Both the position numbers and the translations under genes were made by a program. From contig NZ_AJLE01000002.1 in assembly GCF_000296775.1 (NCBI RefSeq), positions 248,001 through 312,000 on the forward strand: a stretch of DNA of 64,000 bases. The letters are read 5' to 3'. Every line of letters starts with the position of its first letter. The stretch's first letter is position 1. This stretch comes from Sulfurovum sp. AR (GTDB lineage Bacteria > Campylobacterota > Campylobacteria > Campylobacterales > Sulfurovaceae). Positions 1-64,000 of this stretch are shown here, in pieces. The notes beneath the pieces were generated by a model, which worked only from the letters and a program-made list of their open reading frames with translations, had not been told where the DNA came from and searched no databases.

Positions 1-331
1 TGCCAATAAATACAGTGATAGAGAATAGTGCCAAAAATGGGTCAATAGTTTCAAGAGAAACAAAATTTCCATAATATAAAAATAAACCAATGACAACGCC
101 AAGTGTTCCGACTTGATGAATATAAAATTGGGTAACAGATAGTTTTGAGATCAGGTTATTGAGCCAGAGTTTGTGACACAGACCATAGATAAATGAGACA
201 ACAAAACCAATGAGAAGGATATGCGTATGCGTTACTAAATGACTATGGTCTTTGGATGCTGCCATAAAAATACCAAGTGCCAAGCCAATGATGGCATACA
301 TGAGACTGATAAATATAAATTTTCTGTCCAT
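1..331 (-). CDS. Small membrane protein resembling heme-copper oxidase subunit I helices (partial)
   Basis: The reading frame starts at an ATG at 331 with a good AGGAGAG ribosome site and runs off the left edge, so only the first 110 residues are visible. They form at least three membrane helices: residues 5-24, a second carrying the His-Thr-His-Ile stretch, and a third with Tyr-Ile-His-Gln. Small membrane proteins of this look, beginning with a helix and then an HxHxxLLG-like stretch, are common in Proteobacteria and resemble the heme-binding helices of cytochrome oxidase subunit I. I infer heme or quinone-related chemistry but cannot name a function. The C-terminus is missing. Confidence 0.6.
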   Translation of the reverse strand, partial: MDRKFIFISLMYAIIGLALGIFMAASKDHSHLVTHTHILLIGFVVSFIYGLCHKLWLNNLISKLSVTQFYIHQVGTLGVVIGLFLYYGNFVSLETIDPFLALFSITVFIG

Positions 332-527
332 ATTACTCTCCTATTGTGAATATAAGACCCATATTAGGCACTTTCGTCGTTGGAGTTTAGTATCGCATCT
401 ATACTATTGTAGCACTTTTTTCGTCATTTATTTCTCAAACATAGAATGACGTATTCATGGATATCATTTTCTATGACAATTTGACATACTTTCAACTTCT
501 TTCATCTTTTTCTGTCAGAATACATCT

Positions 528-824
528 ATGAAATCTACATCCAAAGAACTGCTTGAATCGGTCAGTAAGCATTGTTACAATGAATTAACACTCTACAAGT
601 TCAACAATACGACACTTCACGTAAGTGATAAGTACAGAGAAGGCAGAGTAACTGCATTGGAGTACCTTATTGAACTTACTTACTATTACCTACAAGAAGA
701 AAAGAAAATAGGAGAAGAGTTTAAGCTGCAGATATCAAAACAGTTAAAGCGTTATGATTGTCTGGATGACACAGAGTATAAACGTGGTCTTTATGATGCA
801 TTACATGCAGTATCGGGATTGTAG
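528..824 (+). CDS. Conserved hypothetical small protein
   Basis: A 98-residue, charged, probably alpha-helical soluble protein with no signal peptide, membrane helix or recognised motif. The centre (roughly residues 35-75) is rich in Glu, Lys and Tyr and could form helical hairpins. The frame begins at the only convenient ATG; there is no clear ribosome site in front of it. It stands alone between a minus-strand gene on the left and a convergent minus-strand gene on the right, with a hairpin shortly after its stop. Codon use looks like that of the neighbours, so I take it as a real gene of unknown function. Confidence 0.6.
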   Translation: MKSTSKELLESVSKHCYNELTLYKFNNTTLHVSDKYREGRVTALEYLIELTYYYLQEEKKIGEEFKLQISKQLKRYDCLDDTEYKRGLYDALHAVSGL

Positions 825-855
825 TGGTTTCTTTGTAAAGAAGAGTGTTCAGTAT

Positions 856-874
856 GGTGTGTCATAAACACACC
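856..874 (+). terminator. Hairpin downstream of the 98-residue gene
   Basis: GGTGTGT at 856-862 pairs with ACACACC at 868-874 around a five-base loop. It lies 32 bases after the stop codon at 824. There is no run of T after it, so intrinsic termination is only a guess. Confidence 0.35.
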
Positions 875-948
875 CTGTAAGGATATCACAATGTACCTCA
901 ATGACTTGAAGACCATTCTATTACTGGTTAAGCAATAGGGATAAAAAC

Positions 949-1416
949 CTATTCAAAAAATGATAGTAGATCTTTCACATGTGCATTGGTCAGATCTTTT
1001 CCAATACTCTTTCCGAGTTTTTCCTTGGTTTTTGTATCGATCATTTCAGTGAGTTTATTCAAGTTTTCCTGAGGAAAGGCAAGATGCCATTTTGGAGGGT
1101 TGGTTTCAGAGATCAATGCAATGATATCATCAGCGATCTGCTGCATACCGCGACGCTCTGCTTCTAATGAACGGTTATGCTGTTCACCGGTATTGTGCCC
1201 CTGATTTCCCAACTGGTCACTCATGTCATCGGATGTATGGGTATGCGGTTCTATATATTCAAATTTTTTAATTGTGGTTAGGTTTCTTCTCACTTTTTGC
1301 GTGCCGGCACTCACATTTCTTGTCTCTTGGGGATCAATACCTGTGACTGTATCAACCTGATATGCATCAAACCCACCTAAGTTAGCGATAACTATAATAT
1401 TTTCATTAAAATTCAT
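949..1416 (-). CDS. Host-attachment-like protein (Host_attach family)
   Basis: A 155-residue soluble protein. Its layout matches proteins annotated as 'protein required for attachment to host cells': an N-terminal beta strand that starts a Rossmann-like fold (residues 5-12), a central variable part with several His, a helix beginning near HNRSLEAER, and the family-like ending with GKDLTNAHVKDLL. The family name is historical; the real role in free-living bacteria is unknown. A longer frame opens upstream to 1479, but the ATG at 1416 has an AGGAGG ribosome site ten bases ahead, so I use it. The gene is transcribed away from the PhoX-like lipoprotein gene and may follow it. Confidence 0.6.
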   Translation of the reverse strand: MNFNENIIVIANLGGFDAYQVDTVTGIDPQETRNVSAGTQKVRRNLTTIKKFEYIEPHTHTSDDMSDQLGNQGHNTGEQHNRSLEAERRGMQQIADDIIALISETNPPKWHLAFPQENLNKLTEMIDTKTKEKLGKSIGKDLTNAHVKDLLSFFE

Positions 1417-1554
1417 GACTACATTACCTCCTTTGATTTTATTATATTTTATTATAACGACTTTATGCCCTTTACTCAAGTCCTAATAAAATCGTTATTT
1501 AGTTTTTTTGGGAAGATTATAATTTGATTGATGATTGAAATAAGAAGTTACTGG

Positions 1555-1580
1555 AAAGAGTGGGTAAATACCCACTCTTT
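1555..1580 (-). terminator. Hairpin terminator candidate after the PhoX-like gene
   Basis: AAAGAGTGGGT at 1555-1565 and ACCCACTCTTT at 1570-1580 form a perfect 11-bp stem with a four-base loop. It sits about 30 bases past the stop of the lipoprotein gene read on the minus strand. The stem has A/T ends but no long T-run. Confidence 0.55.
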
Positions 1581-1609
1581 ATATGATGACAGTTCTTGTT
1601 TATAAAAAT

Positions 1610-2995
1610 TTATGGTTTAGTGATAGCCCAAGTACCATCGCCATTTTCTGCACCTGAGTGCTGAATGTTCACATAAAGTGTTTCTGGATCAGTTGGGCTG
1701 AAGTAGATACCTGTACCTTCTGCACTACCATCAGTCAATGAAGCAAAAAGTTTCACAGATTTAGAAGCACCGAATTCATTAGTTTGAGTTGATGCGAACC
1801 AGATATCTGATGGACTATTGTCTTCAACCATAACCAAGTCACCGTTTGGTGCTTTAGCAAGATTATCTACACTGTCAAAACCAGTCTGATGACCATCTTG
1901 ACCGGGTTTACCAAGTTCAATAGGAGCATTAAGTCCTGCTTTAACAAAGTTAGTCACCTTTATAGTCTCAAGATCGATTGCAAGTACACGACCTTCATAA
2001 TACTCTTTGCCGTACTCGTCTCTTGGACCTTCAGTGATCGCTGCATAAAGTACACCATCAATGATCTGTAAGTCTTCAGGACGCTGGTAGCTGGCACCAC
2101 CTATATCAGAACCTGATTCACGTGCATTTTCCGGATCTATTGGTCCTAACCATGCTCCTTGACCTGTTCCATCACGGTTAGCATCTGGGAAACCAAGAAC
2201 ATAGAGGTTACCTGATGATAGATCACCATATGTATTTGGTACGAATTTGTAGATACCGCCGCCACAAGGAAGTTGAGTATCACCTAAATTAGTGACACCA
2301 ATACCATTCGTATCTGTACAACCTTGAGTACGACCACGGTGCTCATCAACGACATAAACATTACCGTCTGCATCAACTTGAACACCTTCATGTGAAAGTT
2401 TACCTACTGCAGGACGCTCAGTAACAGTTCCGGACATCATATCATTAGGGTCAAGTGTCAATTCATAGAAAGAACCAGCAGTTGTCTCTGAATTAAATAC
2501 TATACTTCCCCATGGCGTCCATGCGATACCGTCAATTGCAGTGAAATTTGTAGACTGGGCAATGATTTTAGTCTCACCCGTTTCCAGATCGACAACGGAT
2601 ACTGCACCACCTAAATCATTCCATTCAGTAGGAGCAGTTGCACCTAGACGAACTTCATGTGTACGGTAAAGATAACGACCTGCATTTGTACCAGTTTCAT
2701 TCACCACGTTCATATCGTGCCAATCATTTTCAGTAGGATAGATATTTAGATCAGTTTCATCAGATACAACCGTCTGAATATAACCTTCCGGTAATTTCCA
2801 AGGTGCACTTGGATCCCAATTCTCTGCATTAGCAGATAATTCTATTGGAACAAAATTACTGAAATTGATATTACCTGTTGCATCAACTTCCTCTATATTA
2901 TCAACATTATCAACTCCATTTGTACCATCTGTAGTACACGCAGATAATGTTAAAACTAATGCTGCCGATGCAGCAATACTGATCCATTTGCTCAT
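1610..2995 (-). CDS. PhoX/DUF839-family lipoprotein
   Basis: A 461-residue exported lipoprotein. Residues 1-20 are a signal peptide ending in a lipobox (LSAC, Cys20), so it should be anchored to a membrane from the periplasmic side. The body is a repetitive beta structure with the propeller-like features of the PhoX/DUF839 group: HEGVQVDADGNVYVVDE around residues 200-216, RPEDLQ near 305, and a C-terminal NLAKAPNGDLVMVEDN blade. PhoX proteins are calcium- and iron-dependent alkaline phosphatases, but many DUF839 members have no tested activity, so phosphatase activity here is only possible. A 240-bp divergent intergenic region separates it from the DASS transporter gene, and a strong hairpin follows it. 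Confidence 0.7.
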   Translation of the reverse strand: MSKWISIAASAALVLTLSACTTDGTNGVDNVDNIEEVDATGNINFSNFVPIELSANAENWDPSAPWKLPEGYIQTVVSDETDLNIYPTENDWHDMNVVNETGTNAGRYLYRTHEVRLGATAPTEWNDLGGAVSVVDLETGETKIIAQSTNFTAIDGIAWTPWGSIVFNSETTAGSFYELTLDPNDMMSGTVTERPAVGKLSHEGVQVDADGNVYVVDEHRGRTQGCTDTNGIGVTNLGDTQLPCGGGIYKFVPNTYGDLSSGNLYVLGFPDANRDGTGQGAWLGPIDPENARESGSDIGGASYQRPEDLQIIDGVLYAAITEGPRDEYGKEYYEGRVLAIDLETIKVTNFVKAGLNAPIELGKPGQDGHQTGFDSVDNLAKAPNGDLVMVEDNSPSDIWFASTQTNEFGASKSVKLFASLTDGSAEGTGIYFSPTDPETLYVNIQHSGAENGDGTWAITKP

Positions 2996-3235
2996 TTTAG
3001 CTCCCTTGTTTTGTTTAATACATAAAAATGCAGTGGGATATTAGAAGAAATTGATAACAAATATATATTATTTTGATTACATGCATGTATCCGTATAAGA
3101 TAAATAAAAGTTATAACTATATGATATGGCTCTTTTAATGACTGATTTAATTTATAGAACTCTGTACCACTACTCTTAAGTTTTTTGAGGCACAATAAAA
3201 TTACAAAGAGATAAGCAAAGGGATAGAGTATATCA

Positions 3236-4582
3236 ATGGTTAAACAGACAAGAAAAATACTGCTGGCAATATTATTGGGGGTCATTGCGTTTGGAGTGAT
3301 GATCGCATTTTTTACACTTGGACAGTCTCTTATGGTTGCAGTGATCGTATTGATGGTGACACTGTGGACGAATGAGGGGTTGCCTCTGGCTGTGGTTTCA
3401 CTGCTTCCGATCGTTCTTTTCCCCGCCACAGGAATATTATCTACAAAAGAGACGGCGGTAAACTATGCCAATCCCATCATCTACCTTTTTCTAGGTGGTT
3501 TTTTGATCGCGATCGCTGTTGAGAAGACAGGACTTCACAAAGTGATAGCAAGCAGAATGCTAGATCTGTTCCCAAATTCTGTCAGAGGCATTATCTTTGC
3601 TTTAATCATCACATCGGGGCTTTTAAGTTCTATACTCTCAAACACCACGACCACTCTGCTCCTGCTTCCAATCGCACTCTTCTTAACCGAAGATGTAAAA
3701 CTCAAAATGCGATTTGCTTTAAGTATAGCCTATGGGGCAAGTATTGGAGGTATATTGACACCTATCGGTACGCCGCCTAACCTGATACTTTTGGGGATCA
3801 TGAATGAGATGGGGATGGAAGCTATTCCTTTTGTCCAGTGGATGTATATGGTTGCACCATTGGTTTTCTTGATGTTTATAGCAGTGGGGTATATTCTGGG
3901 AGCGGGTGTTAAAAATCTGTATATTGAAGCAGATCTCAGTAACAAAACGCTTACTGCCGATCAAAAGAAAGTCGTCTATCTTCTTTTCGGGTTGATCATA
4001 CTGCTCTTAGTCAATGCTCCTATTAAACCGTATTACAATGGATTGGGGTTGAGTGAACCGGGTATACTGCTTGCAGCCGGGCTGCTTCTTTTTGTCCCGC
4101 CTTTTTCAATTTTGGAGTGGATGGATGATAAAGAGAGCATCCCCTACCGTATCATGTTTCTTTTTGGTGCAGGGTTTGCGATAGCTGCGGCGGTCACAAA
4201 GACGGGTATGGCTGAAGAGATCGCTTCACATCTTATGGGCTTCGCGAATATGCCTATGATCCTTTTCTTACTTATCATTGCTGCTATGATCACCTTTACT
4301 ACAGAGATCACCAGCAATACCGCACTGATATCGATCATGCTTCCTATTCTCTATAAGGTAGCCGAACAAACGGGTATGGATGCAACACTGATCATGGTGG
4401 TCGCGACGGTCTGCGCTTCGTATGCATTTATGCTTCCTATTGCTACCCCGCCTAATGCAATAGCGATGAGTTCAGGTGCAGTTTCAGTCAAAACAATGGC
4501 GACATACGGGATCATGTTTAATCTAATGGGTATTCTACTTATCGTGACAATTGCCCGATCTCTCTGGATACAGTTGCTGTAG
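3236..4582 (+). CDS. DASS-family (SLC13) anion:sodium symporter
   Basis: A 448-residue inner-membrane protein with about eleven hydrophobic helices. It carries the two inverted-repeat signatures of the divalent anion:Na+ symporter family: SNTTTT with TPIGTPPN in the first half, and TSNTAL with PIATPPNAIA in the second. These Ser-Asn-Thr loops bind sodium and the substrate carboxylate or oxyanion. Members carry dicarboxylates, citrate, sulfate or phosphate; the substrate cannot be told from sequence. It is transcribed alone. Its stop lies eight bases from the stop of the convergent hypA, so the two transcripts probably overlap at their ends. Confidence 0.9.
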   Translation: MVKQTRKILLAILLGVIAFGVMIAFFTLGQSLMVAVIVLMVTLWTNEGLPLAVVSLLPIVLFPATGILSTKETAVNYANPIIYLFLGGFLIAIAVEKTGLHKVIASRMLDLFPNSVRGIIFALIITSGLLSSILSNTTTTLLLLPIALFLTEDVKLKMRFALSIAYGASIGGILTPIGTPPNLILLGIMNEMGMEAIPFVQWMYMVAPLVFLMFIAVGYILGAGVKNLYIEADLSNKTLTADQKKVVYLLFGLIILLLVNAPIKPYYNGLGLSEPGILLAAGLLLFVPPFSILEWMDDKESIPYRIMFLFGAGFAIAAAVTKTGMAEEIASHLMGFANMPMILFLLIIAAMITFTTEITSNTALISIMLPILYKVAEQTGMDATLIMVVATVCASYAFMLPIATPPNAIAMSSGAVSVKTMATYGIMFNLMGILLIVTIARSLWIQLL

Positions 4583-4590
4583 ATCGTAGT

Positions 4591-4932
4591 TTATTCCATC
4601 TCCAGTGTCATCAGATACATCTCTTCACCGTCAAGGACCGATACATCTGTACTTTGGCAGTGAAGACACTGATAGCGAACTTCATTCTGCTCGCTCTCTT
4701 GCTGACACGTATTGCAGTAGAGCTTAAGATCCTGTAGCTGCATGACAAATTCTGCACCGTCACACACGGTTTTTTCTCTAAATGTTTCAAAAGCGGTTTT
4801 TAGCAGATGTGGTTCCACTCCGCTGAGTTTGCCTATTTTGGTCACTACTTTGGTGACTTTCGTTGAATTATTTGCTCTGGCATGATCTTCACACTGTTCT
4901 AAAAGGGCTTGGACTATGGAGTATTCATGCAT
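4591..4932 (-). CDS. hypA: Hydrogenase nickel incorporation protein HypA
   Basis: A 113-residue nickel metallochaperone for [NiFe]-hydrogenase maturation; it works with HypB. The protein begins MHEYSIV, where Met1 and His2 are the known nickel-binding N-terminus of the family. A zinc-binding domain has two Cys pairs, CNTC and CLHC, near residues 73 and 89. A longer frame reaches 4995, but the conserved MHE start fixes the true start at 4932. It follows hypE with a gap of only four bases and is the last gene of the long minus-strand hydrogenase locus. Confidence 0.95.
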   Translation of the reverse strand: MHEYSIVQALLEQCEDHARANNSTKVTKVVTKIGKLSGVEPHLLKTAFETFREKTVCDGAEFVMQLQDLKLYCNTCQQESEQNEVRYQCLHCQSTDVSVLDGEEMYLMTLEME

Positions 4933-4936
4933 GACG

Positions 4937-5944
4937 TTAGCATATCCTAGGTAAAAGTTCGCCTTTTGGCAAGTCAAGATAACGGCTGCTTCCATAGGCA
5001 GAATGAAGGATGACCCTTCCCTCTTTTTTTCTACTTACCTGGCCGATCATTGTTGCTTTCTTTGTGACTTCTACTGTATGCAGTGCAGCTAATGCCATTT
5101 GTGCATTTTTTTCAGGGACAGACAGTATAAAGGTACCCTCATTGGCAAAATCAAAAGCTTCAAAACCAAACAGTTCACATATCCCCTGCACCGCTTGATC
5201 AACAGGTATGTTTGACTCTTTGATTTCCAAACAGACTGCACTTTGTTCAGCCCATTCATTCAATACTGCAGAAAGGCCTCCACGTGTAGCATCACGCATA
5301 GCAGAGATAGAAACATTTGCATCGATTAAGGCTTGAACTGCTGGCCATAATGTGGCACAATCACTCTTAAGATCACCAGAAATTCCCAATCCTTCACGTT
5401 CCATCAGGATCGCTGCACCATGCCGTCCCACATCACCTGAGACGATAATGATATCTCCCTCCTGAAGATGATTTGCTGAGATCCCCTCTTTTTCTATCTC
5501 CCCTATGCCTGAGGTATTGATAAATAATTTGTCAACGGCACCTTTGGGAACCACTTTGGTATCACCACAGACAATTTTTGCTCCGGAGTGTTTAAGCTCC
5601 TCTGCCATTGCTTTTACGATAGTCTTCAAGTCATCAAAAGAAAATCCTTCCTCGATCATGAAGGAGGCACTAAGATAAAGTGGTTTGGCACCCATCATGG
5701 CAAGATCATTGACCGTACCTGCTATGGCAAGTTTTCCTATGTTTCCACCATTGAAGAAGATCGGGCTTACGGTAAAACTATCTGTGGTAAACGCGATCTT
5801 TTTTTTGACTTCCAAAACGGCAGCATCTTCTGCAGCGAGCAGTGTATCATTGGAGAAATAGTGATAGAAGAGATCGTGAATGAGGCTGTTAGTCTCTTCT
5901 CCACCACCACCGTGGCTCAGCTGTATCTGTTTAGGACTTGTCAT
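4937..5944 (-). CDS. hypE: Carbamoyl dehydratase HypE
   Basis: A 335-residue enzyme that dehydrates the carbamoyl group received from HypF on its C-terminal cysteine to a thiocyanate, the source of the cyanide ligands of the [NiFe] active site. The N-terminal LSHGGGGEETNSL and the AMRDATRGGL motif belong to the PurM/AIR-synthetase-like ATPase fold. The protein ends in PRIC with the acceptor cysteine last, as in active HypE. Its ATG directly follows the hypD stop (TAAATG), which indicates translational coupling. Confidence 0.97.
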   Translation of the reverse strand: MTSPKQIQLSHGGGGEETNSLIHDLFYHYFSNDTLLAAEDAAVLEVKKKIAFTTDSFTVSPIFFNGGNIGKLAIAGTVNDLAMMGAKPLYLSASFMIEEGFSFDDLKTIVKAMAEELKHSGAKIVCGDTKVVPKGAVDKLFINTSGIGEIEKEGISANHLQEGDIIIVSGDVGRHGAAILMEREGLGISGDLKSDCATLWPAVQALIDANVSISAMRDATRGGLSAVLNEWAEQSAVCLEIKESNIPVDQAVQGICELFGFEAFDFANEGTFILSVPEKNAQMALAALHTVEVTKKATMIGQVSRKKEGRVILHSAYGSSRYLDLPKGELLPRIC

Positions 5945-7066
5945 TTAGATCTCTCCATATCGGTAATAGGCATTACAGGCACCTTCTGCGCTGACCATAC
6001 AACTACCCATAGGATTGTTTGGTGTACAAGCCGTTCCAAAGACCTGACAGTTATTCGGCTTAGCCAATCCTTTGAGTATCGTTCCGCAGATACAAAGTTT
6101 ATGGTCATCAATAGGCTCTGTTGGTAGAATATCAGCAAATATTTTTTCTGCATCATAAGCAGCATACTCTTCTCTTAGTTCAAGTGCACTATCTGGAATG
6201 TCGCCTATGCCACGCCAGCGAAAATGTTTACGTGGTTCCATGAATTTTGCTATCATTTCCTGTGCTTTAATATTGCCCTCTAAGGTCACAGATCGGCTGT
6301 ATTGAATCTCCATTTCACAGCGCTCTTCATTCTTTTGCCTCACGATCATCAAAATGCTCTGCAGTACATCAATCGGTTCAAACCCACTGACTACTACAGG
6401 TGCACCATATTTTTCAGGTAATGGCTGATAGATCTTCGCTCCACTGATGACGCTGACATGTGCAGGGCCTATCAACGCATTGATCTTTGCCTGACCATCT
6501 GCCATGATGGCATCCACTGCCGGAGGAACAAGTACATGATTGATATGAAAATAAAGATTAGTGATACCTTGTTTTTCGACCTGCTCTAGTAATGCTGCTG
6601 TCATAGGGGTTGTTGTTTCAAAACCTATGGCAAAGAAAACAACTTTTTTATCTGGATTTTCAAGTGCGATCTTGATCGCATCCAAAGGTGAATACAATGC
6701 GCGTATATCACAACCATTAGCCCGTTCCACCGCCAAAGAACTTTTAGAACCTGGTACACGGATCATATCACCCAGGGTGAGTAAAATGGTATCTTCCATC
6801 TGCGCCAAGGCGATTGCATGATCGATCCGTTCTTTTGGCATGATGCATACCGGACAACCAGGACCATGTATAAAATCTATATTATGAGGGAGTAGTTGCT
6901 TTAGCCCATATTTCATAATGGTATGGGTATGCCCACCACATACTTCCATAATATTTAACGTTTCTTTTAAATTTTTTGTTTCATCCGTAATGGTCTTAGC
7001 CAAGGCTTTGATAACATCAGGGTCTCGAAACCCGTCATAAAGATCTTTAAGCTGAAGTTCACTCAT
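5945..7066 (-). CDS. hypD: Hydrogenase maturation protein HypD
   Basis: A 373-residue Fe-S scaffold protein that, with HypC, carries the Fe(CN)2CO unit of the hydrogenase centre. Diagnostic motifs are EVCGGHTHTIMKYG (residues about 41-54), GPGCPVC (about 69-75), GFETTTP (about 148-154) and C-terminal cysteines including CICGTILKG that hold the [4Fe-4S] cluster. Length is normal for the family. Its ATG overlaps the hypC stop by four bases (ATGA). Confidence 0.97.
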   Translation of the reverse strand: MSELQLKDLYDGFRDPDVIKALAKTITDETKNLKETLNIMEVCGGHTHTIMKYGLKQLLPHNIDFIHGPGCPVCIMPKERIDHAIALAQMEDTILLTLGDMIRVPGSKSSLAVERANGCDIRALYSPLDAIKIALENPDKKVVFFAIGFETTTPMTAALLEQVEKQGITNLYFHINHVLVPPAVDAIMADGQAKINALIGPAHVSVISGAKIYQPLPEKYGAPVVVSGFEPIDVLQSILMIVRQKNEERCEMEIQYSRSVTLEGNIKAQEMIAKFMEPRKHFRWRGIGDIPDSALELREEYAAYDAEKIFADILPTEPIDDHKLCICGTILKGLAKPNNCQVFGTACTPNNPMGSCMVSAEGACNAYYRYGEI

Positions 7067-7350
7067 ACCTGGGTCCGATTATCACATTGGTCATCCGATT
7101 CAATGACTTGCCGTCTCTCTTCCTCTTCCATAGCTTCAAGCATTTCCCGATAAAGCTCAAGACTTTGCAAGGCTTCTTCTTCATCTATTTTATTCATTGC
7201 AAAACCGACATGGATGAGTATATAGTCTCCTATGTTGATCTCATCAGCTATGAGATCAAGGCTTACATGGCGTTTGATCCCCATTGTATCAACTGTAGCC
7301 ATATTGTTGTCATCAATTTTCACTACTTTAGAGGGTATGGACAGACACAT
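7063..7350 (-). CDS. hypC: Hydrogenase assembly chaperone HypC/HupF
   Basis: A 95-residue OB-fold chaperone that starts MCLSIP; after removal of Met1 the N-terminal cysteine binds the iron unit together with HypD. The GDYILIHVGFAMNKIDEEEA stretch (split here by residues 41-60) is typical. The C-terminus carries a charged tail of about 20 residues. The gene lies one base after hypB and overlaps hypD. Confidence 0.96.
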   Translation of the reverse strand: MCLSIPSKVVKIDDNNMATVDTMGIKRHVSLDLIADEINIGDYILIHVGFAMNKIDEEEALQSLELYREMLEAMEEEERRQVIESDDQCDNRTQV

Positions 7351-7351
7351 A

Positions 7352-8134
7352 TTAAGCCCTCATTTTTCGTTTGAAATTTATCCACTCTACAACGGAACGA
7401 ATAGACTCTTTATCATTGATATTGACTTCCAGGATATCCACATTGGGTTTAATGCGTCTGGCCTGGGCTTTTTCATTTTCAATATCATACTTGAAGTATG
7501 GCAGAAGGTCGGTTTTTGTGATGAGGACAAGATCGGCTTGACGGAACATGACAGGATATTTGGCTATCTTGTCTTCCCCTTCGGGTATAGAGACCAGTAC
7601 GATGTTCAAATGTGTACCCACATCATAAGAAGCAGGACAGACCAGGTTTCCTACATTTTCCACAAAACATACATCCAACCCATCCAACGGCATATCGTGT
7701 AAACCTTTATGCACCATAAAAGCATCCAAGTGGCAAGCAGAACCAGTCTGTATCTGCATGGCAGGAATGCCTTTTGCTTGAAGCCTCTCTGCATCTTTAC
7801 TGGTTTCTAAGTCACCCTCAACCACACCAAATTTAAAATCTGCCACATCTGCCATATGTTCCAACAGCGTGGTTTTCCCACTCCCAGGACTGCTCATAAG
7901 GTTGATACCCAATATACCTTTGTTGTTAAAATGTTGTCTGTTATGCTCTGCTTCATGGTCATTTTTATCTAAGATCTTTTGAATGACTGAGATGGTTTTG
8001 GCATCATTGAGTTGTGGATTGTGATGTAAATGTTCATGTGCTTTTTGATGCTGATGAGAATGAGCATGATCTTTACCTTCATGACTATGCTCCATCACAC
8101 TCTCTGTTATACTACACCCACAATCTGTACACAT
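7352..8134 (-). CDS. hypB: Hydrogenase nickel incorporation GTPase HypB
   Basis: A 260-residue GTPase that drives nickel insertion together with HypA. The N-terminus has MCTDCGCS, the high-affinity metal-site type CxxCGC, followed by a His-rich segment (about residues 16-41) that can store nickel. The G domain shows SSPGSGKTTLLEH (P-loop, about 82-94), EGDLETSKDAERL, and TKTDLLPY (NKxD-like). The gene lies nine bases downstream of the nickel permease gene and one base before hypC. Confidence 0.96.
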   Translation of the reverse strand: MCTDCGCSITESVMEHSHEGKDHAHSHQHQKAHEHLHHNPQLNDAKTISVIQKILDKNDHEAEHNRQHFNNKGILGINLMSSPGSGKTTLLEHMADVADFKFGVVEGDLETSKDAERLQAKGIPAMQIQTGSACHLDAFMVHKGLHDMPLDGLDVCFVENVGNLVCPASYDVGTHLNIVLVSIPEGEDKIAKYPVMFRQADLVLITKTDLLPYFKYDIENEKAQARRIKPNVDILEVNINDKESIRSVVEWINFKRKMRA

Positions 8135-8143
8135 ATTTTTCCT

Positions 8144-8782
8144 TTATCCTAATAATATATTCGTTCCGACTATCAGTGAAATGAAACCGGCCGTTGCAAA
8201 TGCTCTTCTTACGTTTTTTAGATTACCTAAAAAGCTTTGATTGATATAGAGTATCAACAGTCCAAATGCAAAAAATACCAGCATGACCCCAAGTGTAAAA
8301 AGACCTACCATCGATAGATCTACACTGCTACCTTGAACAGCACCCAGTGTGATCAGCATACCTCTCACACCTCCTGCTCCCATTAAAAGTCCCAGTGAGA
8401 ATGAAGAACTGTTCTCTATGCCATGGTGTTCATGCGACTTTCCAAACCAAATGTGTATGTGCTCTTTATCGCCATGCTTATGTTTTCGCAGTTGAATACG
8501 ATTTGTCAGAACCATCGTAAGTAGATAGATACCTATACCTATGATCACCATGGCAGAGATCATATCTCCATAGGCTAAAATTTCTTCAGATAATTCAATG
8601 TGTTGGAGTATTTTTGCAAAGATAAAAAGGCTGAGACCATGACCTAAGGCAAAGAGTGCTGTGATCAACAAGGTTTTTTGTTTATTTTTTCCTATGGAAA
8701 AATCAGCAATAGCGGTAAGATGATCAGGACCAAATGCATGTAAAATACCATACCAGAAAATAAGTAATAAACCAGCTTCCAT
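8144..8782 (-). CDS. Putative nickel permease (UreH/NicO-like)
   Basis: A 212-residue protein with six likely membrane helices. The first helix has HAFGPDHLTA, close to the metal-binding HxxxxDH signature of nickel/cobalt permeases, and a second GHGLSLF motif follows. A His-rich cytoplasmic or periplasmic loop (HKHGDKEHIHIWFGKSHEHH, about residues 98-117) sits between helices three and four. The position between hypF and hypB strongly suggests nickel uptake for the hydrogenase. It could also be a general NicO/UreH-type transporter; the metal is inferred from context. Confidence 0.78.
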   Translation of the reverse strand: MEAGLLLIFWYGILHAFGPDHLTAIADFSIGKNKQKTLLITALFALGHGLSLFIFAKILQHIELSEEILAYGDMISAMVIIGIGIYLLTMVLTNRIQLRKHKHGDKEHIHIWFGKSHEHHGIENSSSFSLGLLMGAGGVRGMLITLGAVQGSSVDLSMVGLFTLGVMLVFFAFGLLILYINQSFLGNLKNVRRAFATAGFISLIVGTNILLG

Positions 8783-8850
8783 CTTGCGTTCCTTATACTT
8801 TTAATTATAGAGTCTTTTCATAAAATTGTGTTTAAAGATATGCATCTTTA

Positions 8851-11151
8851 TCATGCGTTTTGTGTTGAGTAATAATGCAAGGCATGCCATGCCTGTCCTC
8901 CAGCGATCCCACCATCATTGATCGCTGTATCATTTTGAAAATAATAGTTACGATTCTCTTTTTTACAGCGTCTGATGATCTTCTCAACCAGTACTTTGTT
9001 CTGGAAAACACCTCCAGAAAAAAGAAGTGGGAGCGTAGGATGTTTTTGGGCGATCTGAAAAATGATCTCTACGACTGTATTAAAAAAGGTTGAAACAATG
9101 CGTTGTCTATCTTCCATTTGTACCATAGATTCTACCATCGATTGTAGGTTGATCATACCATTCTCTATCTCAAAATGAAAGATATCCGTGATGCTTTCAT
9201 CCACATACTGTTCCATGACCAAGCCACTTTCCCCTTCAAAACTTGACAGATGTACAATATCTGCAAAACTTGCCACAGCATCAAAAAGTCTTCCCATAGA
9301 ACTGCACAATGGAGCATTCATGCCCTTCTCCCATACCGTATGAAGTATGTTGACCTCTTCTTTGGAAAATTGCTGTAATAGTGGCAATTTTAGTGCATGT
9401 ATCTCATCAAGTGTATAGGTTTCAAACAAGAGAGAAAGAGCAGATCTGCGTGGCTCTTTGATGGCCTTTTCCCCACCCAAAAGACGAAAAGGTGAAATGG
9501 TCACAATACGTTCATAGTTTTGATGATCTGCTATCATCACTTCTCCGCCCCATATGGTTCCATCATCACCATAACCCGTACCATCAAATGCAAATCCCAA
9601 AACTTTTCCATCCATATGATGTTCGCCCATCACTGCAAGAAGATGAGCATAATGATGCTGTACTTCAATGGCTTGTAAATTTGGATGATTTTTTTGTAAT
9701 TGTTTAGCCCATTTTGTGGTCATATATTCGGGATGTTTATCATAGACGATGACATCAGGTTCAAAATCATAAAAGCGTTTAAATGTATGAAGTGTACGTT
9801 CAAAATATTCAAATGCTTCTAGTGAATTTAAATCACCGATGTAGGGACTCATAATAAGCGTATTATCAAAGATCAAAGCAATACTGTTTTTTTGATTTGC
9901 TCCGACAGCGAGTATCTTTTTCTCACTCTTAAACGGTAGTTTCATACTTTTTGGTGCATAGCCTCTGGACATACGAAGTGTTATCTTTTCATCGCCTACC
10001 ATTTGTAAGACACTGTCATCATTTGCATTGAGTATATCGCGGTCATGGTCAAGTATCAGATCAACAACAAAGCCAAGCTTCTCAAGTAACTCAACACTGT
10101 TTTGTATGATCGGGTCATCACTGTGATTCGCACTTGTAGCAACAAGAGGAACATTGACCTCCTCGAGCAGAAGATGATGCAAAGGTGTATAAGGAAGAAA
10201 AACACCTATGCGGTCAAGACCCGGTGCTACAAGAGGACTGAGTAAACTCTCTTTTCGTTTAGGAACGATGACGATAGCTTTTTCTTTGGATGTGATGAGT
10301 TCTGCTTCCCTTAGAGATATGTCTGTAGAGGCTTTTAAACTTTCTATATCTGGGAACATCACGGCAAAAGGCTTTAGTGGTCTTTGTTTGCGTTTTCTTA
10401 ACTCATCTACAGTATTGGTGTTGGTGGAATCACAGATCAGATGAAATCCTCCAAGTCCTTTGACTGCTACAATAGACCCTTTTTTGATAGCATCTGCGGT
10501 TAATTTTATAGTATCATTGCCTTTTATTAATACGTTTCCCTTAGGATCAAGTAATTTGAGTGTAGGTCCACAGTCAGGACAGCTGATGGGCTGTGCATGA
10601 AAACGGCGATCCAAAGGATCCATGTACTCTTTTTGGCACGCTTTACACATCATAAAAGAATGCATAGAAGTGTTGGGTCTGTCATAGGGAAGTGTTTCTA
10701 TGATACTGTAACGCGGTCCACAGTTAGTACAGTTAATAAAAGGATAAGCGTGTCGTCTATTGGTTGGATCATGCATCTCTTGGAGACAATTTTTACAAAT
10801 GGCTATATCAGGAGAAACCAAAGTAGATTTCTGATTTGCTGTGTTACTTTGAAGAATTTGAAAATTTGTATAACCGACGTACTGTGTATCTTCACTTGAG
10901 AGTGTATCGATACGTACAAGAGGGGGCAGTTCTCTGTGGAATGCTTCTGTAAATGCCTCAATGGCACTCTTTTTACCCTCAAGTTCTATGTTTACCCCAG
11001 CTGTAGTGTTTACTATAAATCCATTTAAATGGTAACGGTCCGCGAGCTGGTAGATGAAAGGACGAAAACCAACGCCCTGTACAACCCCGGTGATGTTAAA
11101 CTTTCTATTCACTTCCAAGGGTAATCGCTCCAAATGCGACATTGGCATCAT
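8851..11151 (-). CDS. hypF: Carbamoyltransferase HypF
   Basis: HypF makes the carbamoyl group from carbamoyl phosphate and ATP and passes it to HypE. All four family domains are present in order: acylphosphatase (GVVQGVGFRPF near residue 22), two zinc fingers (CKNC and CTNC, then CKAC and CPDC), a YrdC-like domain (GSIVAVKGLGGFHL) and the Kae1-like domain with HHYAH, DGTGYG and SGGVFQNK. The ATG at 11151 makes the frame overlap hydE by 47 bases. A GTG at 11112, which overlaps the hydE stop, would remove 13 non-conserved residues and may be the real start. Confidence 0.95.
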   Translation of the reverse strand: MMPMSHLERLPLEVNRKFNITGVVQGVGFRPFIYQLADRYHLNGFIVNTTAGVNIELEGKKSAIEAFTEAFHRELPPLVRIDTLSSEDTQYVGYTNFQILQSNTANQKSTLVSPDIAICKNCLQEMHDPTNRRHAYPFINCTNCGPRYSIIETLPYDRPNTSMHSFMMCKACQKEYMDPLDRRFHAQPISCPDCGPTLKLLDPKGNVLIKGNDTIKLTADAIKKGSIVAVKGLGGFHLICDSTNTNTVDELRKRKQRPLKPFAVMFPDIESLKASTDISLREAELITSKEKAIVIVPKRKESLLSPLVAPGLDRIGVFLPYTPLHHLLLEEVNVPLVATSANHSDDPIIQNSVELLEKLGFVVDLILDHDRDILNANDDSVLQMVGDEKITLRMSRGYAPKSMKLPFKSEKKILAVGANQKNSIALIFDNTLIMSPYIGDLNSLEAFEYFERTLHTFKRFYDFEPDVIVYDKHPEYMTTKWAKQLQKNHPNLQAIEVQHHYAHLLAVMGEHHMDGKVLGFAFDGTGYGDDGTIWGGEVMIADHQNYERIVTISPFRLLGGEKAIKEPRRSALSLLFETYTLDEIHALKLPLLQQFSKEEVNILHTVWEKGMNAPLCSSMGRLFDAVASFADIVHLSSFEGESGLVMEQYVDESITDIFHFEIENGMINLQSMVESMVQMEDRQRIVSTFFNTVVEIIFQIAQKHPTLPLLFSGGVFQNKVLVEKIIRRCKKENRNYYFQNDTAINDGGIAGGQAWHALHYYSTQNA

Positions 11152-12895
11152 CTATGCTTAAACGTTTGTTTCTATAGATCGGATAATTGATACTCAGAGC
11201 ATTATAGGCACGCATCAATAATTGACGGTTTTCAAATAATCCACCGCTGAGTGTCACACCATGGATACCTATATTTGCATCTGCATTTTCAGCCTGCTGT
11301 GCAATAAAGTCTGCCAAAGAATCAATAAAACCAAAACTCAGGAGATACTCATCAAGACCGGCAAGTTTGAAACTCATGGCAGAACGGATGGCAAGCCTCG
11401 GGTCAAGCTGGTATCCCTCTTCTGTGTTTATGACTTTATAATCGATACGAGGACCGGATTTACCGTTGAATTCAATGGCAGTTGACTCAAGTTTTTCGCA
11501 TGACTCCAGTGCATCGCTCCCTTCATACAAGCCGATAAAAACAGCTGCCATAGACCATATTTTGGTAATGTCAGAAATATCGGTATGGGATGTAAACTTC
11601 ACTTGTTCGATCGTATCACAGAGGTCAGGAAAACTCTTTTGGAAATTGTTCACCAGACGCATACCACCCTCGTCCATGGTTCTGATCGCTTCTAACATAT
11701 GTTTAGGCTGACAGATGGTATTATCTCTGAAGAGTACCATAGGGGTATATCCTATTTTTCTGGAAAAAGAGAAGATATGAGATGGATGTGTTCGGCTGAA
11801 ATGTATCCCACAGAGTGACTGTTCGTCAAGTCCATGTTCAAGTACAATGGAACGCATGGCAGCATGTGCAGGTTCAAAACGTATCGCATTGGCAAAGGTA
11901 GGTGCTGCATCATTCGCAACATAGCGTATAGTTGGTTTTTGTAAGGCAAGTATTTTGTTCAACTGTAAGCCATTTACATCTCCACAGGCCTGAAAACCGT
12001 TATACTCACAGAAAGAAGGTTGTTTTAAAGGGATATCCATAGAAAATGGCAGCATATCACGACCTGATGTGATAATCAACTTTTCATCCAGCGCAGTAGC
12101 AACACGTAATGTAGATACATGGTCAGAGTACACTGCATCTATATCTTTCTTTTTTAACGCAATAGAGAGGGCCAAAGTAATTTTATCATCTGCGAAGAAG
12201 ACAGGATAAAAAGGTTGATCCAATGTATTTTCAGCGCGAAACATTAATTTCGGTTTTAAACGCACGGAAGGTTTTTCCACTGTCATCAAGCTATCCAATT
12301 CACATTGCGTGATAAGAAATTTATCTGAAATATCTGTAGGATCGCAAAAGAGAATACCCTGATCGTTTTGTTCCTTTGTATGTAATAAAGCAAAGCGGCG
12401 TGTTCCATTATAGGTAGGTAAGACAATTTCACCTTTCTCTTCCAAGACAGTTGCCAATTGCAGAAAAAAATCCTTTTCTTTGGATGCTTGGATGCCTGTA
12501 TAAGTAGTGAGATCATCCATAGAAATAGATAGTTCACTGAACCCGCAAACAGTACATGGATGAAACGGATTCAATGTGTTGATCACTTTTTCCTGGCATT
12601 CGGGGCAATATGGTACTTCATATGGAGCATCATTCTTAGAGAGTATCTTAGAAGCTACCTCGGTGTTAGCCTCCTCTATCTTGTACTCTTCCAAGAAGAG
12701 TGACTGGGGGACGAGCAAGGATATTTGTTCCGCCAGTGCCTCTAAGCTTGTTTGGTCAGCTGAAGCTTCTATCCTGAACTCTGTGCCATTCTGGTATAGT
12801 GAAAGCGGTAGAGTTGAGAGTTCATTGATACGATTTAACAGTCGTATAAACAACCCATTACTATGGGTGTATGTAAATTTAAACGCTATATGCAT
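11105..12895 (-). CDS. hydE: HydE, HypF-like hydrogenase accessory protein
   Basis: A 596-residue protein in the place of hydE of the Helicobacter and Wolinella hydABCDE operons, which is needed for hydrogenase activity but has no established reaction. It can be laid along HypF from end to end. It has an acylphosphatase-like N-terminus without the GVVQGVGFR loop, one Cys4 finger (CPEC then CTVCG), a YrdC-like middle, and a Kae1-like C-terminus ending LSGGLFENRQLL and AFGAITLG. The HypF catalytic signatures HHYAH and DGTGYG are replaced (FEPAH, RTHPSH). The start at MHIAFKF (12895) has an AGGG ribosome site and overlaps hydD by 17 bases; a longer frame to 12961 would run deeper into hydD. Confidence 0.85.
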   Translation of the reverse strand: MHIAFKFTYTHSNGLFIRLLNRINELSTLPLSLYQNGTEFRIEASADQTSLEALAEQISLLVPQSLFLEEYKIEEANTEVASKILSKNDAPYEVPYCPECQEKVINTLNPFHPCTVCGFSELSISMDDLTTYTGIQASKEKDFFLQLATVLEEKGEIVLPTYNGTRRFALLHTKEQNDQGILFCDPTDISDKFLITQCELDSLMTVEKPSVRLKPKLMFRAENTLDQPFYPVFFADDKITLALSIALKKKDIDAVYSDHVSTLRVATALDEKLIITSGRDMLPFSMDIPLKQPSFCEYNGFQACGDVNGLQLNKILALQKPTIRYVANDAAPTFANAIRFEPAHAAMRSIVLEHGLDEQSLCGIHFSRTHPSHIFSFSRKIGYTPMVLFRDNTICQPKHMLEAIRTMDEGGMRLVNNFQKSFPDLCDTIEQVKFTSHTDISDITKIWSMAAVFIGLYEGSDALESCEKLESTAIEFNGKSGPRIDYKVINTEEGYQLDPRLAIRSAMSFKLAGLDEYLLSFGFIDSLADFIAQQAENADANIGIHGVTLSGGLFENRQLLMRAYNALSINYPIYRNKRLSIDDANVAFGAITLGSE

Positions 12896-13427
12896 CAAGT
12901 ACCCTAAATGAGTTTGGTAGAATGGCCTGCATATCGACTTCAGCTTTTTTGACTGCAGCAATTCCCATGGTTTTTAAGTAATGTAGCAGTGTCTTTTCCA
13001 TCAGTGGTACGGCGGCAGCTACACCCTCAGAAAGAGAAAATTCTGTGGCTTCTATCACTGTGGGTACGACACCCATGATCATCGTAGGTGGACGATCGCC
13101 TGCAAGATCCATCATATTGAGAGTTTGCAGCATTTCAACCTCATGTGCACTACCCTGCCAGTCTACTGCATCAGGCACTGCATCAAAATCAAAGAAATAA
13201 ACTTCACCAGCCTCTACTCCTGGTGCATTGATCGTATCAACAATGATCACATGATCATACTCTACGATGATAGGTATGAGTCTTTGTGCAAGGGTCCCTC
13301 CATCCACAAGATCGATCTGAGGTTCACCTTCAAAACGGTATTTCTCTCCTATATAATTGATAAAATGTACCCCGATGCCTTCATCACCAAATAGCAGGTT
13401 CCCAATACCTAATACTAAAATTTTCAC
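12879..13427 (-). CDS. hydD: Hydrogenase maturation endopeptidase HydD (HyaD family)
   Basis: A 182-residue protease that cleaves the C-terminal extension of the large subunit after nickel insertion. It starts MKILVLGIGNLLFGDEGIG, the family hallmark, with Glu16 as a nickel-sensing ligand; VDTINAPG provides the Asp and SAHEVEMLQ the His ligand. Its start overlaps the stop of hydC by four bases (ATGA), and hydE begins before its stop, so hydC-D-E look translationally coupled. Confidence 0.95.
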   Translation of the reverse strand: MKILVLGIGNLLFGDEGIGVHFINYIGEKYRFEGEPQIDLVDGGTLAQRLIPIIVEYDHVIIVDTINAPGVEAGEVYFFDFDAVPDAVDWQGSAHEVEMLQTLNMMDLAGDRPPTMIMGVVPTVIEATEFSLSEGVAAAVPLMEKTLLHYLKTMGIAAVKKAEVDMQAILPNSFRVLDAYSV

Positions 13428-14140
13428 TTTTTATCTTTTTCCTCAGACTGGCTTTCTAGTTGTTCTTTTTTCAGATGGTAATCATACCCTGTAAACATTA
13501 CATCAAGCGCGGCATGTTTAAATCGTATGGCAGACCAAATGACCATGTAGATATGGATAGGGATAAAGACCAAAAAACCCCACATTGTAATATGATGTAT
13601 AAAACGTACACTAGCAAGTCCACCGAACCATGCCTCAACTACGCGCATTGAGTCATATAACAAACCACCAATACCTTGGTGATAGACATGTACATACAAT
13701 ATTAATCCAGTAAGTGAGGCTGTAATAACCAAGAGCGTGATTATAAAGTAAGTAAAAAACTGTAATGGCCCATACAACCCTATTTTACGTAATTCACCGA
13801 AAAAGAAATATGACTTTAACGCAACTAACCAAGATTTTAAACTGAATACATCTCTAAGTGAACGTAATTCACCATTACTATCTGGTCCAAAAAAGAAGAG
13901 ATAGATACGAAGCAGACCGGAAGATATCAGTACAAATCCCAGGATAAAATGCCACATTGCCCACTTTCCATAAAGTAGTTTATCCGTTGAACCTTCAGAC
14001 AAAATGAATGGATGTGCTAGATAGAACCCGGTTATAATTAATCCCGTTACTACAAGGGCACGTATCCAGTGTAATATTCGATTACCCCAACTATAAACAA
14101 AATCAGGATGTTCTATAATATATTCTTCTGGTTTTTTCAT
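13424..14140 (-). CDS. hydC: Hydrogenase b-type cytochrome subunit HydC
   Basis: A 238-residue di-heme membrane cytochrome b that anchors the hydrogenase and passes its electrons to the quinone pool. It has four long hydrophobic segments with His residues placed for heme binding: ILHWIRALV near residue 22, MWHFILGF near 63, LYVHVYHQG near 147, and HHITMWGFLVFIPIHIY near 180. It follows hydB after 51 bases and is coupled to hydD. Confidence 0.94.
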   Translation of the reverse strand: MKKPEEYIIEHPDFVYSWGNRILHWIRALVVTGLIITGFYLAHPFILSEGSTDKLLYGKWAMWHFILGFVLISSGLLRIYLFFFGPDSNGELRSLRDVFSLKSWLVALKSYFFFGELRKIGLYGPLQFFTYFIITLLVITASLTGLILYVHVYHQGIGGLLYDSMRVVEAWFGGLASVRFIHHITMWGFLVFIPIHIYMVIWSAIRFKHAALDVMFTGYDYHLKKEQLESQSEEKDKK

Positions 14141-14191
14141 AGTTTTCTCTCCTTTTCATTCCTTTTTATTCAAGGAAATCTATTTAACACA

Positions 14192-15910
14192 TTAACAAGC
14201 TGTCCCACTGTTCATAGGATTCACTTTAAATTCACTAAGTTCTGCACCTTTCATATCCATCACATGTACGGAACATGACATACAAGGATCAAAAGAGTGA
14301 ATCACTCTGAGTACTTCAAGCGGTTTGGTCGGATCTTCAAGTTTTAAACCTACCAAGGATGCTTCATAAGGGCCAATAGTACCGTTACCGTCCATCGGTC
14401 CAGCATTCCATGTTGTCGGTACGACTGCTTGATAATTTTCTATGACTCCATCTTTAATACGTACCCAGTGACTAAGTGTTCCACGAGGAGCTTCTCCTAT
14501 AAAGCGGCCTTTGTAGACTTTTGAAGGATCAATCTCAAACTTAGTGTACGTACTGTCATCGGTTTTGATATTCTCTACCAGTGAATTAAAGGTTATGATA
14601 GCATTGTCAGATATCAATTTAGTTTGAAGCATTCTTGCCGCTGTTCTACCTAATGTCGTAAAGAGTGCACCTACCGGCAGTCCCGTCCTTTTTAGAAAAG
14701 CGCCTACTTCCGCTTGGACCTTTGCATTGCCTCTGGCATAATTAACCAGTAAACAGGCTAAGGGACCAACCTCCATCGCTTGATCGTCATAACGAGGTGA
14801 TTTCACCCAAGAGTATTTTGCATTTTCATCGATGATCTTTGCTTCTCCATTCACAGTATCACCATCTACAAAACCAGTATAGTCTGGTTCAGTCACACCA
14901 TCCCAAGGTTGTAAGTGATTTGTACCTTTATACCATGCGTGTGTCACATCTTCTTCTATCTTCATATCATCAATATCGAATACTTGAGTAATATCACCAT
15001 TTGTGATGTACCCACTTTGGAAAAGATTTTCTGTACGGTTTAGCATAAATGCATCAGCAGCAAGGAAGTTCTTCACCCCTACTCCACCTAGTACGGTTTC
15101 TTCTGTACCGTAGGCTTCTGCAGCCATGATGATATCTGCCTGATAGGCACGATCGATGAAGTCTTTAACAATTTTGTATTTTTCTTTCCATTGAGCCAGA
15201 CGTGTAGGACTCAATATATCTCTGACACAGGTCACCCCACCCACCACAAGACTTTGCGGATGCGGCTGTTTTGCTCCAAAGATAGCGAACATCTGTGCAG
15301 CTACACGCTGTACCTCTAGTGCCTTGAGATAATGTGAAAGTGCGATAAGGTTCTGTTCCGGAGAGAATTTGTAGGTGCCATTCCCCCAATAGGCATTGGC
15401 GAATGGACCAAGTTGACCTTTATCTACAAACTCTTTCACTCTCTTTTGTACAGCAGTCAGTTCATCTGCTCCTGTTGCTATAGGTGAATCAGAATATTTA
15501 AAAGCCAACTTGGATGCTTTTTCAGGGTCTGCACTCAATGCTGAGACCACATCGACCCAGTCAAGACCATGTAAGTGGTAGAAATGTACCACATGGTCAT
15601 GCATATAAAGAGATTCATTAAGAAGTGAACGTATCAATTGTGCATTGTAGGGTGCTTCTACACCTAAGGCATTCTCTACCGCTTCCACACCGGCCTTGTA
15701 ATGTGAATAAGTACAAACACCACAGATACGCTGTGACATAAGTCCAGCATCACGAGGATCACGCCCTTTAAGAATAAGTTCGATCCCTCTCCACAAAGTC
15801 GATGATGAGTAGGCTTTTTGTACTACATTGCTTTCATCTACTTCGACTTCTATACGCAGATGTCCCTCAATTCTAGTTATCGGATCGATCACTACACGTC
15901 TGTTACCCAT
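14192..15910 (-). CDS. hydB: [NiFe]-hydrogenase large subunit HydB
   Basis: A 572-residue catalytic subunit that oxidises hydrogen at the Ni-Fe centre. The four nickel cysteines lie in RICGVCTYSH (about residues 61-70) and DPCMSCSVH near the C-terminus (about 541-549). The PITRIEGHLRIE start is typical of membrane-bound uptake (group 1) enzymes. After the last conserved His there is a 23-residue tail that HydD should remove. The gene begins three bases after hydA, so both subunits are co-translated and probably exported together by Tat on the signal of HydA. Confidence 0.97.
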   Translation of the reverse strand: MGNRRVVIDPITRIEGHLRIEVEVDESNVVQKAYSSSTLWRGIELILKGRDPRDAGLMSQRICGVCTYSHYKAGVEAVENALGVEAPYNAQLIRSLLNESLYMHDHVVHFYHLHGLDWVDVVSALSADPEKASKLAFKYSDSPIATGADELTAVQKRVKEFVDKGQLGPFANAYWGNGTYKFSPEQNLIALSHYLKALEVQRVAAQMFAIFGAKQPHPQSLVVGGVTCVRDILSPTRLAQWKEKYKIVKDFIDRAYQADIIMAAEAYGTEETVLGGVGVKNFLAADAFMLNRTENLFQSGYITNGDITQVFDIDDMKIEEDVTHAWYKGTNHLQPWDGVTEPDYTGFVDGDTVNGEAKIIDENAKYSWVKSPRYDDQAMEVGPLACLLVNYARGNAKVQAEVGAFLKRTGLPVGALFTTLGRTAARMLQTKLISDNAIITFNSLVENIKTDDSTYTKFEIDPSKVYKGRFIGEAPRGTLSHWVRIKDGVIENYQAVVPTTWNAGPMDGNGTIGPYEASLVGLKLEDPTKPLEVLRVIHSFDPCMSCSVHVMDMKGAELSEFKVNPMNSGTAC

Positions 15911-15913
15911 GAC

Positions 15914-17065
15914 TTACTCCCCCTTTTCATCATGTTTATTCATAAATATACTTGCAACGGCATGTGCACCTATACCAACCAATGTTGCAGTAAGAAGTGT
16001 GGTGCCTATCTTATCAACAGTGGAGTTGAGTCCCATGACGAGATGTGAATCGATCGGTTTTTCCAATGGCCCCATCGTATCCCAGAAGTCCGGTTCAGAA
16101 CATCCCATACAACCGTGTCCCGCACCAATCGGCCAATTGACATGCTGGTTAAAGCGTTCTGTAGAACAGTTGTTAAAGGTATACGGACCTTTACATCCCT
16201 GCTTATAGAGACACCATCCGTCTTTAGCACCATCATCACCGAAACTCTCTACGAACTCTCCGGCATCAAAATGTCCGCGACGTTCACAAAGATCATGTAT
16301 GCGGTTACCGTATGCCCATTTTGGACGATGGTAACGGTCAAGTGCAGGCAGTGTACCAAAGAGTAAAAAGTGCATCAGTGTACCAACAATATTTGAAGCA
16401 CTTGGAGGACAACCAGGAACATTGATAACAGATTGAGAAACCACCTTGTCAACACCTTTTGCACCGGTAGGATTTGGTGCAGCAGCCTGAATACCACCAA
16501 ACGCAGCACAAGTTCCTATGGAAAAGATCGCTGCTGCGTCTTTGGCCGCTTCTGTAACAACACTGAGGCCTGTTCGACCTTGGGGTCCCATGGTCAAATA
16601 CTGACCGTTCATAGCTGTCGGTACTCCACCCTCAACAAGGAGAATATACCTTCCTGCATATTTTTTTAAAGCTTGATTCAGGTTTTCTTCCGCTTGCCAG
16701 CCTGATGCAGCCATGAGTGTCTCATGGTATTCAAGAGAGATATAGTCAAAAATCAGGGAATCGACTGTTGGCGCATCAGAGCGTATAAAAGATTCACTAC
16801 ATCCTGTACACTCTGCCATATGGAGCCAGACCAACGGTATACGATCGGCCATTTTAGCAGCTTCAGCAAATAAAGGAGTGAATTGGGAAGGCAGGGCAAG
16901 CATTGCTGTAATACCTGCAGCCCATTTGATGAAGTCACGCCGCTCAATACCACGACCTTCAAGCATCTGCTCTATAGACTCTTCTTTAAACGAAGGCAAC
17001 TCAGACAACGCCTGTATACGATCTTTTGCTTTTGCATAAAGTGCATCAAAACCATTCATCTTCAA
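15914..17065 (-). CDS. hydA: [NiFe]-hydrogenase small subunit HydA
   Basis: A 383-residue Fe-S subunit that carries electrons from the Ni-Fe centre to HydC. A long N-terminal leader ends in ERRDFIKWAAG followed by a hydrophobic stretch, a Tat signal. The proximal cluster motif is CTGCSES, with IGTCAAFGG and VPGCPPSA after it; the distal and medial clusters use H/C residues in RIHDLCERRGHFDAG, KQGCKGPYTFNNC and GHGCMGCSEPDFWD. A hydrophobic helix near residue 350 anchors the C-terminus. It is the first gene of hydABCDE. An AT-rich inverted repeat lies 45 bases upstream. Confidence 0.97.
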   Translation of the reverse strand: MKMNGFDALYAKAKDRIQALSELPSFKEESIEQMLEGRGIERRDFIKWAAGITAMLALPSQFTPLFAEAAKMADRIPLVWLHMAECTGCSESFIRSDAPTVDSLIFDYISLEYHETLMAASGWQAEENLNQALKKYAGRYILLVEGGVPTAMNGQYLTMGPQGRTGLSVVTEAAKDAAAIFSIGTCAAFGGIQAAAPNPTGAKGVDKVVSQSVINVPGCPPSASNIVGTLMHFLLFGTLPALDRYHRPKWAYGNRIHDLCERRGHFDAGEFVESFGDDGAKDGWCLYKQGCKGPYTFNNCSTERFNQHVNWPIGAGHGCMGCSEPDFWDTMGPLEKPIDSHLVMGLNSTVDKIGTTLLTATLVGIGAHAVASIFMNKHDEKGE

Positions 17066-17109
17066 CCCCTTTAATTTTTGTATGTGCTAAGTATATCATA
17101 GGAACTCTA

Positions 17110-17136
17110 ATAATATTTGCTTCTACCAAATATTAT
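17110..17136 (-). promoter_or_regulatory. Inverted repeat between sqr and hydA
   Basis: ATAATATTTG (17110-17119) and CAAATATTAT (17127-17136) form a perfect 10-bp dyad with a seven-base spacer. It is 45 bases upstream of the hydA start and 35 bases after the sqr stop. It could be a regulator binding site for hydA or a weak terminator of sqr; there is no T-run in the minus-strand direction, which favours an operator. Confidence 0.4.
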
Positions 17137-17170
17137 AAAATAATTTTTAATTATGACAATTATCTATTTT

Positions 17171-18637
17171 CTAGAACCATCCTCTCAACATAAGATACCA
17201 GTACATCGGTTTCAACTGATAGAGGTCAAATGCCCACCACAGAAATCTGGGTTTTGCAGGATCCAGGAATGGTACGGTAGGTGCTAGACCTTTGTAGTTA
17301 AATTCAGCCATGATGATCTCACCATATTCTGTTTTAAGCGGACAGACTGTGTACCCATCGAATTTCTCCATCAGTGGCTTACCTTCAAGTGCTGAAATAA
17401 GGTTGCCCACAGCGATAGGACCATGATGTCTAGTAGATCCACCGGTTTTACCTAACGGAATACCACAAACATCACCCATGCCAAATACATTTGGGTATCT
17501 TCTATGCTGCAGTGTTTCCTGGTCTACTTCAAGCCATCCCTTAGCAGTACCTTTTTGCCAACCCAATTGAGAATCCACCAATGCCTGAGGAGGCCCCATA
17601 GGCGGTACAATATGAATGAAGTCATAAGAGATGTCTACCATTCTTTTTTCTTCAGATATATCATACTCTTCCAGATCTTCATCATATTCCCCTTTGACCT
17701 CATAGGTCTCTTCAAACGTTGCTACCTTGTTCTTTGTATCTATGGCAATAAGATTGTGTCTAAAATGATTGGTAATGGTGTCATACTTATTTTGTACTTC
17801 TAGCAGTGATTTTTCGATCTCAGGGATGTGAAACAGTTTTGCACTGTCAGTAGCGTAAATATAATTCGCCCCTAAATCATTTTTTTTCAAATGATCTGCA
17901 CTGAGGTAGAGGATCTTTTGTGGTGCACCACCACATTTGATAGGTGTGTTCGGACTTGTATAGAGTACTGTTGGTTTTTTACCTGAAGCTGCTGCCTCTT
18001 TGAGCGCGTTGAACCAGTGCAAAGTCACTTCACCACCTTTAGCGGTACCTTTTTCCAGATTGTTCAGATAGACACTGGAGATACTGTTTTTACCTATATC
18101 CTCTTCACTCAGACCTTTGATCCAATCATAGTGATAGACTATCCCGGTAGCCACGACCATATAATCATAAGGTACTTCCACACCGGCACGTGTCGTTACT
18201 TTATTGTTATCCGGATCAAATGAAGCAACTTCATCTTTGATCCAATTGACATCCTCCGGTATGAACTCTCTATTCTCTTTTGCAATATCATCTAACGTAT
18301 AAAGCCCGGCAGCCATAAAGACCTGTCCCGGCTGATAAAGGTGTGTCTCATTGGGTGCAATGATCGTAATATCTGCATTAGGTAAAGCACTGTGAAGTCT
18401 GGCAAGTGCCATGATACCGCCTGCTCCACCACCAACAATCAAGATCTTGGCATTCTTTTCACTTTTGGCTGTTGGTGCTTCATCTGCTTGTAAAAAAGGA
18501 GATGAACCCACCAATGTGGCCGCCCCACCGACCCCCATCATTTTGAGTGCTGTTCTCCTACTGATACCTTCTTCTATGGCTTCACCATGCAACAGTTCCA
18601 CTAAAGGTTTACTATGCTCAATTTTTTTATGCTTCAT
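17171..18637 (-). CDS. sqr: Sulfide:quinone oxidoreductase family flavoprotein with Tat leader
   Basis: A 488-residue FAD enzyme that should oxidise sulfide to sulfur and reduce membrane quinone. A Tat-type leader (ISRRTALKMMG, about residues 25-35) precedes the dinucleotide fold ILIVGGGAGGIMAL (about 64-77). The conserved cysteine sites seen are NTPIKCGGAPQK and VFGMGDVCGIPLGKTGG, with a third in YTVCPLK; the C-terminal hydrophobic, aromatic end probably touches the membrane. The family has several types with different roles, and the exact type is not clear to me. It lies just upstream of hydA on the same strand. An 11-bp dyad is found in its promoter region. Confidence 0.88.
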   Translation of the reverse strand: MKHKKIEHSKPLVELLHGEAIEEGISRRTALKMMGVGGAATLVGSSPFLQADEAPTAKSEKNAKILIVGGGAGGIMALARLHSALPNADITIIAPNETHLYQPGQVFMAAGLYTLDDIAKENREFIPEDVNWIKDEVASFDPDNNKVTTRAGVEVPYDYMVVATGIVYHYDWIKGLSEEDIGKNSISSVYLNNLEKGTAKGGEVTLHWFNALKEAAASGKKPTVLYTSPNTPIKCGGAPQKILYLSADHLKKNDLGANYIYATDSAKLFHIPEIEKSLLEVQNKYDTITNHFRHNLIAIDTKNKVATFEETYEVKGEYDEDLEEYDISEEKRMVDISYDFIHIVPPMGPPQALVDSQLGWQKGTAKGWLEVDQETLQHRRYPNVFGMGDVCGIPLGKTGGSTRHHGPIAVGNLISALEGKPLMEKFDGYTVCPLKTEYGEIIMAEFNYKGLAPTVPFLDPAKPRFLWWAFDLYQLKPMYWYLMLRGWF

Positions 18638-18654
18638 AAATTAAAATCCCTATG

Positions 18655-18686
18655 ATTTATTTATCTTAAGTATAGGATAAATAAAT
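18655..18686 (-). promoter_or_regulatory. 11-bp inverted repeat upstream of sqr
   Basis: ATTTATTTATC (18655-18665) and GATAAATAAAT (18676-18686) are exact reverse complements separated by ten bases. The dyad begins 18 bases upstream of the sqr ATG. Placement and symmetry fit an operator. The 12-mer TTATCTTAAGTA within it (18661-18672) occurs again at 18761-18772, on the nptA side of this divergent region. Confidence 0.45.
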
Positions 18687-18801
18687 TTTACAAATACTGA
18701 AAATAATCTATGAATATGATGATAAGCATTTAAATAAAGTGTTTTCATTTAAAGGTAGTATTATCTTAAGTACGCAGTTGCTTCAATCATAAGAATAGTG
18801 A

Positions 18802-18807
18802 TATAAT
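18802..18807 (+). promoter_or_regulatory. -10 box of the Na/Pi cotransporter gene
   Basis: TATAAT at 18802-18807. It overlaps the ATG at 18806, which argues that translation starts at the next in-frame ATG (18830), preceded by AAGAGA. Confidence 0.5.
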
Positions 18808-18829
18808 GTTCTTAAAAAGAGATAAATCT

Positions 18830-20482
18830 ATGGCTGGGCAACTTATACAAGCACTTTCTGGGTTGGGAATGTTCCTGTTTGGTATGTTATATATGGAACT
18901 TGCACTGAAAGAGGCAGCCGGGCGCCGTTTTAAAACCTGGGTCAAGAACTCAACATCTTCTACTCTTAAATCTCTAATGACCGGAACGATTGCCACTGCG
19001 ATGCTTCAAAGTTCTTCTGTCGTCACGCTTATGACATTATCATTTGTGAGTGCCTCTCTGATCACATTGTATTCGGGGATTGCCGTTATATTTGGTGCAA
19101 ATGTCGGTACAACTGTGACATCATGGATCGTTGCAACACTTGGTTTTAAGGTTAAGATTGAAGCTTTTGCTTTACCGATGATAGGTGCAGGAGGTCTGCT
19201 GCTTATATTTGCATCTTCAAATCAAAAAATTACATCTGTGGCTAAAGTATTTGTTGGGTTCGGCCTTTTATTTCTTGGTCTTGAATTTATGAAAAACTCT
19301 ATAGAGTCTTTAACCAGTCTGATTAACCTTGAGAAATTTTCACATTTACCTCTCATCGCTTTTGTTGGTATCGGTTTTTTTCTTACAGCACTTATCCAGT
19401 CAAGTTCAGCGGCTACAGCTATTGCACTGAGTGCACTCTATGTACACATCTTAAACTTTGAACAGGCCGCTGCCATGGTGATCGGTACGAATATAGGGAC
19501 AACTGTAACAGCGATGCTTGGTGCTATGGGTGGTATACCTGATAAAAAGCGTGCAGCTCTGGCACATTTTATCTTTAACTTTATCACTGCGGTCGTCGCA
19601 TTCTTGATACTTACACCTTTGACACAGTTTTTGATGGATATTCCGGCTTTAAAGCATGACCCTATCACAGCATTGGCTCTTTTTCATACGATATTTAATG
19701 TATTGGGTGTCGTGCTGCTGCTTCCTTTTATATCACTGATGGCTAAGTACTTGAAACGACTTTTTGTCTATCGTGAACCCGAACCGACACGGTATATACA
19801 TTTGGTCGATCCTGAATTTTCAGAAACGGCACTGGTTGCATTACGTGATGAAGTAAACAATCTCTTTGTTAAAACGATGAAATATGCACTTTTGGTCGCA
19901 AATATAAAACCCAATGATATTTTTGTAAAAAAACTAGGTCTGAAAGAGGCTGTAGAAGCCAATCAAGAGCAAATAGAATTCGATCATAAAATAGCCTATA
20001 ACACGATTAAAGAGATAGAGATCAAGATCATGGAATTTGTGTCGGTTTTGAACCAACAAGATCTTTTGGAGGATGAAAGAAAAAGCCTGCAAACACTTTT
20101 AGCATCCGTACGTGAATCTGTCTATGCAGCTAAGATGCTGAAAGATATAAAAAATGACATGAATGAATTCTCAGAAAGCAGCAGTGAGACCATTCATACG
20201 ATCTATGATGCTATACGAAGAAATCTTCTCTATGCGATCCTGATTTATATCAATTATATGGAAGAAGTATGGAGTATGGATAAATGTACAGAAAAATTCT
20301 CTAAAGCAGAAGAAGAGAATCATCGTATAATGAACGAAGCAAGTATTTCTATCAGTCATAAAGGTATTAACGAAAAGAAAGTGATCTCTCTGCTCAATAC
20401 CAATCGCAGTGTTTTCATTGCAACACAGGCACTTTTCGAGGCATCAAGATCAGTATCACTGCACTTCCCGCTTGAGGATTAG
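18830..20482 (+). CDS. Na+/phosphate cotransporter of the NptA type with PhoU-like tail
   Basis: A 550-residue inner-membrane protein. The first 330 residues hold two Na_Pi_cotrans repeats, each with the QSSS motif (AMLQSSSVVT and ALIQSSSAAT) and with GANVGTTVT and GTNIGTTVT loops that bind sodium and phosphate. From about residue 340 a soluble, helical, charged domain resembles PhoU, which usually regulates transport. I start it at MAGQLIQAL because the upstream ATG lies inside a -10 box. It is divergent from sqr and stands upstream of thiI, which has its own promoter. Confidence 0.9.
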   Translation: MAGQLIQALSGLGMFLFGMLYMELALKEAAGRRFKTWVKNSTSSTLKSLMTGTIATAMLQSSSVVTLMTLSFVSASLITLYSGIAVIFGANVGTTVTSWIVATLGFKVKIEAFALPMIGAGGLLLIFASSNQKITSVAKVFVGFGLLFLGLEFMKNSIESLTSLINLEKFSHLPLIAFVGIGFFLTALIQSSSAATAIALSALYVHILNFEQAAAMVIGTNIGTTVTAMLGAMGGIPDKKRAALAHFIFNFITAVVAFLILTPLTQFLMDIPALKHDPITALALFHTIFNVLGVVLLLPFISLMAKYLKRLFVYREPEPTRYIHLVDPEFSETALVALRDEVNNLFVKTMKYALLVANIKPNDIFVKKLGLKEAVEANQEQIEFDHKIAYNTIKEIEIKIMEFVSVLNQQDLLEDERKSLQTLLASVRESVYAAKMLKDIKNDMNEFSESSSETIHTIYDAIRRNLLYAILIYINYMEEVWSMDKCTEKFSKAEEENHRIMNEASISISHKGINEKKVISLLNTNRSVFIATQALFEASRSVSLHFPLED

Positions 20483-20508
20483 GTGATAGCCATTTAGTCC
20501 TCTTGTGT

Positions 20509-20514
20509 TATAAT
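20509..20514 (+). promoter_or_regulatory. -10 box of thiI
   Basis: TATAAT at 20509-20514, about 25 bases after the upstream gene. It overlaps the ATG at 20513 and supports the GTG at 20546, with AGGG at 20533, as the thiI start. Confidence 0.5.
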
Positions 20515-20545
20515 GCTGCCCATACAAAAACAAGGGTGTACTATA

Positions 20546-22006
20546 GTGGAAACTTCATCAGTTCAAACACAAAAATTCATTTTAAAACTCTTTCCGGAGA
20601 TCATGGTCAAAGGTTCTTCTGCCAAACGACAAATGGTAGGACAGCTTTATAACAATCTTGTAAAACTTTTAGGTAGATATAGTGCTGATATCACGGTCAA
20701 AAAGTTCTCTGATAAGATTGAGGTTGTTACACCTATAGAATTTCTTACTGAGGTACGCCAAACACTTCTTGACACCCCAGGTATAGAACAGGTACTCGAA
20801 GCATTACAGTTTGATGGCATGGAAACACTGGATCAGATCAAGGTCAAAGTCAATGAAATGATGGCAAAAGAGATCATAGGTAAGACCTTTGTGGTACGTG
20901 TTAAACGTTCAGGAACTCACCCTTTTAATTCTACACACATAGCACAGACCGTAGGCGGATATATGTTGGCACACAATGAGACAAAAGGTGTGGACCTGCA
21001 TCATCCGGAAGTCACGATTCGTCTGGAGCTCCTCAATAAGCAACTCAATATCATTACGATCAAACATGAGGGACTCAGTGGTTTTCCTTTAGGTACACAG
21101 GGAGATATACTCTCGCTGATGTCCGGTGGTTTTGACTCGACAGTGGCCTCTTACCTCACGATGAAAAGGGGTATAAAAACCCATTTCATCTTCTTCAACC
21201 TTGGTGGGATCGCCCATGAGATAGGTGTCAAACAAGTTGCACTTTACCTTTGGTCCAAGTTCGGTGCTTCGCATCGTGTCTCTTTCATCTCTGTGCCATT
21301 TGATGCAGTCATCGAAGAGATATTCCGTTCGACCCATGAGAGCTACATGGGTGTAACACTCAAGCGTCTTATGCTCCTTGCCGCTGAAAAAGTGGCCAAT
21401 GAACTGGAAATAGATGCACTGCTTACGGGTGAAAGCGTGGCACAAGTTTCTAGTCAGACCTTGCGTAACCTGGCACTGATCGACCAGGTGACCAATAAAC
21501 TCATTTTACGTCCACTCGCTACAATGAACAAACCTGAGATCATCAAGATAGCCAGTGAGATAGGCACACGCCGTTTTGCAGAGAATATGCCTGAGTACTG
21601 CGGTGTCATCTCCAAAAACCCTATTACGCACGGTTCATATAAGCGCATGGAAAAAGAAGCAGCACGTTTTGACTACTCTGTGCTGGATAAAGCTGTAGAA
21701 GATGCACAGAAGATCTATGTCGATGAGATCATCGATGATGTGACCAATGCGGCACCTGTAGAGGTGATACATGACCTCAATGATGATAAGTATGTGGTCA
21801 TAGATATACGTACGGAAGATGAGTGCATCGAAACACCGTGTAAAAGCATTAAGATCCCATTCCATAAACTCAAGACAGAGTTCAAGAAGCTGCCGCAGGA
21901 TAAGGAGTATCTACTCTACTGTGACAAAGGGATCATGAGCCAACTACATGCCCAGTATCTGCGTGATGCAGAGAATGTTAAAAATGTAAGGGTATATCGA
22001 CCCTAA
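20546..22006 (+). CDS. thiI: tRNA 4-thiouridine synthetase ThiI with rhodanese domain
   Basis: A 486-residue enzyme that adenylates U8 of tRNA and transfers sulfur to it; sulfur may also go to the thiamin thiazole. The order is an N-terminal ferredoxin-like and THUMP region (residues 1-165), a PP-loop ATPase domain with LMSGGFDSTVAS (about 192-203), and PEYCGVIS carrying the conserved cysteine. A C-terminal rhodanese domain has its persulfide cysteine in LYCDKG. I choose the GTG at 20546 rather than the ATG at 20513 for the promoter reason given at 20509. The MOSC gene follows after six bases. Confidence 0.94.
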   Translation: METSSVQTQKFILKLFPEIMVKGSSAKRQMVGQLYNNLVKLLGRYSADITVKKFSDKIEVVTPIEFLTEVRQTLLDTPGIEQVLEALQFDGMETLDQIKVKVNEMMAKEIIGKTFVVRVKRSGTHPFNSTHIAQTVGGYMLAHNETKGVDLHHPEVTIRLELLNKQLNIITIKHEGLSGFPLGTQGDILSLMSGGFDSTVASYLTMKRGIKTHFIFFNLGGIAHEIGVKQVALYLWSKFGASHRVSFISVPFDAVIEEIFRSTHESYMGVTLKRLMLLAAEKVANELEIDALLTGESVAQVSSQTLRNLALIDQVTNKLILRPLATMNKPEIIKIASEIGTRRFAENMPEYCGVISKNPITHGSYKRMEKEAARFDYSVLDKAVEDAQKIYVDEIIDDVTNAAPVEVIHDLNDDKYVVIDIRTEDECIETPCKSIKIPFHKLKTEFKKLPQDKEYLLYCDKGIMSQLHAQYLRDAENVKNVRVYRP

Positions 22007-22012
22007 AATATT

Positions 22013-22480
22013 ATGAAAATGATGTCCCTGCATGCCATTATCATCGGTGAAAAAGCCAAAGAACCTTTACGTTACGTAGAGAGTGCCCAGGCTGTTAAAG
22101 GTAAAGGCTTGGAGGGTGACCGTTATTTCTACGGACAAGGCACCTTCAATAAACCCCAACTTTCCCAAGATGTAAGAGAGATCAGTATACTTCCTTTTGA
22201 ATCTTTGGCAGCGTGTAACAGCCGATTAGAGAGTCACTTGGACTTTTTGGACCTGCGTCGAAACCTTATTATCAAAAACTTCGATGCTTCACTGTTGGAA
22301 GAGAAAATTTTCAGCATTGGTACGACCAAGTTCCGCATCGTACGTACCTGTCCTCCATGCCGTTACCTTTCCAGACTTTTAGATGAAGATATGATGAAGG
22401 GACTGAAACATATAGGTGGATACAGGGCTCTTATTGTACAAAGTGGGATGATCAGTGTTGGAGATGAAATTAGTTATTAA
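22013..22480 (+). CDS. MOSC-domain protein
   Basis: A 155-residue single-domain MOSC protein. Features are GLEGDRYFYGQGTF (about 32-45), a ReISILPFE strand, LRRNLIIKNFD and the conserved cysteine pair in RTCPPCRYLS. MOSC domains handle sulfur bound to Mo cofactor or act in molybdenum-dependent reduction; stand-alone members are mostly uncharacterised. It probably shares a transcript with thiI, another sulfur-transfer enzyme. Confidence 0.85.
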   Translation: MKMMSLHAIIIGEKAKEPLRYVESAQAVKGKGLEGDRYFYGQGTFNKPQLSQDVREISILPFESLAACNSRLESHLDFLDLRRNLIIKNFDASLLEEKIFSIGTTKFRIVRTCPPCRYLSRLLDEDMMKGLKHIGGYRALIVQSGMISVGDEISY

Positions 22481-22651
22481 CACTCGAAAATACTAGAAAA
22501 ACTTAAATTAAAAATCCTCATATACATCTTCTTTTATTGTAATTACACGCATAATACACATAGGCTTGCTATCCTCAAAATCGAGATACATTACGATCAA
22601 TAATTACATGGCAGGATGTTGTCTGTCTAATAAGATATAAAAGGAATATGG

Positions 22652-23119
22652 ATGAAAGTTTTAATCATAATAGCAGCAATGATCGCCTCACTGTATGCGA
22701 TAGATTTTTCGCATATGAGTACGGAAGATATGATGCATATGCGTGGTAGTATACCTATGGAGCAAAGAGATGACTTTAGAAAAGAGATGCAAAAACGTAT
22801 GCAATCCATGACACAGGAAGAGCGTCAAAAATATGGTATGCAAGGTAAAGGCATGATGAGTGGTCAAGGAATGATGGGTATGGGCAATCAAGGTATGATG
22901 GGTGGCCAAGGAATGATGGGCATGGGTAACCAAGGTATGATGGGTGGTCAAGGTATGCATTGCTGTTGCTGCTGCTGTTTTTGCCAGGCAATGATCAACA
23001 ACCGTTGTATGATGGTAAATAAAGGTATGGGTAAAAAAAGTATGATGGGTGGTCAAGGTATGAAACAAGGTAAAGATATGAAGTGTGGCGGCCAAGGTAT
23101 GATGATGAAAAATCAATAA
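22652..23119 (+). CDS. Exported Met-rich, poly-Cys protein with DUF1104-like N-terminus
   Basis: A 155-residue protein with a short signal peptide (residues 1-15, ending SLYA). Residues 16-60 match the DUF1104 pattern of Campylobacterota: DFSHMSTEDMM, RGSIPMEQRDDFRKEMQKRMQSM. Then come Gly-Gln-Met repeats built on a 14-residue unit, a block of six cysteines plus one more (residues about 103-110), and further Met and MKCGG motifs. Met-rich and Cys-rich exported segments bind Cu(I) in known copper proteins. With an oxidase and a copper ATPase downstream, periplasmic copper binding is the likely role; this is inference. Confidence 0.8.
   Translation: MKVLIIIAAMIASLYAIDFSHMSTEDMMHMRGSIPMEQRDDFRKEMQKRMQSMTQEERQKYGMQGKGMMSGQGMMGMGNQGMMGGQGMMGMGNQGMMGGQGMHCCCCCCFCQAMINNRCMMVNKGMGKKSMMGGQGMKQGKDMKCGGQGMMMKNQ
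22862..22954 (+). repeat. 42-bp tandem repeat coding for GQGMMGMGNQGMMG
   Basis: About 2.2 copies of a 42-bp unit within the Met-rich gene. Copies differ only at silent positions (for example GGTCAA versus GGCCAA and AATCAA versus AACCAA), so the encoded 14-residue unit is preserved. Confidence 0.85.
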
Positions 23120-23240
23120 ATGACTGTGGTAGCCTATAAAATGAGGCTACCCAACTTATCTTTCTAAAAAACTACATAAGTATACATAGCCGATGCACAC
23201 TGACTTACTATACGCAATTCAATGGAATAAAGGATAAGAG

Positions 23241-23453
23241 ATGCATTATTTTGATCATGGCTGGGGTATGGGTTTTGGAATGTGGTTCACATTTATAGTT
23301 TTCGTACTTATAGTTTTTTATTGTTTAAAGGAATCTACAAAAAGTGAAAAGCAAGACGCTTCAGCTCAAGATATTCTTGATAAACGCTATGCGAATGGAG
23401 AGATAGACACAGAAGAGTATAAAGAAAAATCAAGTGCTCTTAGAGAAAAATGA
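23241..23453 (+). CDS. Small membrane protein with SHOCT domain
   Basis: A 70-residue protein. The N-terminus is rich in His, Trp, Gly and Met (HYFDHGWGMGFGMW), followed by one membrane helix (about residues 14-30). The last 30 residues form a SHOCT domain (DILDKRYANGEIDTEEYKEK). Such proteins are frequent beside copper and multicopper-oxidase genes, but their role is unknown. A ribosome site AAGGAT stands ahead of the ATG. It lies 69 bases upstream of the oxidase gene. Confidence 0.85.
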   Translation: MHYFDHGWGMGFGMWFTFIVFVLIVFYCLKESTKSEKQDASAQDILDKRYANGEIDTEEYKEKSSALREK

Positions 23454-23522
23454 TCATTTATGTTGCACAGAAGGTACACACATTCTTGTTATTCTATTTT
23501 TCATAAAATAGAAGGTTATGTA

Positions 23523-25607
23523 ATGAAATGGATACTGCTATTAATCTATCTACTCTCTACACTACTTTCAGCTAAAGATGTCTACTACAATCTTACCATA
23601 GACTATCAACAAGTAAATTTCACAGGGGAAAATGTAGAAGCTATGACCATTAATGGAGGTATCCCCGGTCCTACCATTAAAGCCCAAGAAGGAGATTGGG
23701 TCAATATCAAAGTAACGAACAATATGGATGTAGACACTTCCATTCATTGGCATGGTATTCTTTTTCCTGGTCGTAACGATCAAGATGGTGTTCCAAATCT
23801 CACTACACCTCCTATTAAGGCACATGGTTCGTACACATTCCGATTTCCCCTGATACAGTCCGGAACATACTGGTACCATTCTCATACTAGACTTCAAGAA
23901 CAAAGAGGTGTGTATGGTTCCATTATGATCCAACCGAAAAAGAAACGGTATAAAGTGGATAAAGAACTGGTTCTTATTCTGTCAGACTGGACCAATGAAG
24001 ACCCACAGGAGGTTATGAGAACACTGAAACGCGGCAGTGAATACTATTCCATAAAAAAAGGTACTGTACAGTCACTCTGGGGTGCAATTGAACACAATGC
24101 CGTGGGCAATATGCTGACACAATGGAAAAATCAAATGCCTGCTATGGACCTCTCTGACGTCTATTATGATGCTTTTCTTATCAACGGCAAACAGAACAGT
24201 AGTTACAAAGCAAAATCCGGTGAGAAGATACGTCTGAGAATCATCAATGGTTCTGCCTCCACCTTTTTTTATGTGCAGTATGCAGATGGCCCTTTACATA
24301 TTGTCTCTGCAGATGGTGTAGATGTGAAGCCTTTTGATCAAGATAAACTTCTTATATCTGTTGCAGAGACCTATGATGCTATCATCACTGTTCCCAATGA
24401 TGGAACTTTTGAACTGAGGGCAACTGCCCAAGATGGTTCGGGAAAAGCTTCGATCTATATAGGTCATGGAGAAAAGGAATCGGTGAAAGGAGTACCCAAA
24501 CCAAACTATTATGCCATGAGATGCGGCGCTTCTATGAAACCTAAAGGTAAAGGGATCGGTGGTAGTAAAACAATGAAATGCAGTGGCGGGAAGTCGGCAG
24601 TTGGTATGAAGTGCGGCGCTTCCATGAATATGAAAAAAATGGATATGTCCTTATCTCAAAGACCGCCTACTCCTTATGCCAAACTCGAAGCATTGGAAGA
24701 TACCACACTTGATAAAAAACGTCCATGGAGAGAAGTGCATCTCACACTGAATGGAGATATGCGCAGCTATATCTGGAGTTTTAACGGTAAAACACTGAGC
24801 GAAGAAGACAAAATACCTATCAAAAAAGGTGAGAATGTACGTTTTATCTTTGAGAATAAGACCATGATGCATCATCCGTTGCATCTACATGGACATTTTT
24901 TCCGTGTGGTGAATGAAAATGGAAGTCGCTCACCGCTGAAACATACAGTGGATATCGCACCTTTAGGTAAGAGTGTCATAGAGTTTGCAGCCGATTATGA
25001 AAAAGACTGGCTCTTTCACTGTCACATTCTTTACCATATGATGTCAGGTATGACACGTGTAGTCAGCTACGGTACACCCAAAAATCAAAAAGAACAAGCC
25101 AGTTACAACAGGTTCATCAAGGAATTTGATAAGTGGTACTTCTGGGGTAATATGCTGGCACTTGACAGTATGAATGAAGGATTGCTTGCAGCTGCAAGCG
25201 GGAAGAACAGTTTGATTGCTTACTGGGAGAGTGATTATGATACAGAGTATGATAACTACATTGTTTATAACAGGTATATAGACCGTTTCAGTTCCTGGTT
25301 CGGTGGTGTCAGCATTGCAGACAGAGAAAGTGATAAGACACGTGCGATTATTGGGTATAACTATCTGCTTCCGGGACTCATCGATGCAAAATTATGGGTG
25401 GACAGTCAGGGAGATGCGCGGATCTGGTTCATTAAAGAGCTCATGCTGACCAATAACACGGGATTGGAACTTGAATACCAATACGATACTGAACTCAAAA
25501 GTGAATGGTCTGCCACTTTGGATTACCGTATCAACAAACAATTCAGTATAGGTGCACGTTATCACAGTGATACAAAATGGGGTGCGGGGATACGATGGTT
25601 TTTCTAG
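23523..25607 (+). CDS. Multicopper oxidase fused to a CopB-like outer-membrane barrel
   Basis: A 694-residue exported protein. Residues 1-18 are a signal peptide. Three cupredoxin domains follow with all copper sites: HWHG (residues 75-78), YWYHSH (117-121), HHPLHLHGH and FHCHILYHMMSGM near residues 455 and 500. Between them a Met/Cys insert has MRCGASM, MKCSGG and MKCGASM. After about residue 520 the sequence changes to alternating aromatic strands (TGLELEYQY, IGARYHSD) and ends RWFF, like CopB barrels. I infer a copper(I) oxidase tied to the outer membrane. An upstream extension to 23460 exists, but the ATG at 23523 has AGAAGG and the signal peptide. Confidence 0.88.
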   Translation: MKWILLLIYLLSTLLSAKDVYYNLTIDYQQVNFTGENVEAMTINGGIPGPTIKAQEGDWVNIKVTNNMDVDTSIHWHGILFPGRNDQDGVPNLTTPPIKAHGSYTFRFPLIQSGTYWYHSHTRLQEQRGVYGSIMIQPKKKRYKVDKELVLILSDWTNEDPQEVMRTLKRGSEYYSIKKGTVQSLWGAIEHNAVGNMLTQWKNQMPAMDLSDVYYDAFLINGKQNSSYKAKSGEKIRLRIINGSASTFFYVQYADGPLHIVSADGVDVKPFDQDKLLISVAETYDAIITVPNDGTFELRATAQDGSGKASIYIGHGEKESVKGVPKPNYYAMRCGASMKPKGKGIGGSKTMKCSGGKSAVGMKCGASMNMKKMDMSLSQRPPTPYAKLEALEDTTLDKKRPWREVHLTLNGDMRSYIWSFNGKTLSEEDKIPIKKGENVRFIFENKTMMHHPLHLHGHFFRVVNENGSRSPLKHTVDIAPLGKSVIEFAADYEKDWLFHCHILYHMMSGMTRVVSYGTPKNQKEQASYNRFIKEFDKWYFWGNMLALDSMNEGLLAAASGKNSLIAYWESDYDTEYDNYIVYNRYIDRFSSWFGGVSIADRESDKTRAIIGYNYLLPGLIDAKLWVDSQGDARIWFIKELMLTNNTGLELEYQYDTELKSEWSATLDYRINKQFSIGARYHSDTKWGAGIRWFF

Positions 25608-25704
25608 CACCGATAATGATGGAAGGTGTCTATTATGATATCCCAAAAAATTCGACACCGATTGAAGAAATTTTCCCTCACTTACATAATCAAGTCACCA
25701 CTAT

Positions 25705-25884
25705 CTAGATCTCATCTTCTGTAAGATCATAGAGTTTGTAGACCGTTTGGTCGATCTCTTTGTCGGTGTTGGCTATTTGATCTTGTACTTGGATTTTATC
25801 GTTTTCGAAGAGGGCTTGCAACTCTTTAAGACCGTTCTTTGAAACATAGACATTACAGTTATAACTTGTGCGAGTATTCTATCA
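25705..25884 (-). pseudogene. C-terminal remnant resembling a type II methyltransferase/restriction enzyme
   Basis: An open stretch of about 50 codons without start codon, closed upstream by a stop. It reads as the end of a protein: GLKELQALFENDKIQVQ, then DKEIDQTVYKLYDLTEDEI. The last part, DQxVYxLYxLTEEEI, is very typical of the C-terminus of type IIG and related N6-adenine methyltransferases. I take it as a leftover of a lost restriction-modification gene. The rest of the 25608-26069 interval holds no gene I can support. Confidence 0.45.
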
Positions 25885-26069
25885 ATAAAGAAGTTGGAGT
25901 TAAATGGGACAGATTGATTTTCCTTTGTTCACTTTTTCTTATTAAATTATATAATTTAAAATATTTAAAATTCAAAGACATTTTTGTTATACTCTTAATA
26001 CATACTAACGAAACAGAGGGTACTTTACTCCTCCAGCCGTTCTATACTTACAAAGAAAGGACCACCTTC

Positions 26070-26978
26070 ATGATGAATGATTATAAAAGCCTTAAAGAGC
26101 ACTACAGGTTCACACCAGAGGAAGAAGAGACCTTAAACGCACTTCAACCTAAAATGGCTTCCATTGCAGATACTTTTATAGACGAATTTTATGATTATAT
26201 CTGGGGCTTCGGTGAAACGGCTCAGTTTTTAAAAAATCAAGAGATCATTGATAAACATAGAAAAAAGATCAGGGAGTGGTTTATTAACCTGTTTAGCGGA
26301 AAGTATGACCTGCAGTACTTTATGTACCTATATAAGATCGGTGAAGTACATATGAAGATCGGGCTGCCGACGCATTATGTCAATTCTGCTTTTACCTTTG
26401 TCAGAACCTTTGTACTCAAGCACATTGAAGATGACTACGACAATAAAGAGGAACACATTAAAGTGATCAATGCGGTTGAAAAGATCATAGACATGAACCT
26501 TGACTCTCTGACAAGTTCCTACAGGGAAGAAGAGTTAGGAAGGTTTCTCTCTTTGTCTAAAGTCGAAAAGAAGATACTGACCGGACTGAAAGAGTTCAAC
26601 TCTTATATCAATTATTTTTTGGCTGCTGCACTGGCTATCGTTGCATTTTTTTCTATAGGTCTTTTTTTATATGACATCTACCTGTTATTTTTTACTGATG
26701 TGAAAATAGAAGAAGGAATCTTAACCGTGCTTGGAAGCCTGCTTGTTCTATGGGCAACGATCGAGCTTATCCATGAAGAGATCAACCACCTTCAGGGTAA
26801 AGGCTTTGCCATAGGTGCTTTTATCATGCTGGCCATGGCAGCACTCATCAGAAAAGTACTGATATACTCTTTGTCTTCTGAAAAAGGGGATGAGCTGCTC
26901 GTTATAGGCGGAGTGATTGTCGGACTGGCCATTGCTTACTGGCTTGTAGGAGCAAAGAAAAAACATCTTCGGTCCTGA
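26070..26978 (+). CDS. Protoglobin fused to a PsiE-like membrane domain
   Basis: A 302-residue protein. Residues 1-165 are a globin-coupled-sensor (protoglobin) domain; the proximal heme His is in GEVHMKIGLPTHYV, the hallmark of the family. Residues about 185-300 contain four hydrophobic helices with WATIELIHEEINHLQ and AALIRKVLIYSL, the pattern of the PsiE family, whose function is unknown. The product looks like a membrane-bound gas or redox sensor, though no enzymatic output domain is attached. A frame extends upstream to 25839, but those residues are not globin-like; the ATG at 26070 has AGAAAGG ahead. Confidence 0.85.
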   Translation: MMNDYKSLKEHYRFTPEEEETLNALQPKMASIADTFIDEFYDYIWGFGETAQFLKNQEIIDKHRKKIREWFINLFSGKYDLQYFMYLYKIGEVHMKIGLPTHYVNSAFTFVRTFVLKHIEDDYDNKEEHIKVINAVEKIIDMNLDSLTSSYREEELGRFLSLSKVEKKILTGLKEFNSYINYFLAAALAIVAFFSIGLFLYDIYLLFFTDVKIEEGILTVLGSLLVLWATIELIHEEINHLQGKGFAIGAFIMLAMAALIRKVLIYSLSSEKGDELLVIGGVIVGLAIAYWLVGAKKKHLRS

Positions 26979-27134
26979 CAAAACATACTAAAACATACGA
27001 TAAAAAGGACGATCGTTGATAAATGGATGCTTTATCCCTCCCTGATCAGCCAACTGTCACGTGCACGTATAATACACACTTATGTGATAGCATAGATAAA
27101 AGTGACAGCAAAGATAGTGACAAAAAAAGGATAG

Positions 27135-27185
27135 TGCAAAAAAGAAAACGATGAAAAAAGAAAACGATGAAAAAGGAAAACGATG
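27135..27185 (+). repeat. Three tandem 16-bp ribosome-site/ATG modules
   Basis: The unit AAAAAAGAAAACGATG occurs three times, with ATGs at 27151, 27167 and 27183. Because the period is 16, each ATG is in a different frame. The third copy reads AAAAAGG and starts the copper ATPase. The first ATG opens an 11-codon frame whose stop overlaps the third ATG; the second opens a frame of about 25 codons. Confidence 0.75.
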
Positions 27186-29522
27186 AAAGAGGCTCACAAA
27201 GATGTGGTGTGCGGTATGGATGTTTCAGAGGATTCCAAATATAAAAGTGCCTATCATCATAAGCCCTACTACTTCTGCAGCGAACAGTGCAAAAGCAAGT
27301 TTGATGCCTCGCCAGAGACCTACCTTCATACAGAAGATGCAAAAGAAACAAAAGACACATTACACACAGAGAGTTGTCCTGATGGCAGCTGTGACATAAG
27401 CCCGAGTGTGACACAATACACCTGCCCCATGCATCCGGAGATCATCAAGGATGGACCAGGAAACTGTCCTATATGCGGTATGTCACTCGAACCTGTGATG
27501 GCTGCTGAAGAAGGAGAGAACATCGAACTCAGGTCAATGACACAGCGTTTTTGGATCTCTGCGTTCCTGGCGCTTCCTCTTTTTGTCTTGGCGATGGTAG
27601 CAGATATGATGCCTTCACTTCTACCGCAGAACCTCTCAACAAAAACCTTATACTGGATAGAGTTTGCTTTGGCGACCCCTGTAGTGCTTTGGGCTGGATG
27701 GCCTTTTTACGTCAGGGCTTGGCACTCTGTAAAAAGTTGGAACCCCAATATGTTCACGCTCATTGCGCTCGGTGTTTCGGTGGCATGGACCTATAGTCTA
27801 GTGGCCTTGCTTTTCCCCACTATTTTCCCGCCACAGATGCGGTCAACGGAGGGTACGGTACATGTCTATTTTGAAGCAGCAGCAGTGATCACTGCTTTGG
27901 TGCTGATGGGGCAGGTACTGGAGCTTCGGGCACGTTCAAAAACCAATGAAGCCATCAAAATGCTTCTCAGTCTTGCACCCAACACTGCCACGCTCATTCA
28001 TCCTGACGGATCGGAAACGACGGTTTCTACTGAAGAGGTCAAAGTAGGCGACAAACTGCGTATCCGTCCCGGAGAAAAGATACCTGTGGACGGTGTTGTA
28101 GTGGAAGGAGCGAGCCATGTGGATGAGTCTATGGTAACGGGTGAGCCTATCGCTGTCAATAAAACATCAGGCATGAAACTGATCGGTGCCACGATCAATG
28201 GCAGCAGTACACTTGTGATGCAGGCAGAAAAGATCGGTGCAGATACCCTACTCTCACAGATCATCGATATGGTAGCCAAAGCACAACGTTCACGTGCACC
28301 TATACAGAAACTCGCAGACCTTGTCTCCTTTTATTTTGTACCGACGGTGGTGTTTATATCTATTCTGACCTTTATTGTATGGTATCTCATCGGGCCCGAG
28401 CCCAGATTGGCATACGCACTGGTATCTGCAGTAGCAGTTCTGATCATAGCCTGCCCCTGTGCCCTGGGTTTGGCAACACCTATTTCGATCATGGTGGGTA
28501 CGGGAAAAGGAGCAGCGAATGGGGTACTGATCAAAAATGCTGAAGCGTTGGAGATCATGGAAAAAGTAAGTACGTTGGTCGTCGACAAGACAGGTACATT
28601 GACGGAGGGTAAACCTAAACTTGTTGCTATAGAAACAGTCGGAGAGATAGAGGAAAATGATCTGCTTCAGTTGAGTGCTTCTCTTGAACATTCAAGTGAA
28701 CACCCTATCGCTCTGTCAATCATGGAAGAAGTAGAAGAACAAAAGATACCATTGCTTGAGGTGAAAGCGTTTGACTCCATTACCGGTCAGGGTATCAAGG
28801 GGGTTGTCAATGGACGGGAAATGGTGATAGGCAACATACATCTGTTTGAATCTTTAGAGGTCGATACAAGCAGTCTGAAAGAGAGGGCCGAATCCTTGAG
28901 AGGAGACGGTGCTACCGTGGTACTGGTCGCCATAGATGATGAGATCGCCGGCCTCATTGCCGTGGCAGATCCCATAAAAGAGACCACACAGGATGCCATC
29001 AATGCACTCCACAAAGATGGACTGAAAGTTGTAATGATGAGTGGAGACAACCTGACCACAGCCAATGCTGTCGCGAGAAAACTTGGTATTGATGAAGTAC
29101 ATGCGGATGTACTCCCCGATGGCAAAGCAGACATCATCAAAACACTTCAAGATCAAGGCGAGATCGTCGCCATGGCAGGCGACGGGATCAATGATGCCCC
29201 TGCACTGGCCCAGTCCCACGTAGGGATCGCAATGGGTACAGGTACGGATGTTGCTATGGAGAGTGCTGGGATCACACTTGTTAAGGGTGATCTAAGAGGT
29301 ATCGTCAAAGCCGTTCATCTTAGCCGGGCTACCATGAAGAATATCAAACAAAACCTCTTTTTTGCCTTTATTTACAATACTCTAGGGGTGCCTGTCGCCG
29401 CAGGTGTGCTCTACCCTTTCTTTGGCATTTTGCTCTCTCCTATGATCGCTGCTGCTGCAATGAGTTTCTCTTCGGTGTCGGTGATCTTGAATGCATTAAG
29501 ATTGAAAAATAAGAAACTCTAA
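27183..29522 (+). CDS. copA: Copper-translocating P1B-type ATPase with YHS and metal-binding N-domains
   Basis: A 779-residue inner-membrane pump that exports Cu(I) by ATP hydrolysis. The N-terminus has a YHS domain ([16 protein letters not shown] then [10 protein letters not shown]), a CPDGSCD segment and a heavy-metal-binding domain ([19 protein letters not shown]), rather than the usual HMA domains. Membrane and catalytic signatures are [10 protein letters not shown] (ion site), [11 protein letters not shown] (phosphorylated Asp), SEHPIA (HP motif), [11 protein letters not shown] and the final [15 protein letters not shown] low-complexity start region with three ribosome-site copies precedes it. 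Copper is inferred from CPC plus the Met/Ser in the last helix and the neighbouring genes. Confidence 0.95.
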
Positions 29523-29629
29523 CTAATAAATTCATTGATCTATAAAAAACTACACGCAGACTGCACATACTCTAGATTACTATAAGAGTATAAAAATACA
29601 TACTAAATGAGTATATAAAAGGATAAAGA

Positions 29630-30217
29630 ATGACACACACATTAATGGACTTACCTTTTGATGAAAATGCACTGGAACCGTATATTTCAAAAGAAACACT
29701 TCAATACCATCATGGTAAACATCATGCCGGATATATAAATAAACTTAATATTTTGATTGAGGGTACGGTCTATGCAGAGATGAAACTTGAAGAGATTGTC
29801 ACAAAAGCCGATGGTGGTATATTTAACAATGCTGCACAAGTCTTTAACCATAATTTTTATTTTAATGGAATGAGCAAAAAAGCAACTTCTCCTTCTAAAG
29901 AACTGTTGGCTTTATTTGAACGTGATTTTGGATCTATAGAGTCATTTAAAGAGAAATTTTTAGACATGGCAGCAGGTTTGTTTGGTTCTGGCTGGGTATG
30001 GCTGAGTATAAAAGACTCAGGTACATTGAGCATAGAATCATTTTCCAATGCTGGTAATCCACTTCTTTTAGGTCATACACCATTACTTACATGTGATGTA
30101 TGGGAACATGCCTACTATATTGACTATAGAAATGCCAGAGCGGATTATCTTGAGAAATGGTGGGAGCTTGTGAATTGGGACTTTGTATCGAAAAACCTAG
30201 AAGCAAGTACTCAATGA
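29630..30217 (+). CDS. sodB: Iron superoxide dismutase
   Basis: A 195-residue cytoplasmic dismutase that converts superoxide to oxygen and peroxide. Metal ligands are visible in KETLQYHHGKHHAGY (His27 region), NHNFYFNGM (second His) and DVWEHAYYIDY (Asp and third His). AAQVFNHNFYF and the Gln-bearing N-terminal half of the active site fit the Fe rather than the Mn type. It has its own ribosome site (AGGAT), and lies 60 bases before the HiPIP gene. Confidence 0.94.
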   Translation: MTHTLMDLPFDENALEPYISKETLQYHHGKHHAGYINKLNILIEGTVYAEMKLEEIVTKADGGIFNNAAQVFNHNFYFNGMSKKATSPSKELLALFERDFGSIESFKEKFLDMAAGLFGSGWVWLSIKDSGTLSIESFSNAGNPLLLGHTPLLTCDVWEHAYYIDYRNARADYLEKWWELVNWDFVSKNLEASTQ

Positions 30218-30276
30218 TATTTCATAGAATGAGTGTGTAGGACACCACAAACATTCTAACACGTAAAGGAGTGATC

Positions 30277-30555
30277 ATGAAATCATCAAGAAGATATTTT
30301 TTTAGATATATGTCAGCACTTGGTTTGGTGAGTTTTTTCCCTGTACCGATCAGTGCCAAAACAGCTAAGAATATCGTAAAATATCAATCTACACCAAAAG
30401 ATGGAAATGCCTGTAAAACATGTATGCACTTTATACCTGAAACCAATGAATGTAAAACGGTGGAAGGAAGTATTGATCCCAATGGCTGGTGTATCATTTA
30501 CTTTAGAGATCCTCACTATAAAGAAGTAAAAGTAGAAGATGATAATACAACTTGA
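30277..30555 (+). CDS. High-potential iron-sulfur protein with Tat signal
   Basis: A 92-residue protein. It starts MKSSRRYFFRYMSALGLVSF, a Tat leader ending near Ala28, so the folded cluster protein is exported. The mature part has the four HiPIP cysteines: CKTC, ECK and GWC, with the last in NGWCIIYF. HiPIPs are soluble periplasmic electron carriers for cytochromes or oxidases. The ATG at 30277 follows AAAGGA at a good distance; the GTG six bases upstream is less likely. It is 50 bases from the KorA fusion gene and on the same strand. Confidence 0.88.
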   Translation: MKSSRRYFFRYMSALGLVSFFPVPISAKTAKNIVKYQSTPKDGNACKTCMHFIPETNECKTVEGSIDPNGWCIIYFRDPHYKEVKVEDDNTT

Positions 30556-30605
30556 TCTCGCTGTAACGTAGTTCGTCATTATTCATCTAGTCAGGAGCTT
30601 AGAGT

Positions 30606-33146
30606 ATGACCTTGGAAAAATTGAAGCAGTATAATGGAAAAAATAATCAAAAAGCATATATTGCCTATAAAGGTAATATATATGATGTCACAAACAGCCC
30701 ACTATGGAAAAATGGAACCCATCAAAATATGCATGAAGCGGGTGTTGACCTCACAAATGTTCTGGCAAATGCACCCCATGGTGAAGAGGTCTTTGGAAAA
30801 TTCGAGATCGTAGATACACTCGATGAAGAGGATGAAAATGATCGAAATAATGTAAGCACAATAGATTGGGTGCAATGGTACCGTAAATACCATCCACATC
30901 CTATGCTGGTTCATTTTCCTATTGCTCTACATCTTTTTGCTTCCGGACTGGATCTTATTTTTTTGTTTCAACCCAGTGCCTCGTTTGCTACAGCAGTTTT
31001 TTACACTTTTTTTGTCTCCACAGTGATGGGTATATTTACGATGTTTTCTGGCATATTAAGCTGGTGGATCAACTACCAACTGGCATTGAACCATATTTTG
31101 GTCAAGAAACTGATATTCTCTGTGACCACCCTCATTCTTGGTATTATCGGTATTATAATCTATCTTAACGATCCTGGTGTGGTTTACTTAACGACACTGC
31201 CGAGTATATTTTATCATGGCATCATATTTCTTACAGGGATAACAGTGATCATATTGGGATATTACGGAGGCAAACTCACCTGGCCAAATAGCACAGAGGA
31301 TACAAGAAAGGATATCAAAGACGATACCATAGATGATAGTAAAGAAGAAATGAAGAAAGAGACTATAAGTCCTACTATGAAAGAGATGAACATACCGTTT
31401 CAGTCAGTGATCTCCAAGTCACCCGTGTCTCTACCACAAAATGAAGAAGTAAATATAGATGGGAAGAGTCATAGTATTTCTATTCTTATCGGAGGTGCAG
31501 CAGGAACCGGTATCAAGACACTGGAAAATATATTATCTGCTGCCTTTAAACGCAGCGGTTATTTTGTCTTCTCCACCAAAGAGTATATGTCAAGAGTACG
31601 AGGCGGAAGCAACACCACCCTGCTCCGTATTTCAGACAGACCTATCATCGCACCATGTTGGTATGTAGATCTTTTTATAGCCTTGGATACCCCTGCCCTC
31701 TCGCATGTACAGGAACGGTTGACGGAGGATAGTGTTGTTTTGGCAGATGAGAATGTTGAGCACGAACAGATACAGATCACATCTATACCTATGAATCATA
31801 CAGCCAAAGAGCTTGGAAGTAAAAATTATGTGAATTCTTATGCCGCCGGTGTACTTTTTGGCATCTTGAATCTTGCATCACAACCATTGTCAGGAAGTAT
31901 TAGCAGGCTCTTTGATGAAGAGGATCTTCAAGGAAATGAAAGAGCGATGGAAGCAGGGTTGACCTATGGTAATAATCTAGAGACTTTCCCATCTCTACAA
32001 CTTCCTAAAACGTTATTTGATTCTGCAGATTCCATGCATCTTATGGATGGCTCTTCCGCATCCGGATTTGGTTTTTTGGCTGGAGGATGCAATATGATCA
32101 CTGCCTATCCTATGTCCCCCTCTACCGGAGTACTGAACTTTATGGCTTCGATGTCCAATGAGTTTACTCTGTTGGTTGAACAGAGTGAAGATGAGATCGC
32201 ATCGCTGAATATGGTGCTGGGTGGCTGGTATGGCGGGGCAAGAGCCATGACCTCCACTTCAGGGGGTGGATTCGCACTTATGAGTGAAGCGATCAGTCTT
32301 TCGGGAATGAGTGAAACACCTGCCGTCGTCTACCTGGCACAGCGTCCTGGTCCAGCCACAGGCTTGCCTACACGAACAGAACAGGGAGATCTGAACCTTG
32401 CAATATATAGTGGACATGGATATTTTGGTCGTATTGTCTTAGCACCGGGAGATCTTCAGGAATGTATCGACTACGGCTATCTAGCCTTTGAACTTTCAGA
32501 TAGGTATCAGATGCCTGTGATCTATATGAGTGACCAGTACTTGGCAGACTCTCTCAGTCTTTTAAAAACAGTGGATTTTGAAGCATATGAACAACGACGC
32601 TATATTCAACCTACGGATGCATCTTATGATCGCTACAGACTGAGTGATACAGGTATTTCAGCACGGGGAGTCCCGGGTGTGGGTGAAGGAATAGTGGTCA
32701 CTACCAGTGATGAACATGATGAGCGTGGACAAATCACTGAGAGCTACCATGTGCGTGAAAAGATGGTTCAGAAGCGGCAAAAAAAGATCGAGTTGTCTAT
32801 TTCAGAAGCATTTGCTCCTAAGGTCTATGGAGAAGGAGAGATCGCGATCATAGGATGGGGATCTACCAAAGGGGCCATCATGGAAGCAATAAATGCATTA
32901 GATGATCCCAGACTCTTTCATGTGCATTTTTCATGGGTACATCCCCTCAATCTGGAACACCTTGCATTTCTCAAACAAACTTCACTCAATATAGTGATAG
33001 AAAACAATGTCACCGGAGAGTTTGCAGCTATTTTGAAAAGCCATGATATCAAGATCGATCATCGTATCTTACAATCGAATGGTTTTAGCTTTTTTACGGA
33101 CCGGTTAAAAGAAGTATTGGAAAAAGTACTAGAGGAGACAACATGA
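30606..33146 (+). CDS. Cytochrome b5-DUF2231-KorA fusion, 2-oxoacid:acceptor oxidoreductase alpha subunit
   Basis: An 846-residue fusion in one uninterrupted frame. Residues 1-75 are a prokaryotic cytochrome b5-like domain (YDVTNSPLWKNGTH, heme His near 39/43 and 58 in APHG). Residues 96-222 are a DUF2231 membrane domain with HPHPMLVHFPIALH and four helices. A charged linker (226-290) leads to the gamma part of a 2-oxoacid:acceptor oxidoreductase (GGAAGTGIKTLENIL at 297-311, RVRGGSNTT) and then the alpha part (ITAYPMSPSTG, SGGGFALMSEAI, YLAQRPGPATGLPTRTEQGDL). Four helices would leave heme and catalytic parts both in the cytoplasm. korB overlaps by four bases. The 2-oxoacid substrate is unknown; no ferredoxin-like delta subunit is present. 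Confidence 0.85.
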   Translation: MTLEKLKQYNGKNNQKAYIAYKGNIYDVTNSPLWKNGTHQNMHEAGVDLTNVLANAPHGEEVFGKFEIVDTLDEEDENDRNNVSTIDWVQWYRKYHPHPMLVHFPIALHLFASGLDLIFLFQPSASFATAVFYTFFVSTVMGIFTMFSGILSWWINYQLALNHILVKKLIFSVTTLILGIIGIIIYLNDPGVVYLTTLPSIFYHGIIFLTGITVIILGYYGGKLTWPNSTEDTRKDIKDDTIDDSKEEMKKETISPTMKEMNIPFQSVISKSPVSLPQNEEVNIDGKSHSISILIGGAAGTGIKTLENILSAAFKRSGYFVFSTKEYMSRVRGGSNTTLLRISDRPIIAPCWYVDLFIALDTPALSHVQERLTEDSVVLADENVEHEQIQITSIPMNHTAKELGSKNYVNSYAAGVLFGILNLASQPLSGSISRLFDEEDLQGNERAMEAGLTYGNNLETFPSLQLPKTLFDSADSMHLMDGSSASGFGFLAGGCNMITAYPMSPSTGVLNFMASMSNEFTLLVEQSEDEIASLNMVLGGWYGGARAMTSTSGGGFALMSEAISLSGMSETPAVVYLAQRPGPATGLPTRTEQGDLNLAIYSGHGYFGRIVLAPGDLQECIDYGYLAFELSDRYQMPVIYMSDQYLADSLSLLKTVDFEAYEQRRYIQPTDASYDRYRLSDTGISARGVPGVGEGIVVTTSDEHDERGQITESYHVREKMVQKRQKKIELSISEAFAPKVYGEGEIAIIGWGSTKGAIMEAINALDDPRLFHVHFSWVHPLNLEHLAFLKQTSLNIVIENNVTGEFAAILKSHDIKIDHRILQSNGFSFFTDRLKEVLEKVLEETT

Positions 33147-33988
33147 AACATCCGCTCGATAGAACAAACATAGACAATGCATGGTGTCCAGGGTGTGGAA
33201 ATTTTGGGATACTGAAACTCCTGGAAGAAGTACTGACCGAACTGGAATGTGATCCTAAACATACAGTTATAGTCTCTGGTATTGGGCAAGCTGCCAAGAC
33301 ACCCTACTATATCGATACACATATGTTCTGTGGACTTCACGGGCGTGCACTTCCTGTCGCTACAGCACTCAAAGCTTCCAACCCTGCACTAAATGTCATC
33401 GCAGAAGGCGGGGATGGAGATATGTATGGTGAAGGTGGGAACCATTTTATGCATACCATCAGGCGTAATCCTGATATCGTACATATCGTACACAATAACA
33501 TGGTCTATGGTCTTACCAAAGGCCAGGCCTCACCCACAACCCAGATAGGTTTTAAAACACCCATACAGGTAAATGGGGTCACTAATGAACCATTCAACCC
33601 CATATCAGTCGCTCTAGCACTAAAGGCCGGTTTTGTATCACGTGTCAACATAGGAAATCAAGCCCATGCCAAAAAGGTTCTCAAAGAAGCCTTTTTACAT
33701 AAAGGGTATGCTTTGGTAGATGTCTTTCAACCTTGTGTGGTCTTTAATAAGGTTAACACCTATAAATGGTTCAATGAAAACACCTATGAACTCGATAGTA
33801 GTTATGAGAGTAATAACCTACCCTCAGCTATGCAAAAAGCACTTGAAAATGACCCCATACCTATAGGCATTTTTTACCAGAACAGGCAACCAACATTTGA
33901 AGAGTATATCAGAGGAGATGAACAAAATCCGCTTGTCACTCTTACCCATGATATAATAAAATTACAGGAATTATTCGATTCCTATTGA
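33143..33988 (+). CDS. 2-oxoacid:acceptor oxidoreductase beta subunit (KorB-like)
   Basis: A 281-residue thiamine-diphosphate subunit partnered with the fusion protein; its ATG overlaps that gene by four bases. The TPP/Mg motif is GGDGDMYGEGGNHFMHTIRRN (about residues 95-114). The cluster cysteines visible are WCPGCG (Cys15 and Cys18) and QPCVVFN. Where many family members have GIGCS, this protein has GIGQAA at 46-51, and an extra cysteine lies at residue 63 (MFCGLHGRALP). The [4Fe-4S] cluster may therefore use a different ligand. The substrate cannot be assigned. Confidence 0.88.
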   Translation: MKHPLDRTNIDNAWCPGCGNFGILKLLEEVLTELECDPKHTVIVSGIGQAAKTPYYIDTHMFCGLHGRALPVATALKASNPALNVIAEGGDGDMYGEGGNHFMHTIRRNPDIVHIVHNNMVYGLTKGQASPTTQIGFKTPIQVNGVTNEPFNPISVALALKAGFVSRVNIGNQAHAKKVLKEAFLHKGYALVDVFQPCVVFNKVNTYKWFNENTYELDSSYESNNLPSAMQKALENDPIPIGIFYQNRQPTFEEYIRGDEQNPLVTLTHDIIKLQELFDSY

Positions 33989-34034
33989 AATATAAGGTAA
34001 ATAGGATAAAATTACTCCTATATTATAAAAATAC

Positions 34035-34063
34035 TTGACCGCACGCTATAATTGTGCTATAAC
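34035..34063 (+). promoter_or_regulatory. Promoter of the suf operon
   Basis: TTGACC at 34035-34040 and TATAAC at 34058-34063, spaced by 17 bases. Transcription would start near 34070, about 30 bases before the sufB ATG, with AAGGA in between. No clear operator dyad is seen. Confidence 0.55.
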
Positions 34064-34098
34064 TTGTAAAAGAATAATGATCTATATAAGGATTTTAA

Positions 34099-35538
34099 AT
34101 GGCAAACGAAGGATTAGATAAAGCTGTCTCAGGAGAGTATGCCCTCGGCTTTGAGATAGATATCGAAACCGAAACCGCACCACCGGGACTTTCAGAAGAG
34201 ACGATTGCGTTCATCTCGAAAAAGAAAGGTGAACCTGACTGGATGCTTGAACTCCGTATCAAAGCATTTAGAAAATGGGAAACCATGACTGAACCGCACT
34301 GGGCTAAACTAGACTATGAGCCGATAGACTACCAGTCTATCTCTTACTATGCAGCACCGAAAGAAGGTATTGACAGTTTAGATGAAGTGGATCCTAAAAT
34401 TCTAGAGGCCTACAACAAGTTAGGTATCTCTTTAGAAGAGCAAAAGCAACTGGCCGGTGTGAAAGTGGCTGTAGATGCAGTTGTTGACTCAGTTTCGGTC
34501 AAAACCACCTATGCTGAAGAACTTGCTGAACATGGTGTTATCTTCTGTTCGATCTCAGAAGCGATAGAACGTCACCCAGATCTCATTAAAAAATATATGT
34601 TCTCTGTTGTACCAATGGCAGATAACTATTTTGCAGCGCTTAACTCTGCGGTATTTACAGATGGAACCTTTGTATACATTCCTAAAGGTGTACGCTGCCC
34701 TATGGAGCTAAGTACGTACTTTAGGATCAATGCCATGAACACGGGACAATTTGAACGTACACTGATCGTAGCAGATGAAGGATCATATGTAAGTTATAAT
34801 GAAGGATGTTCTGCTCCGACACGTGATGAGCACCAACTTCATGCAGCTGTCGTTGAACTCGTAGCAATGAAAGATGCAGAGATCAAATACTCTACGATCC
34901 AAAACTGGTTCCCAGGAGATGAAAACGGGAAAGGCGGGATCTACAACTTCGTTACCAAAAGAGGTATATGTGAAGGAGACAATTCCAAGATCTCATGGAC
35001 ACAGGTAGAGACCGGTTCAGCCATTACATGGAAATATCCGTCATGTATCTTGAAAGGTGACAACTCTGTGGGTGAATTCTACTCAGTAGCAGTCACTACC
35101 CTAGCCCAGCAAGCCGATACAGGTACAAAGATGATACATATCGGTAAAAACACCTCTTCAACGATCATCTCTAAAGGTATCTCGGCAATGAAAGGCCAAA
35201 ATACCTATAGAGGATTGGTGAAGATAGGTGCTAATGCCACGGGTGCAAGAAACTACTCTGAGTGTGATTCACTGCTCATAGGTTCTAACTGTGGGGCACA
35301 TACGTTCCCTTACCTTGAATCAAAAGATACACAAGGACAGGTAGAACACGAGGCAACGACCTCGAAGATCAGTGACGAACAACTTTTTTACCTCCGTCAA
35401 AGGGGTATCAATGAAGAAGATGCCGTGAGTATGATCGTTCACGGTTTCTGTAAACAAGTCTTTAGCCAACTCCCTATGGAGTATGCGGTGGAAGCAAAAG
35501 CATTATTAGAATTAACATTAGAAGGAAGTGTAGGATGA
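34099..35538 (+). CDS. sufB: Fe-S cluster assembly scaffold protein SufB
   Basis: A 479-residue scaffold of the SufBCD complex on which Fe-S clusters are built. Family landmarks are [52 protein letters not shown], and [12 protein letters not shown] with the conserved cysteine, ending with AREGI-like [14 protein letters not shown]. Length is normal. It is the first gene of sufB-C-D-E-DUF59 and overlaps sufC by four bases (ATGA). Confidence 0.97.
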
Positions 35539-36284
35539 GTATTTTGAAAATTGAGAATTTAGAAGCGAAAATAGGTGATAAGCAGATATTAAAAGGTTTA
35601 AACCTAGAATTGGAACCAGGAAAGGTCCATGCTATTATGGGACCCAACGGTGCCGGTAAGTCTACGCTTTCTAAAGCGCTTGTAGGACACTACGACATTG
35701 AATTACTTGGTGGAAATATCATCTACAAAGGTAAGAACATCAATGAGATGGAGCCTGAAGAGAGAGCTTTAGAGGGAATTTTCCTTTCATTTCAACACCC
35801 AGTAGAGATCCCTGGTGTGAATAATGCCTATTTCCTAAGAACAGCACTCAATGCGAAACGTAAACACGAAGGTAAAGAAGAGTTGAACTCAGCTGAGTTC
35901 CTACGTCTTATGAGAGACCATTTAGAGATGCTTGGTATGAAATCAGATATGATCAGCCGTTCACTCAACGAAGGTTTCTCAGGTGGTGAAAAGAAGCGTA
36001 ATGAAATTCTTCAAATGCTTATTCTTGAGCCGGATGTCATTATTCTTGATGAGATCGACTCCGGACTGGACATTGATGCACTAAGAGCTGTATCTGAAGG
36101 GATCAACAAGATGAAGGACGGTAAACGTTCATTCCTGGTTATTACACACTATAGCCGTATTCTTGACTATATCCAACCGGATTATATCCATGTACTGAAA
36201 GATGGGAAAGTGATCAAAACAGCAGGTCCGGAGCTTGTAGCACAGCTTGAAGATACTGGATATGACGCGATAGAGGAAGAATAA
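35535..36284 (+). CDS. sufC: Fe-S cluster assembly ATPase SufC
   Basis: A 249-residue ABC-type ATPase that powers cluster assembly on SufB and SufD. Walker A is GPNGAGKST (about residues 37-45), the Q-loop region [12 protein letters not shown], the signature [14 protein letters not shown], and Walker [16 protein letters not shown], as expected for SufC. It overlaps sufB by four bases and sufD by one. Confidence 0.97.
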
Positions 36285-37474
36285 TGAACCTTTCAACGCT
36301 TAAAAACAAAAACCTGCAAGAAGTCAATGGCTTGTTGGATATAAAAGATAGAGATATCTTGGTAGAGCGTTTTGTATCACTGGGTCTTCCGAGTAAAAAG
36401 TCAGAAGAGTATCGCTACTTTGATGTAGAAAAACTCCTGGAAAAAGAGTACAAAACACTTACCTATGTTCCAAAAACGCTTAGAGTCTCTGATAAGATAG
36501 AGATTGTTGATGGTGTGGTGGTAGCTGCTCCACAAGGATTACGTGTCTACAATGAGGCATGTGGCCAGATCGATATGGATCATTTTGATCCGCTCTATTA
36601 CCTTGGACACCTACTCTCTCCACAAGCGATCAAAATAGAGCTGGATGGAGATACAGAGGTAGAGATAGAGCATAAGTTTACCCAAAGCAATGCTTTGATC
36701 AACTATCGTATCGTACTCTACACACAGGCGAACCGTCATGCAACGGTATATGAGAACTTTGTAGAAGAAGGTATTGAGAATTCGCTTGTACTTTATGGGT
36801 ATGATATGCATATTTCACAAGACTCTTCCTTACGTGTGGTTAAAATGCAGCGTATGCAAAACAGCGGTTATAGCATGGTTGCTTCACATAAGATCAATGT
36901 TGCTAGAAATGCACATGCCGTATTTAAAAGCTTTGATCTAGGTGGAGACAATGCCCTTCAGCTACTCAAAGTAGAATTAGATGAGCGTGCCCATGTTGAT
37001 GCAGGTCACCTTCTCTATCTCAACAGTGAAGCAAAAAGAGGTACTGTCTCTCAGATCGTACATCGTGGTGAACATTCGACCTCTAAACAGGAAGCTAAAA
37101 ATATCTTGGACGGTGAATCCAGAGGTATCTTTGATGCACTTATTCGTGTAGAAAAGAGTGGTAAATATACCAAAGCTGAGCAGAATTCTAAAGCGATACT
37201 ACTTCACGATAAAGCATATATGGCTGCAAAACCGCAACTTGAGATCTATATTGATGAACTGGAAGCAAGTCATGGTGCAACGACTGGTCAACTCAGTGAA
37301 AAACAGCTTTTCTACCTACAAAGCCGTGGTATTAGTCGTGTTGAAGCCAGAAAAATACTTGTGATCGCTTTTGCAAATACACTGATCGAGACGGTTAAGG
37401 ACAGTAGACATCAAGAGCGTATTAAAAAAGCTTTTGAAGAGGTCTTTTACTTAGCACACAAAAAGGATAACTAA
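36284..37474 (+). CDS. sufD: Fe-S cluster assembly protein SufD
   Basis: A 396-residue partner of SufB. The N-terminal half is variable with LPSKKSEEYRYFDVEKLL, typical of SufD; the C-terminal half is the SufBD core with HVDAGHLLYLNSEAKRGTVSQIVH, KSGKYTKAEQNSKAILLHDKAYMAAKPQLEIY (split across residues 286-318) and SHGATTGQLSEKQLFYLQSRGI. The conserved His in ASHGATTG is present. One-base overlaps join it to sufC and sufE. Confidence 0.95.
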   Translation: MNLSTLKNKNLQEVNGLLDIKDRDILVERFVSLGLPSKKSEEYRYFDVEKLLEKEYKTLTYVPKTLRVSDKIEIVDGVVVAAPQGLRVYNEACGQIDMDHFDPLYYLGHLLSPQAIKIELDGDTEVEIEHKFTQSNALINYRIVLYTQANRHATVYENFVEEGIENSLVLYGYDMHISQDSSLRVVKMQRMQNSGYSMVASHKINVARNAHAVFKSFDLGGDNALQLLKVELDERAHVDAGHLLYLNSEAKRGTVSQIVHRGEHSTSKQEAKNILDGESRGIFDALIRVEKSGKYTKAEQNSKAILLHDKAYMAAKPQLEIYIDELEASHGATTGQLSEKQLFYLQSRGISRVEARKILVIAFANTLIETVKDSRHQERIKKAFEEVFYLAHKKDN

Positions 37475-37893
37475 TGAATATGGAAGAGACAGTAGCAAGG
37501 TATAAAGAAGATTTTGAACTTTTTCCTACAGATAATGAAAAGTTAGAGTACATTTTTGATTTGGGAAAACGCCATACAACACTTCCTGACGAATTGAAGA
37601 ATGATGATACTTATGTCAAGGGATGTGCCTCTGACGCATGGCTTGTAGGCGAATGTGAAAATGGTATACTCAAACTTCGCGGTGAAGGTACTTCTGAGAT
37701 GGCCAAAGGTATGCTGACTCTTCTTTTAGACATATTCTCTAACCGTCCAGCTGATGAGATACTCAGTTTTGATCCTGCTAAACTTCATGATATGGGTGTG
37801 GTAGAACTCCTCTCCCCTGTACGTCAGCAAAGTTTGGAAGCATTTTTAAATATGGTCTATGGCTACGCACAAAAATGTAAAGAACAAGGATAA
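37474..37893 (+). CDS. sufE: SufE-like sulfur acceptor
   Basis: A 139-residue protein that takes sulfur from a cysteine desulfurase and passes it to SufB. The key cysteine is in VKGCASDAWLVGE (about residues 48-60), the usual V(K/P)GC motif. SPVRQQSLEAFLNMVY near the end is typical of the family. It overlaps sufD by one base. No cysteine desulfurase gene (sufS or iscS) is present in this window, so it must lie elsewhere. Confidence 0.92.
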   Translation: MNMEETVARYKEDFELFPTDNEKLEYIFDLGKRHTTLPDELKNDDTYVKGCASDAWLVGECENGILKLRGEGTSEMAKGMLTLLLDIFSNRPADEILSFDPAKLHDMGVVELLSPVRQQSLEAFLNMVYGYAQKCKEQG

Positions 37894-37897
37894 CATC

Positions 37898-38293
37898 ATG
37901 AGTAGTGAAGAGAAAAACATCAATGACAAAATGGCTGAAGAGAGACAAAAATTTATCGAGTCTCAGCCAACAGATGAAGAGATGACAGAAAAGATCATCG
38001 CACATCTTAAAGAGATCTATGACCCTGAACTTCCGGTGAATATTTATGACCTGGGACTCGTCTATAATATAGACACATGGACGGATGAAGTCTCTATGAT
38101 GAAAAAAGCCAAGATCACGATGACACTGACTTCAGCAACCTGTTCATTTTCACAGGTCATCATCGATCTGGTCAAAAGTATCGCTACACGTCAAGAGGGT
38201 CTTGAAGACGTAGATGTAGAGATAGTTTTTGATCCGCCATGGAGTCAAGACAGCATGACCGATGAAGCAAAATTAGCTATGGGATTACTCTAA
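37898..38293 (+). CDS. SUF-associated DUF59/MIP18 protein (SufT-like)
   Basis: A 131-residue protein. After a 40-residue charged N-terminus comes the DUF59 fold: IYDPELPVNIYDLGLVYNI, MTLTSATCSFSQVIIDLVKS with the conserved cysteine, and VDVEIVFDPPWSQDSMTDEAKL. These proteins help late steps of Fe-S cluster delivery. The ATG at 37898 has AAGGA and lies four bases after sufE; a longer frame reaching into sufE has no support. A strong hairpin follows, so this is the last suf gene. Confidence 0.92.
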   Translation: MSSEEKNINDKMAEERQKFIESQPTDEEMTEKIIAHLKEIYDPELPVNIYDLGLVYNIDTWTDEVSMMKKAKITMTLTSATCSFSQVIIDLVKSIATRQEGLEDVDVEIVFDPPWSQDSMTDEAKLAMGLL

Positions 38294-38332
38294 AAACCAT
38301 ACTGACGCTCTCCTCAAAACATTGCTTGCCAA

Positions 38333-38361
38333 CGTGTATTAAACACCTTTTTTAATACACG
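38333..38361 (+). terminator. Terminator hairpin after the suf operon
   Basis: CGTGTATTAAA (38333-38343) and TTTAATACACG (38351-38361) form a perfect 11-bp stem with a seven-base loop, 40 bases after the last suf stop. A T/C-rich stretch follows. It separates the suf genes from the second SufC-like gene. Confidence 0.65.
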
Positions 38362-38415
38362 GTATTTCCCTTTCGCCTTTCACATCTAGATACAGACTCA
38401 TAGAAATATTTATGA

Positions 38416-38421
38416 TATAAT
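38416..38421 (+). promoter_or_regulatory. -10 box upstream of the SmsC-like gene
   Basis: TATAAT at 38416-38421. No good -35 box is seen at the expected distance. It would give a leader of about 60 bases before the GTG start at 38485. Confidence 0.4.
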
Positions 38422-38484
38422 TTATATTAGTGATATACACTGGATTTGTGTATTAAACAGTCTCTGAGAAAGAAAGGGTTTAAA

Positions 38485-39237
38485 GTGGATGGACCCCTAT
38501 TAGAAATTTCAGATCTCTATGTCTCCGTAGAGAACAAACAGATCATCAAAGAGATGAACCTTAGTGTGGGCAAAGGTGAAGTGCATGTTATTTTCGGTCC
38601 CAACGGTTCTGGAAAATCCACCCTCCTCAATACGATTTTGAAACTTCCCGGCTATAGCATTGATAGTGGAGAGATCCGAGTAAAATCCAAAAATATACAA
38701 GATATGACAACAGATGAGATCGCCAATCTGGGTATAGGTATGTCTTTTCAGCATCCGCCAAAGATCAAAGGGGTGACTCTCCGAAACTTTCTTCATGCGA
38801 TCAACCGTTCCGATGACCTTGATGATGAGATTCGAGCGCTCAGTATGGAAAACTTTCTAGAAAGAGAGCTCAATGTCGGTTTTTCTGGCGGAGAACTCAA
38901 AAGGGCTGAAGTACTGAAACTTTATGCACAAAGTCCTGACCTGCTTTTAATAGATGAACCCGAATCAGGTGTTGATATTGAAAATATTGCCGTAATCTCA
39001 AAAGCGATCAATAAGATTCTTCAAAAAGAAATGCCGATGAAACTGCGTGTACGTTCTGCTATAATTATCACACATACGGGCCATATTCTTAACTATATCG
39101 ACGCTGATATTGGACACGTTTTCATGGATGGTAAGATCGTTTGCACGGGTAATCCTAAATCACTTATGGAAGATATTAAGAGGTTGGGTTTTACAGGGTG
39201 TGCAGAGTGTTATAAGAAACCAAAGGATCACACATGA
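38485..39237 (+). CDS. Second SufC-like ATPase (SmsC type)
   Basis: A 250-residue ABC ATPase of the SufC group, clearly different from the suf operon copy. It has Walker A GPNGSGKST, MSFQHPPKIKGVTL at the Q-loop, GFSGGELKRAEVLKL as signature, and LLLIDEPESGVDIENI as Walker B. The C-terminus ends GFTGCAECYKK, with two extra cysteines not usual in SufC. The GTG at 38485 has AGAAAGGG ahead and fits the LLEISDLYVS start; a TTG at 38446 has no such site. It overlaps the SufB/D-like gene by four bases. The two-gene layout is that of the minimal SMS system. Confidence 0.85.
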   Translation: MDGPLLEISDLYVSVENKQIIKEMNLSVGKGEVHVIFGPNGSGKSTLLNTILKLPGYSIDSGEIRVKSKNIQDMTTDEIANLGIGMSFQHPPKIKGVTLRNFLHAINRSDDLDDEIRALSMENFLERELNVGFSGGELKRAEVLKLYAQSPDLLLIDEPESGVDIENIAVISKAINKILQKEMPMKLRVRSAIIITHTGHILNYIDADIGHVFMDGKIVCTGNPKSLMEDIKRLGFTGCAECYKKPKDHT

Positions 39238-40331
39238 AGCAACTGGATGAAGCTACGAAAACAACTCTAAAAAAGGTCGCATATGATGAAAAAGAGGAAC
39301 GATCGGCAAATTTTTTTGCCAAAGATTGGGATATTCTAGATACACACTCCGCGGCTGAAGGACTTGAGATCCTCCCCATCAATACAGCATTGCAAAAATA
39401 TGAATGGCTCAAAGAACTTTTCTTTACGCTTGTAGATAAAGACAAAGACGATTATGTCAAGCAGGTAGCCTCCAGTGATGTGTTGCTGGGCTATTTCATC
39501 CGTGTCAAGGCAGGAGTCAAAATTACTCTTCCAGTCTATACCTGCTACATGATCAATACCGATAAATTCACCCAGTGCACGCATAATATTGTGATTACTG
39601 AAGAAGATTCTGAGCTTCACCTTATCAATGGATGTACAGCCAATGCACATGTCACATCCGGACGCCATCTCGGTGTCACAGAGTACTTTGTCAAAGATGG
39701 TGCCACACTCACCAGTACTATGATCCATAGTTGGGGGAAAGAGGTGGAAGTTTACCCTAGAAGTGCTGCACATGTTGGTAAAGATGCAAAATTTATTTCA
39801 AACTATGTCGCGATGACTAGTGTAAAAAAACTGCAGATGAATCCACTTGCAGTGATAGAAGAATCTGGACTCGGGGAATTTTATACTGTCATATATGCAC
39901 CTGAAAATTCTCAGTTTGATGTCGGATCGACGGTTATCTTAAATGGTGATGGAGCATCATCCGAGATTATCAGCCGTGTGGTTTCTAATGGTGGTGAAGT
40001 AATAACCAGAGGAGAGATCATCGGTAAACACCCCAATGGCAGGGGTTCAATGGCCTGCAACGGGTTGCTTCTGAGTGAAAAAGGCTACATTCACGCGATC
40101 CCAGAACTACTTGGAGAGGACCCGCACCTTGAACTCTCTCATGAAGCAAGTGTGGGCATGATCTCCAAAGATGAACTTGCCTACCTGATGGCATCGGGTA
40201 TCGAAGAGGAGAAGGCAAAATCTTTGATAATCGAAGGCTTTTTGGATCTAAAAATCCCGTCTCTTCCTGAATACTTACAACGACAGATCAATGATATTGT
40301 CAAAGAGACAAAAGACTTTGAAACGATGTAA
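39234..40331 (+). CDS. Second SufB/SufD-like scaffold (SmsB type)
   Basis: A 365-residue SufBD-family protein, shorter than SufB (479) and lacking its N-terminal domain. The core shows LPVYTCYMI, HNIVITEEDSELHLINGCTA with a cysteine, VEVYPRSAAHVGKDAKFISNYVAMTS, and the end region HLELSHEASVGMISKDELAYLMASGI, equivalent to the HEATTSKIS part of SufB. It is coupled to the SmsC-like gene by ATGA. Function in Fe-S cluster assembly is inferred from homology and pairing. Confidence 0.83.
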   Translation: MKQLDEATKTTLKKVAYDEKEERSANFFAKDWDILDTHSAAEGLEILPINTALQKYEWLKELFFTLVDKDKDDYVKQVASSDVLLGYFIRVKAGVKITLPVYTCYMINTDKFTQCTHNIVITEEDSELHLINGCTANAHVTSGRHLGVTEYFVKDGATLTSTMIHSWGKEVEVYPRSAAHVGKDAKFISNYVAMTSVKKLQMNPLAVIEESGLGEFYTVIYAPENSQFDVGSTVILNGDGASSEIISRVVSNGGEVITRGEIIGKHPNGRGSMACNGLLLSEKGYIHAIPELLGEDPHLELSHEASVGMISKDELAYLMASGIEEEKAKSLIIEGFLDLKIPSLPEYLQRQINDIVKETKDFETM

Positions 40332-40475
40332 AGAGGGTTTGGATGTACTCCAGGCCCTGCTCTTGCGAGAGTGATACATACAGTTTTTAGCATTTTAGTG
40401 TAGTAAAATTATAACAAATTGTTTAAAAAACTATAAGAATTTAAAATATCACTAGCATTATCTTGTTTATTATGC

Positions 40476-40723
40476 TATAATTCCGAACTTTTACTGCAAG
40501 AGAGTATCAAACTCCTTATTTAGATACATAACATGTATCTCCTTTTTACAACGCATTGGCGTGTGATAGTTTGGTATCAAGTTGCATAAAACAGGGTGCA
40601 CCCAGTTGCTTTAGCAGCAGGGGTATCGGCATTGAGTGCCAGATAACATGCTTGTAACTTTAGAACCGTTCTATCGCCAAGACTTTACCACCCCACACAA
40701 TATCAATATAAAGAAAACACTAC
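40476..40723 (+). promoter_or_regulatory. Promoter and long structured leader of the DEAD-box helicase gene
   Basis: TATAAT at 40476-40481 gives a transcript start near 40488 and a leader of about 235 bases. Within it AGATACAT and ATGTATCT form a perfect hairpin (loop AAC) followed by CCTTTTT, which looks like an attenuator. A second hairpin is GGCA-TTGAG-TGCC near 40628. Cold-inducible DEAD-box helicase genes often have such leaders; no known riboswitch was recognised. The 392 bases between 40332 and 40723 hold nothing else I can support. Confidence 0.55.
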
Positions 40724-42211
40724 ATGAAATTTACAGATTTTAATTTAAAAGAGACTATTCAGACTGCTATAGCAGAAGCTGGATTTACTGAACCGAGCCC
40801 GGTTCAGAAAGATGCGATTCCTTTAGTATTAGAAGGTCATGATATGATCGCGCAGGCACAGACAGGTACAGGTAAGACTGCTGCATTTGGTCTTCCTATC
40901 ATGAGCATGATGAAAGGTGACGGTTCTGTTGAGGGACTTGTGATCGTTCCTACTCGTGAGCTTGCAATGCAGGTGAGTGATGAACTCTACCGTTTCGGTC
41001 AAATGAGCGGACTTAAAACAGCTACTGTCTATGGTGGTACAGCGTATGGTAAACAGATAGACCGTATAAAACAAGCTTCTATCGTTGTGGCGACTCCGGG
41101 TAGACTTCAAGATCTGCTTGAGAGCGGAAAGATCAAAATGAATCCTCAGTTCGTTGTGCTTGATGAAGCTGATGAAATGCTTGATATGGGATTCTTGGAT
41201 GAGATCAAGAATATCTTTACTTTCCTTCCTCAAGAACGTCAAACACTTATGTTCTCAGCAACGATGCCAAACAGTATCAGAAAACTTGCAGAGCAGATCC
41301 TTAAAAACCCTAAAACCGTTTCTATTACGAAGTCAGAGAGTACAAACACTTCTATCACGCAACTTTACTATGTTGTACAGGAGAAAGAGAGAGATGATGC
41401 GCTTGTTAGACTTATCGACTATAAGAATCCAAACAAATGTATTATCTTCTGTCGTATGAAAAAAGAGGTTGATAGACTGGTTGCACACTTGACAGCACAA
41501 GGATTTAAAGTTTCTGGTCTTCACGGAGATATGGAACAAAAGCAAAGAGAAGTAACGATCCGTGCTTTCAAACAAGGTGGTATCGATATTTTTGTTGCAA
41601 CAGATGTCGCTGCACGTGGTCTTGATGTCAATGATGTCACACATGTATTTAACTACCACATCCCTTTTGACTCTGAATCTTATGTTCACCGTATCGGTCG
41701 TACAGGGCGTGGTGGTAAAACAGGTGAAGCGATCACTTTAGTAAGCCCTAATGAGCTTAGAACCATTAAGCGTATAGAAAAAGATGTAGGTACGAAGATG
41801 ACTACACAAGTGATCCCTACACGTATGGAAGTACAAAACAACCGTGCAGATGCGCTTATCGCTAAGATCTCTGAAACTAAAGTGACTGAAAGTGCGATCA
41901 ATCTTGTTAAAACATTACAGCATGATCTAGATATCGTCACGATCGCACATCTTCTTGCTTCTTTAGTTCAGGAAGAAACTTTTGTAAAAGGTAAAGACCA
42001 CATTGGTCTTGGTCTTGAAGAAGTTGAACTTCTTATCGAAAAAGCACTGCAGAACAGAGGCGGAGGCGGTGGTGGCCGTAACCGTGGTGGTTCTCGTGGT
42101 AACAGAAGTGGTGGCCGAAGTAGACATGGCCGTAACGGACGTTCAAGCGGTAGCCGTAGCGGTGGCAGACGTGACAGCCGTAACGGCGGTCAAGGCAGCA
42201 ACAGGGGGTAA
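40724..42211 (+). CDS. DEAD-box RNA helicase with RGG-type tail
   Basis: A 495-residue ATP-dependent RNA helicase. Motifs in order are the Q motif (GFTEPSPVQKDAIP), AQTGTGKT, PTRELA, TPGR, DEAD (155-158), SAT, ARGLDV and HRIGRTGRGG. After about residue 440 the tail is almost only Gly, Arg, Ser and Asn (RGGSRGNRSGGRS), an RGG-like RNA-binding segment. Family members unwind structured RNA in ribosome assembly and mRNA decay, especially in the cold. The long leader suggests post-transcriptional control. It is a single-gene unit. Confidence 0.95.
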   Translation: MKFTDFNLKETIQTAIAEAGFTEPSPVQKDAIPLVLEGHDMIAQAQTGTGKTAAFGLPIMSMMKGDGSVEGLVIVPTRELAMQVSDELYRFGQMSGLKTATVYGGTAYGKQIDRIKQASIVVATPGRLQDLLESGKIKMNPQFVVLDEADEMLDMGFLDEIKNIFTFLPQERQTLMFSATMPNSIRKLAEQILKNPKTVSITKSESTNTSITQLYYVVQEKERDDALVRLIDYKNPNKCIIFCRMKKEVDRLVAHLTAQGFKVSGLHGDMEQKQREVTIRAFKQGGIDIFVATDVAARGLDVNDVTHVFNYHIPFDSESYVHRIGRTGRGGKTGEAITLVSPNELRTIKRIEKDVGTKMTTQVIPTRMEVQNNRADALIAKISETKVTESAINLVKTLQHDLDIVTIAHLLASLVQEETFVKGKDHIGLGLEEVELLIEKALQNRGGGGGGRNRGGSRGNRSGGRSRHGRNGRSSGSRSGGRRDSRNGGQGSNRG

Positions 42212-42322
42212 AACTACCCTCTTCTTCTTATCTCCTGCCTTATAATTTAAACTTTCAAAACTATTAGAACATTATTTCTCCAAATATTAAAACATTCATA
42301 GATTAGTTCATCACCTTATTTC

Positions 42323-42351
42323 TTGAAATATACATATATTTCTTGTATACT
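42323..42351 (+). promoter_or_regulatory. Promoter of the FmdE-like gene
   Basis: TTGAAA at 42323-42328 and TATACT at 42346-42351, spaced by exactly 17 bases. The spacer ends ATTTCTTG. The same arrangement, with identical spacer end, stands before the P460 gene at 46233-46261. The leader contains two hairpins: AAGGTT/AACCTT (42385-42405) and GTGATA/TATCAC (42413-42430). Confidence 0.6.
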
Positions 42352-42463
42352 ATAAATACTACTAATAATTTGTTGAGCTTGCAAAAGGTTGTATGCCTGA
42401 ACCTTCATGGCAGTGATAAAAGTATATCACTCATCGTTCTTATGAACACAAAAAGGATTCTAC

Positions 42464-43339
42464 ATGAAACTACGATTATTTTTCCCACAAATCTTGATCT
42501 TAATGTTATTTAATCATATCCTGCTTGCACAGGAACCTACTTATAAGCAAGGGGTGAATACATTCATAGAAACCGGCGTAACACAGCCTGATAATATCCC
42601 TACATGGTATGCGCCCATGGTAGCAAAGCCTTATGCACCTGTTTTTGAAATTCTTGCTACAAAAGGAACTCAAGGCAGGTATTATCCATACACGTATGCT
42701 GTCACGATAAAAGATATGATCAAGTGGCATGGCCATGATTGCGAAGGAACCACCCATGCTGCGAACATCATGAAAATCACATTTGAGATCCTTTTCCCTG
42801 ATGGTATTATAGATAGAAGTGTCCTCAAGGGTATTTCTGGAACTGGGCCCTGCTGGTCAGATGCTGTTGCTTTCTTAACCGGTGCCCGACTTCAATATGG
42901 TAATCTTGGCTACTTCAAGAACAAAGATTATAACCATGCTATTCTACTGTATCGTACGGACACCAAGGTTGCTGTATTAGGAACATGGAAGAAAGGTATC
43001 AATAATATTCCAGGTGAACCCGTCGTACTACCCGAAAAGATCAATTGGACAGCAAAAGTGAACATGCAGGATGTCATTGCATTGAAGAAGGAAGTGAAAA
43101 ATGCAAAAGGGAATCCTACTCCCTACCAGGTCGATCTCTTACGTTTCTATCAGTGGACACATGTGAACGACATTCTGAGTCATCCATTACATGAAAGCTA
43201 TCAAGCTAAAGTCATTGAAGATTTCAACTGGGACGACTGGGTGGATAATACAAAAAGCATTTCGAAGCCATTTATAAGATCAGATACACGTTTAAAGAAT
43301 CACCCGTACCGTGAGAAACCTGTATTAGATAGAAATTAA
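42464..43339 (+). CDS. Exported FmdE-domain protein
   Basis: A 291-residue protein with a signal peptide (residues 1-23, ending LLA). Its core is an FmdE domain: IKWHGHDCEGTTHAANIMKITFEILFPDG (about residues 86-114), where His and Cys bind metal, and GISGTGPCWSDAVAFLTGARLQYGNLGY. FmdE was named from formylmethanofuran dehydrogenase operons, but stand-alone members occur in non-methanogens and their role is unknown. An exported member is unusual and suggests a periplasmic metal or thiol-related task. It has its own promoter, shared in design with the P460 gene. Confidence 0.8.
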   Translation: MKLRLFFPQILILMLFNHILLAQEPTYKQGVNTFIETGVTQPDNIPTWYAPMVAKPYAPVFEILATKGTQGRYYPYTYAVTIKDMIKWHGHDCEGTTHAANIMKITFEILFPDGIIDRSVLKGISGTGPCWSDAVAFLTGARLQYGNLGYFKNKDYNHAILLYRTDTKVAVLGTWKKGINNIPGEPVVLPEKINWTAKVNMQDVIALKKEVKNAKGNPTPYQVDLLRFYQWTHVNDILSHPLHESYQAKVIEDFNWDDWVDNTKSISKPFIRSDTRLKNHPYREKPVLDRN

Positions 43340-43519
43340 CAAACTAATTATCCTCATTCCCACGGAAACTGTTCGAATGAGAAAAGAGACTTAATCTTTT
43401 ATGATCTTAAAGGATGGGGATGTTATTATGGTAGGTACATAAGAGAAGATGCTTTTTATATTGAACTTTATACCGATGAAGAAGTGATACTTTCTCAAAT
43501 GGGAAGGCAAAGTAAGTAA
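43340..43519 (+). pseudogene. Open, protein-like stretch without a start codon
   Basis: Directly after the FmdE stop, in the same frame, 59 codons are open until TAA at 43517. They read like protein (GWGCYYGRYIREDAFYIELYTDEE) but have no ATG, GTG or TTG near the beginning. It may be the end of a broken gene. I do not recognise a family. Confidence 0.3.
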
Positions 43520-43523
43520 AACA

Positions 43524-43733
43524 ATGGAATATCAGTTTATAGAATTCAAAGAAGGTCAGAGATGGAAGACCCGGATGGGCAAAAGATTTATTATTAAAGA
43601 GATTCGTGAGGACGAAGAGTACGCTCTGGTATGCATTAGTATGGATACAGGTAAAAAACATTTTTTTGATGAAGATGGTTTTGAAATTCCAGGATATCCT
43701 ACAGATAATGATTTAGTAGAACAGATCTCTTAG
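43524..43733 (+). CDS. Small conserved hypothetical protein
   Basis: A 69-residue soluble protein with mixed charge and probable beta structure (MEYQFIEFKEGQRW, RFIIKEIREDEEYALVCISMD, GKKHFFDEDGFEIPGYP). No family recognised. It starts five bases after the open stretch described before it. Its last 19 codons have a second, slightly diverged copy at 44984-45045, fused to a cytochrome P460 fragment, which shows that a second copy of this gene once existed nearby. Confidence 0.6.
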   Translation: MEYQFIEFKEGQRWKTRMGKRFIIKEIREDEEYALVCISMDTGKKHFFDEDGFEIPGYPTDNDLVEQIS

Positions 43734-43795
43734 TATTGAGGAATAAGTCCCTACTTAGAAACAGTGTAGCAAGTATTAATGCAAAAGGCAATATA

Positions 43796-44515
43796 ATGAA
43801 AAGCAAGAAAACACTAAGTACCGAAGGATTCACGAGGCGAGTCGTTGTGAAGCTCTTTGGAGTGGTGGTGGGTATTTTGGCCACTGGATTTCCAAAGAGC
43901 GCTTTCGGTTCAAATAAGGAGTCAAAGATGATTTTTCCTAATGAATCAGAATCCCGCATCACCCCCTTACCCACTAAGGATTTGAGCCCAGAAAGCTTAA
44001 AAATTTTGGCACGTCTTCCCGGGAAAGGCCTCCAGGGAGAAGGCTTCCCGTACAATCTCCTCGGTACTCTAATGCATAACCCGGACACCTTGGAGCCGTT
44101 TCTTGACTATTGGGTGACGTCAAAAGCGAATATGGGACTGTCGGTCCGTGAGCAGGAGTTGGTCATCCTTCGCATGGCTGTTCTCTATCGCAGCGAGTAT
44201 GTTTGGAAACACCATGTTAAGGTCGGGAGAGAATTTGGCATCAACGATACAGAACTCGACGCTATTCGACACGGTTCCTATGCAGCGTTCTCTGCTCAGA
44301 GGGAGTGCGCCTTTCTCGAACTGACTGATGCCTTCGTGAAAGAGCGGTCTATCTCGCCGAAATTATGGAACCATACCAAGGAGATTCTCTCTGAAAAGGA
44401 CTTCGTCGATTTGATCTCCCTGGTCTCTCAGTACGTTCTTTTCGCACTTACTAATGTCTGCTTACAAGTCCAGGTCGAGCCTGGAGTGGCAGATCTGCCT
44501 GGAATCGAGGATTAG
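43796..44515 (+). CDS. Tat-exported carboxymuconolactone-decarboxylase-fold protein
   Basis: A 239-residue protein. The N-terminus has TRRVVVKLFGVVVGILATGF, a Tat leader, followed by a CMD/AhpD-like helical domain. The core is VREQELVILRMAVLYRSEYVWKHHVKVGREFGI (about residues 120-152); it has the YxWxxH pattern of decarboxylase-like members and not the CxxC of AhpD peroxidase partners. Substrate is unknown. The coding sequence looks richer in G and C than its neighbours, which may mean transfer from another lineage. The frame is open upstream to 43736, but the ATG at 43796 has AAAGGC and precedes the Tat leader. Confidence 0.75.
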   Translation: MKSKKTLSTEGFTRRVVVKLFGVVVGILATGFPKSAFGSNKESKMIFPNESESRITPLPTKDLSPESLKILARLPGKGLQGEGFPYNLLGTLMHNPDTLEPFLDYWVTSKANMGLSVREQELVILRMAVLYRSEYVWKHHVKVGREFGINDTELDAIRHGSYAAFSAQRECAFLELTDAFVKERSISPKLWNHTKEILSEKDFVDLISLVSQYVLFALTNVCLQVQVEPGVADLPGIED

Positions 44516-44632
44516 AGGCGACTCTAAATCGACAGGTTTGATATATTACTCACACTTTATATAGATACTGTGAGGAGAGTTTATTTAAGATACAATTGAT
44601 ACGTTCAAAAAACGCAAAAACAAGGATTTAAA

Positions 44633-45045
44633 ATGAAAGTTACAAAAATATCTTTAACTTGATTGGCTATGCTCTCATCTTCTGTTTTCACTGCGATTGC
44701 AGATACTCCAGAGCCGTCTAACCATATAAATTATCCTGTAGGATGGCAGAAGTGGTCTCCGATAGCTGTTTATCACCGTACAGATAATAACACAAGTAGA
44801 AAATATTAGGTAATTCAATTGCCGTCGAAGCTGCGCGTAAAGGAAATGTCAATCCTTGGCCGGATGGGGCTATATTGGGGAAGATCGTTTGGAAAGATGA
44901 TCAACTACAAGATTGGAAGGCAGCAACGGCTCCTGGAGAATTTGTTCATGCCGAGTTTATGTTTAGAGATTCAAAGAAATGATGAAGATGTTTTGAAGTT
45001 CCAGGCTATCCTACAGATAATGATCTTGTAGAACAGATCTCTTAA
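44633..45045 (+). pseudogene. Broken cytochrome P460 copy joined to the tail of a second gene
   Basis: The first part is a degraded copy of the P460 gene at 46337: it reads MKVTKISLT then a TGA where the intact gene has a Ser codon (TCA), continues ADTPEPSN, NYPVGWQKW and YHRTDNNTSR, then has a one-base deletion and goes on as GNSIAVEAAR and NPWPDGAILGKIVWKD in another frame. It stops at FMFRDSKK, before the heme-binding CxxCH. The sequence then passes directly into the last codons of a copy of the small gene at 43524. The 609-bp interval 44516-45124 holds no intact gene. Confidence 0.85.
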
Positions 45046-45111
45046 CCCGTTCCATATCTCCCGATACAGAACGAATCAGTTTCTGTAGGTATAGATCTCT
45101 GATTAACATGC

Positions 45112-45117
45112 TATAAT
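45112..45117 (+). promoter_or_regulatory. -10 box very close to the guanine deaminase start
   Basis: TATAAT at 45112-45117 is only seven bases from the ATG at 45125. If used, the mRNA would be leaderless or nearly so; there is indeed no ribosome site ahead of this ATG. Confidence 0.4.
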
Positions 45118-45124
45118 TTAAACC

Positions 45125-45583
45125 ATGAATAAATGGATGCAGATAGCCTATAACGAAGCGATAAAAGGGATGAATACCAATGAAGGGGGACCGTTTGGTG
45201 CCGTCATTGTCAAAGACGACAAGATCCTTGCTAAAGCCCACAACCGTGTGCTGGCGACAAATGATCCGACGGCCCATGCCGAAATGACCGCCATTAGGGA
45301 AGCCTCGAAGTTACTCGACACTTTTGATCTTTCCGGATGTACCCTGTACGTCACTACACAACCCTGCCCGATGTGCCTCGGGGCTATCTTATGGGCACAT
45401 ATAGAGACTGTCTATTATGGTACGACCAAACTGGATGCGGCCAAAGGTGGCTTCGACGATGCTCGTTTTTACGAGATGATAAAGTGGGAAAAAAATGGTG
45501 TTGTGCTCAAGCAGATCGATTACGAGGCATGCGCAAAGATTTTTGAACAATGGAATGAGAAAGAGGATAAGCAAATCTACTGA
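45125..45583 (+). CDS. guaD: Guanine deaminase (cytidine/deoxycytidylate deaminase fold)
   Basis: A 152-residue zinc hydrolase that converts guanine to xanthine. The zinc site is HAEMTAIREAS (His and catalytic Glu) and TTQPCPMCLGAI (two Cys). The C-terminal GGFDDARFYEMI segment is typical of GuaD, as opposed to the tRNA adenosine deaminase TadA with the same zinc motifs. A related nucleoside deaminase cannot be excluded. It is a single gene behind the pseudogene. Confidence 0.85.
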   Translation: MNKWMQIAYNEAIKGMNTNEGGPFGAVIVKDDKILAKAHNRVLATNDPTAHAEMTAIREASKLLDTFDLSGCTLYVTTQPCPMCLGAILWAHIETVYYGTTKLDAAKGGFDDARFYEMIKWEKNGVVLKQIDYEACAKIFEQWNEKEDKQIY

Positions 45584-45682
45584 CTCTAACACATTACCTC
45601 ATTACACCAGTAGTAAAGAGGTACTGCTAATACTATACTGATCTTTATTCTTGACCATACACCTAGGAAATGGGAGAAAATC

Positions 45683-46078
45683 TCATAACTCAAAAGAGAG
45701 ATTTGCAAATACCCCTTCGACACTTTGTGCCGTTTTATAGCGGGTCTGGAGCATTCTTACCTTTTTGGTCTTCATGTCACAAATAGCTATACGGAAGCTC
45801 ATACCCATTTGCGGTTCAACGATACAGATAATTTTTCCATCATGTTCACGTGTGGCATGGATAATACCCTGAAGTTTGGGAAAGAAGTATTTTGGATAGC
45901 TTAACGGTGTAATCTCTACGATCTTTACCTTATCGCCATCTTTTAGGGTATCAACTATAAGCTGGGCATCTTCCACGCTCTCAAACTGCACACACCAATC
46001 ATCAAAAACCTTATTGAAATGCTTTAGATCTTCATCTAAGAAACCTCCGGCAAGTGATTGTAAAGCAAAAATACCCAT
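45683..46078 (-). CDS. Conserved hypothetical protein
   Basis: A 131-residue soluble protein with mostly beta structure and no export signal (MGIFALQSLAGGFLDEDLKHF start; DGDKVKIVEITPLSYPKYFFPKLQG in the middle; VRMLQTRYKTAQSVEGVFANLSFEL end). I do not recognise a family. A ribosome site AGGAT precedes the ATG. It stands convergent to guaD and divergent from the P460 gene. Confidence 0.65.
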   Translation of the reverse strand: MGIFALQSLAGGFLDEDLKHFNKVFDDWCVQFESVEDAQLIVDTLKDGDKVKIVEITPLSYPKYFFPKLQGIIHATREHDGKIICIVEPQMGMSFRIAICDMKTKKVRMLQTRYKTAQSVEGVFANLSFEL

Positions 46079-46232
46079 TCATTTTATCCTATTTTATCAA
46101 GCGAATTTTAGCATAAATTGCTGGAGAAGAGAAATAACCTACAGGTTAAAGTAGTGTTTTGTGACTCGTCCTCCATCGAGACAATGGGAGAGAGTATATG
46201 CGTATCGATATATTAGTTTATAACTATATGTA

Positions 46233-46261
46233 TTGAAACTTCCAGACATTTCTTGTATACT
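46233..46261 (+). promoter_or_regulatory. Promoter of the cytochrome P460 gene
   Basis: TTGAAA at 46233-46238 and TATACT at 46256-46261 with a 17-base spacer ending ATTTCTTG. It shares the 16-mer ATTTCTTGTATACTAT (46248-46263) with the FmdE-like gene promoter (42338-42353). The leader is about 70 bases. Confidence 0.6.
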
Positions 46262-46336
46262 ATTCATGCTCTAATAAAAGTAGTATGTTTCTCTAAATAA
46301 AGTGAGTCACCATTTACTTGTAAAAAAGGATATAAA

Positions 46337-46840
46337 ATGAAACTTATTAAATTATTTGTCACTTCATTGGCGATGATCTTTTCTTCCACTATCAATACAT
46401 TTGCGGATACACCAGAGCCATCAAACAATATTGACTATCCTGTCGGTTGGCAGATGTGGTCTGCGATAGCTGTTTCTCACCGTACTGATAACAACACAAG
46501 TCGAGTAATATTGGGTAATTCAATTGCAGTCGAAGCAGCACGCACAGGAAAAATTAATCCTTGGCCTGATGGGGCCATATTGGGTAAGATCGTTTGGAAG
46601 GATAAACAACTTAAAAATTGGAAGGCAGCAACTGGACCGGGAGAACTTGTCCATGCCGAATTTATGTTTAGAGACTCAAAGAAATATAGTAAGACATACG
46701 GATGGGGTTGGGCACGTTGGCTTGGTCTGTCACAAAAGCCATTTAATGATGGAGGAAAGTCCTGTATCTCATGTCATACACCAGTCAAAGATCGAGACTG
46801 GACATTTACAGATCCAGCTGCATTTCCAACTTTAAAATAG
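46337..46840 (+). CDS. Cytochrome P460 family protein
   Basis: A 167-residue exported protein with signal peptide (residues 1-23, ending TFA). The cytochrome P460 fold is indicated by YPVGWQMWSAIAVSHRTDNN, NPWPDGAILGKIVWKD, HAEFMFRDSKKYSKTYGWGWARW and the c-type heme site CISCH near residue 146. P460 cytochromes oxidise hydroxylamine or NO; others of the family have no tested substrate. A ribosome site AAGGAT precedes the ATG. A decayed paralogue lies 1.3 kb upstream. The stop is about 60 bases from that of the convergent TOPRIM gene. Confidence 0.85.
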   Translation: MKLIKLFVTSLAMIFSSTINTFADTPEPSNNIDYPVGWQMWSAIAVSHRTDNNTSRVILGNSIAVEAARTGKINPWPDGAILGKIVWKDKQLKNWKAATGPGELVHAEFMFRDSKKYSKTYGWGWARWLGLSQKPFNDGGKSCISCHTPVKDRDWTFTDPAAFPTLK

Positions 46841-46881
46841 CTAACAATGCATATGTGGCGTTAAAAAGAAGTCAAGATAAT

Positions 46882-46889
46882 CCCCCCCC
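46882..46889 (+). repeat. C8 homopolymer tract
   Basis: Eight consecutive C between the P460 stop and the end of the TOPRIM gene. It begins 11 bases past the TOPRIM stop (as G8 on that strand), so it is outside both coding regions. Confidence 0.8.
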
Positions 46890-46899
46890 TCTTGGATTT

Positions 46900-47856
46900 T
46901 CACTTCTCTTTCGTCATATCCTTGACCCTATCTACATCGATCGGTGTGGACCATTTTGCTTCAAATACCGTTTCCATAGACTCTACCTCCTCTCTAATAT
47001 CCTCTACTCTCTTTCTTAACTGCTCATGCAATTGCTTATAGTGCTTGTCGGTAGACAACAGCTCTTCTTCTTTTTCTTTTTTCCATCGATATCGGCTCAA
47101 CGCTTCCACAACTTCCGGGGCGACGGATTTCAGAATGGCTGATTCGAGGAGTTCGGCTTTGTTCTCTACTACATTGAGCTCAACCCCAAGTGTCTGACCC
47201 TTTTCTATCCAAGATTGGTTGAGTTTGTTTTGTTTATTGGTGCTGAGGGTATAAGTGGGATAATGAGAGACGATATCTTCATATCCACTGCCAAAAAGCA
47301 CAGGGATGGCACTAAATTCGATATCTGGGTTAATGAGCCCTAAGTCATTCTTGACCTTCACCGCAAGTGAGTGAAAGATGGATTCACCGGATGGGTCGAA
47401 GTCGGTAATGGCTATAAGATAGGCTTTATTGTATTTGGCCGTACGGTTAAGATATTGGGCAATATTCACCGACTCAAAAGATGGGATCTGTCCGGTACTG
47501 CTATAGATACCACATTGCAGTGCTTCGGAGAGTATGTCTGTACTTCTCGTCGGCTTTTCTGTGAAAAGCACGATGGGGGTATTATAGGTGTGTTTGTCAT
47601 TACTGAGTCCCTTAGTGATAAGGTTGAGTCGACTGTAGATCGTCACATCACCATCCAAAAAGAGTTCATAGAGATATTCGCCTATGAGTCTGTTGACATA
47701 GATATCCCACTTGTCATCAGGCATTTTTTTGAGATGTTCGATGTCCCCTTTGAACTTATACCAGATATCTCTGATATTTTCCACGGTTTCACCTGTGGAA
47801 AGAAACTGATCGATATAGGTGGTAAGTTTTTTGCGGGTGCCTCTGTAGTGTTTCAT
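46900..47856 (-). CDS. Orphan TOPRIM-domain protein, Spo11/topoisomerase VI-A-like
   Basis: A 318-residue soluble protein. The centre has the features of a TOPRIM metal site: PIVLFTEKPT (acidic Glu, about residues 94-103), a GIYSSTGQIPS loop and LIAITDFDPSGESIF (DxD motif, about 146-160), most like that of topoisomerase VI subunit A. The N-terminal 90 residues are helical (WYKFKGDIEHLKKM), and the last 60 are a charged coiled coil (KHYKQLHEQLRKRVEDIREEVESME, about 262-286). No catalytic tyrosine domain was recognised. No partner gene such as a topoVI-B or ATPase is near. Role unknown; DNA or RNA binding is inferred. Confidence 0.6.
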   Translation of the reverse strand: MKHYRGTRKKLTTYIDQFLSTGETVENIRDIWYKFKGDIEHLKKMPDDKWDIYVNRLIGEYLYELFLDGDVTIYSRLNLITKGLSNDKHTYNTPIVLFTEKPTRSTDILSEALQCGIYSSTGQIPSFESVNIAQYLNRTAKYNKAYLIAITDFDPSGESIFHSLAVKVKNDLGLINPDIEFSAIPVLFGSGYEDIVSHYPTYTLSTNKQNKLNQSWIEKGQTLGVELNVVENKAELLESAILKSVAPEVVEALSRYRWKKEKEEELLSTDKHYKQLHEQLRKRVEDIREEVESMETVFEAKWSTPIDVDRVKDMTKEK

Positions 47857-48031
47857 AGCTTAGCCTTTACGCATACAAAGTTAGAAACATTATACCAGTT
47901 TTTAACTCTTGTCACTACTCGTAAATCCGGATCTTGAGCACAGAATTAAAATCATTTTGGAAAATTCATAAAAATAGAGAAAAACTTATTAAATGATAAT
48001 TTTTATTATTTACATGTAAGTATAACAACTA

Positions 48032-48037
48032 TATAAT
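48032..48037 (+). promoter_or_regulatory. -10 box of the cytochrome c peroxidase gene
   Basis: TATAAT at 48032-48037, with AAGGAG and the ATG at 48065 downstream. Confidence 0.45.
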
Positions 48038-48064
48038 GACTTATAAAATTTATAAGGAGACTAT

Positions 48065-49084
48065 ATGAAAATGACTAAAATAATTGCTGCTTCACTTGTA
48101 GCATCATCCGTATTATTTGCTGGTTCATTGGCTGATAAAGCAAAATCAATGGGGCTTCAACCGATCCCAATAGATAAAAATGAGCTTACCAAACTTACGG
48201 ATCCAAATGGAACCATTACACCTGAGAGAGTGGAACTAGGTAAAAAACTCTATTTTGAACCAAGACTTTCAAAAAGCGGTATCATCTCCTGTAATACCTG
48301 TCACAACCTTGGACTTGGAGGAACGGATGGAGCACCGGCAGCTGTAGGTCACATGTGGGTTGCAAATCCACACCACCTGAATTCACCAACAGTTTACAAT
48401 GCAGTCTTCTTTAAATCTCAGTTCTGGGATGGAAGAAGTCCACACCTTGAAGATCAGGCACAGGGCCCTATGCAGGCAGCACCTGAGATGGCATCACCGG
48501 CTTCACTGGTTGTAGATAGAATCAATTCTATTCCAGCATATGTGGAAGAGTTTAAAAAAGCATATGGAAACGATGTAAAAGTTGATTTCCCAACGATCAC
48601 ATCAACGATCGGTATCTTTGAGAGAACATTGGTCACACCATCAAGATACGATGACTTCCTCAATGGTAAAGATGATGCATTGAACGATGCTGAAAAAGAG
48701 GGGCTACAAGTATTTATGGATCAAGGATGTGCATCATGCCATAACGGTGTAGCACTTGGTGGAACCATGATGCCATTCCCAATGATCAAACCATATAAAT
48801 TTGCAGATGTAGGTGACTTCAAAGGTGATAAGAAGGGTATGGTAAAAGTACCAACACTCAGAAATGTGACGGAGACAGCACCATATTTCCATAATGGTCA
48901 GATCTGGAGCCTTGCTGAAGCGGTTCAAGAGATGGGACGTACACAGCTTGGAAAAAATATTTCTGATGAAGATGCAGCAAAGATCGTGACATTCCTCAAA
49001 GCGTTAAAAGGTGAAAAACCGGAGATTGTTTATCCACAGCTTCCGGAAAGTACTGCTACAACGCCTAAACCTGATTTTAACTAA
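48065..49084 (+). CDS. Di-heme cytochrome c peroxidase
   Basis: A 339-residue periplasmic enzyme that reduces hydrogen peroxide with electrons from cytochromes. It has a signal peptide (residues 1-19, ending LFAG), two c-type heme motifs CNTCH (about 76-80) and CASCH (about 222-226), and the family stretches VELGKKLYFEPRLSKSGIISC, NSPTVYNAVFFKSQFWDGRSPHLEDQA and VPTLRNVTETAPYFHNG. Length is normal for CcpA/MauG-type peroxidases. It is a single gene with a strong ribosome site (AAGGAG). Confidence 0.94.
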   Translation: MKMTKIIAASLVASSVLFAGSLADKAKSMGLQPIPIDKNELTKLTDPNGTITPERVELGKKLYFEPRLSKSGIISCNTCHNLGLGGTDGAPAAVGHMWVANPHHLNSPTVYNAVFFKSQFWDGRSPHLEDQAQGPMQAAPEMASPASLVVDRINSIPAYVEEFKKAYGNDVKVDFPTITSTIGIFERTLVTPSRYDDFLNGKDDALNDAEKEGLQVFMDQGCASCHNGVALGGTMMPFPMIKPYKFADVGDFKGDKKGMVKVPTLRNVTETAPYFHNGQIWSLAEAVQEMGRTQLGKNISDEDAAKIVTFLKALKGEKPEIVYPQLPESTATTPKPDFN

Positions 49085-49129
49085 TCAAACATTATGTTGC
49101 AGAGCGGGAAATTCTTTCTTGTTCTGTAA

Positions 49130-50965
49130 CTATATATCTACGATACTCTTGATCTCATCAAGATATAACAGCTCTTTTTCTACCAGTTTATCTGAAAGCG
49201 CACTGATCTCTTTCTTATGGGTTTGAAAAAGTTTTAATACCTCTTCCTCTTTTTCTGTAATGATCTTCCTTACTTCATCATCTATGAGTTTGGCTGTCGC
49301 TTCACTGAAGTCTTTTGGCATCGCCATTTCACGCCCCAAAAAGACATGATCTTCCCCTTTTTGATAGTAAACAGGTCCAAGCACTTCACTCATACCCCAT
49401 TGGCTTACCATATGTGTTGCCAGACTCGTTGCCTCTTTAAGATCATTGGCCGCTCCTGAAGAGAGATCACCAAGCAGTGTTTGTTCTGCAGCCCTTCCAC
49501 CAAGCATCACCCCTATTTTGTCTAGCAGATAGGCCTTTGGAAAGTTTTTTAAATCTTTCAACGGCAGTTGTTCTGTCATTCCCAGTGCCTGCCCTCTGGG
49601 AATGATACTTACCTTTTCTATAGGATCTGCATGTTCAAGCAGCAGTGCAGCAAGTACATGACCACTCTCATGAATGGCTACTCTTTGCTTGTCCTTTTCA
49701 TCCAAGACAAACTCCTGTTCGACACCCATGATGATACGATCACGTGCATACATGAAATCATCCTGTGTGACGTACTTTTGCCCTTCTCTAGCTGCATGCA
49801 TGGCTGCTTCGTTGACAAGATTGGCGAGATCTGCACCGGAGAAACCGATAGATATTTTTGCTATCTTCTCCAAATCTATAGAGTTGTCTATCTGAACATT
49901 ACGTATATGGATGTTGAGTATCTTTTCACGTGCTTTGACATCGGGCAGACTGAGTGTGATTTTACGGTCAAACCTACCCGGTCTCAGCAGTGCATAATCG
50001 AGAACATCGGGACGATTCGTCGCTGCGATGACCACGACCTGCTCTTCTGACTCAAAACCGTCCATCTCAGCTAAGATCTGGTTGAGTGTCTGTTCTTTTT
50101 CATCATGACCGCCGCCTACACCTGCACCTCTGGCACGCCCGACAGAGTCAATTTCATCGATAAAAATGATTGCAGGGGCTTCTTTTTTGGCTTTGTTAAA
50201 AAGATCACGTACCCTAGCTGCCCCTACTCCTACAAACATTTCAACAAACTCCGAACCACTGATGGAAAAGAATGGCACTTCCGCCTCCCCTGCTACTGCT
50301 TTTGCCAAAAGGGTCTTCCCCGTACCCGGTGCTCCCATCAGCAAGATCCCTCTGGGAATTTTGGCACCTATTCTTTCATATTTTTCAGGATTTTTAAGAA
50401 AGTCCACAACTTCATAGAGTTCGATCTTTGCATTTTCCACACCTGCTAGGTCATCAAACGTCACAGATACCTTTTGTTTCTCATATTTTTTAGCCGTGGA
50501 TTTCATAAAGTCAAATACACCTCCACCCATACCACCTAATTGCTCTTTCATACGTCGTGAACTGTAAAATATAAACCCTATAAAGATAAAAAGTGGCAGC
50601 AACATAAAAAAAGCAAGCCAAAAACCTGACTCTTTTTGTGACTTCACGAACATCTCAACCTGATTTTTTTCCAATAGTGCTAATAATGTTTTATCTTCAA
50701 AAGGAGGAAGTGTTGTCCTTACATAAGCAGGTCTCGAACCTATCTCACCTTTTAAAGTAGCTACAACCTGATCTCCATCGATTCGTATCTCTTTGATACT
50801 ATTTTCTGCAATTTTCTTTTTAAATTCATCGTAAGAGAGTGTTTGACTCTGTTTCTGCAATGACATATAATTATACAATTGAAATCCGAGCATGATCATG
50901 ATCAGTATCACCCATATATTGGTAAAAGGATTGAATTTAGGCATATCTATCGGTTCTTGTTTCAT
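49130..50965 (-). CDS. ftsH: ATP-dependent zinc metalloprotease FtsH
   Basis: A 611-residue membrane protease that degrades misfolded membrane and regulatory proteins. Two N-terminal helices (about residues 15-30 and 110-128) flank a periplasmic domain. The AAA domain has [17 protein letters not shown] (about 205-221), [11 protein letters not shown] and the second region [21 protein letters not shown]; the zinc site is AIHESGHVL (HExxH, about 418-422). I start at MKQEPID (50965), which has GGGAG ahead; the ATG four codons upstream has none. It is divergent from the ygiQ gene. Confidence 0.96.
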
Positions 50966-51141
50966 CTCTACTCCCATTAGGAAATTATCAACTCTATACT
51001 TATTGTACCAAAATATAGAAAGTCATTTTATAAGGATAATAGGTATCATAAGGATAATTCACACTTATTGGCTATAATACGAAAATAATCACTATGAAAG
51101 AAGAAATTCCTGTATTTTGGATGCATGAATAAGGTACCCCT

Positions 51142-52896
51142 ATGAGCAAACTTGATCTTAGAGAAGCAAAACGTTTTTTACCTACCACCAGAGAAGAGAT
51201 GGATGCACTTGGGTGGAAACAGTGTGATGTGATATTGATCTCTGGAGATGCCTATATAGATTCTCCGTTCATTGGTGTGGCTACAGTCGGACGTATGCTT
51301 GAAAAGCTTGGGTATAAGGTTGGAATCATAGGTCAGCCTGATATCAAGAGTGACAAAGATATCAGACGTTTGGGTGAACCGAGACTCTACTGGGGTGTGA
51401 GTGGTGGAAGTATTGACTCTATGGTAGCGAACTATACAGCTACAAAGAAGTTTAGAAATTCTGATGATTATACACCCGGAGGAAAGAATACCAAACGTCC
51501 AGACCGAGCTGTTCTGGTCTACACCAATCTCATACGTCAAAACTTTAAAAATACGGTGCCTATCGTACTGGGCGGTATAGAAGCTTCTCTTAGACGTGTC
51601 ACCCACTACGACTACTGGAGCAACAAGCTTAGAAAACCTATACTCTTTGACTCTAAGGCAGATATACTCATCTATGGTATGGGAGAACAGGCGATTCGTG
51701 AGCTTACCCATGCCTTGGATAAAGGTAAGGAGTGGAGAGACATACGCGGTGTCTGCTACATAAACAAAGAGCCTGTAGAGCAGTATCATCAACTTCCCTC
51801 ACACCAGGAGTGTCTGGATGATAAAGAGAAGTATATAGATCTTTTTGATCTTTTTTATGACAACAATGATCCCATCGCAGCAAAAGGTCTTTGCCAGAAA
51901 GTAGACACACGTTACTCTATACAAAACCCGCCATGCGATTATCTGAGTGAACCTGAGATGGATGAAGTCTCTGCCCTGCCGTTTACAAGAGAACTTCATC
52001 CTTATCACCGTCCGGAAGGAAAAGTAAAGTGTCTGGAGACGATCAAATTCTCCATCATGACACATCAGGGATGCTGGGGTGAGTGTAACTTCTGTGCCAT
52101 AGGTGTACACCAGGGACGTACGATCCGTACACGTTCTGAACAATCCATCGTCAAAGAAGCCAATCAGTTTAAAGAGTATAAAGACTTTAAGGGCATCATT
52201 TCAGATCTTGGCGGCCCTACGGCAAACATGTACGGTTATGAGTGTAACAAAAAGCTCAAACTGGGCACCTGTGACCATCAGCGCTGTGTGGATTCACAAC
52301 ATTTGTGTTCTTCAATGAAACCAGACCATACCCGTGTGATAGGTATGATGAAACAGGTACGTAACATAGAGGGTATCAAAAAGGCCTTCGTAGCTTCAGG
52401 AATACGTTATGACCTTATCAATGAAGACAAACGTAAGGGATACTCTTATCTGAAAGAGTTGGTAGAACACCATATATCAGGCCAGATGAAAGTCGCACCT
52501 GAACATACTCAGCAGCATGTACTTGATCTTATGGGAAAACCGGGAAAACAGACACTGATAGACTTTAAAAGGCTGTATGACAAACTCAACAAAGATATGG
52601 GGAAAAGGCAGTACCTTACCTACTATCTTATCGCCGCGCACCCGGGTTGTGAAGAGAAAGATATGCATGAACTGAAACGTTTTACGACTGAAGAGCTTAA
52701 AATGAACCCTGAACAGGCACAGGTCTTTACACCGACTCCTGGAACATACTCTGCCGTAATGTACTACACAGAGATGGACCCGGTCACGCGTAAAAAGATC
52801 TTTGTGGAAAAAGATATACATAAAAAAGAAAACAAAAAGCCATCGTACAGGCAAAAACAAATTTTAAATCAGGATTTGCAAGTTAATGCCCAATAG
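51142..52896 (+). CDS. YgiQ-family radical SAM protein
   Basis: A 584-residue radical-SAM enzyme of the YgiQ group. The [4Fe-4S]/SAM motif is GCWGECNFCAIGVHQGRTIRTRS (cysteines at about 311, 315 and 318). It has the N-terminal B12-binding-like FLPTTREEMDALGWKQCDVILISGDAYID region and the family GGIEASLRRVTHYDYWSNKLRKP and SGQMKVAPEHTQQHVLDLMGKP stretches. The reaction is not known for the family. The end overlaps the HAD phosphatase gene by 11 bases. TATAAT at 51072 is the likely promoter. Confidence 0.9.
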   Translation: MSKLDLREAKRFLPTTREEMDALGWKQCDVILISGDAYIDSPFIGVATVGRMLEKLGYKVGIIGQPDIKSDKDIRRLGEPRLYWGVSGGSIDSMVANYTATKKFRNSDDYTPGGKNTKRPDRAVLVYTNLIRQNFKNTVPIVLGGIEASLRRVTHYDYWSNKLRKPILFDSKADILIYGMGEQAIRELTHALDKGKEWRDIRGVCYINKEPVEQYHQLPSHQECLDDKEKYIDLFDLFYDNNDPIAAKGLCQKVDTRYSIQNPPCDYLSEPEMDEVSALPFTRELHPYHRPEGKVKCLETIKFSIMTHQGCWGECNFCAIGVHQGRTIRTRSEQSIVKEANQFKEYKDFKGIISDLGGPTANMYGYECNKKLKLGTCDHQRCVDSQHLCSSMKPDHTRVIGMMKQVRNIEGIKKAFVASGIRYDLINEDKRKGYSYLKELVEHHISGQMKVAPEHTQQHVLDLMGKPGKQTLIDFKRLYDKLNKDMGKRQYLTYYLIAAHPGCEEKDMHELKRFTTEELKMNPEQAQVFTPTPGTYSAVMYYTEMDPVTRKKIFVEKDIHKKENKKPSYRQKQILNQDLQVNAQ

Positions 52897-53716
52897 ACCT
52901 ATCTATATCACTGACCTAGACCATACGTTTTTGCGTACGGACCAGAGTGTCAGTGATTTCAGCAGAGAAGTTTGGAACACAAAAAGCAAAGATGCCATTC
53001 TCTCAGTAGCCACAGCAAGAAGCTTTCAAAAAACCCATGACTTTTTGAAAAAACTCCATCTGGATGCCCCTATGATACTATTAGACGGTACGATGATTGT
53101 CTCTCCGGACAAAAAGCTCATAGATCTAAAAACCATAAAAAAAGCACTGGGTGATGCCATCGTTGAAGTTGGCTTACAGTTTGATATTGACCCTTTTATC
53201 ATAGGGTTGAAAGACATGGATCTCAATGAAGCATTTTTGTACCCTCGTAAACTGAATGAGCATCAGAAATTTGTCCTCAAGGGCTACAAAAATGATCCAC
53301 GACTACAGTTCAACCCTGAAAATAAAACCATGGAGTTGAACCTGAAGATCGTTTATTTTGGTGATAAAAAAACACTGGAACCTCTTACATCGAAATTAAA
53401 AGCGACATTCAAAGATGCCATAGAGTGTAAACTCTCTCCTGAAAAATACTCAGACGGCTACTTCCTGACGATACTTCACCCTGAAGGGGACAAAGCCCAT
53501 GCACTTCAGAAGGTTATGAACTATCTAGAACGAGATCCTGCTGATGTAACGGTATTTGGTGACTCTGTCAATGACATTGGGATGTTCAAGCTTGCAGGAA
53601 CCTCTGTAGCCGTTTCCAATGCCCTGGATGAGGTAAAAGCCGTAGCAGATGTCATACTTCCTCACTCTAACGATGAAGATGCAGTGGCCAAATATTTGAA
53701 AGAACAGAAGCGTTAA
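52886..53716 (+). CDS. HAD-superfamily phosphatase (Cof/IIB type)
   Basis: A 276-residue HAD hydrolase. The nucleophile motif is DLDHTFLRTD (Asp10), motif II is VATARS, and motifs III/IV are the Lys in GDKAHAL and FGDSVNDIGMFKLAG. The cap between them is of the IIB type found in Cof-like sugar-phosphate phosphatases. Substrate unknown. It is coupled to ygiQ and convergent with murU: the two stop codons share the palindrome TTAA at 53713-53716. See the finding on a possible MurNAc-6-phosphate phosphatase role. Confidence 0.85.
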   Translation: MPNRPIYITDLDHTFLRTDQSVSDFSREVWNTKSKDAILSVATARSFQKTHDFLKKLHLDAPMILLDGTMIVSPDKKLIDLKTIKKALGDAIVEVGLQFDIDPFIIGLKDMDLNEAFLYPRKLNEHQKFVLKGYKNDPRLQFNPENKTMELNLKIVYFGDKKTLEPLTSKLKATFKDAIECKLSPEKYSDGYFLTILHPEGDKAHALQKVMNYLERDPADVTVFGDSVNDIGMFKLAGTSVAVSNALDEVKAVADVILPHSNDEDAVAKYLKEQKR

Positions 53717-54381
53717 TACCTATTCATCAACTGGGCGTTCAAAAGCTCCAGTCTCTCTGGTGTCCCTATATCAAGCCATTCGCCTTCATAGAGTTCACCG
53801 GTTACTTTTCCCTCTTTGATTGCTGCTCTGAGTAAAGGTGCCAGTGCAGATTTACCGTAGGGTACCCCATCAAAGAGTTTTGGAGAGTAGTACCCAATGC
53901 CAGAGAAAGTGTATTGCCTGTTATCAATGACCCTGTTCCGATCTAAGGCGAAATCTCCTTCAGGGTTATGTTCCGGGTTGGGTACAAGGACTAAATGGGC
54001 GAGAATCCCTTCTGCAAGCTTTCTATGGTCTTGAAAATCATAATCGGTCCATATATCTCCATTGAGAACCAAAAATGCCTGATCCCCAAGGAATGGCAGC
54101 GCTTTGATGATGCCCCCTGCAGTCTCAAGTCCACCCTCTTCCTGTTCATCAGAGTAGGTAATGTTCACGCCCCACTCTGAACCGTCACCCAGTGCTTCAG
54201 GGATTTGATACCCTAGGTGTGCAATGTTAATGACTATATCAGTATAGCCGTCATGTGCAAGACGTTCTATGTGCCATACGATAAGAGGTATACCGCCTAC
54301 CTTAAGTAGAGGTTTCGGTGTCGTGTCGGTCAGTGGCCTCATTCTTGTTCCCGATCCTGCAGCAAGTATCATACATTTCAT
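53713..54381 (-). CDS. murU: N-acetylmuramate 1-phosphate uridylyltransferase MurU
   Basis: A 222-residue nucleotidyltransferase. It begins MKCMILAAGSGTRMRPLTDTTPKPLLKVGG, the nucleotide-binding signature of sugar-phosphate nucleotidyltransferases, and has LVLNGDIWTDYDF with the metal-binding Asp, and EWLDIGTPERL near the end. Placement after AnmK and AmgK singles out MurU, which makes UDP-MurNAc from MurNAc-1-phosphate. By sequence alone it could also be a mannose-1-phosphate guanylyltransferase-like enzyme. It lies 28 bases after amgK. Confidence 0.88.
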   Translation of the reverse strand: MKCMILAAGSGTRMRPLTDTTPKPLLKVGGIPLIVWHIERLAHDGYTDIVINIAHLGYQIPEALGDGSEWGVNITYSDEQEEGGLETAGGIIKALPFLGDQAFLVLNGDIWTDYDFQDHRKLAEGILAHLVLVPNPEHNPEGDFALDRNRVIDNRQYTFSGIGYYSPKLFDGVPYGKSALAPLLRAAIKEGKVTGELYEGEWLDIGTPERLELLNAQLMNRY

Positions 54382-54409
54382 GGTAGTGTATCCTTTATTA
54401 ATTAAGCAG

Positions 54410-55390
54410 TTAAAATATTCTCATTGTGACAGGTGCATCTTTGAACTCACCATATTGTGATTTCAATAGAGCAATTAACCCGTCCAATTCCGGGTACTTT
54501 TGACCCACTTCCAGGATATACTTCAACGTTTGTGGAATATCCTGCAGGTATTTCTTTTTCCCGTCTCTTAGTGCCAGTCTTGAAAAAATACCCAGTATCT
54601 TGATGTGACGCTGCAGGCCTGTAAAATCAAACCAGCGGATAAACGTCTCATCCTCTATATCAAGCCCCTTCAACTCCTTAAAGAGCAGGATCAGTCTGCG
54701 TAATTCTCTTCTATCCAGTTTCACATAGGCATCACGAAGCAATGAGACCAGGTCATAGGTCAAAGCCCCTTCTCTTGCATCCTGGAAGTCTATGACCACA
54801 ATCTCGTCATTGCTGTCTATCATCAAATTGCGTGCATGGTAGTCCCGGTGTACAAAAATGCCTTGCGGCTGGCTTAATACCTCTTTGGCGATCAGGGAGA
54901 AACTCTCCAAAAGCATACGTCCTTCAAGACATTCAAGTGTTGTACCCAGATAGGCTTTTAGGTACCACTCTGTCATAAGATTCATCTCTTCGAGCAAAAA
55001 ACCCTGATCATACGGTAGTAAACCTTTAGAAGATGTGGTCTGGAGTTGAACCAATGTTTCTATGGCTTTATCATAATAAGGCCTTGCATCTACACCTTCC
55101 ACACATTTATCCAGGAGGTGGGTAGAGCCTATATCCTCTAAAAACACAAAACCTTTTTCAAGATCATAGGCATTTATGGTCGGTATACGTACATTTGCAT
55201 CTGTAAGTCTTTGAGCTACACCGATAAAGACAGGTACACTCTCTTTGGCTTCTGAAGCATCCATCACGATACCTCCATCACTATTTAGAAGACGGTAGTA
55301 GCTTCTTGCACTCGCATCCCCATGTAGCATTTGAAGTTCCGGGTCATTAATACCTAACGACTCCAACCATTCTGTTAACTCTTTATACAT
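54410..55390 (-). CDS. amgK: N-acetylmuramate/N-acetylglucosamine kinase AmgK
   Basis: A 326-residue aminoglycoside-phosphotransferase-fold kinase that phosphorylates MurNAc (and GlcNAc) at the anomeric carbon. The catalytic loop is FVHRDYHARNLMI (about residues 195-207) and the metal Asp is in VVIDFQDAREG. The N-terminal LHGDASARSYYRL is family-typical. It overlaps anmK by eight bases and precedes murU, the same order of steps as in Pseudomonas MurNAc recycling. Confidence 0.9.
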   Translation of the reverse strand: MYKELTEWLESLGINDPELQMLHGDASARSYYRLLNSDGGIVMDASEAKESVPVFIGVAQRLTDANVRIPTINAYDLEKGFVFLEDIGSTHLLDKCVEGVDARPYYDKAIETLVQLQTTSSKGLLPYDQGFLLEEMNLMTEWYLKAYLGTTLECLEGRMLLESFSLIAKEVLSQPQGIFVHRDYHARNLMIDSNDEIVVIDFQDAREGALTYDLVSLLRDAYVKLDRRELRRLILLFKELKGLDIEDETFIRWFDFTGLQRHIKILGIFSRLALRDGKKKYLQDIPQTLKYILEVGQKYPELDGLIALLKSQYGEFKDAPVTMRIF

Positions 55391-56462
55391 ATATGCCTCC
55401 TAGAACTGCATTGTCACTTGCACCCGTAACGTCCTTTAAATTGACTTTTTGATGATGCATACGTTTGTATGCAAGCCATGCAAAGGTCATTGCTTCTATC
55501 TGGTCTGCGTTAGCAGAGATAGCCACTTCTACATTTGGCATCAATACTTTGATCCGCTCAACAAGAAATGTATTCTTGGCACCACCACCGCAAAGCAAAG
55601 TAATATCCGGGTTAAACTTCAAAACTTCATTACTGATACTCATAGCAGTAAGTTCTAAAAGTGTCCTCTGTACATCTTCAGGGGTATGCGTATGTCCTGA
55701 AAGATACTTTTGTAACCATACATTATTGAATTTTTCTCTACCTGTACTTTTGGGATAAGGCTCTTGAAAAAAATCATCCGACATCATTTTATCTAAAAGA
55801 GTATAGTCCACAACACCTGTGCTTGCCCACTCTCCATTTTCATCATATGCCTTGCCCTGATGTTCAGCTATCCACATGTCCAAAAGTACATTTCCACAAC
55901 CGGTATCATATCCTATAAGTTTATCTCCTAAGACAGTAATATTTGCCATTCCACCGATATTTACCACAGAAACAGACGAATTAATATTACTAAATATAAA
56001 TTCATGAAATGCCGGTGCAAAAGGGGCACCCTGTCCACCTAATGCTACATCTTTACGTCTGAAATCTGCTACAACAGGTACCCCTGTCTTTGCAGCCAAA
56101 ATATTAGGGTCACCAAGCTGCATCGTGAAAGGATATTCTCCTTTTGGAGCATGCCAAAGTGTCTGACCATGTAATCCTATAGCATTAATACCTGATGGAT
56201 CTATATTCTCACGAATCAATAAAGCACCAACAGCCTCTGTGAAGAGTAAACCCAAACGATGGTCTATCTCTCCTAAAGATTCTAATGTACAATTCTCTTC
56301 TATCACTCTGAGTATTACACTCTTTAACTTCAAAGGCATAGGATACTCTAAAGAAGTAATAAGGTTACAGGAGTTGCTGTCTATTTCACAAAGTACGACA
56401 TCCACACCATCAAGTGATGTACCTGACATGATACCTATATAGTGTTCTTTATTCATCGACAT
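55383..56462 (-). CDS. anmK: Anhydro-N-acetylmuramic acid kinase AnmK
   Basis: A 359-residue ATPase-fold kinase that opens and phosphorylates anhydro-MurNAc to MurNAc-6-phosphate. Signatures are YIGIMSGTSLDGVDVV (about residues 7-22), LHGQTLWHAPKG, VVADFRRKDVALGGQGAPFAPAFHE, VNIGGMANITVL and LLCGGGAKNTFL. It is the first gene of anmK-amgK-murU, transcribed away from the aminotransferase gene. Confidence 0.96.
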   Translation of the reverse strand: MSMNKEHYIGIMSGTSLDGVDVVLCEIDSNSCNLITSLEYPMPLKLKSVILRVIEENCTLESLGEIDHRLGLLFTEAVGALLIRENIDPSGINAIGLHGQTLWHAPKGEYPFTMQLGDPNILAAKTGVPVVADFRRKDVALGGQGAPFAPAFHEFIFSNINSSVSVVNIGGMANITVLGDKLIGYDTGCGNVLLDMWIAEHQGKAYDENGEWASTGVVDYTLLDKMMSDDFFQEPYPKSTGREKFNNVWLQKYLSGHTHTPEDVQRTLLELTAMSISNEVLKFNPDITLLCGGGAKNTFLVERIKVLMPNVEVAISANADQIEAMTFAWLAYKRMHHQKVNLKDVTGASDNAVLGGIYV

Positions 56463-56647
56463 ATCTTTTCAGTGGGATAATAGGAGACCTATTACCTAGG
56501 TTTTATAGTATGAAAGATTATACAAACTTACTGCTTAATATGGTGATAAACGTAAAGATCTATTGCGTGATATGACAATTCTGTTGTGTGGTATTTATAT
56601 AAGTGAAGTTCAACTATACTTCAACAAATAAAAAAAGTCAGGTCAAT

Positions 56648-57793
56648 ATGAAACTAAGTAATCGAGCAAAAAATATCGCACAATCCGAGATCAGAGCGAT
56701 GTCCATACTCTGCAACGAAAAAAATGGACTCAATATGGCACAAGGTCTTTGTGATCTTGAAGTACCTTTACCTGTTGTGGAAGGTGCAAAAGAAGGGATA
56801 GACAGTGGAAAAAATACCTATACCTCTGCATACGGTAATTACAAGTTAAGAGCAGCTATCGCTAAAAAGCAGAATGATTTTTATGACCAGGGTATCGATG
56901 TGGACAATGTACTTGTGAGTCTTGGGGCAACGGGAGCGTTTTATGCTACTGCTATGTCTCTGCTCAATGAAGGAGATGAGGTCATACTTTTTGAACCTTA
57001 CTATGGTTACCATGTAGCGACACTAAAATCAATAGGATGTAAGATCAAATACATCAGAACGAATCCGCCGGCTTATGAAATAGACTTTGAAAACTTGAAG
57101 GATCAGATATCAGAAGACACAAAAGCCATACTCATCTGCAATCCTTCAAACCCTAGTGGAAAAGTGTATACAAAAGAAGAGCTTCAAACGCTTTCTGAGG
57201 TCATTAACCAAAACGATCTTTTCCTCTTTAGTGATGAGATGTATGAGCATTTTATCTACGATGAACTTGAGTTTGTATCGGCATTAAGTATCGAGAGTTT
57301 AAAAGAGAGAACAGTTGTCATCTCAGGTTTTTCAAAGATCTATTCGATCACTGGATGGAGACTTGGATATGCGATCACACAAAAAGGCATTATTGATGCA
57401 GCCTCTGCTTTTAATGATCTGGTATATGTCTGTCCACCTGCACCACTGCAGAACGGTATACTCAAGGGACTGAATGAACTATCCAAATCCTACTATGAAA
57501 ATGTAGCCAAAGAGCATCAGAAAAAAAGGGATAAGTTCATTAAAGCCCTCATTGATGCAGGACTGAAGGCTGAATATGTCAAAGGGGCCTACTATGTACT
57601 AGCCGATATTTCGAAACTTGAAGGTGAAGATGACAAGCAAAAGGTTATAACGCTTCTAGAAAAAACCGGTATCGCTGCGGTCCCGGCTAGAGCATTCTAT
57701 CAAGAGAGTGAAGGTATTCATCTGGCAAGATTCTGTTTCTCTAAAAAAGAAGAAGAGCTTGATGAAGCTATAGAGAGATTGAAACGTCTCTGA
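56648..57793 (+). CDS. Class I/II PLP-dependent aminotransferase
   Basis: A 381-residue fold-type I aminotransferase. The PLP lysine is in VVISGFSKIYSITGWRLGY (about residues 230-248), the binding Asn in ICNPSNPSGKVY and the Asp/Tyr in LFSDEMYEHFIYDE. The first part (GLNMAQGLCDLEVP, TYTSAYGNYKLRAAIA) and the late RFCFSK fit the aspartate/kynurenine aminotransferase group. Substrate not assigned. The ATG at 56648 has AGG ahead and matches the usual beginning; a longer frame reaches 56603. Its 3' end overlaps the mutarotase gene by 26 bases, tail to tail. Confidence 0.88.
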   Translation: MKLSNRAKNIAQSEIRAMSILCNEKNGLNMAQGLCDLEVPLPVVEGAKEGIDSGKNTYTSAYGNYKLRAAIAKKQNDFYDQGIDVDNVLVSLGATGAFYATAMSLLNEGDEVILFEPYYGYHVATLKSIGCKIKYIRTNPPAYEIDFENLKDQISEDTKAILICNPSNPSGKVYTKEELQTLSEVINQNDLFLFSDEMYEHFIYDELEFVSALSIESLKERTVVISGFSKIYSITGWRLGYAITQKGIIDAASAFNDLVYVCPPAPLQNGILKGLNELSKSYYENVAKEHQKKRDKFIKALIDAGLKAEYVKGAYYVLADISKLEGEDDKQKVITLLEKTGIAAVPARAFYQESEGIHLARFCFSKKEEELDEAIERLKRL

Positions 57794-58634
57794 ATTCAGT
57801 GATAATTGTATGCCTAAGGGTGTGAGATTCACCTTTAGCTAATGTCACACTATCATCTAAAACATTTGCACTCTCTACACAAAGCATCTGAGTGTGATCG
57901 TTTAGATCTGGCATACTACTTGCTAAAATCTCTCCAGGATTCCAAACAACAATCGTATACGTCCCCTCTGTTTGAACAGTATGATGTACCTTGTTATCTT
58001 TTACCAAAATATCATTTTTGACATTTTGATAGATTCGATCTACCTCTTTGCTAAAATCTATATGACCCTCTTGCCGTGTACACGTATTTTGTGTCTTATC
58101 AAAATAGTATGTCTCTTCCAAACCTTCTACATGCGTTTCATAGATGTTATCAACAGCTAGGTAAGTATGTAGTGCAGAGGTGAAAGTAAACGGTTTAGTA
58201 TCAAGATTTTGACTTGTAAGTTCTAATCTGAGTACCTCGCCTACATAGATATCTAATGTCAGATGAAACAGATAAGGCCAAAGTACGTGTGTCTTAGGTG
58301 ACGAATGCAGTGTAAGTGTGACCTTGGTCTCTCGATCATTTAACATCTGAGTAGATTGATGTTTCCAAAGTGAAATTCTGGCAAACCCATGATTGGGCAG
58401 TGAGCTATCAATTTCATTTGCACCAAACCAAGGCCAGCAAATGGGTACACCACCTCTTATGGCCTTCCCCTCTTTAAATACTGATGTTTGACTCAGAAAG
58501 AGTACACTGCCCTTTCCTTTCAGTGTAAAATCAAAGATATGAGCACCTTGTAATGCTATCTTTGCACTGGAACAGCTGTTTTCAACATATATGTACGCTA
58601 ATTCATCTTGAGTATCCATACCCTCTCTTTTCAT
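57768..58634 (-). CDS. D-hexose-6-phosphate mutarotase-like protein
   Basis: A 288-residue aldose-epimerase-fold protein. The group signature is IRGGVPICWPWFGANE (about residues 59-74), followed by LPNHGFARISLW with the catalytic His, ALHTYLAVDNI with the second His, and MLCVESANVLDD with the catalytic Glu. These enzymes interconvert the anomers of hexose-6-phosphates. It follows the symporter gene by 12 bases, so it is probably part of the atpI-amidase-symporter unit. Confidence 0.9.
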   Translation of the reverse strand: MKREGMDTQDELAYIYVENSCSSAKIALQGAHIFDFTLKGKGSVLFLSQTSVFKEGKAIRGGVPICWPWFGANEIDSSLPNHGFARISLWKHQSTQMLNDRETKVTLTLHSSPKTHVLWPYLFHLTLDIYVGEVLRLELTSQNLDTKPFTFTSALHTYLAVDNIYETHVEGLEETYYFDKTQNTCTRQEGHIDFSKEVDRIYQNVKNDILVKDNKVHHTVQTEGTYTIVVWNPGEILASSMPDLNDHTQMLCVESANVLDDSVTLAKGESHTLRHTIITEFRDVSISL

Positions 58635-58646
58635 AGCTAGAATAAA

Positions 58647-60167
58647 CTAATTATTTGAAGTACTTTTTTCTTTCCCGAACATCATCAAGACAAACGCTAC
58701 AAAAGTTCCGGCCAAAATCTGCCATGCAAACCCAAGTTTCAAGTCCAGTGCAGCACCTAGCACATAAGGTTGTAGTAGCAGTACTGTGATAAATCCACCA
58801 AAAAGTGCCAATGGCACTGTAGTTGCAGAACCGCGTTTAGTAAAGATAGCTGCACCAAATACGCCAAGTAAGCCTGTGTATGCAAATGCCATCACGCCAA
58901 GAGCAAAGCTAAGGAGTGGAAGTTCTGTGTAACGTTGCCAGTAGTAGCTTAGCATCGCCATAAGTGAGAGTGCGACAGCAAATAGAAGCACTGCATTACG
59001 CCCTGCTTTGACAAAGTGCATCTCATCTACATTGCTTCTCTTTTGCTTCCAAGGTTTATAGAGATCTTCTATGGCTACAGATGACATGGCACCCAGGACA
59101 GAATTGGAACTGGATAAAGCAGCTGCTACAGCACCAACGGTCACAAGTCCTCTCATCCCCTCTGGCATCTCATGCAAAATGTAGTACATAAAAATAGTGA
59201 TCTTCTCCCCATCAAATTTTTGTACCACTTCCGTACTCAAACCAGAAATTTCAGGATGCTGATAAAAGAGGTAAAGCAGCAGACCGATCATTAAAAAAAG
59301 TAACGCTACAGGGATAGTCAGGTAGATACTCATCATAAGTGAATTTTGGGCTTCTTTCGTACTTTTGCAGGTCAATGCTCTTTGTGTCATGTCCTGGTCA
59401 AGGCCATAGGCAGCGATATTAAGAAGCAGCCAGCCACCAAGCAAGGTCCAAACAGAAAATCCACCAGACATTGACCAATCAAGTAGCTTGAGTTTGTTTT
59501 CACTCTGCAGGGTAGACACAATCGTAGAAAGATCGGTATGCATACTCATATAAAGGTAGATCAATATTGCGATCCCCGCTCCAATATAAGTAAAGGCTTG
59601 AATGATGTCAGAAAAGATGATCGATTTGACACCCCCAAAGTATGCATAAGCCAATGCACCCAGCATTAATATCGAGATGGATATAGCAACATGTATGGAT
59701 GTAATATCTAAGAAGAGTATCATGGAGATGGCCAATGCACCGATATAGAGCCTAGCACCAGAAGCAAACAGACGTCCTATAAGAAACATAATACCCGCTT
59801 CTCTTTTTGCATTCTCACCATAACGCTTTTCTAGCAATTCGTAGACTGTTACCGCTTTGATCGCATAAAAACGTGGAATCAGCACTTTAGCGACAAAAAA
59901 AACTGCCAAAAAAGCAGAGATATAAAAGCCTATAAACGTCAGATCTTTTCCGTATGAGTACTCAGGTCCGCCAAGAAAGGTAGCAGCAGACTGTGAAGTA
60001 GCCAGTACAGACATCGCTGCAGCAAACATAGGAACACTATTCCCCCCGACGAAATAATCACGTGTACTCTTTACCTTCACACGGCTTAAAAGTACTGATG
60101 TGATGGTTAATACTAAAAAATATGCAAAGAAGATCCCCCAGTCAAGTGTACTGAATGCAGAGTTCAT
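58647..60167 (-). CDS. SSS-family sodium:solute symporter
   Basis: A 506-residue inner-membrane symporter with about 13 helices in LeuT-like order. Family marks are STRDYFVGGNSVPMFAAAMSVLATSQSAATFLGGPEYSYGKD (split over residues 34-75), LFASGARLYIGALA, and VTVGAVAAALSSSNSVLGAMSSVAIEDLYKP for the second sodium site. Substrate is unknown; relatives carry sugars, sialic acid, amino acids or carboxylates. Its start overlaps the amidase stop by four bases (ATGA), a strong hint that it carries an amidase product. Confidence 0.9.
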   Translation of the reverse strand: MNSAFSTLDWGIFFAYFLVLTITSVLLSRVKVKSTRDYFVGGNSVPMFAAAMSVLATSQSAATFLGGPEYSYGKDLTFIGFYISAFLAVFFVAKVLIPRFYAIKAVTVYELLEKRYGENAKREAGIMFLIGRLFASGARLYIGALAISMILFLDITSIHVAISISILMLGALAYAYFGGVKSIIFSDIIQAFTYIGAGIAILIYLYMSMHTDLSTIVSTLQSENKLKLLDWSMSGGFSVWTLLGGWLLLNIAAYGLDQDMTQRALTCKSTKEAQNSLMMSIYLTIPVALLFLMIGLLLYLFYQHPEISGLSTEVVQKFDGEKITIFMYYILHEMPEGMRGLVTVGAVAAALSSSNSVLGAMSSVAIEDLYKPWKQKRSNVDEMHFVKAGRNAVLLFAVALSLMAMLSYYWQRYTELPLLSFALGVMAFAYTGLLGVFGAAIFTKRGSATTVPLALFGGFITVLLLQPYVLGAALDLKLGFAWQILAGTFVAFVLMMFGKEKSTSNN

Positions 60168-60880
60168 TCGTTCCCTTTGGGTGGGGCTTTAAGATGGAGG
60201 CATTGTACACCATTTCTTATATCGGACATAAACTTTTCACCGGGATCAGATTTCACTGTTCTGTATCCTTTGTCTTTTTCCAACCACAAAGCTGTCTTCT
60301 CCATCTGCCTATACTCATGATGACCTACAAGATACTCGATCGTAGGGTATTTGGCCTTGAGATACATCACTAGGTCAATGTTTGCCTGACGCTGTTCAGG
60401 TGTCAGATCATCTATCTTATTGTCTTTCCCTCCGATGTTCTCTATACCGATACTGGAGTAATTAAGTCCTATCACATGACGTGCCATCCAATTCTCCGGC
60501 ATTAAACGGTATATTGTCCCGTCTCGTGCCACCATAAATTGAGAGGATACATTCAAGGCTGAAGCTTTCACAATGTCTTTTCGATCAGAAAGGAGTTTTT
60601 CAGGCTTCAAACGCTTGAATGATTTGTCAAAATTCATCTCTGCTGTCCAGTGGAGCATAATGATCTTTGGCATGATCTCAATAGTCTCTACGTTAAAGCC
60701 GTAATGAGACTTGATATACGATTTTGTCATAGCGATGCGGTCAGGTCCGAAATCGATTGGTTTATCGATGATCCGGAGTGGTTGTATAGGTTTTGTGGTA
60801 CAGACTGCAGGTTTTGCCTCTTCTTTTCCACATGCAGTCAAAGTGAGAAATACAAAAGAGAGTAGTAAAAGTCTTATCAT
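60164..60880 (-). CDS. N-acetylmuramoyl-L-alanine amidase lipoprotein (Amidase_2)
   Basis: A 238-residue lipoprotein: signal peptide with lipobox LTAC (Cys17). The Amidase_2/PGRP zinc site is visible as IIMLHWTAEMNF (first His), LVGHHEYRQME (second His) and VKSDPGEKFM (Asp). It should cut the bond between MurNAc and the stem peptide, on peptidoglycan or on released muropeptides in the periplasm. I start at MIRLLLLSF; a TTG start at 60901 is possible but would spoil the signal peptide. It is coupled to the symporter gene. Confidence 0.9.
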   Translation of the reverse strand: MIRLLLLSFVFLTLTACGKEEAKPAVCTTKPIQPLRIIDKPIDFGPDRIAMTKSYIKSHYGFNVETIEIMPKIIMLHWTAEMNFDKSFKRLKPEKLLSDRKDIVKASALNVSSQFMVARDGTIYRLMPENWMARHVIGLNYSSIGIENIGGKDNKIDDLTPEQRQANIDLVMYLKAKYPTIEYLVGHHEYRQMEKTALWLEKDKGYRTVKSDPGEKFMSDIRNGVQCLHLKAPPKGNE

Positions 60881-60907
60881 GAAATAAATCCTCACTTCCA
60901 AGTAGAG

Positions 60908-61447
60908 TTATTCTATCGGATCTTGGCTAATGTTTTCTTTTTCTTTTAGAAGGACCCAAACAAGAATCACAGAAGGAATACCCAAAGAGATAATATAACT
61001 TGGAATATGTAATAATCCGTGTCTATTGAGATATAAGAAGCCCAAGATTAGCAGCACATAGGCACCTAGTCTATAGAAAGAGAGAGCCGCTTTGGTGTCT
61101 TTCATGGTCTGGTAGACACTGCGTCGATTCTCTTTGCGTTTTTTCTTCTCTGCTTTGATCGTTTGTGCCAAACTCTTCTCCTCGACCTCTACCTCTTCAC
61201 TGTATAGATCATAGGGATCTTCAAGTTTGTCGATCACATCTTGAGTGTCATCCATGGTTACCATATTGTGTTTCACACGGGCATTGACCATACGTCTATA
61301 ACTGACTATCGAAGCAATCATGACAAGTGATGCGGTGATATAGCCTATCTGTGTGTTGTAAAGGACTTTAATATCAAAAAATATTATAGAGATCAAGAGT
61401 AGTAAAATATCCACAGATAGGAGTACTGCGAAGATCTTACGATTCAT
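60908..61447 (-). CDS. Conserved membrane protein of unknown function
   Basis: A 179-residue protein with two N-terminal helices (about residues 4-22 and 30-50), a long charged middle (about 60-120, rich in Glu and Lys, possibly coiled), and two C-terminal helices (about 126-172). No family recognised. The ATG at 61447 comes one base after the atpI stop codon; an in-frame ATG at 61456 with GAGG ahead would overlap that stop. It lies 27 bases before the amidase gene, apparently in one transcript. Confidence 0.65.
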   Translation of the reverse strand: MNRKIFAVLLSVDILLLLISIIFFDIKVLYNTQIGYITASLVMIASIVSYRRMVNARVKHNMVTMDDTQDVIDKLEDPYDLYSEEVEVEEKSLAQTIKAEKKKRKENRRSVYQTMKDTKAALSFYRLGAYVLLILGFLYLNRHGLLHIPSYIISLGIPSVILVWVLLKEKENISQDPIE

Positions 61448-61448
61448 A

Positions 61449-61757
61449 CTATGCATCATCATCCTCAGCATCATATTTGTCTTGCTGTTCTTTTTTATAG
61501 GTATATCTTGGATCATTAGCCAATTCATCCAACGACTTTTTCTGCTTCGCATATGCTTTGTAGACATTAGAGATAGCCGCACCGATACCAATGAATACAC
61601 CGATCCAGAGTGTCCATCCAGCACCCGTAAGATTGCGTAATCCCAATCCTATACCAACACCAATAATGACAGCGACAACCATGGAAATACCAAGACTGAG
61701 TCCATCTGCAGCATCCACCACTTTTTTGAATTTCGGTTCTTCCGTATTATTTTGCAT
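61449..61757 (-). CDS. AtpI/AtpZ-like membrane protein
   Basis: A 102-residue protein with two membrane helices (about residues 22-40 and 48-64): GLSLGISMVVAVIIGVGIGLGL and GWTLWIGVFIGIGAAISNVYK. The pattern is that of the AtpZ/AtpI family, small proteins associated with ATP synthase assembly or magnesium transport. The tail is strongly acidic. It is the first gene of this minus-strand unit and no other ATP synthase gene is near, which is common for this family. Confidence 0.82.
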   Translation of the reverse strand: MQNNTEEPKFKKVVDAADGLSLGISMVVAVIIGVGIGLGLRNLTGAGWTLWIGVFIGIGAAISNVYKAYAKQKKSLDELANDPRYTYKKEQQDKYDAEDDDA

Positions 61758-61858
61758 TTTTAGTCCTCATAATTTGAAAATGTAGTATAGCCAATTGGTA
61801 CATAGAGCATGGTTTAGAATAAAGTTTTTCCTCCTCTATGTTGCACCAGTAGTCTGCT

Positions 61859-62596
61859 CTAGCGTGACAGCTCCATAAAGAGAAATATATACTCTTCTAC
61901 TTTAGGCAGCAGCACGGTACCGTGTCCATCACCAGGGAGTATGAGTGTGGTACCTGCAATTGCTTTTTTACCATATTCAAGTGCATTCACGTTCGCACCC
62001 AATGGATCATTTTTGGTAGCGATAAAGTAGGTTTTTGCCAGAGAACTTGATAGTGCCATGTCACTTTCACTGCTGTTTGATCTTCCCGAAGAAAGCGCAA
62101 TGAGTGCTTTTGCATCATAGTCATTCAATACAGGGATCAGCGATGCACCACCCAGTGATGCTCCAATGAGGTAGAGTTGTTGTATATCCAGGCTTTTATC
62201 CTCTTCTATCATTTCCAACCATGCTATGAGGTCCTGTGGTATCTTGGAAAATCCCACTTTGGGTGCACTTGCATCAAAAGCTGTTCTCACTTCACTTGTG
62301 TTTTTAGGCATTTGTACGCTGTTCTCTACGCCTTTTTGCATGGTTGACTTTCCATGGCCACGCAGATCCACACTGAGAGTCGCCATACCTTTCGCAAGTA
62401 ATCTCATGGTGAGCATATCCCATGATGTATGGTCTGAACCGAACTGGTGTGCCAAAAGTACGATAGGCATAGGTTTTTTAGTCTCTTTCGGTTTTTCCAG
62501 CCATCCGTGGAGGTCAAATCCATCTTCGGTCGTAAGATTAAGTTCCGTAGCAAAAAGGGGTATGACCAGTACCAGGGAGAGTAGAAATTTTTTCAT
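61859..62596 (-). CDS. Exported alpha/beta hydrolase
   Basis: A 245-residue protein with a signal peptide (residues 1-16, ending LFA). The alpha/beta-hydrolase triad is Ser in IGASLGGASLIP (about residue 148), Asp in TKNDPLGANV and His in PGDGHGTVLL. VLLAHQFGSDHTSWDML and VDLRGHGKS give the oxyanion part. It resembles dienelactone-hydrolase-like and peptidase-S9-like esterases; substrate unknown. It is a single gene in the periplasm. Confidence 0.85.
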   Translation of the reverse strand: MKKFLLSLVLVIPLFATELNLTTEDGFDLHGWLEKPKETKKPMPIVLLAHQFGSDHTSWDMLTMRLLAKGMATLSVDLRGHGKSTMQKGVENSVQMPKNTSEVRTAFDASAPKVGFSKIPQDLIAWLEMIEEDKSLDIQQLYLIGASLGGASLIPVLNDYDAKALIALSSGRSNSSESDMALSSSLAKTYFIATKNDPLGANVNALEYGKKAIAGTTLILPGDGHGTVLLPKVEEYIFLFMELSR

Positions 62597-62660
62597 GATA
62601 TTTCCTTCACAAACAGTATAACTTGATTGGCTGTTCTATCAAAATGATATGAAGCGTGAT

Positions 62661-63950
62661 CTAGGCTATTTCAGCCATCACTTCATACGCTGCTTTGATC
62701 GTCTCATCTATCATCTCATCCGTCATAGCAGCACAGATAAATCCTGCCTCAAAGGATGAACAGGCAAGATAGATACCTCTGTCCAACATACCTTTATGGA
62801 ACTTGGCGAACCTTGCCGTGTCATTTTCCAACGCATCATCAAAATTTCTGACAGGCTTATCAGAGAAGAAGAAACCGAACATACTCCCTCTAACATCGGT
62901 CACGAAAGGTATGTTAGATGCATCTGCCGCTTTTTTGAATCCATCCATGAGTTTCTTGGCTTTGTTTCCCAGTGATACATATAATGAAGGATTGGATTTG
63001 AGCTTTCTGAGACTGGTAAGACCTGCTGCCATCGCTACAGGATTACCTGAAAGTGTTCCTGCCTGGTAGACCGGCCCTTCAGGAGAAAGGTGTGCCATGA
63101 TCTGTGCCGATGCACCAAAGGCACCCACAGGCATACCTGCACCGATGACCTTACCAAGAGTCACCATGTCCGGTTTCACACTTGAAATACCCTGAGCACC
63201 GCTCAATGAAGCCCTGAATCCACTCATCACTTCATCAAAGATAAGCAGTGCACCATGGTTTGTACAGAGACATCTCAGTTCTTCCAAAAATGCTTCATCT
63301 GCAGGTACAAGACCCATATTTCCGGCTATAGGTTCGATGATCACACACGCAATACCGTCCGGTGACTCCTCAAAACACTTTAGTACGGATTCAATATCAT
63401 TATACGTTGCCAAGAGTGTATGTTTGGTAAGATCAGCCGGTACACCAGGACTTGATGGAGAACCGAATGTAGCCAGACCCGAACCTGCCTGTACTAGCAG
63501 TGAATCTGAGTGGCCATGATAACATCCAGTGAACTTTACAATATTCTCTCTACCTGTCACACCACGAGCCAAACGGATAGCAGACATCACTGCTTCTGTT
63601 CCAGAACTCACGAAACGCACTTTATCAATGTTGTCAAAAAGCGTGACGATCTCACTTGCAAGCTCCGTCTCTATAGTCGTAGGAGCACCGAAACTCAATC
63701 CTCTTTGAACGGCCTCTATCACTGATGTTTCGATCTCTTTATCTGCATGACCAAAAATAAGCGGACCCCAACTTTGTACATAGTCGATATATCTGTTCCC
63801 GTCAATATCAAAAAGATATGCCCCCTCACCTCTTTGGATGAATGGTGGTGTACCCTCTACTCCTGAAAATGCACGTACCGGTGAGTCAACCCCCCCAGGA
63901 ATCACTTTATATGCTTCTTCAAATGCTGCTATACTTTTGTCATATGCCAT
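62661..63950 (-). CDS. hemL: Glutamate-1-semialdehyde 2,1-aminomutase
   Basis: A 429-residue PLP enzyme of the C5 heme pathway that makes 5-aminolevulinate. Signatures are [15 protein letters not shown] near the start, [44 protein letters not shown] and [19 protein letters not shown] with the PLP lysine. The ATG at 63950 has GAGGAT ahead; a longer frame to 63980 adds ten non-conserved residues. A C7 run lies inside the coding sequence near 63892. Confidence 0.96.
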
Positions 63951-64000
63951 GTTATTAATCCTCATTATGTATAATTGCAAAGATTATACACTAACGGCAC

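Follow-up and report, generated by a model that had tools for sequence, protein, structure and literature searches.

Type IIB breaks carry a short 5' overhang, and topoisomerase VI-A (topo VI-A) and Spo11 act together with B-type partners. In the M. mazei Top6A the active site comprises Y106 with R102 and the acids E202, D254, D256 and E342 (available text of PMC13040014). Topo Mini-A proteins, carried by archaeoviruses and phages, are presented as truncated homologues of Top6A, with that of Pseudomonas phage NP1 as an example (PMC7614492), and they are described in viruses, phages and mobile elements (PMC8185306, PMC7614492); according to the available text of PMC8185306, no archaeal Mini-A has been characterised. 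MksG and JetD are portrayed as TOPRIM proteins resembling topo VI-A whose DNA cleavage does without a tyrosine in the CAP-like domain, and glutamates are proposed as the nucleophiles of JetD (available text of PMC10123090).

We analysed a stretch of 64,000 nt (hereafter the window) from Sulfurovum sp. AR (NZ_AJLE01000002.1, assembly GCF_000296775.1, 2.13 Mb in 11 contigs), which carries the gene of a small TOPRIM-like protein, P0001. A literature search retrieved no paper describing the P0001 family, a mention in the founding Mini-A paper (Takahashi 2020) being possible. The gene and the parts of its product are as follows.

46900 to 47856, minus strand: gene of P0001, a Mini-A-like type IIB A-subunit homologue; intact open reading frame of 318 aa with an ATG start
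47889 to 47894, minus strand: TATAAT box upstream of the gene, a possible -10 element read from the sequence
47587 to 47856, minus strand: N-terminal helical region, residues 1-90, a putative shortened winged-helix (5Y-CAP-like) domain assigned by position and motif
47758 to 47772, minus strand: R29-D-I-W-Y33, putative catalytic tyrosine motif with invariant R29 and Y33 (residues 27-33 read NIRDIWY)
47152 to 47580, minus strand: putative TOPRIM domain, residues 93-235, assigned from the match between the family and Topo Mini-A profiles over residues 93-251
47554 to 47559, minus strand: E100-K101, with the first TOPRIM glutamate (TEK is 99-101); E100 invariant in 11/11
47386 to 47406, minus strand: TDFDPSG (151-157), DxD metal-binding motif (TDFDPSGE is 151-158); D152, D154, P155 and G157 invariant in 11/11
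47179 to 47181, minus strand: E226, probable fourth acidic residue, invariant in 11/11
46942 to 47121, minus strand: C-terminal charged, coiled-coil-like tail, residues 246-305, with heptad-like periodicity

The open reading frame is a real gene under purifying selection, with dN/dS values of 0.044-0.131 in 35 of the 36 pairs formed by nine orthologs, the 36th pair being nearly identical. The TATAAT box was found upstream of the gene in 9/9 orthologs, a few bases from the ATG in one of them (G353). A 188-aa open frame runs antisense to the gene (47371-47937) and is probably a by-product of codon composition.

Six positions of P0001 (R29, Y33, E100, D152, D154 and E226) are invariant in 11/11 aligned relatives, down to 32% identity. 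They can be laid onto the active site of M. mazei Top6A, with R29/Y33 corresponding to R102/Y106, E100 to E202 and D152/D154 to D254/D256, and with equal spacings in both proteins from R to Y (4) and from E to D (52); in the 2q2e chain, R102, E202, D254 and E342 of Top6A sit exactly on the expected motifs. The counterparts in the NP1 Mini-A are R43/Y47 and E127. Across a set of 15 diverse Mini-A proteins the R, the Y, the E and the first D are invariant (15/15), the second D is present in 14/15 and the fourth acid in 13/15. Using an approximate topo VI-A query sequence, we retrieved from the PDB topo VI-A and yeast Spo11 chains whose tyrosine stretches read TIRDLYY (2zbk), TLREAYY (1d3y), TLRELYY (2q2e) and TVRDIFY (yeast Spo11, 8urq). 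RDIWY of P0001 is thus similar to RDIFY of yeast Spo11 and to TIRDLYY/TLRELYY of Top6A, and it is likewise followed by the E, the DxDP and a fourth acid. In sequence register, R-x-x-x-Y of P0001 occupies the place of the catalytic tyrosine. E235 is also invariant and had first been picked by motif as the fourth acid; the alignment with Mini-A favours E226. When P0001 was shuffled, the full ordered motif set occurred in 0/200000 shuffles and the tyrosine pentapeptide pattern by itself in 1746/200000, a weak test because the pattern was written after the protein had been seen and fits only 6/15 Mini-A rows.

In its general plan P0001 resembles Topo Mini-A, which is also of about 300 aa, places R-x-x-x-Y before the TOPRIM region and keeps the order E, DxDPSG, E. 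The two differ in the stretch from the tyrosine to the first glutamate (67 residues in P0001 and 65 in its distant relative G129, versus 78-99 in Mini-A), in the start of the DxD motif (TD in P0001, invariant GD in the Mini-A set) and in the length after the fourth acid (92 residues, versus 49-67 in Mini-A, measured on the 12 rows whose ends are annotated). Compared with M. mazei Top6A, P0001 has 32 rather than 105 residues before the tyrosine and 67 rather than 96 between tyrosine and glutamate. Since the Tyr-to-Glu stretch is shorter than the 78-99 residues of Mini-A, part of the winged helix would be missing or replaced in P0001. At the other end, 45% of the residues of the tail (246-305) are charged, and its hydrophobic positions recur with a period of 3.5 residues (p = 0.0015, 2000 shuffles; p = 0.11 for its first part, 246-268, by itself). 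An earlier note on this DNA, made from its letters, had reported the TEK and TDFDPSGE acidic motifs and a long coiled-coil C-terminus, both of which we find again, and had stated that there was no tyrosine domain; on this last point it was probably wrong, considering that the invariant R29-D-I-W-Y33 fits the tyrosine motif of topo VI-A and Spo11 in sequence, in spacing and in its position before the TOPRIM region.

To place the family by profile comparison, we located the NP1 protein as a 300-aa product (41160-42062 of KX129925) that matches phrog_6247, 'DNA topoisomerase', with an E-value of 1.2e-137, and which we infer to be the NP1 Mini-A meant in PMC7614492. Its relatives were found in 77 phage and 46 plasmid records, of which 35 of the 46 plasmid records are from Streptomyces; most of the plasmid relatives listed are annotated 'hypothetical protein'. 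They include an archaeal plasmid protein annotated 'Topo Mini-A', which is part of the alignment of 15 diverse Mini-A proteins from phages and plasmids (A6). The alignment of the P0001 family (A3, 11 rows) matched A6 over residues 93-251 with a probability of 94.9%, an E-value of 4.3e-8 and a score of 60.7, setting EK on EK, TDFDPSG on GDHDPSG and GVEL on WELDAL. In controls, 150 column shuffles reached at most 27.8, below half of that score, and the reversed alignment reached 20.0; the topo VI-A alignment scored 53.0 against A6. We also compared 289 single sequences with A6. The P0001-family sequences took ranks 1-14 with scores of 42.5-53.2 (these 14 represent 11 distinct genes, some being fragments or duplicates), three topo VI-A proteins scored 33.6-34.1, and the other 272 proteins, many of them orthologs of each other, scored at most 25.0; counted among these 272 is L027, at rank 215, which a chance BLAST match had caused to be labelled as family. 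By these scores and controls, residues 93-251 of P0001 are homologous to the TOPRIM region of Mini-A, with the acidic set complete, and the link to topo VI-A and Spo11 proposed in the earlier note gains statistical support by way of Topo Mini-A.

The strength of the match depends on the Mini-A set and on the region compared. Against 76 NP1-like Mini-A proteins of narrow diversity (NP1 plus 80 loci, after dropping 5 rows that contained a stop or an X or lacked a usable match) the P0001 family gave a weak match (P = 0.018), the same 76 proteins gave P = 0.03 against topo VI-A, and significance was reached only with the broader 15-row set. The N-terminal (tyrosine) region by itself matched Mini-A weakly (P = 0.01), and against topo VI-A it gave P = 0.057 with the tyrosine motif unaligned; low-stringency, end-forced profile alignments placed RDIWY on the tyrosine motifs of both Mini-A and topo VI-A. 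A search of 298 whole genomes of the order with the A6 profile yielded three hits, including P0001 (E-value 1.6e-4, the sole hit within its own genome) and a weak hit to an ORF of G099 at a similar E-value (9.6e-4), and missed the related copies in G129 and G140. The third hit was a genuine Topo Mini-A (250 bits), lying on a contig of 3.4 kb (L189/L194) in G100, a genome from a different family of the order. A solved Mini-A structure was not found, the topo VI-A chain 1d3y (E-value 0.036) being what the A6 profile matched best in the PDB.

Compared directly with topo VI-A, the P0001 family gave P = 0.0044 and a score of 28.9, and hmmsearch gave no match in this comparison; an unrelated ORF among the 289 sequences scored almost equally (28.5), and we do not take the direct match as proof of homology. 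The TOP6A-Spo11 Toprim family (PF21180) did not match P0001, and 0/248 genomes of the order had a match over the cut-off; the hits L035/L036 to this family we take, by eye, to be response-regulator-like. P0001 alone gave nothing credible against Pfam, PHROGs, NCBIfam, PADLOC and PDB sequences, nor did alignment A1 against PDB sequences. When 11 family members were searched against Pfam, the sole family below an E-value of 0.001 was PF09265, a dehydrogenase domain rather than a TOPRIM, matched by one member (1.7e-4) and taken as chance. P0001 matches neither Pfam Toprim (PF01751), which recognises three other proteins of its genome, nor DUF2399 (PF09664), to which the NP1 Mini-A has a weak match below the cut-off. 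In a tree of 28 rows, for which the program warned that long branches meet, the P0001 family formed its own clade (100/100), and a branch with support 89/96 had the 16 Mini-A rows on one side and the P0001 family together with topo VI-A on the other. The family, as placed by this tree, is a separate lineage and is not nested in the Mini-A clade. Topo VI-B (PF09239) was found in 0/9 genomes searched, eight of which are carriers, and a single gyrase/topo IV A-type match was seen in each of 9 genomes, eight of them carriers. P0001 thus shares with Mini-A the lack of a B subunit in these genomes, in which it differs from topoisomerase VI, and the earlier note's description of an orphan without partner holds as far as the B subunit is concerned.

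Taken together, we consider P0001 rather likely to be a divergent, stand-alone type IIB topoisomerase A subunit of its own lineage, closest in profile to Mini-A, which would work as a B-less homodimeric DNA gate cleaving through a phosphotyrosine. The main rival takes P0001 for a TOPRIM endonuclease that depends on metal and has no need of Y33 as nucleophile, a mode of action of the kind proposed for JetD and MksG (of the Wadjet and MksBEFG plasmid-defence systems), which like P0001 are bacterial and have a topo VI-A-like TOPRIM, in our case judged by sequence. The fact that those proteins cut DNA without a CAP-like-domain tyrosine (PMC10123090), together with the complete TOPRIM acids and the shortened winged-helix region of P0001, speaks for such an enzyme; yet P0001 has a tyrosine in the CAP position, which MksG lacks, and R29 and Y33 are invariant in 11/11 and lie in topo VI-A register. 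A PADLOC scan argues in the same direction. It gave no match of P0001 to JetD or another nuclease, including the defence-system nucleases for which the earlier note had proposed to search, and no defence system was recognised among the 10 neighbour proteins scanned. JetD and MksG act together with the SMC-like JetABC and MksBEF, and the neighbours of P0001 that were scanned against Pfam and PADLOC included no recognisable JetABC component. On balance we find an endonuclease of this kind unlikely. The single match of P0001 in PADLOC was a weak one to ZorA (E-value 0.0056, residues 207-306, mostly in the tail), taken as low complexity, and one of the 10 neighbours gave a match, namely of a deaminase gene to a dCTPase model (E-value 8.6e-11). 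The reading of the region as a defence island, and the defence function that had been suggested for the protein, found no support in these scans.

A second alternative is that catalysis has been lost while the fold was kept, P0001 then being a structural or DNA-binding protein, for example a regulator or an organiser of the chromosome acting through its coiled coil. This would suit the patchy distribution of the family, which is carried by 12/78 genomes of the genus: nine full-length close orthologs (that of the window included), a partial copy at a contig end (G312), an intact, full-length distant relative with 32% identity (G129, L033) and a distant copy in G140 (L034, 7995-8910) that is broken into two ORFs in different frames and may also be quoted in favour of lost catalysis. 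Against it, the six catalytic positions stay invariant down to 32% identity, and in 27 of the 30 ortholog pairs for which all segments were computable dN/dS is lower for the TOPRIM part than for the tail, which would not be required of a pseudo-enzyme; in 21 of these 30 pairs neither of the other two segments is as constrained as the TOPRIM, many of the underlying dS values being near or beyond saturation. We therefore hold a loss of catalysis to be quite improbable. That P0001 is no topo VI-A relative at all and resembles it by convergence is very improbable, as the match to Mini-A withstood shuffling, reversal and comparison with real proteins and the six catalytic residues agree in order, spacing and identity, against which stand a direct topo VI-A similarity that is not significant and AlphaFold2 models of low confidence (pLDDT 46.1 and 40.7). 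Those models were built from alignments of only 5 and 4 sequences, with relatives 85-90% identical to P0001; their order of strands and helices is compatible with a TOPRIM, the tail is helical in the first of them, and a fold search with this very-low-confidence model gave no match at an E-value of 0.001 or below.

Beyond the genus, the family is rare. In the order, 4/298 genomes matched, namely that of the window, G129, G140 and G167; the last belongs to another family, is the only carrier found outside the genus and has a copy 77% identical over 237 residues, cut by a contig end and with different neighbours. In a sample of the phylum, 6/397 genomes matched, comprising that of the window, G129, G140 and three weak hits, one of which (L025) spans residues 194-310. 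The other two (L026 and L027) were judged by eye to be unrelated and were rejected as family members. The domains assigned by eye in this analysis include an L,D-transpeptidase-like one and a response regulator. By tblastn there were no matches in 50,697 phage and 72,556 plasmid records, and pattern-based scans of viral contigs gave no match to P0001. Sequence records and same-genus genomes describing the same contigs were counted once. Unlike Mini-A, known from phages, viruses and plasmids, P0001 is chromosomal, is kept within a clade and has its own lineage in the tree.

The chromosomal setting is partly conserved. Near the P0001 gene, 9/9 close carriers with flanks (eight full-length copies and G312) have one and the same di-haem cytochrome c peroxidase gene, upstream and divergently oriented; it adjoins the P0001 gene in some of them and is as far as about 6 kb away in others. 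The remaining neighbours vary and include cytochrome P460, an S24 peptidase, a threonine exporter, a MarR regulator, a DUF488 protein and a patatin-like protein, among others; G129 and G140 have other neighbours, both copies adjoining similar proteins, that of G129 with a THUMP domain. In G277, the non-carrier closest by its peroxidase gene (80%), the peroxidase and a DEAD-box helicase gene lie about 0.2 kb apart, and the P0001 interval is therefore an accessory hotspot. No integrase was found among 17 neighbour proteins scanned against Pfam. In the window the cytochrome P460 gene is duplicated, with an intact copy at 46337-46840 and a truncated one at 44618-44980, and the repeats at 44618-44980 and 46322-46685 share 79-85% DNA identity. 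The earlier note's accessory region with pseudogenes is borne out by the close spacing of the two genes in G277 and by the truncated P460 duplicate. The survey of neighbours in other genomes that it proposed showed a shared peroxidase gene in 9/9 flanked close carriers and otherwise varying genes, with no defence system recognised among the 10 neighbours scanned.

One further neighbour recurs near P0001.

45683 to 46078: P0002, a 131-aa protein without a Pfam match

P0002 lies within about 2.2 kb downstream of P0001, on the same strand, in six of the eight carriers flanked on that side. It is present in 39/78 genomes of the genus, comprising 9/12 carriers versus 30/66 non-carriers (Fisher p = 0.11), and P0002 is at most a candidate partner of P0001. 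In G326 (L029) the P0001 gene has an intact P0002 downstream of it (9033) and, immediately upstream, a decayed 5' fragment of P0002 (about 7800-7920, 85% over 123 nt); fragment and intact copy are a trace of a local duplication around the P0001 gene.

In the mechanism that we propose for P0001 as a type IIB A subunit, a homodimer would form, with Mg2+ at the TOPRIM of each subunit holding a DNA phosphate for attack by Y33 of its partner. This transesterification would give a double-strand break with 5'-phosphotyrosyl ends, and the coiled-coil tail might hold the dimer together or recruit a partner. As there is no ATPase, the usual ATP-driven strand passage would be lacking, and P0001 would be a simple gate or a break maker: a gate that cleaves and possibly rejoins DNA, or a protein that makes breaks as Spo11 does. 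The stand-alone DNA-cleaving enzyme that had been suggested from the letters of this DNA is possible. We regard a role in DNA maintenance as more likely than one in defence, because P0001 is kept and strongly conserved in one clade and no defence neighbour was found. A bolder proposal, which we consider unlikely, is that B-less type IIB DNA-cleaving enzymes have a third lineage in this family, domesticated on the chromosome of one bacterial clade. Its members would make regulated, tyrosine-linked double-strand breaks or serve as a DNA gate independent of ATP, either in the manner of a bacterial Spo11 or as an extra decatenase where the cell has a single gyrase/topo IV A-type gene, with the tail replacing the ATPase subunit as the partner-binding or dimerising element.

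P0001 and its orthologs may add a branch to a family that has hardly been studied and whose other known members come mainly from phages and plasmids, and proteins like it can escape the family libraries searched here. A compact chromosomal protein that is kept in a clade with a full catalytic set, beside a single gyrase/topo IV A-type gene, would allow the cellular role of a B-less type IIB A protein to be addressed directly, and it would also bear on whether Spo11-like cleavage exists beyond meiosis and defence.
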